A stretch of 38,621 nucleotides of DNA from a virus: IMG/VR virus record IMGVR_UViG_3300020202_000161, positions 1-38,621 of that record; one strand, given 5' to 3'. A program made the position numbers and the translations under genes. This document shows, piece by piece, positions 1 to 38,621 of the stretch (positions are counted from its first letter, which is position 1; each line of letters opens with the position of its first letter). The notes below the pieces were generated by a model, which saw only the letters and a program-made list of their open reading frames with translations, had not been told where the DNA came from and did not search any database.

Positions 1-133
1 GGTCGGACAAATCATCCAAATGCAGTCGAGGCCGAAACGCTTTTCCATTCTCGATTTGTTTGAGCCGCCAAAGTAGTGATCCATGTGCAGCGCCTCGCCG
101 AAGTACCTTCCGCAGACCTCGCAATTTCCACCA
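1..133. repeat. Terminal direct repeat, left copy
   Basis: Matches 38489-38621 over 133 bases with one difference: A at position 7 against G at 38495. Positions 8-133 are identical (126 bases). This shows a circular or terminally redundant molecule with a unit of about 38,488 bp. The difference falls in a third codon position of the HNH gene (Cys TGT/TGC), so it is silent. Confidence 0.93.
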
Positions 134-378
134 CACCGCTCCATGCCAAACGCGCGCAGTCTCGATCTAAGAGAACCGCGCTCTTTAACCTTCGTTTGCC
201 TCAGCTCGCGCCTACTAAACCCTGGCTTGATAGCGGCAAAGGCCTGCTCTTTTCGCTCGGCAATCTTTCGCGTTGCCCTGGGAATCAACCCGAGCAGCGT
301 GCGGGCCTCGGGCTCGTCGCTCCGCTTTTCAAGGTAGGAGCGGATTTTCTTCACCGTTCGTGGCGAAAGCTTGGCCAC
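1..378 (-). CDS. HNH-family zinc nuclease-like protein, N-terminal part (continues at the right end)
   Basis: Read leftward, this frame runs off position 1 and continues at 38488, ending at 38369; joined it encodes about 165 residues. The first ~75 residues are basic and helical. The second half has CEVCG, then H-M-D-H, GGSNKSR and C-P-T-D-H, the spacing of small phage HNH proteins that use a CxxC/CxxH zinc site. In classical HNH enzymes these residues cut DNA or help packaging; activity here is inferred. The chosen start is GTG at 378-376, with a purine-rich AAGGAAG about 9 bases upstream and 2 bases after the stop of the preceding gene. An ATG at 144-142 would give a short form holding only the zinc domain. 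It is the third-last gene of the leftward operon. Confidence 0.75.
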   Translation of the reverse strand, partial: MAKLSPRTVKKIRSYLEKRSDEPEARTLLGLIPRATRKIAERKEQAFAAIKPGFSRRELRQTKVKERGSLRSRLRAFGMERCGGNCEVCGRYFGEALHMDHYFGGSNKSRMEKRFGLDCIWMICPT

Positions 379-380
379 GG

Positions 381-524
381 CTAGCGCTTCCTTCGGAAAG
401 CAAGCGCGCCCGGCAAGACATCACCGCACCGCGCGCACCACCAAGCTGTGCAGGTCCGCGGGTCAATCCCGTCCTCCGGGGAGTGCCGCCCAAGCCAACA
501 CAGAATTCGCTCAATCAGGCTCAT
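381..524 (-). CDS. Small zinc-ribbon-like protein, 47 aa
   Basis: Unrecognised small protein of the leftward operon. It starts MSLIERILCWLGRH and contains a C-T-A-W-W-C-x-x-C-G motif that could hold a metal, then a basic tail. ATG at 524-522 overlaps the end of the upstream gene by 14 bases and is preferred over a 75-residue reading from 608. An amphipathic first helix followed by a CxxC pair suggests a small binding or adaptor protein; no function can be given. Confidence 0.55.
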   Translation of the reverse strand: MSLIERILCWLGRHSPEDGIDPRTCTAWWCARCGDVLPGALAFRRKR

Positions 525-732
525 TTTTGCTCTGCTCCTTTTCGAACGCGTCGACCAGTTCTTTTGTGTACGCATCTGCACCGGCGAGCCACCCGCGCAC
601 GTACTCAAGACCGAGCACGACGCCCCGAGCGGTGGGGTTGGAGTTTTTTCGCAGCTTCTCCAAGCGGCCTTCGATGTCGGCCAGAAGGTGCTGAATGTGC
701 TGCTTGTAGAATCCCTCGCTTGAGTCGCTCAT
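511..732 (-). CDS. Hypothetical helical protein, 73 aa
   Basis: Starts MSDSSEGFYKQHIQHLL at an ATG (732-730) overlapping the upstream stop by 4 bases, typical translational coupling. The sequence is largely helical, with R-G-V-V-L-G-L-E-Y-V-R-G-W in the middle and an acidic/basic tail. Family not recognised. It sits in the leftward early operon downstream of the recombination genes. Confidence 0.65.
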   Translation of the reverse strand: MSDSSEGFYKQHIQHLLADIEGRLEKLRKNSNPTARGVVLGLEYVRGWLAGADAYTKELVDAFEKEQSKNEPD

Positions 733-935
733 GGCTTCGCCTCTGTCGCTTGGCGCTCGTCGTTGGCCTCGATCCAATCGAGCACCGCACGCAGCGCTAC
801 GATGACCTTCATTTCAGCGATTGCGCTCAGCTTGTTATCCGCCGCCCAGCAATCATCTCGCATGTTCGCCGCGGTCGTGATGCGCGACAGTATTAGATCG
901 CGAAGCTCTCTGATCTTCGGGTCGGGTAGACTCAT
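729..935 (-). CDS. Hypothetical helical protein, 68 aa
   Basis: Begins MSLPDPKIRELRDLILSRI and is predicted to be two or three helices, ending in a charged tail. The ATG overlaps the exonuclease stop by 4 bases (ATGA). No family recognised; its position directly after the exonuclease suggests an accessory or regulatory partner, which is inference from order only. Confidence 0.65.
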   Translation of the reverse strand: MSLPDPKIRELRDLILSRITTAANMRDDCWAADNKLSAIAEMKVIVALRAVLDWIEANDERQATEAKP

Positions 936-2071
936 GGCTTCACCTCGGCGATTTCGATCTGCTGCTCTTTGCGAATTGCTCCCGACTGTCGGAGCTGATC
1001 AAGAATGAACCGGGCGATTTCTTTCGCGGGCTGGTTGTAATCCTTCGCCAGTGTTGCGGCGGCTCGCTCGATCGCGGCCTTCGTAATTTCAGGGCCGAGC
1101 GAATCGAAGAATCTTGAGCCGTAGCGAAGCAAGAGTGGCTGCGCCTTGGCCCAGTCGATTTTCTCGAGCATCTTCGTGCGGCGGCCGAGGTACCCGCCCG
1201 ATGGCAGGGGAATAGCGGCGTCTTCGGCCAATGCTTTGACCGTGGCCTCGTACTTCTTGACCAGCTCCTTCGCTCGCCGAAGGCCTTCCCAGACCTGGCC
1301 GGCGTTCTCTCTGGTGATCAGCGCTGTACCGGCGCCAGTGAAGGGCGCTAGCGCATTCTCGTAGACTGGGCACTTTCGTTTCGCTGGACAGTATTTGCAC
1401 CACGGGCCCGGATTCACGTCGAGTGGTTCGCCTCTCGCACGACGCTCCTTGGCGACCTCTACGTTTCGAACGAGCTTTTGCAGGTAAGCGGGAAAGGCCA
1501 TGAGCTGCTCGGGCCCGTATTCGGCGGAGGCCGTGAAGTGTGAGCCGTCCTCCCGAAGGTGGTGCAGAGTGCCAATCACATGAGTGCGGCCGTTAATCGT
1601 CGCGTCGGCATACCCTGCGAACTGAAGCTGCCGGTTTACTTCTGGGGGCTCGGTGAAGCACCACCCGGTTTTGAAGTCATCGACTCCGCCGCGCTCGATT
1701 TCGAGGATCGAAACGACATCGATCGTCCCTGGAATTTCGGTTGGGCGCCGGTCGTGGTAGTTGCGCTCAAGCCCTCGACCGAGTTCGCGGGCTTCGCCTG
1801 TTTCGTAGTCGATCGCGAAGGCAACCTCGCCAGCGTACACCTCGGGGTCAAGTGGCAGATTCTCAAGTTTGATTGCCTCCGCGAAGGCGCGATGCTCCTT
1901 AGGAACGTTTGCAAGGGCCCGCTCTCTTCCGATTATGGGCACCTCGTAAAGGAAGTGGTGAATTGAGTCGCCACGCTCGCTTCCTTCGGTTGTCTCGTTG
2001 ACGTGGTCGAGCGCCTCGGAATCGGGGCACTCTTCGACGCGACGCAGGGCGGAAGCCGAAAACGAAATCAA
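932..2071 (-). CDS. PD-(D/E)XK exonuclease with Cas4/AddB-like Fe-S cysteines
   Basis: A 379-residue RecB-family exonuclease. Visible active-site elements are E82, D118 in PGTIDVV, D132-F-K134 (D-x-K) and a Q-motif RQLQFAGYA near residue 150. Four cysteines fit an iron-sulphur cluster as in Cas4, Dna2 and AddB: C15 (ECP) plus C225-x-x-C228 and C234. Such enzymes resect double-strand ends to make single strands for an annealing protein. The ERF gene lies directly upstream with a 4-base overlap, so the pair probably forms a phage recombination system comparable in role to lambda Exo/Beta. ATG at 2071-2069 gives the typical N-terminal FSASALRRVEECP start. Confidence 0.9.
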   Translation of the reverse strand: MISFSASALRRVEECPDSEALDHVNETTEGSERGDSIHHFLYEVPIIGRERALANVPKEHRAFAEAIKLENLPLDPEVYAGEVAFAIDYETGEARELGRGLERNYHDRRPTEIPGTIDVVSILEIERGGVDDFKTGWCFTEPPEVNRQLQFAGYADATINGRTHVIGTLHHLREDGSHFTASAEYGPEQLMAFPAYLQKLVRNVEVAKERRARGEPLDVNPGPWCKYCPAKRKCPVYENALAPFTGAGTALITRENAGQVWEGLRRAKELVKKYEATVKALAEDAAIPLPSGGYLGRRTKMLEKIDWAKAQPLLLRYGSRFFDSLGPEITKAAIERAAATLAKDYNQPAKEIARFILDQLRQSGAIRKEQQIEIAEVKP

Positions 2072-2796
2072 CGCGCACTCCTTTTGACTGGCTGAGCCTT
2101 CACTCGATCCATGGCGGCAGTGAATGCGTTGCGTGCGCGGTCTTTGGCGTTGCCGTCTGGCAGGGACTGGATGGTCGCGATTTGCGCGTTCACATCGGTA
2201 ACGGTCTTGGCGTCGTTCAGCGCGACGGTGATCGCCAGCAGTCTTTCTTCAAGACTCTTGGGGTCGACGGTGGCGGCCTTGTTTACGGGCGGCGTGTTGC
2301 GCCCCTCAGCCATCTCGCCGTCATCATCCGTTTCGTCATCTTCGGTGCGGATGCCAGCGAGCGCCTCCAGTGTGTACCGTTTCGCGTACGTGATGCACGA
2401 GCCGATCGCTTGGGGCCCCTGGTCTTGTGGGACCATCGTGATGCTGCAGGCGAGCCACTGACCGGACTTATGAAGGAGTCGCGTTGCGACGGTAACCAAG
2501 CTCGACGCTGTGCTCGGGTAGTGTTGCAGCGCGATGCCGCATTCATTCAGAGCTGGGAGACAGGCTTGATGCACGGCAGAGTAGGTGGCGTATTCCGACT
2601 TCCAGCTGCGGCCGGTTTTCTGGGAGGTGACGTTGACCTCTCGATCTTTAGTCGCGGCCTTCATCTTCTTTTGGGCCTCGACCAGCGCGGCTGCAACTTC
2701 GCCTATATCTCGCGACTCCAGGAAGGTGGGCGGAATGACAGCCACTGGGGGTTGGTACCTCTCGACGTGTCCGTTCAATTCAGTTGCTGCTTGCAT
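2068..2796 (-). CDS. erf: ERF-family single-strand DNA annealing recombinase
   Basis: A 242-residue protein with the ERF core: a helical N-terminus around LVEAQKKMKAATKD, then SEYATYSAVHQACLPALNE, L-x-H-K-S-G-Q-W, and GSCITYAKRYTLEALAGI followed by an acidic EDDETDDD patch. ERF proteins (P22 Erf) form rings that anneal complementary strands and help circularise or recombine phage DNA. The start ATG at 2796-2794 has a good AGGAG 9 bases upstream and overlaps the end of the preceding gene. It is coupled by a 4-base overlap to the exonuclease. The C-terminal third is variable and probably contacts partners. Confidence 0.92.
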   Translation of the reverse strand: MQAATELNGHVERYQPPVAVIPPTFLESRDIGEVAAALVEAQKKMKAATKDREVNVTSQKTGRSWKSEYATYSAVHQACLPALNECGIALQHYPSTASSLVTVATRLLHKSGQWLACSITMVPQDQGPQAIGSCITYAKRYTLEALAGIRTEDDETDDDGEMAEGRNTPPVNKAATVDPKSLEERLLAITVALNDAKTVTDVNAQIATIQSLPDGNAKDRARNAFTAAMDRVKAQPVKRSAR

Positions 2797-3134
2797 TGAG
2801 CAATCTCCTCTGGGGTTAGGAATTTGATTTGCTTGGAGCCGGCTCGGCGGCAGAACTCGCGCACCAGCGGGAGAACATCCCGGACGCGCTGCTCGGTTAC
2901 TTCTAGCTCGTCGTAATCATCGCGCTGTGCGTAGGGGTTCTCTGAGGGAACCTGAATCTCGAAGTCGATGATCTCGAGCGCGTTCTGAGCGCGCCGAAAC
3001 GAGACCTGCACCCACGTGCGGCACGTAACCTCGGTGGTGTCCCGCTCGTATTTGCCCTCGGGGTCGTTCTGCCAGAAGACCTCAATCGTGCGCGTCCACC
3101 GCGGCATCTCAAATGCAATCAGTTCGGTTTTCAT
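2775..3134 (-). CDS. Hypothetical early protein, 119 aa
   Basis: Starts MKTELIAFEMPRWTRTIEVFW at ATG 3134-3132, overlapping the upstream stop (ATGA). The N-terminal 60 residues look like a beta-rich domain, followed by an acidic helical region and LTPEEIAQCKQQLN at the end. No known family recognised. It is the second gene of the leftward operon, next to ERF, so a recombination or host-takeover role is possible but unproven. Confidence 0.65.
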   Translation of the reverse strand: MKTELIAFEMPRWTRTIEVFWQNDPEGKYERDTTEVTCRTWVQVSFRRAQNALEIIDFEIQVPSENPYAQRDDYDELEVTEQRVRDVLPLVREFCRRAGSKQIKFLTPEEIAQCKQQLN

Positions 3135-3541
3135 TTCGTCACCTCGACCATCGAATCGAGCTTTGCTCTCCACTCAGCCCGAGCGAGTTCAAACCGGACC
3201 TGCGCCTCGTCCCACGCGGCGAGAAACTCCCTCAGCTCGTCGGCCTCGCTTCGGAGCTTCGCCAGCACCGCGCGCTCCACTTGGGGCCACAGCTCGTCCG
3301 AGAGTTCGATCTGGTCGGTGTTCCAGGTGTCCGACTCGGAATCGAGATGGGCATTGCGGATACCGAGGTCACCGGCATTGGTGAGATAGACCGTTCCTTC
3401 AAACACGGCTTTCTCCGTCAGCTCTCCCTGTGGCTCACAGAAGCAGGCGCGGTCGTCTCCGATGGGTGAGGCGCATCGGCAGAAGGTGTCCACGAAGGTG
3501 AGGGCGGGAATCTCAACTCTGATTTTTCGAGCGAAACGCAT
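3131..3541 (-). CDS. Hypothetical early protein, 136 aa, first gene of the leftward operon
   Basis: ATG at 3541-3539 is chosen because GGAGAA lies 6 bases upstream. The longer reading from 3577 would start inside the -10 of the promoter at 3568-3596. The N-terminal half has five cysteines (C-R-C-A, A-C-F-C) that could bind metal, and the second half is a long charged helix. Family not recognised. As the promoter-proximal gene it would be expressed earliest and most strongly. Confidence 0.65.
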   Translation of the reverse strand: MRFARKIRVEIPALTFVDTFCRCASPIGDDRACFCEPQGELTEKAVFEGTVYLTNAGDLGIRNAHLDSESDTWNTDQIELSDELWPQVERAVLAKLRSEADELREFLAAWDEAQVRFELARAEWRAKLDSMVEVTK

Positions 3542-3567
3542 TGGGTTCTCCGGCGAAAGCGTCACCA

Positions 3568-3596
3568 TGTATAGCAAACGTATTACATAACGTCAA
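3568..3596 (-). promoter_or_regulatory. Leftward sigma70-type promoter
   Basis: On the minus strand TTGACG (3596-3591) and TATACA (3573-3568) are separated by exactly 17 bases, close to the sigma70 consensus. The first leftward gene starts 27 bases past the -10. The spacer holds ACGTTATGTAATACGT, a partly symmetrical sequence that could be an operator. Confidence 0.8.
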
Positions 3597-3603
3597 GCGC
3601 TGG

Positions 3604-3632
3604 TAGACAACGCGCAATACAGATGCTATACG
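3604..3632 (+). promoter_or_regulatory. Rightward sigma70-type promoter
   Basis: TAGACA (3604-3609) and TATACG (3627-3632) are spaced by 17 bases. It reads into the ribbon-helix-helix gene at 3684. It is back-to-back with the leftward promoter, and both carry GCTATAC at the -10 and a CGTTA element, so one regulator could bind both. Confidence 0.75.
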
Positions 3633-3683
3633 TTAGGAAGATTGACCGCTTGGCGAACGCGGGATACGCAGGGAGAAAACGAA

Positions 3684-3998
3684 ATGACTGGGCTTTCAGT
3701 GACTCTGTTCCCGCCGAAGGAAAAGAAGCGACGTTCGGGTGCCACAAAGATGATGGCGTTTCGGTGCCCAGATGACTTGCGGGAATACGTCGAGGAGATG
3801 TCCGGTCGCGGGTACGACAAAACAGAAACGATCGTGAAGCTGATGCGTCTCGCGCGGGCTGTCGAAAAGGAATTGGCTGACGGACTTCAACGCGCCGAGG
3901 AGATAGCTCGAGGCGAAAATGTTGAACTCGGTCGCGTCGTCGGGCGCCTCGCAGATCTTGGACTCAAGCAATACGACCGCGAGAAGAGGAAGAGGTAG
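3684..3998 (+). CDS. Ribbon-helix-helix-like regulator, 104 aa
   Basis: After a short N-terminal arm (MTGLSVTLFPPKEKKRR) comes KMMAFRCPDDLREYVEEM, then Y-D-K-T-E-T-I-V-K-L-M-R. This looks like the beta strand plus two helices of MetJ/Arc DNA-binding proteins. The rest is a charged helix that could form a dimer or tetramer. ATG 3684 is preferred over an upstream TTG because AGGGAG lies about 10 bases before it. It sits immediately downstream of the divergent promoters, the usual place for the gene controlling them. No CI/Cro-type repressor was found, so it is the main candidate for the early switch; DNA binding is inferred. Confidence 0.7.
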   Translation: MTGLSVTLFPPKEKKRRSGATKMMAFRCPDDLREYVEEMSGRGYDKTETIVKLMRLARAVEKELADGLQRAEEIARGENVELGRVVGRLADLGLKQYDREKRKR

Positions 3999-4002
3999 GG
4001 CG

Positions 4003-4200
4003 ATGGCTGCGCGTTACAACAGGCACAGGGAAGCTGTGGTGGCGAATTGGCCGCCCATGGCGTTTGTGATCGTTATGTGTGTCTGGGGGGCCGTCTCCGA
4101 AAACGCCATTCCCTGGCAGGCGTGGGCGGTGCTTTCGGTCACTGGCTTTTATGTGATTGGGATTTGGTGCGAGGTAGTGAGCGCTCTCAATAAGGACTAA
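4003..4200 (+). CDS. Small inner-membrane protein, 65 aa
   Basis: Starts MAARYNRHREAVVANW, then two hydrophobic segments: MAFVIVMCVWGAV and AWAVLSVTGFYVIGIWCEVV. Four bases separate it from the regulator. Topology suggests two membrane helices joined by a short loop. Family not recognised. Next to a lipoprotein and between regulator and integrase, it may be expressed from the prophage and act at the cell surface, for example in superinfection exclusion; this is an inference from position. Confidence 0.65.
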   Translation: MAARYNRHREAVVANWPPMAFVIVMCVWGAVSENAIPWQAWAVLSVTGFYVIGIWCEVVSALNKD

Positions 4201-4206
4201 AGAAAC

Positions 4207-4536
4207 ATGCGCTGGCTCTTGATTATGACAATGCTGTCTGCCGGCTGCGTCCGAACGAGAATCACTCACTTCGACGCGCGCACGAAACGCGTAGAGGCGT
4301 GCGGCAATCAATGGGCGAACTGGGACCATCTCCGCGAGCGGGCTGTGGAATTCTGCCAGGCCCGCGTCAACACGCTCAACTGCGGCACCGAACAAATAGG
4401 CTCATTCACCCACGCCCAGGCCCGCACAAGTTCGAGCGGTCGGACAACACAGGGCTTCGCCGTGGAAACGCCGGTCTACGGGTCGTGCTGTCTCTTTCAG
4501 TGCGGCCGACCGAAGGTGGAATCCGAGTCGCTATGA
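4207..4536 (+). CDS. Predicted lipoprotein, 109 aa
   Basis: Signal peptide MRWLLIMTMLSAGC with lipobox L-S-A-G-C15, so it should be lipidated and exported. The mature part has six further cysteines that could form disulphides in the periplasm. No family recognised. Prophage-borne lipoproteins near integrase often block re-infection or change the host surface. Six bases separate it from the membrane-protein gene, so the two are likely co-expressed. Confidence 0.7.
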   Translation: MRWLLIMTMLSAGCVRTRITHFDARTKRVEACGNQWANWDHLRERAVEFCQARVNTLNCGTEQIGSFTHAQARTSSSGRTTQGFAVETPVYGSCCLFQCGRPKVESESL

Positions 4537-4541
4537 GAATC

Positions 4542-4583
4542 AGTGGCTCGATTTCTGGCCATAGTGGCTCGAATTCGAACCAC
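4542..4583. repeat. Helically phased repeats upstream of integrase
   Basis: AGTGGCTCGA occurs at 4542-4551 and again at 4563-4572, exactly 21 bases (two helical turns) apart. An inverted near-copy CGAACCACT follows at 4575-4583. The second copy and the inverted copy form a near-palindrome centred on GAATTC. This 225-base gap before integrase also has GTTG...CAAC near 4660. Integrase arm-type or regulator sites are the likeliest reading. Confidence 0.5.
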
Positions 4584-4761
4584 TCGGTATTTCACGCAAT
4601 GTCATTGCTGGGCGGCTGTGAGTGTCTATGTAGCGCATGTCACGCACAATGACTGAGACTGTTGGAGACTCAACAAACTGGCAAGGGGCTTGCTCCGGGC
4701 CCCGCCGGTGCGTGGCGGACAAAAGAAAAAGAGGGGGAGCCGTAAGCGGAGGGTTCCAAAG

Positions 4762-5826
4762 GTGATTGGCTCCCGGGGTAGACGCATCGTCTCGCGCGCG
4801 TCGGGGTACCTCTCCCGGCTCAAGCTTCCGACGTTCAGGGAGTTTGCAGACTCGTTCATGCGCGAATACGCCGAGGTCTCGATTCGCTCCAAGCCGAGCG
4901 GTCTGCGCGCTAAGGAAAACATCCTGCGCAACCATGTGCTGCCGGTGGTCGGCGACCTCCCGCTCGATAAAATCGACGAGCGCCACGTGTTGGCTCTCAA
5001 ACAGCGGACCCACAATCTCAGTCCCAAGACGGCCAACAACATTCTCACAACGCTGACAGGGGCGCTGCGGTGGGCCGTGCGTCGCGGGTTGCTCCCTGAG
5101 ATGCCGGTCCGCGTCGAACTCTTCCGAGCCCCGGAGCCCGAAATGCAATTCTATGACTTCGAAACATATGCGCGGATCCGCCAGGCGGCGCAGCAACTCG
5201 ACCCGCGTTTCTACGCGATGGTGTTGCTCGGCGGTGACGCTGGGTTGCGACTCTCGGAGATAGTCGCGCTTCGGTGGGTCGACGTGAATTTCCAAACCGG
5301 CACACTCAATGTTCGCGTGTCAGACTGGAAGGGTACGTTGGTTGTACCGAAATCCGGGACTGGGAGGGTGGTGCCGATGACCGAGTTGCTAGCCCTCGCG
5401 CTTCGAGCGCTGCGAAAGAGCCGACACGGTCGAGTCTTGGCGCGCGATGACGGCAACCCGACGAGCATGCAGACGGTCCGCACTTGGATGCGCCACGTCC
5501 AAGAGACGGCCGGCATCGAGGGAGCGAAAGGAAATCTGCACGTGCTCCGTCACACGTTTTGTTCGCATCTTGCGATTCGCGGAGCCGCACCCGTAGCCAT
5601 CCAAAAATTGGCTGGACACACTTCGCACAAGGTGACACAACGCTACTTACACCTCGGAGTAGAGGAACGCCGGGAAGCTATCCGGCTCCTTGATGCTTCG
5701 AGAAAAACAGAGGAGGCGGTTTCGCTTTCCTCTTTTTTAACGTCCCCGGCGGGATTCGAACCCTTCATGGGCGCTAAAAAGAGGAGAAGCAGAACTGAAG
5801 GGCGATCGAAAAAAAGAAAACGATAG
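4762..5826 (+). CDS. int: Tyrosine-family site-specific integrase
   Basis: Catalyses integration and, with a partner, excision of the phage. All catalytic residues are present (numbering from GTG 4762): R163 in AGLRLSE, K197 in PKSGTGR, H260-x-x-R263 in HVLRHTF, H286 in AGHTS and nucleophile Y295 in RYLHL. A SAM-like core-binding domain begins at TFREFADSF. GTG 4762 is chosen for GGAGGG 8 bases upstream; the frame stays open to a TTG at 4690 (378 residues), adding a Lys/Arg-rich N-terminus. Unusually, the last ~28 codons overlap a tRNA-like attachment core (5741-5763), so integration would replace the C-terminus. The end is Lys/Arg-rich over an A7 run, and an HTH frame follows in -1. Confidence 0.93.
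   Translation: MIGSRGRRIVSRASGYLSRLKLPTFREFADSFMREYAEVSIRSKPSGLRAKENILRNHVLPVVGDLPLDKIDERHVLALKQRTHNLSPKTANNILTTLTGALRWAVRRGLLPEMPVRVELFRAPEPEMQFYDFETYARIRQAAQQLDPRFYAMVLLGGDAGLRLSEIVALRWVDVNFQTGTLNVRVSDWKGTLVVPKSGTGRVVPMTELLALALRALRKSRHGRVLARDDGNPTSMQTVRTWMRHVQETAGIEGAKGNLHVLRHTFCSHLAIRGAAPVAIQKLAGHTSHKVTQRYLHLGVEERREAIRLLDASRKTEEAVSLSSFLTSPAGFEPFMGAKKRRSRTEGRSKKRKR
5729..5784. other. attP: Candidate attP: tRNA 3'-end core flanked by an inverted repeat
   Basis: On the minus strand 5763-5741 reads GGGTTCGAATCCC then GCCGGGGACG: T-loop, T-stem 3' half, acceptor 3' strand CGGGGAC and discriminator G of a tRNA, without an encoded CCA. A GUCCCCG acceptor with discriminator G fits tRNA-Glu best, though this is tentative. 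Flanks are inverted repeats: CCTCTTTTTTAACG (5729-5742) and CGCTAAAAAGAGG (5772-5784). The whole lies inside the integrase 3' end. Many tyrosine integrases use such tRNA-end identity segments as the crossover core. Confidence 0.82.
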
Positions 5827-6038
5827 AGCGCGTCGAGACGCTCGACCAGAGACGTAGAGCAAAGGGGAGCGGCAACGGTCGCTCCAAACTCACTGAGCAA
5901 GATGTCATCGAGATACGGCGGCTACTCGCTCGTGGGCACACGACCACTCAGTTGGCCAAGCAGCACGGGGTTGATCGCCGCGTCATCTACCAAATCCGCA
6001 CCGGGCAGACCTGGCAGCACGTCGGGGGCGTCCGATGA
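5805..6038 (+). CDS. HTH protein frame lacking a normal start, -1 to integrase
   Basis: An open frame encodes a charged linker and then a convincing helix-turn-helix domain: SKLTEQDVIEIRRLLARG, T-T-Q-L-A-K-Q-H-G-V, D-R-R-V-I-Y-Q-I, ending QTWQHVGGVR. This type is common as a small phage DNA-binding module. The frame has no ATG, GTG or TTG before the domain; after the upstream stop (5796) only ATC (5805) and ATA occur. It overlaps the integrase end in the -1 frame across a run of seven A (5809-5815). Options are a frameshifted integrase-HTH fusion, a rare ATC start, or a relic. Its stop overlaps the next ATG by 4 bases. Confidence 0.5.
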   Translation: MEKKKTIERVETLDQRRRAKGSGNGRSKLTEQDVIEIRRLLARGHTTTQLAKQHGVDRRVIYQIRTGQTWQHVGGVR

Positions 6039-6373
6039 GTGCCTGCCGAAACTGTGGCGCCCCGGTCATCTGGGCGACCGAGACTCACTCGAAAACGGGA
6101 GTCGTCAAAAACGTCCCTCTCGATGCCGAGGCGACCGGCGGTGACTTCGACCTAGAAGAGGGCGAGGAGAAACCTCGGGCCGTTTGGGTCGGCAAGGGCC
6201 GCGGTCAGTACACGAAGCACTTTCAGACCTGCACCCAGAAAGAGCAGCGCACTGGTCCCGGTATCGACCCTGGCCACCTCACCCAGGGCAAGCAATCCAT
6301 CGGCGAGCGGCTCGACCAAATCGCCGCACTCGTCGCTTCAATCAAGGCAGACATGCGCGGGGGGCAGTCATGA
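6035..6373 (+). CDS. Zinc-ribbon-like hypothetical phage protein, 112 aa
   Basis: Begins MSACRNCGAPVIWATE, the C-x-x-C-G-x-x-I-x-W pattern of a widespread small phage protein. A second half-site may be the C in F-Q-T-C-T. The C-terminus is a helix (GERLDQIAALVASIKAD) suited to dimerisation. The ATG overlaps the HTH frame stop. It is the first of the genes leading to the replication module; no activity can be assigned. Confidence 0.65.
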   Translation: MSACRNCGAPVIWATETHSKTGVVKNVPLDAEATGGDFDLEEGEEKPRAVWVGKGRGQYTKHFQTCTQKEQRTGPGIDPGHLTQGKQSIGERLDQIAALVASIKADMRGGQS

Positions 6374-6681
6374 TCGACTGGGGCCCACTGTTCAAGCTAG
6401 CGCCGTACCAGAAGCACTCCGAGACATCGAAGGCGGCAGCGAAGGTCATCGAGCTTTCTGGGAAGAGGCTCACCAAGCGTCAGCAGGTCTTCGATTGCCT
6501 GATGGCGTTCGGTCCTCAGACTGACGAGGAAATTCAGCGCAACCTGAAGATGCCCGAGAGCAGTCAGCGACCTCGTCGCGTGGAACTCGTCGAGCGCGGA
6601 ATGGTTCGCGACAGCGGAATGAAGCGCCGCACTCTTTCGGGGCTCGAAGCGGTCGTGTGGGAGGCAATTGCTCATGGGTGA
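6370..6681 (+). CDS. Winged-helix-like protein, 103 aa
   Basis: Contains TKRQQVFDCLMAFGPQTDEEI, then L-x-M-P-E-S-S-Q-R-P-R-R-V-E-L-V-E-R-G-M-V, then RRTLSGLEAVVWEA: helix-turn-helix plus wing as in small phage MarR-like modules. Starts at ATG 6370, overlapping the upstream stop (ATGA). Probably binds DNA; target and role (transcription control or replication help) are unknown. Confidence 0.65.
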   Translation: MIDWGPLFKLAPYQKHSETSKAAAKVIELSGKRLTKRQQVFDCLMAFGPQTDEEIQRNLKMPESSQRPRRVELVERGMVRDSGMKRRTLSGLEAVVWEAIAHG

Positions 6682-6916
6682 CTTCGCCGAGAAGTTCGAG
6701 GTCTCTACCGCCCGCGACAACATCCCGCGCCGGCCGTGGTCGACGATTCGTGACTGCCGGATCGGCAATCGCATCCTTTGGACCTCGCTCGAGGGAGAGG
6801 GCCGAGTTCCTGAAGTGGTGCGGCTTCACTCGATCATGGGCGGCTCAACCGTTTGGAGGCGGCTCGGTCCGGCAAAGGGTGACCCGATGTTCGAGTTTGT
6901 CAGGAGGGAAGAGTGA
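6674..6916 (+). CDS. Hypothetical protein, 80 aa
   Basis: Starts MGDFAEKFEVST at ATG 6674, overlapping the preceding stop by 8 bases; a TTG 6 bases earlier is possible. Contains several tryptophans and R-I-G-N-R-I-L-W, suggesting a small folded domain. Not recognised. It is the last gene before a 149-base gap carrying a strong hairpin. Confidence 0.6.
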   Translation: MGDFAEKFEVSTARDNIPRRPWSTIRDCRIGNRILWTSLEGEGRVPEVVRLHSIMGGSTVWRRLGPAKGDPMFEFVRREE

Positions 6917-6946
6917 CGGGAGGTCGTTTTCTTTCATCAAACAACA

Positions 6947-6974
6947 GCGGGCACCGCGCTCAAACGGTGCCCGC
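6947..6974 (+). terminator. 10-bp hairpin between early genes and the replication module
   Basis: GCGGGCACCG (6947-6956) pairs perfectly with CGGTGCCCGC (6965-6974) around an 8-base loop. There is no T-run after it, so it is not a textbook intrinsic terminator. It may be an antitermination, attenuator or operator element before the replication genes. The gap 6917-7065 holds nothing else I can support. Confidence 0.45.
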
Positions 6975-7065
6975 AGCAAACCAGAGGTGATGTGTGCGTT
7001 CTGACCTGGGGACAGATAGCAACGTTATCCAAAATTTCAAGTCATCAAACGCGGAGGGTGCCTGA

Positions 7066-7992
7066 ATGGACTGGTACCGCCGCTACACAGACAGAGACGG
7101 CAATCGGAAGATTTACAAAGCAGGTTTCTTCGGAGCCGCGCTTTACGACGCGCTCTGCGACATCAACGCAAAGGAAGACCTTGGCGGGGAGATAACGCAG
7201 CAGTTCCAGGACCTCGACTGGATTGCTCGGCGGATGATGCTCGACGAGGAGTTTTTGGCCGGAACAATCGGAGATCCAGACGACTCCGCCACCCCCGCCA
7301 GCTTCCTCCGCGTCTACCTGGAACGAATAGCCGACCCATCGTGCGGACTGCTTCGAATCGAGCGGGTTGGCGACGGTGAGGAGGTCTGGGTGATTGTTGG
7401 CTGGGTCGATCGACAGCCGAAGATGCCGGACAAGTCCACGGAAAGAGTAAAGAAACACAGGCAGAGTGTTAACTCGAAACGAAATGAAACAGAACGAAAC
7501 GCGTTTCACGATGTTTCAAGCGTTTCAGTGAAACGCGATGAAACGCATGAAACGCACATAGAGAAGGAGAGAGAGAAAGAGAAAGAGAGTGATAGTAGTC
7601 CGCAAGAAACCGCGGACCCTCATCGCGTTCAACCCGAACAAGCAGACCTGATTCACTTACATGCCCCTAATGGGAAAGAACGAACCAAGTCAGAACGCAA
7701 AGAGAGAAAGAAATCAGAACAAGAAACAATCTACGGCTTAATGCAGTCAGCCCGAGCCGAAGTTCTCGGCCCTGAGGCGCTCCCGGACCAAGTCTGGTCG
7801 ATCAAGCGAATCAACAAAGAACTCCAGCCCCTTCTCCGGGTAAACAGACAACTCTTAGGCGCCGCGTACCACCTGTTCCTAGCGGATGACCGAAAACGCT
7901 CGCTCGATCCGCCCTGCGCAACATGGGCGTTCATCCGCGATTGGTCCGGTTACGTCTCGCGAGCCCAGAAAGAGCAGGCCGTACATGCCTGA
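7066..7992 (+). CDS. Replication initiator-like protein (lambda O-type organisation), 308 aa
   Basis: N-terminal ~120 residues (YRRYTDRDGNRKIYKAGFFG ... VWVIVGWVDRQP) look like a folded DNA-binding domain. Residues ~125-225 are low-complexity and highly charged (EKEREKEKE, KSERKERKKSE). The C-terminal ~90 residues (ETIYGLMQSARAEVLGPEAL ... TWAFIRDW) form a helical domain likely to contact the helicase. This order, the helicase gene directly downstream with an 8-base overlap, and iterons inside the gene match lambda O / DnaD-like initiators. GGAGGG 8 bases before ATG supports the start. Function is inferred from architecture rather than a decisive motif. Confidence 0.72.
   Translation: MDWYRRYTDRDGNRKIYKAGFFGAALYDALCDINAKEDLGGEITQQFQDLDWIARRMMLDEEFLAGTIGDPDDSATPASFLRVYLERIADPSCGLLRIERVGDGEEVWVIVGWVDRQPKMPDKSTERVKKHRQSVNSKRNETERNAFHDVSSVSVKRDETHETHIEKEREKEKESDSSPQETADPHRVQPEQADLIHLHAPNGKERTKSERKERKKSEQETIYGLMQSARAEVLGPEALPDQVWSIKRINKELQPLLRVNRQLLGAAYHLFLADDRKRSLDPPCATWAFIRDWSGYVSRAQKEQAVHA
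7475..7595. other. ori: Candidate replication origin: iterons inside the initiator gene
   Basis: TGAAACGC occurs at 7529-7536, 7539-7546 and 7548-7555; its complement GCGTTTCA at 7501-7508 and 7520-7527. Weaker copies lie at 7475-7482, 7485-7492, 7495-7502 and 7512-7519, at about 10-base spacing. GAAACGCGTTTC (7496-7507) is a perfect palindrome. A pure purine run rich in GA follows (7561-7590), a possible unwinding element. Lambda carries its origin in the same place, within O. Confidence 0.68.
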
Positions 7993-9352
7993 GCTTCGCA
8001 ACGTGCAAGTCGAAGCGTGGGTGATTGGCGCGCTGCTCGATTCCGACGGGCCGATTTTGAAAAGCACAGCCCGCGAAATGCTCGACGTGTGCGGACTGGT
8101 CGCCGATGACTTCACGGATGCCACGCTAAGGGCCCTATTCGCCGCGCTGAGCGATTTGGTCGCACAAGCCAAGGCAACGGAGCTTTCTGCCGTGTTCGTG
8201 GCTGCTAAGCTCAAATTCGGCGCCAAGGCAGAGTTTGAACGGATCCAGCGATTGCAGGTTTCGAATTCGCTGAGCCGCGATGGTCTGTTGGGTCACGCCG
8301 AGGAACTCCGGCGACTGACCAAGCTTCGCGCGCTCGAAGCGTTCTATCGCGACCAACTTGAACGACTGAACCCAAAGGCCAACCCGGCTGAACTCGCCTC
8401 TGACCTCGAACAATTCACCTCAGGATTTACAGGCCAAGCCGAAGAAGACGAAACCGGTGATGTCGACATGCTTGAGCTTCTCGAAGACTGGGACGCTTTC
8501 GGCTCGGGCGTTCGTCAGCCCTACCTGTCCACTGGCATCGAAACGCTCGACGAAGAAATTGGCGGATTCGTGCCGAACCTGAACGTGATTGGCGGGCTGC
8601 CCTCGGTCGGTAAATCGGCGCTGATCGCCGAGGCCATTGCGCACTCGCTCGAACGAGGCCTCAAGGTCGGCGTGTTCGGCCTCGAAGATGCGACCAAGTG
8701 GATATCGAAACGGCTTCTCGCTCGCCGGCTAAACATGCCTGTGGGCAAGTTGTGCGCAACCCGACTGGGCGCAGACGAATCCGCTCGCGTGCAAAACGAA
8801 GCCAGCGAAGTGGCCCGGCTCACTCGGAGCATGTTCGTCTACCGACGAGCCGGCATCGACCCTGCGACGCTGGTGCAGAAAGCAAAGCACTGGGTGATTA
8901 ACCGCGGCGCACGCGCGGTGTTCATCGACCACGGCGGTGAGGTGCAGCACGAGTCGAAGGTGCGAGACCGACATGACCTCGCGGTCGCGCGCACCTACCA
9001 GCAACTGCGAGACCTCGCCGTCAACCATCGCGTTCCGGTCGTGGTGCTGTGTCACTTCAACCGGGAGGTCGACAAGAGTCAAAACGGGATCCCCAGACTG
9101 ACCAGCTTCGCGGAAACCGAATACATCGCACGAATGGCCAGACTCGCCCTGGGGCTCTGGGAAACCCCGAGCGAGCCTGAGCGATTGCGCGTGACGATTC
9201 TCAAACGCACCGAAGGGGAGCGCGGGAAAACAATCTGGCTTGAGCGAGACAGACGCTTTGCGCTGGTGAAGCGCCGAGGTGGCGGGGTTGTCGACGTAAT
9301 CCAAGAGCAATCGAAAAAGAAATTCGAGGCGGGGCAATGGCAACAGGCCTAG
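7985..9352 (+). CDS. DnaB-like replicative helicase, 455 aa
   Basis: The N-terminal domain (EAWVIGALLDSDGPILK onward) resembles the DnaB primase-binding region. The RecA-like motor has Walker A GGLPSVGKSAL (about 202-210), Walker B AVFIDHGG (about 310-316) and V-V-V-L-C-H-F-N-R-E-V-D before the last core motif. It unwinds DNA 5'-3' as a hexamer and is loaded by an initiator. ATG 7985 overlaps the initiator stop; an upstream in-frame start at 7886 would add 33 residues inside the initiator gene and is less likely. Initiator plus DnaB-type helicase implies theta-type start of replication using host polymerase and primase, none being encoded here. Confidence 0.92.
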   Translation: MPELRNVQVEAWVIGALLDSDGPILKSTAREMLDVCGLVADDFTDATLRALFAALSDLVAQAKATELSAVFVAAKLKFGAKAEFERIQRLQVSNSLSRDGLLGHAEELRRLTKLRALEAFYRDQLERLNPKANPAELASDLEQFTSGFTGQAEEDETGDVDMLELLEDWDAFGSGVRQPYLSTGIETLDEEIGGFVPNLNVIGGLPSVGKSALIAEAIAHSLERGLKVGVFGLEDATKWISKRLLARRLNMPVGKLCATRLGADESARVQNEASEVARLTRSMFVYRRAGIDPATLVQKAKHWVINRGARAVFIDHGGEVQHESKVRDRHDLAVARTYQQLRDLAVNHRVPVVVLCHFNREVDKSQNGIPRLTSFAETEYIARMARLALGLWETPSEPERLRVTILKRTEGERGKTIWLERDRRFALVKRRGGGVVDVIQEQSKKKFEAGQWQQA

Positions 9353-9660
9353 TCGCGCCGCTCAAGACGGCTTACCGGATTATTCAGACCTCATGGCGGA
9401 AAGACTTCTGCGCCGACACGACTGGGCTGCTCTGCCACTGGTTCAACGAGCGCGCGTTTTCCTTCGACGTACTCGGTGCGATGGAGGTGGCGTTTCAAGA
9501 CAGGGCTGGGATCGCCGAAGGATTCTTACTCCTCGATGGCTGCGCACCAGGCGCCTCGGCGATCAACTTCGCAGACCACCCGGACGCCACCCACAAGCAG
9601 GTCTTGGAGATGTTCGAGTGCGCCATTGCCCGCGCTCGGAGAATCGAGGCCGCGCGATGA
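9337..9660 (+). CDS. Hypothetical protein, 107 aa
   Basis: Starts MATGLVAPLKTAYRIIQTSW, overlapping the helicase stop by 16 bases. It resembles a compact alpha/beta domain with F-C-A-D-T-T and G-L-L-C-H-W-F-N-E-R, ending in a helix. A small early-region protein of unknown role, translationally coupled to the helicase. Confidence 0.65.
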   Translation: MATGLVAPLKTAYRIIQTSWRKDFCADTTGLLCHWFNERAFSFDVLGAMEVAFQDRAGIAEGFLLLDGCAPGASAINFADHPDATHKQVLEMFECAIARARRIEAAR

Positions 9661-9746
9661 CCTGGGTTGACGCCTTTGTGTCCATCGCAATCGCTGTATT
9701 CGCCGCCGCAGTCTTTTGGTCTCTCACGCGGGCGGGAACGAAATGA
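9657..9746 (+). CDS. Very small membrane protein, 29 aa
   Basis: MTWVDAFVSIAIAVFAAAVF followed by a short basic tail (SLTRAGTK). A single membrane helix fills most of it. Its ATGA overlaps the upstream stop and its own stop overlaps the next small gene, so it is embedded in a run of 4-base overlaps, good evidence of translation despite its size. Confidence 0.55.
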   Translation: MTWVDAFVSIAIAVFAAAVFWSLTRAGTK

Positions 9747-9850
9747 GTCTGCCTTTCGAAATGTTTCTGATTGGCGCAGGCCTCGGATTCTCTCTCGCGA
9801 CAGTTGTCTTTGTGGCGTGGATCAACCGACAGACGAGGGGCGAGGAATGA
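9743..9850 (+). CDS. Very small membrane protein, 35 aa
   Basis: Starts MSLPFEMFLIGAGLGFSLAT and continues VVFVAWINRQTRGEE: one hydrophobic helix with GxxxG-like spacing and a charged C-terminus. Coupled to both neighbours by 4-base overlaps. Together with the 29-residue gene before it, it forms a pair of single-helix peptides between helicase and accessory genes. Function unknown. Confidence 0.55.
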   Translation: MSLPFEMFLIGAGLGFSLATVVFVAWINRQTRGEE

Positions 9851-10047
9851 GAGTCTTAACGCTCGAAGAAGCACTCGGCGTCATTGCCGATCTCTCCGCC
9901 TACCTCGACGAACAGATAAAAGCGAGTTCGCGCGACCCCTGGGCGGCGACCGCCTACGGCCAGATCAAGATGTGGCTGCGCTACCGGACTGAGAAGCGGT
10001 GCACCGAGTGCAATCAGTTGCTGCCCCAGAAAGGCGGCAACCGATGA
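9847..10047 (+). CDS. Small protein with C-terminal CxxC, 66 aa
   Basis: MRVLTLEEALGVIADLSAYL opens a helical protein ending K-R-C-T-E-C-N-Q. The CTEC pair could bind zinc in a dimer. It is in the tightly overlapped early cassette, with the start overlapping the previous stop. Not recognised. Confidence 0.6.
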   Translation: MRVLTLEEALGVIADLSAYLDEQIKASSRDPWAATAYGQIKMWLRYRTEKRCTECNQLLPQKGGNR

Positions 10048-10292
10048 ACAACGAAACCCTCGCCGCCATCGAGCAACGCCACTCGCAAATGCAACCCGGC
10101 TCATGGGCCCATGAGGATATCGGGGCGTTGCTGAAACTTGTCTCGGAGCACGAGGAGGCGGCTTCTCGACTGCAACTGAAAATACACGAGCTTGAATTCG
10201 TGAATACAGAGCTGAAGGCAAAGCTAGAGCGCTTCGAGTCGTTGGTCGCAGGTTTCATGGATGTTTCAACGAAATGGTGGGCCCAGCGATGA
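10044..10292 (+). CDS. Ea22-like coiled-coil protein, 82 aa
   Basis: ATG 10044 (MNNETLAAIEQRHSQMQPGS) overlaps the previous stop. H-E-D-I-G-A-L-L-K-L-V-S-E-H-E-E is the helical element of Ead/Ea22-like phage proteins, which often carry D-x-x-x-L-L before a coiled coil. A heptad-rich coiled coil follows. The family is widespread in temperate phages and of unknown function. Confidence 0.6.
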   Translation: MNNETLAAIEQRHSQMQPGSWAHEDIGALLKLVSEHEEAASRLQLKIHELEFVNTELKAKLERFESLVAGFMDVSTKWWAQR

Positions 10293-10540
10293 CCCCCGAC
10301 GAACTCAAAGCAATCGCCGAGAGATGCGACAGGATTGAAATCGACGCTGGCGGCCGCACCCGCACTCAATACAGTTTTGATGTCCGAGCCCTTCTCGCGC
10401 ACATCCGAGAGCAGCAAGCAGCACTCGCTAACTGGGAATCGGTCGCTAAGACGGCAATGGATGAAGTTGAGCGACTTCGTAAACACATCCGCGAGCTTTA
10501 CATAAGCGAATTCAACGAGGTGCCTGAGGAATGGCAATGA
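10289..10540 (+). CDS. Ea22-like coiled-coil protein, 83 aa
   Basis: MTPDELKAIAERCDRIEIDA, then F-D-V-R-A-L-L-A-H-I-R-E and a coiled coil to the end. This matches the Ead/Ea22-like layout (start helix, loop, D-x-x-x-L-L helix, coiled coil). It is one of three consecutive genes with this layout, probably old paralogues or exchangeable modules. The start overlaps the previous stop. Confidence 0.62.
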   Translation: MTPDELKAIAERCDRIEIDAGGRTRTQYSFDVRALLAHIREQQAALANWESVAKTAMDEVERLRKHIRELYISEFNEVPEEWQ

Positions 10541-10959
10541 CCCTCGACCTCGCCCACCTCGAAGAATTGGAACGCATGGCGACAGGGGTCCCGTGGGACT
10601 TTAAGGACCTCCAGCCGGCCAACAAGGAGTTTTTTCTGATCACCTCTACCGCCGGAGTGTCGATGTTCGACAACCCCGCGGTGATTTTTTCGACAGAGGA
10701 AAGCTCGTTCGTTGTCGGACACCAAGCGGAGAACGCTGAGTTTGTCTGCGCCCTCCGCAACGCTGCCCCCGAGTTACTCGCCGAGCTGAAACAACTCCGA
10801 GAAGAGAACGCGAAGTTGCGCGAGTGGATTGAGAAGAATGTCCGAGTACAACACGGCAACGGGTGTATCGGAATCACTCTGCCAAATGGCGATTGCTTGT
10901 GCGGAGCAGACAAGAAACAGCGCGAGCTGAGTTCACTCCTCGGGGTTGGTGCGAAATGA
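10531..10959 (+). CDS. Ea22-like protein, 142 aa
   Basis: Ea22-type opening with G-V-P-W, then a central beta region including S-F-V-V-G-H-Q-A-E-N-A-E-F-V, and APELLAELKQLREENAKL as the coiled coil. The tail has N-G-x-C-I-G and D-C-L-C-G, a possible metal site. Longest of the three Ea22-like genes. ATG 10531 follows GAGG; ATG 10537 is an alternative. Confidence 0.62.
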   Translation: MAMTLDLAHLEELERMATGVPWDFKDLQPANKEFFLITSTAGVSMFDNPAVIFSTEESSFVVGHQAENAEFVCALRNAAPELLAELKQLREENAKLREWIEKNVRVQHGNGCIGITLPNGDCLCGADKKQRELSSLLGVGAK

Positions 10960-11243
10960 CCATCGACTTCACGAAAAAAGCACCGAGCGCGCTTAGGTGC
11001 CGCGTCAACTACAGCGCCGACGATGACTACGCATCAATACGTTTCGAGACATGGCCGCCGCCGAGCACATCAACGCGCGTCCAAGTCAAAAGCCCTTCCG
11101 GCCATGATCTAGAGCTGTACTTCGATCAGCGTGGCCACCTCTATGGGATGACCAGTTTCAACCATGCCAGGGAGGTTTTCCCGAAAGAAATTCTAGAACT
11201 GACCCCCAGCCCAGCAGAAAAGAAACGTCGGGTGTCGCGATGA
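10956..11243 (+). CDS. Hypothetical protein, 95 aa
   Basis: MTIDFTKKAPSALRCRVNYS begins a beta-rich small domain with alternating hydrophobic strands and a basic end (EKKRRVSR). The ATG overlaps the upstream stop by 4 bases, and its own stop overlaps the diphosphohydrolase-like gene. Not recognised. Confidence 0.6.
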   Translation: MTIDFTKKAPSALRCRVNYSADDDYASIRFETWPPPSTSTRVQVKSPSGHDLELYFDQRGHLYGMTSFNHAREVFPKEILELTPSPAEKKRRVSR

Positions 11244-11569
11244 GCGCGGAACAGCCGAAGCAGGCCGTAAAGCTCGATGATGGAAAGCCACCCCTCTCAC
11301 TGATGTCTCGCGTTTGGCTCTGGGAGGTAGGCGAAGTTCTCGGCCACGGAGCAAAGAAGTACGCCGCCCACAACTGGAGGCTGGGCCTGAAGCAGTCTCG
11401 ACTTCTTGATGCAGCTCTCCGTCACATCACCGCGTACATGGATGGCGAGGACCTCGATCCTGAGTCAGGTCGCTCTCATCTCGCGCACGCCAGCTGCTGT
11501 CTGATGTTCGCCTTTGAGATGAGCAAGACCCATCCGCAGCTCGACGATAGGTATCGGGTGTCGCCATGA
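11240..11569 (+). CDS. Putative dATP/dGTP diphosphohydrolase-like protein, 109 aa
   Basis: Carries the conserved series K-L-D-D-G-K-P-P-L-S-L, then G-H-G-A-K-K-Y-A-A-H-N-W-R, D-A-A-L-R-H-I-T-A-Y-M, G-E-D-L-D-P-E-S-G and H-L-A-H-A. These are the hallmarks of a small all-helical phage family annotated as dATP/dGTP diphosphohydrolase, N-terminal (DUF5664 type), related in fold to MazG-like pyrophosphatases. The acidic and histidine residues probably bind metal and nucleotide. It may shape the dNTP pool during replication. Family recognition is fairly firm; the activity in this phage is inference. Confidence 0.72.
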   Translation: MSAEQPKQAVKLDDGKPPLSLMSRVWLWEVGEVLGHGAKKYAAHNWRLGLKQSRLLDAALRHITAYMDGEDLDPESGRSHLAHASCCLMFAFEMSKTHPQLDDRYRVSP

Positions 11570-12084
11570 CCTCCGACAAAGTTCTCTCGGAGTTGGCGCT
11601 GTGGCTTCAAGAGAGATTGACGGCGTACTCCGGCTGGGCCCGTCCTGACGAACTCACGTTTGGACGAATGAAACAAATCCAAGACGTTCTGGATTTTCTT
11701 GAAGGTGTCGGCCCCGTCGACCCCATCACCCCACCATCGCCACAAAGCGAAACCGTTCAGCTTGCGGAAGATGCGTATCTGAACGCGAAGGCCGCCGAGG
11801 AATTCCTCAAGGGCGCGGCGCCCACCCCACCAGAGACACCGCACCCTGAAAAATCGGAGTCTGACTACGAAACTTCAAGGTCGGCCCCACCAGAGGGGGC
11901 GCGGGAGAAATGCGGAAACCAAGGATGCGCTGAGTTCGCAACGTTCCGCGTCGAGTGGCCCGGCCAACCGTCGGTTATGTGCGAGCGACACAAACGGCAG
12001 GCCGAAGGAATCGCAGAGGCAATGGGGTTCGCGCTGAGCGCTCGAAGGTTCAGCGCTCCCACCAAAGAGGTGGGCGATGGGTGA
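11566..12084 (+). CDS. Modular protein with C-terminal zinc motif, 172 aa
   Basis: N-terminal helical part (MTSDKVLSELALWLQERL), a Pro/Ser-rich linker (P-T-P-P-E-T-P-H), and a C-terminal C-G-N-Q-G-C...M-C-E-R-H-K likely to hold zinc. Start overlaps the upstream stop by 4 bases. Similar helical modules joined by proline linkers occur in phage accessory genes. No role can be assigned. Confidence 0.58.
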   Translation: MTSDKVLSELALWLQERLTAYSGWARPDELTFGRMKQIQDVLDFLEGVGPVDPITPPSPQSETVQLAEDAYLNAKAAEEFLKGAAPTPPETPHPEKSESDYETSRSAPPEGAREKCGNQGCAEFATFRVEWPGQPSVMCERHKRQAEGIAEAMGFALSARRFSAPTKEVGDG

Positions 12085-12307
12085 GGACCTGCGACAGGCA
12101 CTAGCCGAAGTGCTCAACCGCTACTCTGTCGAGAACGGTTCGAATACGTCGGACTTCATTCTCGCGGAGTTTTTGGTCGGTTGCCTTGCTGCATTCGATC
12201 TCGCTGTCTCACGTCGAGAGCAGTGGTACGGCCGCGACCCAAGAAGGGGACCGGCAGGGATGATTGTTCCGCCCGCCGCGCCCCCAGAGAGTGAGAGCAA
12301 GCCATGA
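12077..12307 (+). CDS. Conserved phage protein with SNTSDFILA motif, 76 aa
   Basis: Has L-N-R-Y-S-V-E-N-G-S-N-T-S-D-F-I-L-A followed by F-L-V-G-C-L-A-A-F-D and R-R-E-Q-W-Y-G. This series (x-E-N-x-S-N-T-P-D-F-I-L-A, then C-L-x-A and W-Y-G) recurs in small proteins of many phages and has no established function. Fully conserved polar residues in such a small helical protein suggest binding of a ligand or partner. Overlaps the previous gene by 8 bases. Confidence 0.68.
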   Translation: MGEDLRQALAEVLNRYSVENGSNTSDFILAEFLVGCLAAFDLAVSRREQWYGRDPRRGPAGMIVPPAAPPESESKP

Positions 12308-12588
12308 GCGCCCACGCAAACAAGGCCGGGACGGGCCTCAAATGCTCGTGCCCACAATGCGTAAGCCATCGGACCTGGGACGCCGTCAAAGCAATCGCCT
12401 GGGAGCTTCACAATAAGACGCCGTATGCGTTGGAGCGATTCGCGACGCTGACGAAGGATATGGACCAAGCACTTAACGCTCGAGTCGAGGAAGACGGCGA
12501 CCGCGAGATGAGACTCTACGCGGAAATCGACCGACTAAAGGAGCAGCTGTCGCGCCGCGCCACCGAGTCAAAGGAGGGAGCGCCATGA
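12304..12588 (+). CDS. Hypothetical protein with CxCxxC, 94 aa
   Basis: Starts MSAHANKAGTGLKCSCPQC; the C-S-C-P-Q-C cluster may bind a metal. The remainder is helical with a coiled-coil end. It shares its first four residues (MSAH) with the next gene, which may reflect duplication of the start region. Function unknown. Confidence 0.6.
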   Translation: MSAHANKAGTGLKCSCPQCVSHRTWDAVKAIAWELHNKTPYALERFATLTKDMDQALNARVEEDGDREMRLYAEIDRLKEQLSRRATESKEGAP

Positions 12589-12734
12589 GCGCCCACTCCG
12601 ACTTCCTCGAGCTAGTTCGCACCTGGGAAAAGCAGATGAAGTACGCCGAGGACATCTGCCCGCCGAAGCTGATCAACACGCTTAAACTGATGCGTCAGCT
12701 GGCGAAAGACCTCATCACGAAAATCCAAAAATGA
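12585..12734 (+). CDS. Hypothetical small helical protein, 49 aa
   Basis: MSAHSDFLELVRTWEKQMKY, ending in I-T-K-I-Q-K. ATG 12585 overlaps the previous stop by 4 bases and GGAGGG lies upstream. Small and helical; it is the last gene of the overlapping early cassette. Forty bases of non-coding sequence follow before the next gene's ATG. Confidence 0.6.
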   Translation: MSAHSDFLELVRTWEKQMKYAEDICPPKLINTLKLMRQLAKDLITKIQK

Positions 12735-12774
12735 TTCACCGCAGCACTAACAACGTAGAGGGGAGCAGCAAGAA

Positions 12775-13176
12775 ATGACGAACAATCAAAATCAAGGCAG
12801 CAGCAATGGCGGCAACTACGCAGGCAACCTGAACGAGCAGCGCTACACCGCTCGCGAGTGGCGACAGTTGATCATGGACATGGGCCTGGGAATCTTCCCG
12901 CTGTCGGCCTCGCAATGGTCCCAGCAAGGCGACGTGGAAAGGTTCAGCTCGAGCCGTCAGCCCGGGACGTTTCCTGGATACGAGACGCAATCAGGTGAGG
13001 CGATTAGTACGAAGCTCTCAACGCAGGAGTTTGCGAAGGCAGCAGGCGTACCGGTCAAGACTCTTCAGAACGACTTGGCTCGGCGCAGAATTCAGGGGGC
13101 CGAGAAGGTCGAGGGTCAATGGCGAATTCCGGCGGCCGCGCTGGACAGCTACAAACACGTGGGCGCGCACGCGTAG
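12775..13176 (+). CDS. Protein with C-terminal excisionase-like HTH, 133 aa
   Basis: The N-terminal ~75 residues are Asn/Gln/Ser-rich and probably flexible. Residues ~80-128 carry a MerR/excisionase-type HTH: STQEFAKAAGVPVKTLQNDL, a basic turn R-R-R-I-Q-G-A, then G-Q-W-R-I-P-A-A-A-L-D-S-Y. This domain is typical of phage excisionases and small regulators. The gene is far from integrase, so a directionality factor is only one option; control of the adjacent tRNA-like block or late genes is another. AGGGGAG precedes the ATG. Confidence 0.68.
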   Translation: MTNNQNQGSSNGGNYAGNLNEQRYTAREWRQLIMDMGLGIFPLSASQWSQQGDVERFSSSRQPGTFPGYETQSGEAISTKLSTQEFAKAAGVPVKTLQNDLARRRIQGAEKVEGQWRIPAAALDSYKHVGAHA

Positions 13177-13189
13177 GCTGAGCTGAAAA

Positions 13190-13326
13190 GGTTAGTGCGG
13201 CGTGGTGGGAACACGCAGGGTACTGTCTGGCGTGACAGCGGCGATCGCGAATAATCGCCGGAGGACGTAAGCCGGTTCGAATCCGGACCACCCTTCGCGC
13301 AGCTGGTTCAAATCCAGCCACTAACC
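13190..13326 (+). ncRNA. tRNA-like fold with a large insert in place of the anticodon arm
   Basis: GGTTAGTG (13190-13197) pairs perfectly with CACTAACC (13319-13326), an acceptor-like stem whose extra first G-C pair recalls tRNA-His. GCGT (13200-13203) and ACGC (13213-13216) close a D-arm-like hairpin with a GG-containing loop. GCTGG (13302-13306), loop TTCAAAT and CCAGC (13314-13318) make a perfect T-arm. Between the D and T arms, where an anticodon arm belongs, sits a 78-base segment that itself folds like a tRNA (13217-13294). U8 and A14 are not conserved, so a normal charged tRNA is unlikely. The block is untranslated, between two rightward genes. Confidence 0.5.
13217..13294 (+). ncRNA. 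Inner tRNA-like segment nested in the previous fold
   Basis: AGGGT (13217-13221) pairs with ACCCT (13290-13294), an incomplete acceptor with mismatches next to it. TGTC/GACA makes a short D-like hairpin. CGGCGAT (13239-13245) pairs perfectly with ATCGCCG (13254-13260) around an 8-base loop at the anticodon position. CCGG/CCGG closes a T-loop TTCGAAT (13276-13282). The 78-base length is tRNA-sized. The anticodon loop is non-standard, so decoding is doubtful. Confidence 0.42.
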
Positions 13327-13336
13327 CAGGGAAAAA

Positions 13337-13401
13337 GATCGCCGCGCAGAAATTGGTGCGCCCTAACGTGCCTGGGGCTGGTTCGATTCCAGCCGGCGGT
13401 C
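13337..13401 (+). ncRNA. Compact tRNA-like fold, 65 bases
   Basis: GATCGCCG (13337-13344) pairs with CGGCGGTC (13394-13401) over 8 bp with one G-T pair. CGCA/TGCG (13345-13348, 13357-13360) closes a D-like loop ending in TTGG. CCC/GGG (13361-13363, 13374-13376) forms a stunted anticodon-position arm. GCTGG-TTCGATT-CCAGC (13377-13393) is a perfect T-arm. The stems abut with no linkers and there is no CCA, so it looks like a tRNA mimic rather than a working tRNA. Confidence 0.5.
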
Positions 13402-13402
13402 T

Positions 13403-13693
13403 TTGAGACGAGCAGCAAAGGTAGACGCAAACCATGGGGCGATTGTCGACGCCCTTCGCGCAGCAGGAGCCACCGTGCACAGTCTCGGGGCCGTAGGCGA
13501 TGGTTGTCCCGATTTGTTGGTCGGGTACCGCGGAGCAACGCACCTGCTCGAGGTAAAAGAGAAGAGCCGCAAGCCAAGCGAAAAACGACTCGGCCTTACC
13601 CAAGCGCTGTGGCACGCCTATTGGCGAGGCGGACAACTGGTCGTAGTCCATTCACCCGAAGAAGCGTTGCGAGCAATCGGAGCCATCAAGTGA
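13403..13693 (+). CDS. VRR-NUC / resolvase-like PD-(D/E)XK nuclease, 96 aa
   Basis: V-D-A-N-H-G-A-I-V-D-A-L-R-A-A-G, then G-C-P-D-L-L-V-G-Y, then L-L-E-V-K-E-K-S and L-T-Q-A-L-W-H-A-Y form the VRR-NUC fold with catalytic D (PDL) and E-V-K. These small phage nucleases cut branched or junction DNA. The start must be TTG 13403 because no ATG or GTG exists before the conserved region; this places it two bases after the last tRNA-like stem, so folding of that RNA could affect translation. Sits upstream of SSB. Confidence 0.82.
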   Translation: MRRAAKVDANHGAIVDALRAAGATVHSLGAVGDGCPDLLVGYRGATHLLEVKEKSRKPSEKRLGLTQALWHAYWRGGQLVVVHSPEEALRAIGAIK

Positions 13694-13902
13694 GCGCCGG
13701 AACCTGCGCCAAGTGCGGAACCTCTTTCGATCGCGGCTTCCATATCGCCATCGCAATCGTGGTCACCGGCGGAAGGTTTCCACCCAAGGGCGGCCAGTAC
13801 TGCGTCACGTGTATTCCTGATGAGCTGGTTCGGCTGGCGAAGGAAATCAAGAAAGCCAATCGGGTCGCACCGCTAACCAACCCTCAGGGCAAACTCGAGT
13901 GA
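13690..13902 (+). CDS. Small zinc-ribbon protein, 70 aa
   Basis: GTG start at 13690 overlaps the nuclease stop. C-A-K-C-G-T-S-F near the start and Y-C-V-T-C-I-P-D later give two CxxC knuckles about 30 residues apart, a standard zinc ribbon. A basic helix follows. No family beyond zinc ribbon recognised; probably nucleic-acid or protein binding. Confidence 0.62.
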   Translation: MSAGTCAKCGTSFDRGFHIAIAIVVTGGRFPPKGGQYCVTCIPDELVRLAKEIKKANRVAPLTNPQGKLE

Positions 13903-14132
13903 CAGTCGCGTGCGGTATACAGTGCGCAATCTCAATGGACGGAAATGGAATGGGCGAGCGTGATGAGATACAGACCGCACTTCGGCGATTGATGCCGCTG
14001 ATATCAGCGCTGGATTGGTTGGCGGACCGGCTGAACTGGCCGTCACTCACAATCGAAGTGGTTCAGCTGAAGCTGACCGCATGCCAGCTCGAGAACGAGA
14101 TAAGAAGAATGGACCGCCGCCAGCTGCACTGA
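13899..14132 (+). CDS. Hypothetical helical protein, 77 aa
   Basis: Starts at GTG 13899 overlapping the upstream stop (GTGA). After a short N-terminus the sequence is amphipathic helix: L-M-P-L-I-S-A-L-D-W-L-A-D-R-L-N-W-P. An internal ATG at 13935 is possible. Not recognised. Confidence 0.55.
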   Translation: MTVACGIQCAISMDGNGMGERDEIQTALRRLMPLISALDWLADRLNWPSLTIEVVQLKLTACQLENEIRRMDRRQLH

Positions 14133-14175
14133 TGTAGGTGTGCGTCCGGTCGCACTCCGGTCGTACTATCCGTTT

Positions 14176-14508
14176 GTGAACAAAGTTATTCTCGTCGGTC
14201 AGGTGGGACAACAGCCGGAGATCGACAGCTCACGCGCTAACCCCATCGCCACCTTCACCGTCTCGCTTGTAGACAAATGGCGCACTGACACTGGGCACAA
14301 CCAGAGAACAACCTGGGTCCGATGTCTCGCGTATGGGGAAAAGGCCCGCCTCGCTCAATCCCTCTGTGCCAAGTCGCGCAAGGTGATTGTCGAAGGCCGA
14401 CTCGCGAATCGAAAACACCGAGACCCGATGACTGACGATGGCTACTGCCTCGAAGTGGTGGTCGCAAACATCGAATCCTGCGCCGCCAACGAGGACAGCG
14501 AGAGCTGA
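14176..14508 (+). CDS. ssb: Single-stranded DNA-binding protein (OB fold), 110 aa
   Basis: GTG start gives the classical V-N-K-V-I-L-V-G-Q-V-G-Q-Q-P-E-I opening, then I-A-T-F-T-V-S-L, T-T-W-V-R-C-L-A-Y-G and K-V-I-V-E-G-R-L, the OB strands of bacterial SSB. The tail is acidic (N-E-D-S-E-S) but lacks the D-I-P-F tip used to recruit host repair proteins. It covers single strands in replication and recombination with ERF. An upstream in-frame start at 14140 would spoil the conserved N-terminus. A TACTAT (14164-14169) only 6 bases before GTG hints at a leaderless message. Confidence 0.88.
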   Translation: MNKVILVGQVGQQPEIDSSRANPIATFTVSLVDKWRTDTGHNQRTTWVRCLAYGEKARLAQSLCAKSRKVIVEGRLANRKHRDPMTDDGYCLEVVVANIESCAANEDSES

Positions 14509-14514
14509 CCTATT

Positions 14515-14530
14515 TGTTCTAGACTGAACA
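14515..14530. promoter_or_regulatory. Inverted repeat before the terminase gene
   Basis: TGTTC (14515-14519) and GAACA (14526-14530) flank six bases in the 48-base gap before the small terminase gene. This symmetrical site could be an operator marking the early-late boundary. No clear -35/-10 pair could be fixed here. Confidence 0.35.
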
Positions 14531-14556
14531 TCCGTTAAGCTGTGCGTGCGCCGCCT

Positions 14557-14988
14557 ATGTCCGACTCTTCCGAGCAACGCAGCAAGGGCGGCCGACCAAG
14601 CGTAATGACCCCGCAGGTCAGGGAGCGGATCATCGAACTGGTGCGCAAAGGCAACTACCGCAAGGTCGCCGCAATGGTGGCAGGCGTGTCTGAGCGCGTG
14701 GTCTCCGAATGGATGACCGAAGGTGAGAGAAATCCCGACAGCGAGCAGGGCGAGTTTGCGCGTTCAATCCTTGAAGCCGAGGGAACTGCGGAAACGGTTA
14801 TGAGTGCTGTGGTGTGGGAGGCCGGCAAAGTCGACCCGGACCACGCCTGGAAGTGGCTAGCTCGCAAAGCACCAGACCGCTGGGCGGAAACACGCAAGAC
14901 AGAGTTGACCGGGAAAGACGGCGATGCGCTGTCGATCGTGATCAACAAGGTCTCGATGGATGACCCGAGTGGGGCTGGCGATGAGTGA
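14557..14988 (+). CDS. terS: Terminase small subunit, 143 aa
   Basis: Contains G-G-R-P-S-V-M-T-P-Q-V-R-E-R-I-I, an HTH-like Y-R-K-V-A-A-M-V-A-G-V-S-E-R-V-V-S-E-W-M, a central helix pair (F-A-R-S-I-L-E-A-E-G-T-A) and H-A-W-K-W-L-A-R-K-A-P-D-R-W, the set seen in small terminase subunits. It recognises the packaging site and hands DNA to TerL. ATG 14557 is preferred over 14542. Unusually, about 4 kb of tailspike-type genes separate it from TerL. Confidence 0.83.
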   Translation: MSDSSEQRSKGGRPSVMTPQVRERIIELVRKGNYRKVAAMVAGVSERVVSEWMTEGERNPDSEQGEFARSILEAEGTAETVMSAVVWEAGKVDPDHAWKWLARKAPDRWAETRKTELTGKDGDALSIVINKVSMDDPSGAGDE

Positions 14989-15280
14989 CGACAAGGTCGA
15001 CGCCGTTACGCTTATCGAGGTCTCGCGATACCCGATGGAGGCCAATGCGCTGTTGCGTGGCACCAGTCGCCACCAAATCGTCGGCGATCTACTGGCCGAA
15101 CTCGAGCGAATGAAGAACACCAGGTGGGCGCCAGCAGCAACGGTCTCGCCAGATAACGACATGGTTCGCCGCGTGCGTGAAGCCATGTTTGTACAAGATG
15201 TACAACCTGTACAACCGCGCCTGACTCTCATCCAGGGCGGACTCTCCGACAAGAACGATACCGATATGCCGACAGAGTGA
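14981..15280 (+). CDS. Hypothetical protein, 99 aa
   Basis: MSDDKVDAVTLIEVSRYPME starts 8 bases before the terminase stop. Residues ~70-80 are a V-Q repeat (F-V-Q-D-V-Q-P-V-Q-P) encoded by three TGTACA hexamers at 15190-15195, 15199-15204 and 15208-15213. The gene could carry a packaging signal next to TerS, or the repeat may only be at protein level. Protein family not recognised. Confidence 0.58.
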   Translation: MSDDKVDAVTLIEVSRYPMEANALLRGTSRHQIVGDLLAELERMKNTRWAPAATVSPDNDMVRRVREAMFVQDVQPVQPRLTLIQGGLSDKNDTDMPTE

Positions 15281-15507
15281 CGGCAATCGCCATAGCACTA
15301 GCCGTCGTGCTGGTGCCTGCGACCGCACTCCTCGCGGTCTATCTCGAGCGCCGATTCACATCGAAGCGTCTCGCGGCCATCGCTCTCCGCGCGCTGATTG
15401 AGCACGAGGAATTCGCCAAGGGCCATCCCGTAGTCTACGGGCCCGACCAACGTCACAAGGCCATCGCCCAGCGCATCGCTGCGCATCTCGCGTGGGGTAA
15501 GCGATGA
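15277..15507 (+). CDS. Small membrane protein, 76 aa
   Basis: GTG start overlapping the upstream stop. One strong membrane helix (AIAIALAVVLVPATALLAVY) followed by a basic stop-transfer L-E-R-R-F and a charged cytoplasmic region with G-H-P-V-V-Y-G-P-D-Q-R-H. Family unknown. First gene of the host-interaction cassette between the terminase genes. Confidence 0.62.
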   Translation: MTAIAIALAVVLVPATALLAVYLERRFTSKRLAAIALRALIEHEEFAKGHPVVYGPDQRHKAIAQRIAAHLAWGKR

Positions 15508-15872
15508 GCTACCCGAAACCAGCGCTGATGTACGCGGTACTGCCGACAGCTGGCGGCGGATTTTCTGACGTTCAAGCGGTCACCGGACTGACCACGCTCT
15601 TTGCATTCACAGACCTGAGCGCGTGGGGCGGATTGCTCTTCGTTGCAATCAACACGCACGCCTCGAACGCCGGCAAGGTGACGATCGAGACGAGCGAGGA
15701 CGGAACATTCGCTGACGTTGTGACGGTCGAACTCGAAATCCCGGCCCAAAAGCAAGTTACCCACGAAGTCACGCGCGACCAGATGCGGAAGTATTACCGA
15801 CTGTCCGCGGACGTGAACCCCTCAGCCTGGTCAGTGAAGTGGCTGGTCCGAGGCATCGGGAGGGTAGCGTGA
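15504..15872 (+). CDS. Probable virion surface protein, 122 aa
   Basis: Beta-rich throughout: A-G-G-G-F-S-D-V-Q-A-V-T-G-L, W-G-G-L-L-F-V-A-I-N-T, S-N-A-G-K-V-T-I-E-T-S-E-D-G, ending W-S-V-K-W-L-V-R-G. The layout resembles small beta-sandwich structural proteins that compare a measured signal strand by strand. Start overlaps the previous stop by 4 bases and lies in line with tail genes, so a virion role is likely. Confidence 0.55.
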   Translation: MSYPKPALMYAVLPTAGGGFSDVQAVTGLTTLFAFTDLSAWGGLLFVAINTHASNAGKVTIETSEDGTFADVVTVELEIPAQKQVTHEVTRDQMRKYYRLSADVNPSAWSVKWLVRGIGRVA

Positions 15873-16858
15873 CCGCGCTCATCCTGATTCTCCTCGCGCA
15901 GCAAGCCAGTCCGTCCACTTCAATCAGCGACGGAACGGTCAAGACCCGCAAGGCCACTGTCTCAGCGTCTGGTGCGCTGAAGGTTGACCCAAGCGGCGGC
16001 AGCACGAGCGTTACGCAGGGCACGTCGCCATGGGTGACAAACCAAGTCAGTCTCGCGATTGCGCAGGGCGCGTTGCTCGGCTCTAACACGCTGGTTTTCA
16101 GCGGCTGCCAGGCGCTGTCCGGAACGCCGACCTACACGAGCGGAACGATTCAAGGCTGCACGATGGATGTGAACGGGCGCTTGCGCGTGGCGGTAGGAAC
16201 GTCGGCGCTTCCCACTGGCGCCGCAACCTCGACAAACCAAACGAGCGGACTGCAGAAAACAATCATTCGCAGCGGCACAAAGGGCCTGAAGGTCCCGGCC
16301 GATATCACCTCCACCAATCTCGACGACCAGACCGAGGCGCTTGATATTTTTGTGCACGGCGGAGTGCTCACCGCGGTAGGCAATCAGGCCGAAGGCGGCA
16401 GCGCCCCCAATCCTTTCGGCGTGGGAGGGTTGGTCACTGGGCACGGTCAAACGCCGCCGAACGTTGCGCACGACGCCCTGGTTTTGTGGCGCGGCGACCC
16501 TCAGGGCCGACAATACATCTCGACGAACGGCGCTCTGGGTTGGCACTGCTCAGTCAGCTTCGCAAAGGATGAGCAGCAGTGTCTCGACTCCTCGTCGGAC
16601 ATCATCATCGTCACAGATATCATCCTAAGTAACTTCGACGCCCGTCAGACCATCAACGTCTATTATTCGACCGCTGGCGACTGCAGCACGAAGACCGGGC
16701 AGATAATCGCGAAGGTCAAGCTGGCCGACTACGCAACGTGGTCGCATTCATTCAAACAAGACATCCGGCTCTCGGACGGAGTCCGCCTCTGTTGCGATGG
16801 CGAGAACTCGACCGATTACAGCTGCGACCTGTCCGGTCACTACATCCCCAAGCCATGA
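15869..16858 (+). CDS. Probable tail/adhesion structural protein, 329 aa
   Basis: GTG start (V-T-A-L-I-L-I-L-L-A-Q-Q) gives a short hydrophobic N-terminus that could be a minimal export signal. The body is Ser/Thr/Gly-rich beta structure with the phage structural signature A-L-P-T-G-A-A-T-S-T-N-Q-T near residue 115. The C-terminal ~110 residues hold eight cysteines (Y-S-T-A-G-D-C-S, L-C-C-D-G), unusual for a cytoplasmically assembled virion protein. Context points to host-surface contact together with the tailspike. Confidence 0.58.
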   Translation: MTALILILLAQQASPSTSISDGTVKTRKATVSASGALKVDPSGGSTSVTQGTSPWVTNQVSLAIAQGALLGSNTLVFSGCQALSGTPTYTSGTIQGCTMDVNGRLRVAVGTSALPTGAATSTNQTSGLQKTIIRSGTKGLKVPADITSTNLDDQTEALDIFVHGGVLTAVGNQAEGGSAPNPFGVGGLVTGHGQTPPNVAHDALVLWRGDPQGRQYISTNGALGWHCSVSFAKDEQQCLDSSSDIIIVTDIILSNFDARQTINVYYSTAGDCSTKTGQIIAKVKLADYATWSHSFKQDIRLSDGVRLCCDGENSTDYSCDLSGHYIPKP

Positions 16859-17241
16859 AACATCTCATCCTCTCAATCGCTGTCGCGGTGTGCATCGGCG
16901 GGCTGATCAGCCAAACCAACGCTGTTGCGGCTCCGACTTCTGACGCTGGAGTCGATGGCGGAACGCGCAGGCCCGGCGTTCTCGCCCTTCGCGTGATGCA
17001 GCTGAACCAGCGCGTCGAAGAAGGCCGCTTTTTCCTGGTCGAAAACGTCGACAAGCCAGGCACGTACGGTCTGCTTCACGCCCCGGTGCTGGTTGGGTTC
17101 CGTGATGCTGGCTTCTACTCGCGCCAGCCGCCAAGCGGAGCTGTCCTCGTCAGCACAGACATCACCGAGGAGGCGTTTCCTGCGTTAGCGGCGCGCATCC
17201 TTGGCGACCGCTGGCGAATCTATCGAGGAGACGCTGGCTGA
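16855..17241 (+). CDS. Predicted secreted protein, 128 aa
   Basis: Signal peptide MKHLILSIAVAVCIGG ending near A-V-A-A, then a D-A-G-V-D-G-G linker common in secreted Myxococcota proteins. The mature domain is compact (F-F-L-V-E-N-V-D-K-P-G, F-P-A-L-A-A-R-I-L-G-D-R-W). Not recognised. The ATG overlaps the upstream stop. A Sec signal directly before a tailspike gene is odd; it may be a periplasmic or surface factor rather than a virion part. Confidence 0.6.
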   Translation: MKHLILSIAVAVCIGGLISQTNAVAAPTSDAGVDGGTRRPGVLALRVMQLNQRVEEGRFFLVENVDKPGTYGLLHAPVLVGFRDAGFYSRQPPSGAVLVSTDITEEAFPALAARILGDRWRIYRGDAG

Positions 17242-19085
17242 TGGGTTTCATCGAGGACGCCAACGTACTGCCACCACCACGCTCATCGCAGATTGCGATA
17301 GCTGGCGTGAATCAGTGTCTGACCGACCTCCGCACGGGCGTTCGCCGCAACCACATCGACATCCGTGATTACGGAGCAGTCGATGGGGCGGACTCAACCA
17401 CGGCCATGGATAACGCGGTGGCCGCAGCTGCCACCTACGGCGTCAAGCACGTCTATGTGCCGGTTGGCACATGGCTCCGCTCGTCCCTGTGGACCATTCC
17501 GGCGGGAGTCGTGGTGGTCGGCGAAGACGAGACAACGTCGATCGTCAAATTCATCTCAACCCCGACCAATGGCGTTCGTGCAATCAAACTCGACGCAGTA
17601 GGCGCGGGTCTCGAACGGCTAGGAATCTGGGTTGCCGGCGGGAAGTATTACTCCGCGGTCCAGTTTCGCGCGTCTCGCACCTTCGTCCGTGGCTGCAAGA
17701 TTGAGTACACCACGCCGGACGTAACTGCGGCTGACTTCGCCGGCATCTCCGGCTCGTTCATTCTTTACGCGACGGACTCTGACTCGGTCGGGTCAGCTGC
17801 GATGAAGGATGTTCGCATCGAGGATTGCGACATCTCCGCGACAGCCTCGAGCGGCGCGGGACTGAAGATTGGCGATGTCATCTCGGTGGTCAATGTCCCT
17901 GGCATCTACATCGGCAACAACCGGATCCACGACGTGGTCTCGGTCGGGTCGACGTACCAGAACTGGGGAATCTACGTCTCAAAGAAGACCATCAAGCCGA
18001 CGGTCGAGAACAACATTCTCGAAAATCTGACAGGTGGACTGTCGGGCATTCACTTTAATGACGACCCGAACCAGAGCGGCAACGGAACGATGTACCCGAT
18101 TTGCCGTGGCAACTACCTTAAGACGATCGACGCGATTGGTATCTCGGTCGATTTCTGCGTCGGCGCAGTGGTCGAGGGAAACACAGTTATCAACACGGCG
18201 ACCGGCATTCAGGTCGTGGGCGAAGGCACGGTAGACGCGGGCCACTCGAACAAAATCCTAAACAACCATCTCGAAACCCTACACACCACCACGGACCCAG
18301 GTCTCGGCTCGGAGCGCACGTTTATTAACGTCGACGAGGCCAGCACCTCGAACACCATCGTCAAGGGCAACACGCTTGGCGACAAGGGCGGAGCGGGCAC
18401 GAAAAGCATTTACGTTAAGTCACCGCGAACGCAGATTCTCGGCAATCGCTTCGCGAGCACGTCTCCTCGCGCCGCCATCGAGCTGCTGAACACAGCAGAC
18501 AACTGCCTTATCGCCAACAACTACATTCCGTCGCTGGATGGTGCGACAGGCGGGCAGATTCTGGTGGGTTCCGATGGGAACCTGATTACAGGCAATCTCT
18601 CTGCCGCAGGTGGAACAGGCGCGGCAGGCTCGGTCGGTGTACGCATCGCCGGCGACTACAACAAAGTCATCGGCAACAAATTCACTCTCGGCGGTGGGTC
18701 GAATAACAACGCAATCTTCGTTGCTAGCGGCGATCGCAACGTCATCCACGACAACGACATCGTCTCCGCGAGCACTGGCGGCATCAACGACTCCGGTACG
18801 AATACGATTCGACACAGTAACAACTGGGGAACCTCCGACGCGGCACTGGCACCAGGCAGGGCGCGCGGGCGAAGCACACAAAGCGGAGACGGTGCGACTA
18901 CGGCGTTCACTATCTCGCACGGACTCTACACAACGCCCGCTTCAGTGAGCGTCACCGCAGGTCACGCAGCGGCACGTGGCGATTTCCACGTCACGGTTAG
19001 TTCCACGCAAATAACGGTGACCTTTGGGACTGCTCCGGTCGCAGGCGCTTCGAACGTCGTTTTGAACTGGCAGGCAGAGGTCTGA
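17241..19085 (+). CDS. Tailspike protein with right-handed beta-helix, 614 aa
   Basis: After ~35 residues, H-I-D-I-R-D-Y-G-A-V-D-G-A-D-S-T marks the start of a pectate-lyase-3-type beta-helix, with rungs rich in G-N-x-I and N-N-x-I to about residue 520 (I-G-N-N-R-I-H-D, V-E-N-N-I-L-E-N, L-I-A-N-N-Y-I). A C-terminal beta domain of ~65 residues begins S-G-D-G-A-T-T-A-F-T-I and ends N-V-V-L-N-W-Q. Such trimeric spikes bind and usually cleave capsule or O-antigen. Catalytic residues cannot be chosen by eye. It lies between the terminase genes, and its stop overlaps TerL by one base. Confidence 0.88.
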   Translation: MGFIEDANVLPPPRSSQIAIAGVNQCLTDLRTGVRRNHIDIRDYGAVDGADSTTAMDNAVAAAATYGVKHVYVPVGTWLRSSLWTIPAGVVVVGEDETTSIVKFISTPTNGVRAIKLDAVGAGLERLGIWVAGGKYYSAVQFRASRTFVRGCKIEYTTPDVTAADFAGISGSFILYATDSDSVGSAAMKDVRIEDCDISATASSGAGLKIGDVISVVNVPGIYIGNNRIHDVVSVGSTYQNWGIYVSKKTIKPTVENNILENLTGGLSGIHFNDDPNQSGNGTMYPICRGNYLKTIDAIGISVDFCVGAVVEGNTVINTATGIQVVGEGTVDAGHSNKILNNHLETLHTTTDPGLGSERTFINVDEASTSNTIVKGNTLGDKGGAGTKSIYVKSPRTQILGNRFASTSPRAAIELLNTADNCLIANNYIPSLDGATGGQILVGSDGNLITGNLSAAGGTGAAGSVGVRIAGDYNKVIGNKFTLGGGSNNNAIFVASGDRNVIHDNDIVSASTGGINDSGTNTIRHSNNWGTSDAALAPGRARGRSTQSGDGATTAFTISHGLYTTPASVSVTAGHAAARGDFHVTVSSTQITVTFGTAPVAGASNVVLNWQAEV

Positions 19086-20449
19086 TGGAGATTGCCCTGC
19101 CATACGACTTCAAGCCCCGGCGCTACCAGAAGCGGCTGATGGCCTACTTCAACGATGGCGGCAAGCGCGCTGTCGGAGTGTGGCACCGACGCGCGGGCAA
19201 AGACCTCGTCATGCTGAACCAGACGTGCGTCATGGCCCACGAGCGCAAGGGCGTCTATTGGCACTGCCTCCCGACGTACCGCCAAGCCAAGAAAGCCATC
19301 TGGGACGGCTTCACCTCAGAGGGCAAACGAATCATCGATACCGTTTTCCCGCCGGCCATCGTCAAACGAAAGAACGAAGCCGAAATGCTGCTCGAGCTTC
19401 AGTGCGGCTCGATGTTCCAGCTCGTCGGCTCGGACACGATCGACCACCTCGTCGGCGCTGGACCCGTGCACATCAGCTTTTCGGAGTTCTCTATCTCCAA
19501 GCCCAATTGCTGGGACCTCACACGACCGATGCTTCGCGAGAATCGCGGCTCGGCTGCCTTCATCTTCACCCCTCGCGGCAACAACCACGCAAAGAAACTC
19601 TTCGACATCGCGAAAGAGTCGCAGGGCTGGTACGCGGAGAGACTCACTATCCACGACACTGGCGCGCTGCCGCTCTCAACGCTCGAGGAAGAGCGACAGG
19701 CGGGAATGCCCGAAGCATTGATTCGCCAAGAGTACTTGTGCGACTTCACAGCTGCGCTGGTCGGCTCGGTCTACGGCGACCTAATCGAGGCCCTAGAGAA
19801 GCGCGGTCACATCGAAGCCTTTGAGCATGACCGCGATGGCGTCTTTGTTTCTTTCGACCTCGGCATCGGTGACGCAACCGCGCTCTGGTTCTGGCGGGTC
19901 GAAGGCGGACAGTTCCAGCTGATCGACTACCACGAAGCATCCGGCAAGCCGGCGTCCTACTTCTTTGACGAGCTGGAGCTGCGAGCCCAACGCGACGGCT
20001 ATCGCTACACCAAAATCTACCTGCCTCACGACGCTCGACACCGGACTTTCCAAACCGGCGTCACCACGCTCGACCTGTTCCTTGAGCGGTTCGGTCCCGG
20101 CATGGTGCAGATTACTCCGCACCTGTCGCTGGCTGATGGTCTGCAGGCTGCGCGCTGGTTCTTACAGCAAGACGTTCGAATTCATCTGCGCTGCGGTGAA
20201 GGCATCGAGTGTCTGAAGCAGTATCACTACGCCTACGACGCCGACGCTCGGACGTACACGAAGAAGCCGGAACACGACTGGTCAAGTCACGGCGCTGATG
20301 CGTTCCGCTACGCCGCTCTCGTCGCCCGCGCCATTCAGCGCATCGTCACCAGGCCGAAGCCGGCAAACAAGCCAGCCGTGCCCGAGTTTCGCAAACCAAC
20401 CATTGATGAATTGTTCGCCGCTCAAGGCGGCGGAAGGAATCGAATCTAA
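19085..20449 (+). CDS. terL: Terminase large subunit (packaging ATPase/nuclease), 454 aa
   Basis: ATPase: Walker A-like W-H-R-R-A-G-K-D (33-40), Walker B V-H-I-S-F-S-E134, coupling motif I-F-T-P-R-G (160-165). Nuclease: D258 in S-F-D-L-G-I-G-D, D316 in L-P-H-D-A-R-H and the closing H-D-W-S-S-H-G-A-D-A-F-R-Y (397-409). It drives DNA into the prohead and cuts it. Length is normal. Whether packaging is headful or site-specific cannot be read from sequence alone. Confidence 0.95.
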   Translation: MEIALPYDFKPRRYQKRLMAYFNDGGKRAVGVWHRRAGKDLVMLNQTCVMAHERKGVYWHCLPTYRQAKKAIWDGFTSEGKRIIDTVFPPAIVKRKNEAEMLLELQCGSMFQLVGSDTIDHLVGAGPVHISFSEFSISKPNCWDLTRPMLRENRGSAAFIFTPRGNNHAKKLFDIAKESQGWYAERLTIHDTGALPLSTLEEERQAGMPEALIRQEYLCDFTAALVGSVYGDLIEALEKRGHIEAFEHDRDGVFVSFDLGIGDATALWFWRVEGGQFQLIDYHEASGKPASYFFDELELRAQRDGYRYTKIYLPHDARHRTFQTGVTTLDLFLERFGPGMVQITPHLSLADGLQAARWFLQQDVRIHLRCGEGIECLKQYHYAYDADARTYTKKPEHDWSSHGADAFRYAALVARAIQRIVTRPKPANKPAVPEFRKPTIDELFAAQGGGRNRI

Positions 20450-22407
20450 TGGACGCCGAACGAATCGACTCCGACCAGTATAGCGACGAGACGCCCGAAG
20501 GTATTCGCAATCGATGGCAGCTCGAGCTCGACTCGGCCAATAAAGACATTGAGAAGTGGCACAAGCGCGGCGAGCTGGTGCTCAAACGCTTCAGGGACGA
20601 ACGCGGCGAGACTGACGACGGCACCAAGCTCAACCTCTACACCTCGAACGTCCAAACGCTGCAAGCACTCCTTTTCGGGAAAACACCGCAAGTAGACGTG
20701 GCCCGGAAGTTTGGTGACCCGAATGATGACCTCGCACGCGTAGGCGGCGAAACGATGGAGCGCCTACTGAACTGCGACATCGAACGAGACTCCGACTCGT
20801 ACAAGCGGGCCTTGACGTACGCGCTGATGGACCGTCTTAACCCGGGCGCCGGAATCGTTCGGCTGCGCTATGTGGCTGAGTTCGGCGTCGAAGAGGTGCC
20901 GGCGAAGATTGACCCGGTGACTGGCGTTGAACTGGCGCCAGGCTTCAAGCGTGAGGTGAAAACCTTCGAGGACGTAGAAGTTGACCACGTCAACTGGAAA
21001 GACTTTCGATGGTCACCCGCTCGCGTTTGGCACGAAGTGCGATGGGTCGCTTTCAAAACGGACATGGGCCGTCGTGCGCTGATCAAGCGATTCGGCGAAA
21101 AGGGCAAAACCATCCCGCTCATCGCATCCAAGCGGACGGACCAAGACGACTCGAGCGCAAAGCAAAATGACCCATGGTCGCGCGCATGTGTCTGGGAGAT
21201 TTGGGACAAAGAAACCGAAACGGCTTACTGGATCGCCGAAGGATTCAATCAAATCCTCGACGTAAAAGAGAACCCACTTCAGCTCGACGGCTTCTTTCCG
21301 ATGCCCGAGCCGATGCTTGCGAACATCACCACGAGTTCGCTGGTGCCGGTTCCCGACTACGTACTCGCTCAAGACCTCTACACCGAAATTGACGAGCTAA
21401 GCGCGCACATTCGTTTGCTCACCGAGGCGGTCAAGGTTTCCGGCGTCTACGATGAGACCCTACCAGGTCTCGATACGTTGCTGAGTGGACCACGCCGTAA
21501 CAAACTCATCCCCGTCGCCAACTGGCCATCACTGACCGAGAAGGGCGGCATGCAGGGAGCAATCAACTTCCTGCCGATCGACATGGTCGTCAACGCCTTG
21601 ACGGTCCTGACGCAGCAACGCACCGAGCGAATCGCGCTCCTTTTCCAGGTCACCGGCTTCAGCGACATCATGCGCGGTCAGGCGATGTCGAACACCACCG
21701 CGACCGAACAAGCCATCAAGGCCCGGTTCGCATCCGTTCGCGTGCAAGCGATGCAGGATGAGTTTGCTCGCTTCGCCTCTGACGTTCAGAGAATCAAGGC
21801 AGAAATCATCTCCAAGCACTTCGACCCGCAGACGATTATCGAGCGTTCAAACGTTCTGCACACGCCCGACGCGCAAATGGCGATGCAGGCGGTGCAGTTG
21901 ATTAAATCGAAGTGGTTTCTCTATCGCGTGTCGGTCCGACCGGAAAACGTTTCGATTACCGACTACGCGGCGCTCAAAGGCGAGCGCACCGAATTCCTTC
22001 AAGCGCTCACCGGATTCATCCAAACGGCACTGCCTGCCGCCCAAGCAATGCCAGGCTCTCTGCCGGAGCTGCTCGAGTGCCTTAAGTGGGGCCTCGCTGG
22101 CTTCAAAGGCTCTAGCGAAATCGAAGGAGTGCTTGACCGGGCGATTGCCAAGGCAACCGAGATGGCGTCGCAGCCGCAACAGCAGAAGCCAGACCCGAAG
22201 CTTCAAGCCATCGCCCTTAAAGGCAAGATCGAGGCAGCCAACGATGAGCGAGAGTTGCGCTCTGACCTCGTTCGCACCCAAGCCGAAGTCCAAGCGGACA
22301 AGGTCAAGCAAGTCACGAAATTCCAAATCGACCAGGCCGCGGCGAACACCAACGCCGAGCGAGAGATGGGCCTTGCTGCCGTGAGGCAGACCACCGGGGG
22401 TGACTAA
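20449..22407 (+). CDS. Portal protein, 652 aa
   Basis: The large acidic/helical portal of podoviruses: R-W-Q-L-E-L-D-S-A-N-K-D-I-E-K-W, then L-N-L-Y-T-S-N-V-Q-T-L, G-A-G-I-V-R-L-R-Y and W-K-D-F-R-W-S-P-A-R. The stem and wing region follows; the C-terminal ~60 residues are a charged barrel-like helix. It forms the dodecameric DNA channel between head and tail. Follows TerL with a one-base overlap. Confidence 0.9.
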   Translation: MDAERIDSDQYSDETPEGIRNRWQLELDSANKDIEKWHKRGELVLKRFRDERGETDDGTKLNLYTSNVQTLQALLFGKTPQVDVARKFGDPNDDLARVGGETMERLLNCDIERDSDSYKRALTYALMDRLNPGAGIVRLRYVAEFGVEEVPAKIDPVTGVELAPGFKREVKTFEDVEVDHVNWKDFRWSPARVWHEVRWVAFKTDMGRRALIKRFGEKGKTIPLIASKRTDQDDSSAKQNDPWSRACVWEIWDKETETAYWIAEGFNQILDVKENPLQLDGFFPMPEPMLANITTSSLVPVPDYVLAQDLYTEIDELSAHIRLLTEAVKVSGVYDETLPGLDTLLSGPRRNKLIPVANWPSLTEKGGMQGAINFLPIDMVVNALTVLTQQRTERIALLFQVTGFSDIMRGQAMSNTTATEQAIKARFASVRVQAMQDEFARFASDVQRIKAEIISKHFDPQTIIERSNVLHTPDAQMAMQAVQLIKSKWFLYRVSVRPENVSITDYAALKGERTEFLQALTGFIQTALPAAQAMPGSLPELLECLKWGLAGFKGSSEIEGVLDRAIAKATEMASQPQQQKPDPKLQAIALKGKIEAANDERELRSDLVRTQAEVQADKVKQVTKFQIDQAAANTNAEREMGLAAVRQTTGGD

Positions 22408-22604
22408 TGGCGATCCGCGTTTATCGTTCATGCGTCAGCTGCACGCGTCGGTTTGAGTCTGAGACTTCCAGTCGGAGCGTCTGTCCGAAGTGCACGGCGA
22501 CCAATAAGGCCAACCGCGCCTCCGACATCCGGGTCAATCGTGACCTCTATTGGATCGGCGGAGACCTCCAGTGGAAGCAATTTACCTGGGGGCACATCTC
22601 ATGA
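22407..22604 (+). CDS. Zinc-ribbon protein after portal, 65 aa
   Basis: S-C-V-S-C-T-R-R-F-E near the start and C-P-K-C-T-A-T-N later form a CxxC...CxxC ribbon; the tail has W-I-G-G-D-L-Q-W-K. One-base overlap with portal. Small zinc-ribbon genes are common in head modules; role unknown. Confidence 0.62.
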   Translation: MAIRVYRSCVSCTRRFESETSSRSVCPKCTATNKANRASDIRVNRDLYWIGGDLQWKQFTWGHIS

Positions 22605-22939
22605 GTCGGCGACGCTGGGTTTACACCGATGGCGGCCGACCTTTGTCGGAGCCAATCGAGGTTTCTGAAGACTACGTTGGCGAAGTTCGCGACGGTCATC
22701 GCCGTTCTGAAGAAGAGATTTACGGGAAAATCACCGCGACCGACGGCACCGACCTCTCTACGCGCAAACGCCACCGTGACTACATGAAGGCGAACGGTCT
22801 CGCTCTCGCAGACGACTACAAGAACACGTGGGCCAAGGCGGAACAGCGGCGTCAAGAGTACGCGCGCGGCAACACCGGACAAGGCAAGCAAATCCGCGAG
22901 GCTGTCGCCCGCGCTCTTTACGAAAGGAAACGACGATGA
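22601..22939 (+). CDS. Head-module hypothetical protein, 112 aa
   Basis: MSRRRWVYTDGGRPLSEPIE at ATG 22601 opens a protein with R-W-V-Y-T-x-G-G-x-P and Y-M-K-x-N-G-L-A-L-A-D-D-Y, a pattern found in small podoviral head-region proteins. Helical and charged to the end. Overlaps both neighbours by 4 bases. Possibly an assembly factor. Confidence 0.6.
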   Translation: MSRRRWVYTDGGRPLSEPIEVSEDYVGEVRDGHRRSEEEIYGKITATDGTDLSTRKRHRDYMKANGLALADDYKNTWAKAEQRRQEYARGNTGQGKQIREAVARALYERKRR

Positions 22940-23796
22940 TGGTACGAATTGTATTTGTGGTGTTGGCTTTGTGGGCCTGGTCGGCAAACGCGGCACGAGG
23001 AGACCACACAACCGCGTCGCTCACCGCGACCGGAACATGCGCTGTTCCCTCGGCGACGCAGGCCGTCGTGATCAACACAGCGAAAGCTGGCTCGGTCGGC
23101 ATCGAGCTGACCGGCACCTGGACTGCAACTGTCGCGTTCCGCGGCTCGATGGACGGAACCAACTGGTTCGCCATTCGTGCCCACGACACAATCAGCGGCA
23201 TCGCATCCGCGTCGACTACCTCGACCGGTCAGTTTCGCCTGCATTCCGCAGGCGTTCACTATGTCTGCGTTTACGCGTCTGCGTATACCTCTGGGACCAT
23301 CGGCGTATCCGCCGTGCCCACGGACGCACCGCATGGTTCGCTCGCCCTCATCTCTGATGGGGTGAACATCCGCGAGCAGCGCAGCGGCGCGGGCGGGAAC
23401 ATGACCAGCGCCACGACATCCAACAACTCAGCGATGACCGTTCCGGCGGGCGAGTGGTACGTCACGCACACTCCAGCAGCCGCTACTCAGGCCTCGGCTT
23501 CGAAGTCAGCGGGTGGCGGAAACGTTCGTCATGTCGCACGGTCGATCACCGCGTGCATCTCTGCTGTGAATGCTCAGGGCGACATCACAATCAATCTTCG
23601 AGATGGCGCTACTGGCGCCGGAACCGTGATGTGGACTTGTCGGCTCGCAGCCGCGGCCGGCACATCCGCATGTTGTCCCAGCCCAAGCATGGCGGTGATC
23701 GGCACGGCCAATACGGCGATGACGCTTGAAACCTCAGCGGCACCAGCGGCCGGCAACTTCGCCAGCGTCACGCTCACCGGCTTCAGCGCCAACTAA
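22936..23796 (+). CDS. Exported structural-like protein, 286 aa
   Basis: Signal peptide M-M-V-R-I-V-F-V-V-L-A-L-W-A-W-S-A-N-A then a beta-rich body: G-T-W-T-A-T-V-A-F-R-G-S-M-D-G-T-N-W, a lectin/BACON-like strand pattern, and a second Ala/Thr/Ser-rich half with several cysteines. Proteins of this composition are usually virion-surface parts, but a Sec signal is unexpected between portal and scaffold. Either it is a secreted accessory protein or the N-terminus anchors it. Confidence 0.58.
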   Translation: MMVRIVFVVLALWAWSANAARGDHTTASLTATGTCAVPSATQAVVINTAKAGSVGIELTGTWTATVAFRGSMDGTNWFAIRAHDTISGIASASTTSTGQFRLHSAGVHYVCVYASAYTSGTIGVSAVPTDAPHGSLALISDGVNIREQRSGAGGNMTSATTSNNSAMTVPAGEWYVTHTPAAATQASASKSAGGGNVRHVARSITACISAVNAQGDITINLRDGATGAGTVMWTCRLAAAAGTSACCPSPSMAVIGTANTAMTLETSAAPAAGNFASVTLTGFSAN

Positions 23797-23817
23797 CCAG
23801 AGAAACCAGAGGAACAC

Positions 23818-24939
23818 ATGTCAGACTCGCTCAGGGAAATGCTCGCAGAACAGGTGCGCGAACCCGCACCAGCGGAACCGGTTGAAGTCGAAACCGCGCC
23901 CGAAGTTTCGGCCAACGACAATGTCGAGGTCGCAGCAAACGACAACGCGGAACAAGCCAAAATCGCCCGAGACCGCGACGAGCGCGGTCGATTCGCGGCC
24001 AAGGCCAAAGAGGCACGCGAAGCGCTCGCAGCGGAGGTGAAGCCGCCGAAGGCGAAAGAAGCACCGCTCGTCGAAGCTAAGGCCGAGGTCCTGCCCCAAG
24101 AGGCATCGGCACCACCACAAGAGACGCCGGCCGAACCGCTCAAGGCTCCGCAGTCGTGGAAGGTCGACGCGCGCGAGATGTGGGGTCAACTTTCGCCTCG
24201 GGTGCAGCAAGAGGTTCTGCGGCGAGAGAAGGAAATCGCCACAGCGCTGAAGGACGCGGGCGAGTCTCAGAAGAGCTGGGCGCAGTTCCAGCAAATCGTC
24301 GCTCCGTACAGCGGGATGATGCAGGCAGAGGGAGCAGCACCACTCCAAGCCGTACAGAATCTGCTGCAAACGGCAGCGGCACTTCGCACCGCGCCACCGC
24401 AGCACAAAGCGCAGCTAGTGGCGGGCCTCGTTCGTCAGTTCGGCATTCCCATTGACTTGCTCGACTCGGCACTAGCGGGACAACCGTCACCACAGCAGGG
24501 CCAAGAGGCTGCGCCTACTGCACCCTACAGAGACCCTCGGGTTGACCAGCTGATGGCGACACTTCAGCAAGCGCAGCAGCAACGCGCAGTGGCGATGCAA
24601 CAGAAAAACCGCGCAGAGATTGAGCAATTCAAGGCGTCGCGGGAGTTTTTCGAGGACGTTCGCGAAGATATGGCGGACATCATCGATGCGCGGAACCGGC
24701 GGGGTATTTCGCTCTCCCTCGAAGATGCGTACAATTTAGCCGTCTCGATGCATCCAGAGATCTCCGCTGTGTTGAAACAGCGCGAGGCCGCCAAGGCGAA
24801 CACCTCCGCTCAAACCGGAGTGCAGCGCTCGAAAGCGGCAGCATCTTCAGTGAAGTCTACGCCGGCGGGGAATGTTTCTAATTCCGAGCCGACAGACCTG
24901 CGAGGCTTAATTGCAGCGCAGCTGAGAGGTGCAGGGTAG
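23818..24939 (+). CDS. Scaffolding-like protein, 373 aa
   Basis: Low-complexity Ala/Glu/Pro/Lys-rich first third (V-E-V-A-A-N-D-N-A-E), helical central part with W-G-Q-L-S-P-R-V-Q-Q-E-V-L-R-R-E-K-E-I, a Gln-rich coiled coil (Q-Q-A-Q-Q-Q-R-A-V), and a helical end. Size, charge and place directly before the capsid gene are those of podoviral scaffolds that shape the prohead and leave before packaging. Confidence 0.82.
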   Translation: MSDSLREMLAEQVREPAPAEPVEVETAPEVSANDNVEVAANDNAEQAKIARDRDERGRFAAKAKEAREALAAEVKPPKAKEAPLVEAKAEVLPQEASAPPQETPAEPLKAPQSWKVDAREMWGQLSPRVQQEVLRREKEIATALKDAGESQKSWAQFQQIVAPYSGMMQAEGAAPLQAVQNLLQTAAALRTAPPQHKAQLVAGLVRQFGIPIDLLDSALAGQPSPQQGQEAAPTAPYRDPRVDQLMATLQQAQQQRAVAMQQKNRAEIEQFKASREFFEDVREDMADIIDARNRRGISLSLEDAYNLAVSMHPEISAVLKQREAAKANTSAQTGVQRSKAAASSVKSTPAGNVSNSEPTDLRGLIAAQLRGAG

Positions 24940-24942
24940 AGG

Positions 24943-25118
24943 GCTGCCACGGACGAGCGGAGACGAAGAAGTCCCACCGCTCGACACGACAGCTAGCAGT
25001 AGGCGGGAAACGAGAGTTTCACCCGCTTGAAGAGGGCTCCCACGTCCGGGAAACCGGCGAGAGCTAGTTGCCCCTAATCGCGACGGGGCGTGAGCGAAAC
25101 GGCGTCGCCGTTCCACGC
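24943..25118 (+). ncRNA. Candidate structured leader of the capsid gene
   Basis: The 231-base gap before the capsid ATG holds five stems in a row. Stem 1: CGAGCGG (24954-24960) with CCGCTCG (24977-24983). Stem 2: GCGGG-AAAC (25003-25011), tetraloop GAGA, GTTT (25016-25019) and CCCGC (25022-25026). Stem 3: CCGG-GAAA-CCGG (25046-25057), enclosed by GGGC/GCCC. Stem 4: CCCC (25071-25074) with GGGG (25085-25088). Stem 5: GCGTG (25088-25092), AACGG/CCGTT, CACGC (25114-25118). GCTG/CAGC (24943-24946, 24990-24993) closes the first. Two GNRA tetraloops suggest selected RNA structure. A GTG at 25090 makes a longer capsid frame possible but less likely. Confidence 0.6.
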
Positions 25119-25170
25119 GCAGAAAGCCGCGAACCAGGACAACCAACTCTTTCAAGTGAGGTACCGGGCC

Positions 25171-26139
25171 ATGCCCGCCAACTCTTCCTATACCGAAATC
25201 ATCACGACAACTCTCCAGAAGCGCAGCGGTCAAGTTAAAGACAACATGGAAAAGAACAACGGCCTTTTGGCGTTGTTCAAGAAAAAGAAGAAGCTCCGTC
25301 GCCCAATCTCCGGCGGCAATGTCATCCTCGAGGAGATTTCGTTCGCTGAAAACAGCAATGCTCAGAGCTACAGCGGATACGACACCCTCGGACTCACCCA
25401 GCAAGACGTACTGACCGCGGCTGAGTACGGCATCAAGCAGTACGCAGTCCCTGTTCTGATGTCCGGCCTCGAGGAATTGCAGAACGCCGGCGAAGAGCAA
25501 GTCATCGACCTGATGGCGGCTCGCATCGAGAACGCCGAAGTCTCTCTCCGCAACAAGATGTCGGAAGACATCTACGGCGACGGAACCGGTAACGGTGGCA
25601 AAGCAATCACCGGGCTCGGCGCTGCCGTTGTCTTGACTCCGACCACTGGAACTGTCGGCGGGATCGATCGGGCCAGCTGGACGTTCTGGCGCAACCAGAC
25701 CACCGGCACTCTCGGCGCGTTGACCTCGGCGACCATTCAGGCCGCGATGAATGACCACTACCTCGACTGTTCGCGAGGGTCGGACCGTCCCGACATCATC
25801 ATCGGCGACAACGACTTCTACGCGACGTTCTTGGCGTCACTGCAAACCCTTCAGCGCTTCACCGCGACCGACGAGGCCGACCTCGGATTCTCGAACGTCA
25901 AATACCTCGGCGCGACTGTCATCGCCGACGGTGGAATCGGTGGATACCAAGCGACCAAGGTGGCGCACTTCCTCAACTCCAACTTCATCCACTGGCGACC
26001 GCACTCGCAGCGCGACTTCGTTCCGCTGAAGGGTGACCGGATGCCGACGAATCAAGACGCGAAAGTGGTCTGGCAGGTGTGGGCAGGAAACCTGTCCTAC
26101 TCCGGTATGCGTTTCCACGGCTACTTCAAGTTCAGCTGA
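25171..26139 (+). CDS. Major capsid protein, 322 aa
   Basis: Opens MPANSSYTEIITTTLQKRSG, then P-I-S-G-G-N-V-I-L-E-E-I, S-Y-S-G-Y-D-T-L-G-L, A-A-E-Y-G-I-K-Q-Y-A-V-P-V-L-M-S-G-L-E, N-A-G-E-E-Q-V-I-D-L and I-Y-G-D-G-T-G-N. These belong to a HK97-fold capsid family frequent in podoviruses. The body is complete. ATG 25171 is preferred; a GTG at 25090 would add 27 residues of low conservation-like content. Preceded by a structured leader. Confidence 0.92.
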   Translation: MPANSSYTEIITTTLQKRSGQVKDNMEKNNGLLALFKKKKKLRRPISGGNVILEEISFAENSNAQSYSGYDTLGLTQQDVLTAAEYGIKQYAVPVLMSGLEELQNAGEEQVIDLMAARIENAEVSLRNKMSEDIYGDGTGNGGKAITGLGAAVVLTPTTGTVGGIDRASWTFWRNQTTGTLGALTSATIQAAMNDHYLDCSRGSDRPDIIIGDNDFYATFLASLQTLQRFTATDEADLGFSNVKYLGATVIADGGIGGYQATKVAHFLNSNFIHWRPHSQRDFVPLKGDRMPTNQDAKVVWQVWAGNLSYSGMRFHGYFKFS

Positions 26140-26159
26140 TCTCGAAAGGAACCTAGAAC

Positions 26160-26672
26160 ATGGCTTATTCAACTAACTGGATGCCGGTCGAACCCCGTTT
26201 GGGTGTTCAACCAATCACCGAAGTCTCGACGACTCAGAAGCACGACCTTGGTACCCGAATTCGCTGCAAGGATTTCGGTGCCAATCAAAACGGCGAGGCC
26301 GAGTTCATCTACGTCAAGGGTGTGGCCTCGGGTGCAGTCGGCTCGTGGGTCACCTTCAACGAAGACGACTACGCCACGACTCTGTTGGCGGCAAATGCAA
26401 TCGGTCGGGTCGGGATTCTCATGTCCGCGCTGGTGGCTAGCACCTACGGCTGGGCGCAGGTCAGCGGCAAGGCCGTCGGCAAGGCCCTGACCGCGTTCGC
26501 AGATGACGGACATGTCTACGCCACGGCGACCGCCGGCAGCGTCGACGATGCCGTTGTCGCTGGCGATCGCGTGAAAAACGCCAGAGGCGCATCGGCGCTC
26601 GACTTCCCTGCAACAGGGATGGCCGAGTTCGAAATGGATCGTCCGTTCATGGATGACGCCCTAGCGGCGTAA
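26160..26672 (+). CDS. Head decoration-like protein, 170 aa
   Basis: Follows the capsid gene after 20 bases. Beta-rich: G-T-R-I-R-C-K-D-F-G-A-N, G-E-A-E-F-I-Y-V-K-G, S-W-V-T-F-N-E-D-D-Y, V-G-I-L-M-S, D-G-H-V-Y-A-T-A-T-A-G. Repeated strand-turn pattern and place fit a small protein that cements the shell. A terminator-like hairpin follows, supporting high expression together with the capsid. Confidence 0.72.
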   Translation: MAYSTNWMPVEPRLGVQPITEVSTTQKHDLGTRIRCKDFGANQNGEAEFIYVKGVASGAVGSWVTFNEDDYATTLLAANAIGRVGILMSALVASTYGWAQVSGKAVGKALTAFADDGHVYATATAGSVDDAVVAGDRVKNARGASALDFPATGMAEFEMDRPFMDDALAA

Positions 26673-26685
26673 CGAAACAACGGGG

Positions 26686-26779
26686 AGCGCCGCGGTAAGT
26701 TTCCCCTCCGTACGCGGCGCTCTCCTCTGTCTGTTCCGGGCACATTCCCTGATGCTCGGGACAGGCTTTCTCAGGGAAG
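26686..26779 (+). terminator. Two hairpins after the capsid genes
   Basis: GAGCGCCGCG (26686-26695) pairs perfectly with CGCGGCGCTC (26714-26723), extended by GG(G)/(T)CC. A second, TTCCCTGA (26746-26753) with TCAGGGAA (26772-26779), follows. Both have 18-base loops. The first is followed by a weak T/C-rich stretch, so it may be a partial terminator limiting transcription beyond the capsid genes. No gene is present in this 122-base gap. Confidence 0.6.
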
Positions 26780-26794
26780 AAAAGGGAGTACCGC

Positions 26795-27394
26795 ATGCTG
26801 TCAGCTGAATGGGTGATGCCGGGAACAGAGGGACACGACGGGCCGAAGCCAGGCGACGAGCGTCTCAACGTGTCGTTTGATTTTTACCCCGTCTACAACC
26901 CGGAGAAGTCCAAGGCCGCCGGTCGTCAAATCTTCGACTCGGTGGAGTTCATCAGAATCGTACTTCCGGGCATGAAAGACGTTCTGCACGTGGCGGCGAA
27001 TGAAAGCCACAAGCGGCGTTTCGCTCGGCAGTACCAAGCGTTCAAGATGGGTCAGGCCCAAGACGTAAGCGGCACACCGATTACGGTGCTGGCGCAAACG
27101 GTTCCGCCGATTCTCAACGTCGGCCAAGTCGCCGAGCTGAAGTACGCGAACGTGTTTACGGTCGAGCAGCTCGCGGAGATTCCTGAGGGCTCGTCACTGA
27201 TGCGCTCGTTCATGGGCATCAACGGTCTACGCCAGAAGGCCCGCGACTTTCTCGCCGTCACTTCTGCCAACGCAAACTTCGAGGAGATGCGCTCCGAGTT
27301 GCTGACGCAAAAGGCGCACAGCGACAACCTCGAGAAGCTTCTCAAAGAGCAGGCCGAACAGCTCGCTGAGCTGAAGAAAGCGACTAAGCGCTAA
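26795..27394 (+). CDS. Conserved podoviral virion-region protein, 199 aa
   Basis: Carries a known phage pattern: V-L-P-G-M-K-D-V, H-K-R-R-F-A-R-Q-Y-Q-A-F-K-M-G, G-T-P-I-T-V-L, V-G-Q-V-A-E-L-K-Y-A-N-V-F-T-V-E-Q-L-A, ending in a helix with a coiled coil. The V-E-Q-L-A part resembles a helix-hairpin-helix. Common after the capsid gene in podoviruses; exact job unknown, probably head completion or connector. GGGAG precedes the ATG. Confidence 0.68.
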   Translation: MLSAEWVMPGTEGHDGPKPGDERLNVSFDFYPVYNPEKSKAAGRQIFDSVEFIRIVLPGMKDVLHVAANESHKRRFARQYQAFKMGQAQDVSGTPITVLAQTVPPILNVGQVAELKYANVFTVEQLAEIPEGSSLMRSFMGINGLRQKARDFLAVTSANANFEEMRSELLTQKAHSDNLEKLLKEQAEQLAELKKATKR

Positions 27395-28125
27395 TGGACT
27401 TCGTTACGGTCGAGACGATTATCAGCCGCGTCGCGCAAGAGACGGGCATCTCCGCCTCGGCCCTAACGGACCCTTACGGATCGACAGACCCAAACATTAT
27501 TCAGATGCGCACCATTCTGATTGCCGTGGGAGAGCGACTCTCCCGCGAGCATCATTGGCAGCATCTCCAGCGAGAGCACACGTTCTCGACCTCTGGCGCG
27601 TTGCAAGGTCTGTACGACTTGCCCGCCGGGTTTCGCTCGATGCTCGAGCAGACGCATTGGAACCGCACCAGCACTTTTCCTTTGGGCGGGCCAGTCGATG
27701 CGCAGGAGTGGCAGTTCCTCACCGCGCAAGGCTCTAGCGCGACGTTCACGGTTTTGTTCCGCACCAGAGAAAAGAAGATTCAGGTCTTCCCGACCAGCTC
27801 GACCGGGCAAAGCATCGCGTTCGAGTATCTCTCGGAGTATTGGGTCTCGACTTCGGGCAGCGCGGACCCGACGCTCGCTTCGCCGACTTCGAAAGACCAC
27901 TACATTTGGTTTGACCCGCACCTGATTACTCGGGCGCTCAAATTCTTTTTCCTCAAAGAGAAGGGGATGGCCACTGCTTCCTCCGAGCAGGACTATTTCG
28001 CCGCGCTGCAAATGGCGAAGGCCGATGCCATCTCCGGCAAGGTCCTGTCGCTCAACGGCGACAGCGGCACCGGGTTCAGGCTGCTCGATAGCTCGAACGT
28101 TCCACCGACTAACTGGGGCTCTTAG
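27394..28125 (+). CDS. Head-tail adaptor, P22 gp4-like, 243 aa
   Basis: S-R-V-A-Q-E-T-G-I-S, I-L-I-A-V-G-E-R-L-S-R-E-H-H-W-Q-H-L, Y-D-L-P-A-G-F-R-S-M, W-Q-F-L-T, I-Q-V-F-P and D-P-H-L-I-T-R-A-L-K-F are features of podoviral adaptor proteins (P22 gp4 family) that attach under the portal ring and extend the channel. Followed directly by the gp10-like gene, as in P22. Confidence 0.75.
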   Translation: MDFVTVETIISRVAQETGISASALTDPYGSTDPNIIQMRTILIAVGERLSREHHWQHLQREHTFSTSGALQGLYDLPAGFRSMLEQTHWNRTSTFPLGGPVDAQEWQFLTAQGSSATFTVLFRTREKKIQVFPTSSTGQSIAFEYLSEYWVSTSGSADPTLASPTSKDHYIWFDPHLITRALKFFFLKEKGMATASSEQDYFAALQMAKADAISGKVLSLNGDSGTGFRLLDSSNVPPTNWGS

Positions 28126-30101
28126 TGTTTGCGATTCCCGGAAAGCGTCGGACCGCGCAACCGAACCTCCTCACCGAGGTGACGTTGCCGTTTCCGATTG
28201 GCGGGATCAACACCGTGTCGCCCGGCACGGCGATGCCTCTGGCGGACTGCATCTACGCTTACAACCTAATTGCCTCCGAGTCTGGCGGCCGCGCTCGCCT
28301 CGGCTGGCGCGAACACGGCATCAATATTTACGACGCATCCGGCGCCTTCGGCGAAGTGCGGACAATCTTTCCCTTCGCCGGCTCTGCTGGTGACGGCTCC
28401 AAAGACCGTCTCTTCGCGATGACGACCGAAGGCATTTGGGATGTTACCAGTGGCGGCACCGCGTCCCCTGACCCGTGGGTTCCTAATGCGCTGTACGCCG
28501 ACGAGGACCGCTGCATCAACAACGGCCTGACTTACCAAGTTGCTACCGCCGGAACGTCGGCTGCCTCTGGCGGCCCCACCGGAACGGGTACGGGCATTGT
28601 CGACAACACCGTCATTTGGGATTTCGTTAGCACTGTCCCTCGCCTTCGTCTCTCCTTTGGAACGAAGACTGGCGACGCTGGCTACGGCGTCTCGATGGTC
28701 TACGTCACGGCGGCCGGACACTTCGGCCTCTACTTCGACGAGGTAAACGGCTTCTACGTTTACACCGAGTCGACGGACGCCTGGACGAAGGTCATTCCCA
28801 AGGCGACGAGTAACTGGGCGGCAGCAACGGCGTATACGCTCGGCCAGACCGTTCTGAATGACAGTGGGAAGACTTACGAGTGCACCACCGCTGGCACCTC
28901 GGCGGGTTCTGGTGGTCCAACGGGAACAGGCTCGGCGATCACCGACAATACTGTCACCTGGAAGTACCGACAGGACGTTGTCGACGGTGTCAACCCGGCC
29001 AATCTCGTCTTCGGGATGTCGTGGAAGAATCGACTCTGGGCAGTCGAGCGCGACACGGCTCGGGCTTGGTACTTCGGATTCAACGCGATTTTTGGCACTG
29101 CCACGTCTTTCACCTTCGGCACTAAGTTCAAGAGTGGTGGCCACCTGGTCGGCCTCTGGAGCTGGACTGGTGACGGTGGCGATGGCGTAGACGACCGACT
29201 CGTTGCCGTTTCAGCCGGCGGCGATGTGGTGGTGTTCGGCGGCACTGACCCATCCATCGCGACTTCCTTCGGGATGATTGGCGTCTGGAACGTTGGCCAG
29301 GTCCCAACCGGGAGACGCATTGCGACCGACTACGGCGGCGACTTGCTCGTCATGTCGACGGTCGGCGTGTTCCCGATGTCGAAGCTGGTCATCGGCAACC
29401 CGATTATCGACCGGACGCAGTACAGCACTTTCAAAATTTCCAACCTCTTCAACTTCATCATGGGCAGCACCAGCCATCTCAAGGGCTGGTCCATGCATCT
29501 GCACCCAGAAGACAACGCGCTTCTCGTTACGATACCGACCGCACCGGGGCAGGTGACAAGTCAACTGGCGATGTCGCTATCAACGCGCGGCTGGTTCCAA
29601 TACCGGGACCTACCGATTCTCTCCGCTGCGCCGTGGCAGGGACAGCTCTACTTCGGTACGTCCGACGGCCGAGTCTGCATCAATACCGGGTACGTCGACG
29701 GAGTCACCCTCGCAGACCCGGATGACTTTTCGCCCATTCAAGGCTCGTTTCTGTCTGCGTACTCCCACTTTGGGAACGCCCGGCAAAAAAAGGTCGAGCT
29801 GATTCGCACGACGTTTTTAACTCTCGGCGCCGCGCCGACTTTTCAGACGCGCGCGAAATACCGGTTTGATTTGATCGAATCTGACCCCGTCACATTCGTC
29901 GGCACCAGCGGCGGATCGGCGGCCTGGGACCTCTCGCTATGGGACTCGGCCACTTGGACCACAGTCGCCGCAGCAAGTCAGGCGGTTCAGGGCTCTGTCG
30001 GAATGGCGCCAGAATTCGCTGTCGAGTGTCGTTTTGCTGCGGCATCGCGCACCACGCTCGTCGGATTCGATATTGGTTTCAGAGTGGGGGGCTTCCTGTG
30101 A
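28125..30101 (+). CDS. Tail hub / DNA stabilisation protein, P22 gp10-like, with two carbohydrate-binding-like inserts
   Basis: GTG start overlapping the stop by one base. L-P-F-P-I-G-G-I-N-T-V-S-P-G and L-I-A-S-E-S-G-G-R-A-R-L-G-W-R-E-H-G are the gp10/tail-tube B hallmarks; the remainder is beta-propeller-like with W-F-Q-Y-R-D-L. Two internal repeats of about 45 residues (around 125-170 and 225-280) each carry G-T-S-A-x-S-G-G-P-T-G-T-G and D-N-T-V-x-W, like small chitin/carbohydrate-binding modules. They may let the tail hub grip surface sugars. 658 residues is longer than P22 gp10 because of these inserts. Confidence 0.78.
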   Translation: MFAIPGKRRTAQPNLLTEVTLPFPIGGINTVSPGTAMPLADCIYAYNLIASESGGRARLGWREHGINIYDASGAFGEVRTIFPFAGSAGDGSKDRLFAMTTEGIWDVTSGGTASPDPWVPNALYADEDRCINNGLTYQVATAGTSAASGGPTGTGTGIVDNTVIWDFVSTVPRLRLSFGTKTGDAGYGVSMVYVTAAGHFGLYFDEVNGFYVYTESTDAWTKVIPKATSNWAAATAYTLGQTVLNDSGKTYECTTAGTSAGSGGPTGTGSAITDNTVTWKYRQDVVDGVNPANLVFGMSWKNRLWAVERDTARAWYFGFNAIFGTATSFTFGTKFKSGGHLVGLWSWTGDGGDGVDDRLVAVSAGGDVVVFGGTDPSIATSFGMIGVWNVGQVPTGRRIATDYGGDLLVMSTVGVFPMSKLVIGNPIIDRTQYSTFKISNLFNFIMGSTSHLKGWSMHLHPEDNALLVTIPTAPGQVTSQLAMSLSTRGWFQYRDLPILSAAPWQGQLYFGTSDGRVCINTGYVDGVTLADPDDFSPIQGSFLSAYSHFGNARQKKVELIRTTFLTLGAAPTFQTRAKYRFDLIESDPVTFVGTSGGSAAWDLSLWDSATWTTVAAASQAVQGSVGMAPEFAVECRFAAASRTTLVGFDIGFRVGGFL

Positions 30102-30523
30102 GCTACCTCATTAGCGCTGCGACCTCGGATGACTTCTCGTGGCTCGTCAAGCGCAGCCACTGCGGAATCACCTCTGACTTTGTTGCCATCAAGGCCGTCG
30201 ACTCCAAGGGCGAAATCGTCGGAATGGTGGGCTACTGCCATTTCACACCTAACGCGGTCGAAGTGCACGTCGCGGCGGAACATCCGGCCGCGTGGAAACT
30301 CCTTCTCCCGTGGGGGTTTCGGTACCCGTTCAATCAGCTAGGCAAGGGAGTCATGTTGGCGCCGATCGCAGGACACAATCCGCGCGCCATTCGATTCGCT
30401 CGCAAGCTGGGTTTCACCGAAGTGCATCGAATCAAAGACGGCTGGGACAAGGGCGCGGACATCGTGCTGTTCGAGCTTCGTCGGGAAAATTGCGTTTGGG
30501 TTAACGAAAAGAGGGCAGCTTAG
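30098..30523 (+). CDS. GNAT-like acetyltransferase-fold protein in the virion cluster, 141 aa
   Basis: GTG start overlapping the tail gene. G-E-I-V-G-M-V-G-Y-C-H-F, then V-E-V-H-V-A, G-K-G-V-M-L-A-P-I and N-P-R-A-I-R-F-A-R-K-L-G-F-T-E give the order of a GNAT fold, with the N-x-x-A-x-x-x-A-x-K-L-G-F-x-E motif of the acetyl-CoA site region. GNAT genes next to tail genes are found in several podoviruses with no proven substrate. It could modify a host or virion protein or have lost catalysis. Confidence 0.75.
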   Translation: MSYLISAATSDDFSWLVKRSHCGITSDFVAIKAVDSKGEIVGMVGYCHFTPNAVEVHVAAEHPAAWKLLLPWGFRYPFNQLGKGVMLAPIAGHNPRAIRFARKLGFTEVHRIKDGWDKGADIVLFELRRENCVWVNEKRAA

Positions 30524-31549
30524 ATGGGCAAGCAAGCCGCAGAAAAAGCGCCGGATGCACCAGACTTCACTGGGGCCGCGCAGCAGCAGGCCGACTGGCA
30601 GAACAAACACATCCGAGAACAGACCAGGGCCAATCGACCGAACATCTATACCGACTTCGGCTCTCAAGTGTGGGAGCAAGGCGCCGAAGACGGTCAGATG
30701 ACCCTGCGACAGACGATGTCGCCCGAGCTTCGCGCAGTGTTCGACGCGCAGAATCAGACGCAGCGACAGATGGCTGGAGCAGCACAAGGAGCGCTAGGGA
30801 GCCTCGACACCAGCCGCTTAGACCTCTCCGGCCTGCCTCAATTGCAAGACGGCGAAGCGGCTCGCCTGGCAGGCAGCGATGCATATTTCAATCAAGCAAA
30901 GTCGCGCCTCGACCCAATGTGGCAGCAGAGACAGTCCGAGATGGAGTCGCGGCTGCTCAATCAAGGTCTCGACCCGTCGAGCGAGGCGTACCAGCAACAG
31001 ATGAGCTTGCTGGGCCGCGACCGAAACGACGCCTATGGCAGCGCGCTTAGGCAATCCGTGCTCACTGGCGAGGAAATGGGCGGAAACGCCTTTAACCGCA
31101 GTCTGCTCTCAAGGCAGCAGGGAATGTCCGAGCTATTGAGACAGCGCGAACTCCCGTTGCAGCAACTTCAGACGCTGATGGGGGCAACGCGGCAAGTGGG
31201 AATGCCGGAGATGCCCGGATTTAACGCAGCTGGTGCCGGTATGGCGCCGCAGCTGCTCGCCGCGGCACAAGCGCAGGGTCAGTACGGCCTAGGTCGAACA
31301 CAGATCAACAATGCGGCAGCGCAGCAAAACAGCTTTGACTGGGCAGACGCCATCGGCGGCGGCGGACAGGCATTGGGCGGCTTGGCCGCACTGATCGGCC
31401 TCCTTCTTCCCAAGGGTGATGCCAAAAAGAACAAGGGCGAATCACAGCCAGGCGATGTTGTGTACGCGGAATACGACCCAAATCAGTACGACCCGTTTGG
31501 AGAGGGACACGACAGCAGCGGCGGTGGCTCCGGCACAGGGTGGGTGTGA
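30524..31549 (+). CDS. Internal virion/ejection-type protein, 341 aa
   Basis: Gln/Ala-rich long helices (Q-Q-Q-A-D-W-Q-N-K-H-I-R-E-Q, Q-R-Q-S-E-M-E-S-R-L-L-N-Q-G-L) and a membrane-like segment A-L-G-G-L-A-A-L-I-G-L-L-L near residue 285. The pattern R-L-x-N-Q-G-L-D-P-S-S-E-A-Y is common in internal virion proteins of podoviruses. These enter the host with DNA and form a channel. Function inferred from family look and place. Confidence 0.7.
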   Translation: MGKQAAEKAPDAPDFTGAAQQQADWQNKHIREQTRANRPNIYTDFGSQVWEQGAEDGQMTLRQTMSPELRAVFDAQNQTQRQMAGAAQGALGSLDTSRLDLSGLPQLQDGEAARLAGSDAYFNQAKSRLDPMWQQRQSEMESRLLNQGLDPSSEAYQQQMSLLGRDRNDAYGSALRQSVLTGEEMGGNAFNRSLLSRQQGMSELLRQRELPLQQLQTLMGATRQVGMPEMPGFNAAGAGMAPQLLAAAQAQGQYGLGRTQINNAAAQQNSFDWADAIGGGGQALGGLAALIGLLLPKGDAKKNKGESQPGDVVYAEYDPNQYDPFGEGHDSSGGGSGTGWV

Positions 31550-31551
31550 AC

Positions 31552-32022
31552 ATGAACCGATATCTCAGACCAGAAGATTTGATGCAGTACATCTACGCTG
31601 GCGAACTTGACGACAAGCAAGCTCAACTCGCCAACCAGCTCGCGATGGCGCAGGAGCTGCGTCGCAATCCGGTGCCGCAACAGCAACAGCGACGCACCGG
31701 CATTGGCGCCGGACTCCAGGCGCTGGGAACTCTGTTCGGGTCCATCGCCGGCCAGAAACAGGAGCGGGACGTGCTCCAACAGCAAGACGCTGCTTCTAAG
31801 CAGCAGTCCCAAATCCTTCTCAACTTCCTCCGGCAGCAGATGATGGAGCAGCGTCAGCAGCAAGCGGCCGGGATGGGCGGGCAAGAACCCTTCGGCTTCG
31901 GAGGTGCCACCCACTTTTCCGGTCGCCAGTTTCAACCAAATGGTCGCCAGCACTCTGGGCGTCAGCTGAACCCATACCTGCCGCGGGGCTACGGCCTTGG
32001 CGATGAGTCGGAGACGCTCTAG
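31552..32022 (+). CDS. Gln-rich internal virion-type protein, 156 aa
   Basis: M-N-R-Y-L-R-P-E-D-L, then runs such as P-Q-Q-Q-Q-R-R and Q-R-Q-Q-Q, a glycine-helix stretch (G-A-G-L-Q-A-L-G-T-L-F-G-S-I), and a Gly/Pro-rich end. ATG 31552 is used; GTG codons just before overlap the previous stop and cannot be excluded. Second of the ejection-type set. Confidence 0.65.
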   Translation: MNRYLRPEDLMQYIYAGELDDKQAQLANQLAMAQELRRNPVPQQQQRRTGIGAGLQALGTLFGSIAGQKQERDVLQQQDAASKQQSQILLNFLRQQMMEQRQQQAAGMGGQEPFGFGGATHFSGRQFQPNGRQHSGRQLNPYLPRGYGLGDESETL

Positions 32023-32024
32023 CC

Positions 32025-33053
32025 ATGGACGATATCCTTGCGCTTCTGATGGGCGAAGACCCGACGGAGCAGGAGCGGACCAGGACTCTTGCTGACGCTC
32101 TGCGCGGGCAACGCGAGGCGGCGATGATCGCGAGCGTCATGGGTCGACGTGCACAACCGCTAGCGCGTCTGATGGGCGAAGACTTTCAAAACCAGCAGGA
32201 GCTAACCGCTCGTTCCGAGCAACAACGACTGACCAGGGCTCTGCAGTCGCAACAGTTCGGGCGGCGCATGTCGCTGGATGAAAAGGAACTCGCCGAGAGG
32301 ACTCGACATAACAAGGCAACTGAAGCGATGGGGAGACCCGGGCCCTCGTTCGTGATTGTCACGGACGGGAGGGGCCGGCAGTACTTCGTCGATCCCAAGG
32401 ACCCGAAAAAGCCGGCGGTGCCGGTTCAGGGGCCGGATGGCGAGCAGCTCGAGAAGCCACGCGCTCAAAAGAGCATTCCCGTTGGCGAGCGCAACGAGCT
32501 TGTTGACCTCACCGAGAAGTACAACGCGCTCAGTTATCTGCACGACTCATTCAAGCCAGAGTTCGCAGGTCACGGTCTGTTAGGCCCGCTCAAGAAAGCC
32601 GGTGCGCAGGCACTTGGCGAGTGGGGTACCGACAACATGGAGGCTATGGCGAACTGGTGGTCTGACTACGAGACCCTTTTCGAACTACCCGCCCGAAACA
32701 AGACGTTCGGCGCCTCACTGACGCCTCAAGAGAAGCGGACATGGGACAACGCGCAGCGTATCGCCGCGTCGAAAAAGCCAGCGGACGTGCTCAAGGGCCT
32801 TTCGATGGTGCGCGATGTGTACGCTAACAAAATTAACTCTCGAGGCTCGGCCCTCTCGGCCGAGGGTTACAACGAAGAGGCGGTGCACGAATTATCTGGC
32901 GGCCTAGTTGGCTCCGAGCCCTCAAGGCCGACAGCGAAAAAAGAGAAACCTGCCACATCCAAGCCGGTGCGCATCGCAACCGACGAGGAGTTCGAAGCCT
33001 TGCCCGCGGGAACCATCTTCGTCGGCCCCGATGGCGTCGAAAGGCAGAAATAG
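32025..33053 (+). CDS. Internal virion-type protein, 342 aa
   Basis: N-terminal helical, charged part with L-L-M-G-E-D-P and a repeat A-R-L-M-G-E-D-F, then F-V-I-V-T-D-G-R-G-R-Q-Y-F-V-D and a helical domain (S-Y-L-H-D-S-F-K-P-E-F-A-G-H-G). The end, F-E-A-L-P-A-G-T-I-F-V-G-P-D-G, is a short motif seen at the C-terminus of podoviral internal proteins. Lies between the other ejection-type genes. Confidence 0.66.
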   Translation: MDDILALLMGEDPTEQERTRTLADALRGQREAAMIASVMGRRAQPLARLMGEDFQNQQELTARSEQQRLTRALQSQQFGRRMSLDEKELAERTRHNKATEAMGRPGPSFVIVTDGRGRQYFVDPKDPKKPAVPVQGPDGEQLEKPRAQKSIPVGERNELVDLTEKYNALSYLHDSFKPEFAGHGLLGPLKKAGAQALGEWGTDNMEAMANWWSDYETLFELPARNKTFGASLTPQEKRTWDNAQRIAASKKPADVLKGLSMVRDVYANKINSRGSALSAEGYNEEAVHELSGGLVGSEPSRPTAKKEKPATSKPVRIATDEEFEALPAGTIFVGPDGVERQK

Positions 33054-33056
33054 GCC

Positions 33057-34889
33057 ATGGGCTGGAAAGACGCGAAACCGACCTCTCGCTACCAGGAGGC
33101 GGCGCCTACCAAGGCCGCTGCTGAAGAGATCGAGCTGAGTGAGGAAGAAAAAAATCAGCTCAAGGAAATAAACGAGCAGCTTCAGCGAGGCGCGGTTCTG
33201 GATCCGCTCGGTACAGCCGGGGCGTTTTTCGTCAAACACGCCCCGTTTGGAGCGGGCGAGAAACTTCTGAACGCAAGCTATACGCTGTCTCAAAAGCTCG
33301 CAGGGGCGAAAGAACCCTACAGCGAACTCTACAAGCAAAACCAGAAACTCCAAGACAAGATGATGGCCGAGTCAGACAAGGCCAATCCCAAGGCGGCATG
33401 GGTCGGTACCGGCCTCGGCGTTGGTGCTGGCTTAGCGGCAGGGCCGGCGCTCCGTGGCGCTGGACTGGTGGGCCAGGCGGCATCGCAGGCAACGAAAGCA
33501 CCTCTGTTGGCCCGAGCGCTTGGGGCGACAAAGGGCCAGATTGGTCTCGACATGGCGGCTGGCGCTCTCGGCGGCTTTGGCGCCGATCGCTCAGACACGC
33601 TCGGCGGCACCGCGCTAAACACGGCGCTCGGCGCCGTCGGTGGGCCCGTGTTCAGCGGGGTAGCAGGTCAGATCGCGAAACAGGCCAGACTTGGCTACGC
33701 CGGACTTCAGAGCGTACTGCCGGAGGCCAGGGCACTGCTCGCTCGCGGCGCACCACTAACTCTCGGGCAGATGAATCCGCACTCCCTCGTCGGTATGGCC
33801 GAACAACTTGGGACATCGGTTCCGGGTGTTGGCGGAGTCATAAAGAGCCAACAGCAGGGCGGCCGCACCGGGTGGCAAGAGGCTGTTCTGAACGAAGTGA
33901 GACCAGAGGGAACGCCACCGCTTAAGCGGGGGATGCCATCCGAAATGCTCGAGGAGGCGTATGGTCGATTTGGCGACATCTACGAGCCCATCGCGCAGGC
34001 CCCTGTGAACACGCAGTACAGTGGCGGGCCTCTGAAGGAGGCCATTCGTAAGGCCTTCGAGCGCTCTGTCGCAGACCCCAACGCACTGGTGTCGCAACAG
34101 TCTAGAAATACAGCTGGTCGGTTTCTGGAAAACCAGGCGACGCTGCTGGATAACTTGCCGCAAGCGTCTCGGACGAGCTTGCCGACGGTTGAGGCCTCTC
34201 GGGCCCAGCCTCTACCGGCTGCGACGGAAGCCAAGCTTGCTGCAATCAAGAAGGATGCATTGGGCACTGCCAACCAGAGTGGGTCCATTACGGCGCAGGC
34301 GCAGACAACGGCCGAGCCGATCATGAAAATGCGCTCGAACATTCGGCGCGAGGTCAGAGAGGGCAGCAATCAAGAGGCAAAGCGACTCATCGGCACTGCC
34401 GAAGAGGCCTTGACTTACCTTCTCCAGAAACAGCTCGGGCCAGAGGTGGCTGAGAAGTTAGCCAAGACGGACAACAAGTATCGCCAGTACAAAATAGTCG
34501 AGGACGCGGTTGCGAGGGGGATGGATCGAGAGGACGGCTTTGCTCCTGCACACCTCTCGATGGCTGTTCGATCGGCCGAAGACCTCGGCGACTACGCTCG
34601 TGGCGCCGGCGGCGCTCTCCGGGAATTGGCCATCGCTGGCAATCGGACACTGGACACCAAGGTCCCGGTTACTGGAGCACGAGTACTCGGAATGCCTTTC
34701 GCATACTCGATTTCCCCTGCGGTAGCTCTTCTTAACGCGAGCGAAAAACTCAAACTCGGCGCCACAGGTCAGCTCCCCTGGCAGCAGGCGATGACTCGAA
34801 CAGAGGACTGGCTCCGCATGAAAGGGCTGATCGACATGCTTCGTGCGCAAACGTCCGCCGCTGGCGGCTCAATTGTGGGTGATCAATGA
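33057..34889 (+). CDS. Large internal/ejection protein, 610 aa
   Basis: Charged N-terminus (I-E-L-S-E-E-E-K-N-Q-L), then a Gly/Ala-rich hydrophobic zone (G-T-G-L-G-V-G-A-G-L-A-A-G-P-A-L and A-G-A-L-G-G-F-G-A) able to insert in membranes, then long helices. The largest protein of the internal set. It probably spans the envelope with the other ejection proteins when DNA enters. No lysozyme motif seen. The stop overlaps the fibre gene by 4 bases. Confidence 0.7.
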   Translation: MGWKDAKPTSRYQEAAPTKAAAEEIELSEEEKNQLKEINEQLQRGAVLDPLGTAGAFFVKHAPFGAGEKLLNASYTLSQKLAGAKEPYSELYKQNQKLQDKMMAESDKANPKAAWVGTGLGVGAGLAAGPALRGAGLVGQAASQATKAPLLARALGATKGQIGLDMAAGALGGFGADRSDTLGGTALNTALGAVGGPVFSGVAGQIAKQARLGYAGLQSVLPEARALLARGAPLTLGQMNPHSLVGMAEQLGTSVPGVGGVIKSQQQGGRTGWQEAVLNEVRPEGTPPLKRGMPSEMLEEAYGRFGDIYEPIAQAPVNTQYSGGPLKEAIRKAFERSVADPNALVSQQSRNTAGRFLENQATLLDNLPQASRTSLPTVEASRAQPLPAATEAKLAAIKKDALGTANQSGSITAQAQTTAEPIMKMRSNIRREVREGSNQEAKRLIGTAEEALTYLLQKQLGPEVAEKLAKTDNKYRQYKIVEDAVARGMDREDGFAPAHLSMAVRSAEDLGDYARGAGGALRELAIAGNRTLDTKVPVTGARVLGMPFAYSISPAVALLNASEKLKLGATGQLPWQQAMTRTEDWLRMKGLIDMLRAQTSAAGGSIVGDQ

Positions 34890-35902
34890 AACAAAAACTA
34901 GTCGCACTCGGTCTCGTTCTCGGTGTCTGCGCAGCGGTTTTCGCGACGCTCTACCAGTCGCCAGTAGCGGCGGCGCGCAACAGCTCCGGCACGCACTCAC
35001 TGCCCGCCGGAAATCCGGTCGTGTCTGGCTCGTCGATCTCCTCGACCTGGGCAAACAACACCATCTCGGATCTCTCGACCGAAATAACAAACTCCCTCGA
35101 CCGCAATGGCCGCGGTGCGATGCTGGCAGCGCTGAAACTCTATGCGGGAACCGTTAGCGCCCCTGGCCTTTCGTTTTCCGCCGAAACGACCTCGGGTCTC
35201 TACCGGGCTGGCGCCGGCGATATCCGCGCCTCTGTGTCGTCCACCGATACGCTCAAGCTCACTTCGACCGCCGTGCTTCCTCTGGTGCAAACGCAGCTCC
35301 CAGCGGGAACCGTGGGTGCGCCCTCGCTCGCATTCAGCGCTGACACCGGCGTGGGACTCTATCGCGCGGGGTCCGCGGATGTTCGCGCGGCAGTTGCTGG
35401 GGCCGACGTGATGAAGCTTGGCACAGGCGCGGTGACCTTTCCGGCAAACACCCAGTTCGGCGCGGTCGCCAGTCCGACGATGACCATTATCGGCAACGCA
35501 ACGACGCCCAGAATTGTCGGCGGGGGCTCATCGAGCGGTATCAGCATCTACGGCAATCCGGGCGGAACCGGAACGAACGGGACGATTGTTTTTCGGAACA
35601 ATCAAACGGACGGCAACGCCAGGGTCACCATCGACACGGACTCCGCGAACTACACGCTTACCACCACCGGGATTGTATCGACGCCCGGCATCGCCATTAC
35701 GAGCTCGCTATACATCGGCTCGGGTCTCACAAACATCGGCGGACAAGCTGGCGCCACGGTCGCCTCGGGAGTTGGCTGCTTCTGTCAGTCCCCTGGAGGG
35801 TACCCGACACAATGCCAGGTGACAGGGACCTCGCTCACTTTTCAGGCCTCGCACGGCATGCCGAATCAGCCCTGGTTCTATGTCTGCTTTAGGGGATCAT
35901 GA
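34886..35902 (+). CDS. Tail fibre-like protein with N-terminal signal, 338 aa
   Basis: Starts with a hydrophobic M-K-Q-K-L-V-A-L-G-L-V-L-G-V-C-A-A segment like a signal peptide. Next comes the tail-fibre neck pattern: S-T-W-A-N-N-T-I-S-D-L, N-S-L-D-R-N-G-R-G-A-M, G-T-V-S-A-P-G-L-S-F-S, T-T-S-G-L-Y-R-A-G. The last unit returns as G-T-V-G-A-P-S-L-A-F-S...G-L-Y-R-A-G about 50 residues later. The rest is Gly/Thr-rich beta structure with a Cys-rich end (G-C-F-C-Q-S). A signal peptide on a fibre is unusual; it may instead be the virion-attachment helix. Confidence 0.72.
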   Translation: MKQKLVALGLVLGVCAAVFATLYQSPVAAARNSSGTHSLPAGNPVVSGSSISSTWANNTISDLSTEITNSLDRNGRGAMLAALKLYAGTVSAPGLSFSAETTSGLYRAGAGDIRASVSSTDTLKLTSTAVLPLVQTQLPAGTVGAPSLAFSADTGVGLYRAGSADVRAAVAGADVMKLGTGAVTFPANTQFGAVASPTMTIIGNATTPRIVGGGSSSGISIYGNPGGTGTNGTIVFRNNQTDGNARVTIDTDSANYTLTTTGIVSTPGIAITSSLYIGSGLTNIGGQAGATVASGVGCFCQSPGGYPTQCQVTGTSLTFQASHGMPNQPWFYVCFRGS

Positions 35903-36147
35903 GCGACCCAACCGGAGTGCCCAGCAATCTTTGGGAGAGCATCATCCAGGCTCTCGCCCTGCTCGGCATCATGGCTGGCCGAGAGATTGGGCAGGTGTTC
36001 CAAAACGCTCGCCACCGGCGAGTGGTCGCTGACGTAGTCGAAGAAAAAATAGAAGAAGCACTTGAGCCGATCCGCCGAGACATTCGAAGACTAAAGAGTC
36101 TGGCGGACATCGAAAGCACGGACGTTACCCGCCCCAAGAAAGAGTGA
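35899..36147 (+). CDS. Small lysis-region protein with one hydrophobic helix, 82 aa
   Basis: MSDPTGVPSNLWESIIQALA then L-L-G-I-M-A-G-R-E-I-G-Q-V-F, and a charged coiled-coil tail (V-E-E-K-I-E-E-A-L-E). Start overlaps the fibre stop. It directly precedes the endolysin, so a holin-type or spanin-like job is possible. The hydrophobic helix is short and the LL-H-type holin is elsewhere, so this stays open. Confidence 0.58.
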   Translation: MSDPTGVPSNLWESIIQALALLGIMAGREIGQVFQNARHRRVVADVVEEKIEEALEPIRRDIRRLKSLADIESTDVTRPKKE

Positions 36148-36629
36148 CCTCGACCGGCATTTCCACTCAGCGGCTCCGGCTGCTTGAGGTGGGCCAGTCG
36201 CTCCTCGGCGCTCCCTATGTCTGGGCCGCCAAAGGCACTCTTCACCCGAATGAGAACGGGCTGATGGTGCCCTGCTACGACTGCTCGGGCTTCGTCACTC
36301 ACTGTTACCTGCAAGTGGGCGGCTTCGACTGGCGTCCGATGCACAACTGCCAGCGGCTCTTCATTGCGCTGCCTCAGACCAAGAAACCATTCGCAGGCGA
36401 TTTATGTTTCTACGGCACCGATTCCAACCGCGTCTCTCACGTGATGATGTGGGTCGGCGATGGCCGAGTGATTGGCGCGTGCGGCGGTGATTCTCGGGTT
36501 ACCTCGGTGGAAATCGCCCGCCAGTTCCGAGCGATGGTGAAGTTCAAGAACTCCCATCTCTACCGAAAAGACTTCCTAGGCTTCGGCTCTTCGCCATTTC
36601 CGCACTTCCAGCCGCTGGAGAGCACCTAA
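36144..36629 (+). CDS. NlpC/P60-type endolysin, 161 aa
   Basis: Cleaves peptide links in peptidoglycan. Catalytic C47 in Y-D-C-S-G-F-V and H99 in S-H-V-M-M-W-V-G are in place, with the usual A-G-D-L (84-87). The N-terminal L-G-A-P-Y-V-W-A-A-K-G matches the family start. GTG 36144 overlaps the previous stop. There is no signal peptide, so it needs the holin. Confidence 0.88.
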   Translation: MTSTGISTQRLRLLEVGQSLLGAPYVWAAKGTLHPNENGLMVPCYDCSGFVTHCYLQVGGFDWRPMHNCQRLFIALPQTKKPFAGDLCFYGTDSNRVSHVMMWVGDGRVIGACGGDSRVTSVEIARQFRAMVKFKNSHLYRKDFLGFGSSPFPHFQPLEST

Positions 36630-36838
36630 TGCCTCACGAAGTGCTTGAGCGAGTCGAGAAGCGAATCAGCTCCGCAATCAGAGAGCTTCGAGCATTCGCA
36701 GAGCTGCACAAGCGGGACGAGAAACACGTCGCCTGCGTCACCTTGGCCCAACACTGCGAGCACGAGCTTCGAAACGGGCTCGTCTCAATCATGCTCGCGG
36801 TTCGAAAAATCGACGAGCTTAAGAAAGGGAAGAAATGA
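36629..36838 (+). CDS. Small helical protein of the lysis module, 69 aa
   Basis: MPHEVLERVEKRISSAIREL, then helices with H-C-E-H-E-L-R-N and a lysine-rich end. No membrane segment. It lies between endolysin and holin with overlaps at both ends. Could be an antiholin-like partner, but nothing in the sequence proves it. Confidence 0.6.
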   Translation: MPHEVLERVEKRISSAIRELRAFAELHKRDEKHVACVTLAQHCEHELRNGLVSIMLAVRKIDELKKGKK

Positions 36839-37314
36839 AACCGGTACTCTTAGAACTCTTCTGGCAGCACGCATTCCCACTGGTTCTCGCGGCAATTGGC
36901 ACGGGCCTGACATGGGCGCTGACTCAGCTGGGGATGTGGATTGCAGCTCGAGCCAAGGGAACAAGGCTTGGCGTCGTTGCTGAGCGAGTTTTCGAGATTG
37001 CGAAGTCAGTCGTTGTGCACGTCGAGCGAGAGATTCGCCCGAAAGTCGTCTCGGCAATGGAAGATGGCAAGCTGACGAAAGAGGAGGCTGACGAATTGAA
37101 GCGCGAAGCTGTGCGGCTTCTGAAAGAGGCGCTCGGACAGCGTGGGCTGAAAGACCTCGGTTCGGTGCTGAAGATGGCGGCGGGGCCGATGGAAATCTAT
37201 CTATCGGGCGTAATCGAACGTGCGCTTGGTGCGCAGAAGATGTCGGGCACGATGCCGCAGCTGCTGCCGATCAGCGACGCCACGCCCACGGTGCCAATGC
37301 GCCCTTTGGGGTAG
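36835..37314 (+). CDS. LL-H-type holin-like membrane protein, 159 aa
   Basis: One membrane helix near the start (F-P-L-V-L-A-A-I-G-T-G-L-T-W-A-L) followed by a long cytoplasmic helix, A-E-R-V-F-E-I-A-K-S-V-V and E-R-E-I-R-P-K-V-V-S-A-M, with G-K-L-T-K-E-E-A-D-E-L. This matches LL-H/phage_holin_6-type proteins. It permeabilises the membrane so the endolysin reaches the wall. The 3' end carries a candidate -1 frameshift signal. Confidence 0.72.
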   Translation: MKPVLLELFWQHAFPLVLAAIGTGLTWALTQLGMWIAARAKGTRLGVVAERVFEIAKSVVVHVEREIRPKVVSAMEDGKLTKEEADELKREAVRLLKEALGQRGLKDLGSVLKMAAGPMEIYLSGVIERALGAQKMSGTMPQLLPISDATPTVPMRPLG

Positions 37315-37347
37315 TCCCGAGCGAGCTTAGAGCGGGACTCTCTCGGG
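37302..37347 (+). promoter_or_regulatory. Candidate programmed -1 frameshift signal at the holin end
   Basis: Slippery heptamer C-CCT-TTG (37302-37308) lies exactly in the X-XXY-YYZ register of the holin frame, two codons before the stop TAG (37312-37314). Four bases on, AGTCCCG (37313-37319) pairs perfectly with CGGGACT (37333-37339). An alternative stem CCCGAG (37316-37321) with CTCGGG (37342-37347) overlaps it. The -1 frame stays open for 74 codons to 37532. Confidence 0.5.
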
Positions 37348-37358
37348 TTGTTTCTGAT

Positions 37359-37532
37359 GTGCCGCTGAGACACGGCTTCGCGGAAATGCTGGTCGGCGTC
37401 GAACCATTCTTCGGACCATTCGCACAAGTGAGCGCCGGGTATCGGCCCACTCCGGTAGCGGCTCTGTTTGGATATTCACGAGCAGATCGCTTGGGAGTAT
37501 CCGGCGGAATCGGACTGAAGCTGGACTTTTGA
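37359..37532 (+). CDS. Small downstream frame, 57 aa, or C-terminal part of a frameshifted holin
   Basis: From GTG 37359 it reads V-P-L-R-H-G-F-A-E-M-L-V-G-V-E-P-F-F-G and A-G-Y-R-P-T-P-V-A-A-L-F-G-Y, ending G-I-G-L-K-L-D-F. The frame is open upstream into the holin gene with protein-like content (V-V-P-S-E-L-R-A-G-L-S-R), and GTG 37359 has no convincing ribosome site. Either it is a separate small gene or it is reached by -1 frameshifting, giving about 232 residues in all. The last strands look like a small beta-barrel end. Confidence 0.5.
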   Translation: MPLRHGFAEMLVGVEPFFGPFAQVSAGYRPTPVAALFGYSRADRLGVSGGIGLKLDF

Positions 37533-37538
37533 GCGACG

Positions 37539-37582
37539 TTGTCAACAGGTTGTCCACAGGCATTCTAGAGCCCCCGTCCACA
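37539..37582. promoter_or_regulatory. DnaA-box-like cluster
   Basis: TTGTCAACA (37539-37547), TTGTCCACA (37550-37558) and CCGTCCACA (37574-37582) resemble the DnaA box TTATCCACA with 2, 1 and 3 differences. The first two are 11 bases apart. This is the start of a 301-base stretch without a clear gene (37533-37833). It may be a second origin-like or control site. Confidence 0.4.
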
Positions 37583-37652
37583 GAGGAGAAACGAGTGCCT
37601 CCGCGGGCTTGAGATCCCTCGGGTCGCAGGGGATAATTGTAGATGCAGTGAG

Positions 37653-37799
37653 TTTCTGAGTTCATGAAGTCAGTTGAACTCAGAAAAATGGCGTGGCCGA
37701 GCTGTCACTCGAACCACGCCGAAGACAGAGCCGGTACTAGCGGCCCCGCAATACCCGCCAAAGGTACCGGAAGCACCTCTCGTCAGTCAATCGCTGACG
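37653..37799 (+). ncRNA. Run of four hairpins in a non-coding region
   Basis: TTTCTGAGTTCA (37653-37664) pairs perfectly with TGAACTCAGAAA (37675-37686). GGCGTGG (37690-37696) pairs with CCACGCC (37714-37720), enclosing CGAG/CTCG. CCGGTAC (37731-37737) pairs with GTACCGG (37764-37770). CGTCAG (37781-37786) pairs with CTGACG (37794-37799). None is followed by a T-run, so simple terminators do not explain the series. It could be a small RNA or a structured leader for the 39-residue gene at 37834. Confidence 0.5.
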
Positions 37800-37833
37800 C
37801 CATGGAACGGGTGCGCCGTGGCGGGGTACCTAC

Positions 37834-37953
37834 ATGAGTAACAAGAAGAGTGGTGGTTGTTTTCGGAAGCAATTCAAGCACTGGCGTTCGGGGAAAATCA
37901 TCCGAGCGAAAGACCATGGTTTGAAGGCGTTTTATTTCCGGAAGAAGAAGTAA
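37834..37953 (+). CDS. Small basic protein, 39 aa
   Basis: M-S-N-K-K-S-G-G-C-F-R-K-Q-F, then G-K-I-I-R-A-K-D-H-G-L-K-A-F and ending F-R-K-K-K. About a third of residues are Lys/Arg, so nucleic-acid binding is likely. GCGGGG lies upstream of the ATG. Last rightward gene, before the convergent end. Similar tiny basic proteins occur in other phages but none is characterised. Confidence 0.6.
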   Translation: MSNKKSGGCFRKQFKHWRSGKIIRAKDHGLKAFYFRKKK

Positions 37954-37962
37954 CGTCGTGCC

Positions 37963-37995
37963 GGCCGCCGCTATCGATTCTTGGTCGCGGCGGCC
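37963..37995. terminator. Hairpin between the converging operons
   Basis: GGCCGCCGC (37963-37971) pairs perfectly with GCGGCGGCC (37987-37995) around 15 bases. It lies 9 bases past the last rightward gene and 24 bases past the end of the last leftward gene, the expected place for a two-way transcription stop. A T-run is absent, so the stop may be inefficient or Rho-helped. Confidence 0.6.
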
Positions 37996-38019
37996 ACGAG
38001 GGGCGCAGCCTCGACGCAT

Positions 38020-38193
38020 CTAAAACCTCGGCGCCACCTGGTTAATTCTGTTCGACATGCAGGCACGGCGATCTACGCATTCCCAGTTGCCAGTTGGCCA
38101 TTGTTTCGCCGTGGCCTTCGGAATTTGCTCCTCGCAACTCAGGCATCGAACCGTCTCTATCTTTGCGCTCTTCTCTGACTGCTTCTTGGCCAT
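38020..38193 (-). CDS. Small zinc-binding-like protein, 57 aa
   Basis: M-A-K-K-Q-S-E-K-S-A-K-I-E, then C-L-S-C-E-E-Q-I-P and W-E-C-V-D-R-R-A-C-M: two pairs of cysteines, as in a zinc ribbon. ATG lies 2 bases after the preceding stop. Last gene of the leftward operon, converging with rightward genes at about 37953. Confidence 0.62.
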   Translation of the reverse strand: MAKKQSEKSAKIETVRCLSCEEQIPKATAKQWPTGNWECVDRRACMSNRINQVAPRF

Positions 38194-38195
38194 TT

Positions 38196-38372
38196 TCATT
38201 TTAGAACTCGTGTTGCATTGTTCAGATCGATGATCAGCTTGTCGAGTCTCGTGCGAAGCACGTCGATCTGGGACTGAAGCTTAGCTTCCACCTCTCGCCG
38301 CTCGCAGTCGCAACATTTTCTCGACGAACGGCCGCAGTCGAGGCAGCTTTCCTCGGGATCTTCGTAGTTCAC
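38196..38372 (-). CDS. Small Cys-rich coiled-coil protein, 58 aa
   Basis: GTG start at 38372 overlaps the HNH stop (GTGA). N-terminal C-L-D-C-G, then C-C-D-C-E-R form a likely zinc site. A coiled coil follows (L-Q-S-Q-I-D-V-L-R-T-R-L). The longer reading from 38441 lies inside the HNH gene and is rejected. Unknown role. Confidence 0.62.
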   Translation of the reverse strand: MNYEDPEESCLDCGRSSRKCCDCERREVEAKLQSQIDVLRTRLDKLIIDLNNATRVLK

Positions 38373-38621
38373 CTCTGCGCCTCCTTGAACATCTTGGCCG
38401 TGTCGTACCCATGACGCAGGCAGTGATCGCGAAACAGGCAATCCCAGCGCTCGCGGTTCGGATGGTTCTTAGTCTTTGCGTAGTGATCGGTCGGGCAAAT
38501 CATCCAAATGCAGTCGAGGCCGAAACGCTTTTCCATTCTCGATTTGTTTGAGCCGCCAAAGTAGTGATCCATGTGCAGCGCCTCGCCGAAGTACCTTCCG
38601 CAGACCTCGCAATTTCCACCA
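38369..38621 (-). CDS. HNH-family protein, C-terminal part (gene crosses the junction)
   Basis: This is the continuation of the gene at 1-378. The unique part is 38369-38488; 38489-38621 repeats the left end. It holds H-M-D-H, G-G-S-N-K-S-R, C-P-T-D-H and the end C-L-R-H-G-Y-D-T-A-K-M-F. The stop TGA is at 38371-38369. The silent difference at 38495 does not change the protein. Confidence 0.75.
   Translation of the reverse strand, partial: GGNCEVCGRYFGEALHMDHYFGGSNKSRMEKRFGLDCIWMICPTDHYAKTKNHPNRERWDCLFRDHCLRHGYDTAKMFKEAQR
38489..38621. repeat. Terminal direct repeat, right copy
   Basis: Same 133 bases as 1-133, with G at 38495 where the left copy has A. It shows closure of the assembly and that reads support two alleles, or one error, at this site. 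Confidence 0.93.

Follow-up and report, generated by a model that had tools for sequence, protein, structure and literature searches.

The window, a stretch of 38,621 bp that comprises a whole IMG/VR record, belongs to a temperate Mx8-like phage and probably holds its integration module; the separation of a rightward promoter from the lytic genes upon integration would then be a geometric consequence of this module rather than an immunity mechanism. According to this explanation, the integrase encoded at positions 4690–5826 would recombine the attachment core at 5741–5763 with a tRNA-Glu gene of the host at its 3′ end, and the phage arm would restore the tRNA 3′ end and bring a hairpin terminator just downstream of it. 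Since the core lies inside int, integration would also exchange the basic C-terminal tail of Int for a short tRNA-encoded one, as documented for Mx8. The promoter at 3604–3632 would most likely drive a lysogeny/int operon, consisting of int and a gene located where Mx8 and Mx9 have imm, from a divergent operator-bearing region, and the lytic operon beyond attP would most likely use either its own promoter(s), unlike the E. coli sigma-70 consensus, or phage-directed activation.

The window has a GC content of 59% and a 133-bp repeat at its termini (one mismatch), and thus is best read as a closed genome, that is, a complete, circularly assembled temperate Mx8-like phage. The portal protein shows 47–48% amino acid identity to those of Mx8 and Mx9, the capsid protein 50–51%, and the terminase 48% (Mx9); the head/tail module is homologous to that of Mx8 and Mx9 from the terminase onward, with the same gene order. 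Judging by these homologous terminase, portal, and capsid genes, the phage belongs to the Mx8-like group (relatives of Myxoctovirus). The rightward genes begin at the control region (about 3.6 kb) and extend to 37.3 kb, and the leftward set runs from position 3577 downwards. The earlier note on this DNA placed all replication, structural, and lysis genes beyond the core in the same direction; this holds for the rightward ORFs from about 6035 to 37314, but not for the genes of the Erf-type annealing protein and exonuclease (932–2796), which are leftward and lie on the promoter side. No DNA relatives turned up among phage records, peptide patterns revealed no close relatives of Int, the helicase, or the imm-position protein in IMG/VR, and no Rfam family matched the window.

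The plus-strand int gene (4690–5826) encodes a tyrosine integrase (Phage_integrase, 1.5e-27; PHROG integrase, 4e-58), and its ORF reads through both a hairpin and the attP core at 5741–5763. The core falls at approximately codons 351–358, about 30 codons downstream of the catalytic Tyr319, and hence, as claimed earlier, sits inside the int 3′ end, an arrangement that by sequence is that of the Mx8-type module. This 23-base core, CGTCCCCGGCGGGATTCGAACCC, is the antisense of the T-arm and the acceptor 3′ strand of a tRNA gene lying on the minus strand, the tRNA being tRNA-Glu in the closest relatives. Of 193 Myxococcota genomes searched, 100 contain the core with at most two mismatches, and none has the exact 23-mer; the reversed pattern, used as a control, gave no matches.

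Between the int body and the core lies the hairpin, at 5709–5736, with U-runs on both strands. Its plus-strand stability is modest, approximately −13 kcal/mol (about −12 to −14), and none of 200 shuffles of the 36-nt segment was as stable; the first 12 kb contain 18 terminator-like sites vs. 12.2 expected by chance (sd 3.9), i.e., slightly more than expected. The order of tRNA and then hairpin before the int body recurs in all seven relatives that were folded, and in Mx8 the hairpin has the same position. A tRNA-derived core with a putative terminator hairpin on the int side is thus another feature of the Mx8-type module. The hairpin likely serves as the tRNA terminator on the minus strand once the phage is integrated, and possibly as the int terminator on the plus strand. 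Because the U-run is present on the plus strand too, transcripts could continue to the right only with antitermination or if ribosomes masked the hairpin. Rightward int transcripts could be stopped at 5709–5736, which argues against one long operon; on the other hand, ribosomes translating int may mask the hairpin, as it lies within the translated ORF.

Relatives of the integrase (E-value threshold 1e-30) are encoded in 83 of 195 Myxococcota genomes, with identity reaching 47% over most of the protein, and in most inspected copies the int 3′ end abuts a tRNA gene on the opposite strand. Direct repeats of 24–30 bp, corresponding to attL and attR, were identified in seven out of nine elements, two of them in tRNA-Glu(TTC), and no direct repeat was seen in G081 and G075. 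In G100, G104, G136, and G071, repeats of tRNA 3′ ends bound islands whose sizes range from about 7.8 to 9.8 kb; the islands at tRNA-Glu in G122 (10.9 kb), G128 (6.9 kb), and G151 (30.8 kb) also have repeats at both ends. The stretches from G130, G104b, and G195, which possibly cover only a part of the element, yielded no repeat. Myxococcota thus harbor islands, about 7 to 31 kb in size, that carry a related integrase at tRNA-Glu, tRNA-Asp, or tRNA-Gly and have direct repeats at their ends. Judging by their gene content, these islands seem satellite- or island-like: when three of them were compared with Mx8, Mx9, and the window, the integrase was the only gene in common. A separate observation is a recurring C-terminal GDxLET motif in the integrases of the relatives. 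At the DNA level, this motif corresponds to GGAGACATTTTGGAGAC-type repeats, which recur after attL in G100, G104, and G136, and possibly are arm-type sites bound by Int that become visible in the protein sequence.

The relatives also bear on whether the overlap of attP and int has any regulatory meaning. It is quite possible, though short of probable, that the overlap is incidental, with int simply reading into tRNA-derived sequence, as in many tRNA-integrating elements. Consistent with this, the overlap varies: int stops ahead of the core in six relatives (G104, G136, G071, G122, G128, G151) and enters it in G100, and in the Mx8-type prophage described below about 20 bp separate the int stop codon from the start of the repeat. 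However, Mx8, Mx9, and the window phage all carry attP inside int despite dissimilar integrases and different tRNA targets.

The topology of an integrated phage can be seen in an Mx8-type prophage of about 54.5 kb residing in a closed 10.4-Mb Myxococcota chromosome (G159). At one end of this prophage, the outermost gene is int, and the lytic operon begins at the opposite end; a 15-bp repeat (TAGAGCATGTAGAAC) is located about 20 bp beyond the int stop codon and again 54.5 kb away, the prophage apparently splitting a host hydrolase-like gene. Together with the attL/attR pairs in seven out of nine elements, this agrees with the earlier claim that integration places the promoter and the lytic genes at opposite ends, which is correct for the relatives and probable for the window phage. 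As no prophage of the window phage itself was found, its attB site and the exchange of the Int tail are extrapolated.

Comparison with Mx8 and Mx9 defines the module further. In Mx8, attP is situated within int, and integration produces an altered Int C terminus, according to published reports (PMC6070905, PMC4701971, PMC4383910), two of which also describe a new int 3′ end and altered Int activity after integration (PMC6070905, PMC4701971). The Mx8 sequence has the layout of int body, minus-strand terminator hairpin, tRNA 3′ end, and further int, the hairpin having −23.2 kcal/mol (none of 200 shuffles as good) and a U-run on the minus strand. The window phage shares with Mx8 the tRNA 3′-end attP, the minus-strand hairpin within int, and related virion genes. 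It differs in that the alignment of the two Int proteins is short, with about 29% identity, the core is of the tRNA-Asp type in Mx8, 112 residues follow attP there vs. about 20 here, and the window hairpin has U-runs on both strands. Mx9 has the same gene order as the window and, likewise, a tRNA-derived attP inside int, which we read as a part of tRNA-Gly; unlike the window core, it carries the 5′ part of the tRNA. As in both these phages, the (candidate) regulator, int, attP, replication, and structural genes of the window are codirectional, with imm heading the rightward operon in Mx8 and Mx9; the part from int and attP to replication and structural genes is codirectional in the G159 prophage as well. 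This gene order is common to Mx8, Mx9, and the resident Mx8-type prophage, whose attachment sites differ.

The basic 20-residue tail of the window Int, FMGAKKRRSRTEGRSKKRKR, is encoded at 5764–5826, immediately beyond the core. When the sequence is joined in silico to the tRNA-Glu gene of G122, VLPA replaces these last 20 residues, so that the predicted tail of the prophage Int reads TSPAGFEPVLPA in place of TSPAGFEPFMGAKKRRSRTEGRSKKRKR. The relevant switch might therefore be the change of Int itself, with the free-phage Int having the basic tail and the prophage Int lacking it, which would alter the activity or direction of recombination; in a variant of this reading, a −1 frameshift at an A7 run would provide Int with an HTH-bearing extension instead of the basic tail. 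We regard this reading as tentative and somewhat doubtful, and it is compatible with the preferred explanation. Apart from the tail exchange in silico, it agrees with the new 3′ end and altered activity reported for Mx8 Int after integration (PMC6070905, PMC4701971), with an HTH_17 domain following attP in frame in the Mx9 Int, and with an HTH-coding stretch directly after int in the window. The latter, at 5799–6038 on the plus strand (HTH_29, 4e-5), is open in the −1 frame relative to int across the A7 run before the int stop codon, and has no standard start codon (ATG, GTG, or TTG) upstream of the HTH, i.e., before 5952. However, it shows 40% identity over 57 amino acids to the C terminus of Mx9 p43, encoded by a separate HNH endonuclease gene next to int in that phage, on its downstream side, and hence is likely a decayed remnant of that gene; this is the simpler reading, and the Int–HTH fusion by frameshift was rejected as the simplest one. 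Moreover, int of the relatives usually stops before the core, and the tail is not generally conserved.

Returning to the module as a whole, the promoter-like site at 3604–3632 (plus strand; TAGACA-17-TATACG with an extended −10, ATGCTATAC) lies upstream of the imm-position gene and int. Two overlapping sigma-70-like promoters on the minus strand, at 3568–3596 and 3582–3610 (TTGACG-17-TATACA and TTGTCT-17-TGTAAT; ranks 2 and 3 by the positional weight matrix), face the Erf/exonuclease side, and a dyad at 3569–3631 with 16-nt arms (3569–3584 and 3616–3631, 81% complementary) covers both −10 boxes and looks like a candidate operator pair. The matrix represents the E. coli sigma-70 consensus, which myxobacterial or phage-specific promoters need not match. 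By this measure, the assertion that 3604–3632 is the only strong rightward promoter proved wrong: the first-ranking site in the window is 37609–37637 (TTGAGA-17-GATAAT), with 11.7 bits vs. 9.1 bits for 3604–3632, which ranks fifth overall and second if the rightward sites alone are counted. As first-order Markov shuffles of the window yield about 6.6 sites of at least 9 bits per strand, the 3604 site is at the chance level by score alone. Within the divergent intergenic region of 106 bp, it is the best plus-strand site (99.6th percentile when compared with windows of this length), and it is credible as a promoter because it lies in a divergent control region with the dyad over both −10 boxes.

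Two observations concern the far end of the window. At 37609–37720, the top rightward promoter-like site is followed by an inverted repeat with 11-bp arms (TTCTGAGTTCA...TGAACTCAGAA); a second hairpin, GGCGTGG...CCACGCC, is also present, and the region, which has no Rfam match, possibly represents a small RNA or a control region where the late operon ends. DnaA-box-like strings, TTGTCAACAGGTTGTCCACAGG, occur at 37539–37560 in a probably non-coding stretch, a possible origin.

The gene at 3684–3998 (plus strand), which by position corresponds to imm of Mx8 and Mx9, encodes a 104-aa protein, a candidate regulator. Its sequence is unrelated to that of the Mx8 protein. A single-sequence AlphaFold model (pLDDT 76) has a helix at residues 30–41, a turn, and a long helix at 46–103, and a fold search of the PDB ranked a ribbon-helix-helix protein, the ParD2 antitoxin, first, with a non-significant E-value of 6.4; the model is thus weakly ribbon-helix-helix-like. 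The protein had no significant family match and no significant homologue of known function, and the search for phage homologues gave none. The earlier statement that no CI-type repressor was recognised thus does not establish that the phage lacks a repressor: given a small, weakly ribbon-helix-helix-like protein in the imm position, the apparent lack may be a limit of recognition.

Beyond the core, no lytic promoter was identified by the sigma-70 scan, in agreement with the earlier note: 5764–7066 contains no strong match to the E. coli consensus, and its best score of 6.1 bits corresponds to the 20.7th percentile of same-length windows, ordinary for this genome. The corresponding stretch between attP and the replication genes is at the 7.8th percentile in Mx9, the 4.6th in the G159 prophage, and the 69.8th in Mx8, so that strong sigma-70 matches are missing in two out of three relatives. 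These values bear on the alternative proposed in the earlier note, a topological switch, in which 3604–3632 is the main rightward lytic promoter reading through int and attP in the circular genome; integration would cut the operon off from it, lysogeny would be kept by geometry, and induction would require excision. This is unlikely in our view, even though the geometry is confirmed in the relatives and in the Mx8-type prophage and the promoter-poor stretch gives the idea weak support, weak because myxobacterial and phage promoters need not follow the E. coli consensus. The hairpin with a plus-strand U-run stands between the promoter and the lytic genes, the corresponding stretch of Mx8 is not promoter-poor, 3604–3632 is not uniquely strong, and the gene at the corresponding position in Mx8 and Mx9 is called imm, so this promoter would be expected to be on in lysogens. 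In addition, among 30 IMG/VR records that encode an Mx8-like portal, a recombinase family match was found in only three, and the lytic operon of the others would need promoters independent of int; this count is soft, as the Pfam search missed the Int of Mx8 itself, and the integrases of Mx8-like relatives may have diverged, or many of the relatives may be virulent. Taken together, the hairpin in the path, the modest rank of the promoter, and the imm-position gene do not support a lysogeny switch by geometry.

The first replication gene is preceded by a 149-bp gap (6917–7065) with a strong hairpin at 6947–6974 and an AT-rich stretch. Adjoining this hairpin, a near-copy of the leftward promoter motif (3569–3596) is seen on the minus strand at 7015–7042; it is the best secondary match to the motif, but it is not significant, as an equal or better score was obtained in 11 of 100 shuffles. 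The hairpin could end a short leftward RNA.

An exact precedent for a topological switch is Tn916, in which integration physically separates the genes from Porf7 and thereby keeps them silent, whereas circularisation, together with antitermination, allows their expression (PMC11658703). As in Tn916, a promoter at one end of the window phage reads outward to the attachment site, the operon is at the other end, and a putative terminator lies between them near one end; by geometry, integration separates the promoter from the operon in both. Unlike the geometric resemblance seen here, the Tn916 circuit has been proven by experiments and includes the canT antiterminator; moreover, Tn916 belongs to the conjugative elements and not to the phages. 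A phage counterpart of Tn916 would use one rightward promoter for the lysogeny/int operon when integrated and for the whole lytic operon when circular, a scheme to which we assign a low probability. In this scheme, the int-end hairpin would act as a terminator or insulator passed by translation or antitermination, and excision itself would turn the lytic genes on. The other known design, integration-dependent immunity with attP in the repressor gene, cited in the earlier note for mycobacteriophages, is indeed that of the BPs type, where the truncated repressor is the active form (PMC4557955). The window phage resembles BPs in having attP inside a lysogeny gene whose C terminus would be changed by integration, but this gene is int and not that of a repressor. 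Thus, the attachment module belongs to the known Mx8 kind, and a Tn916-like circuit would be a possible further addition to it.

The preferred explanation extends the Mx8-type arrangement with attP inside int to an Mx8-like phage whose integrase and tRNA target are different, and reveals an integrase family common to this phage and Myxococcota islands. To our knowledge, a coupling of transcription to excision of this kind has so far been described only for Tn916-type elements. If the topological reading were true, it would represent a repressor-light coupling of excision to lytic transcription, which could be tested in Mx8 and M. xanthus.
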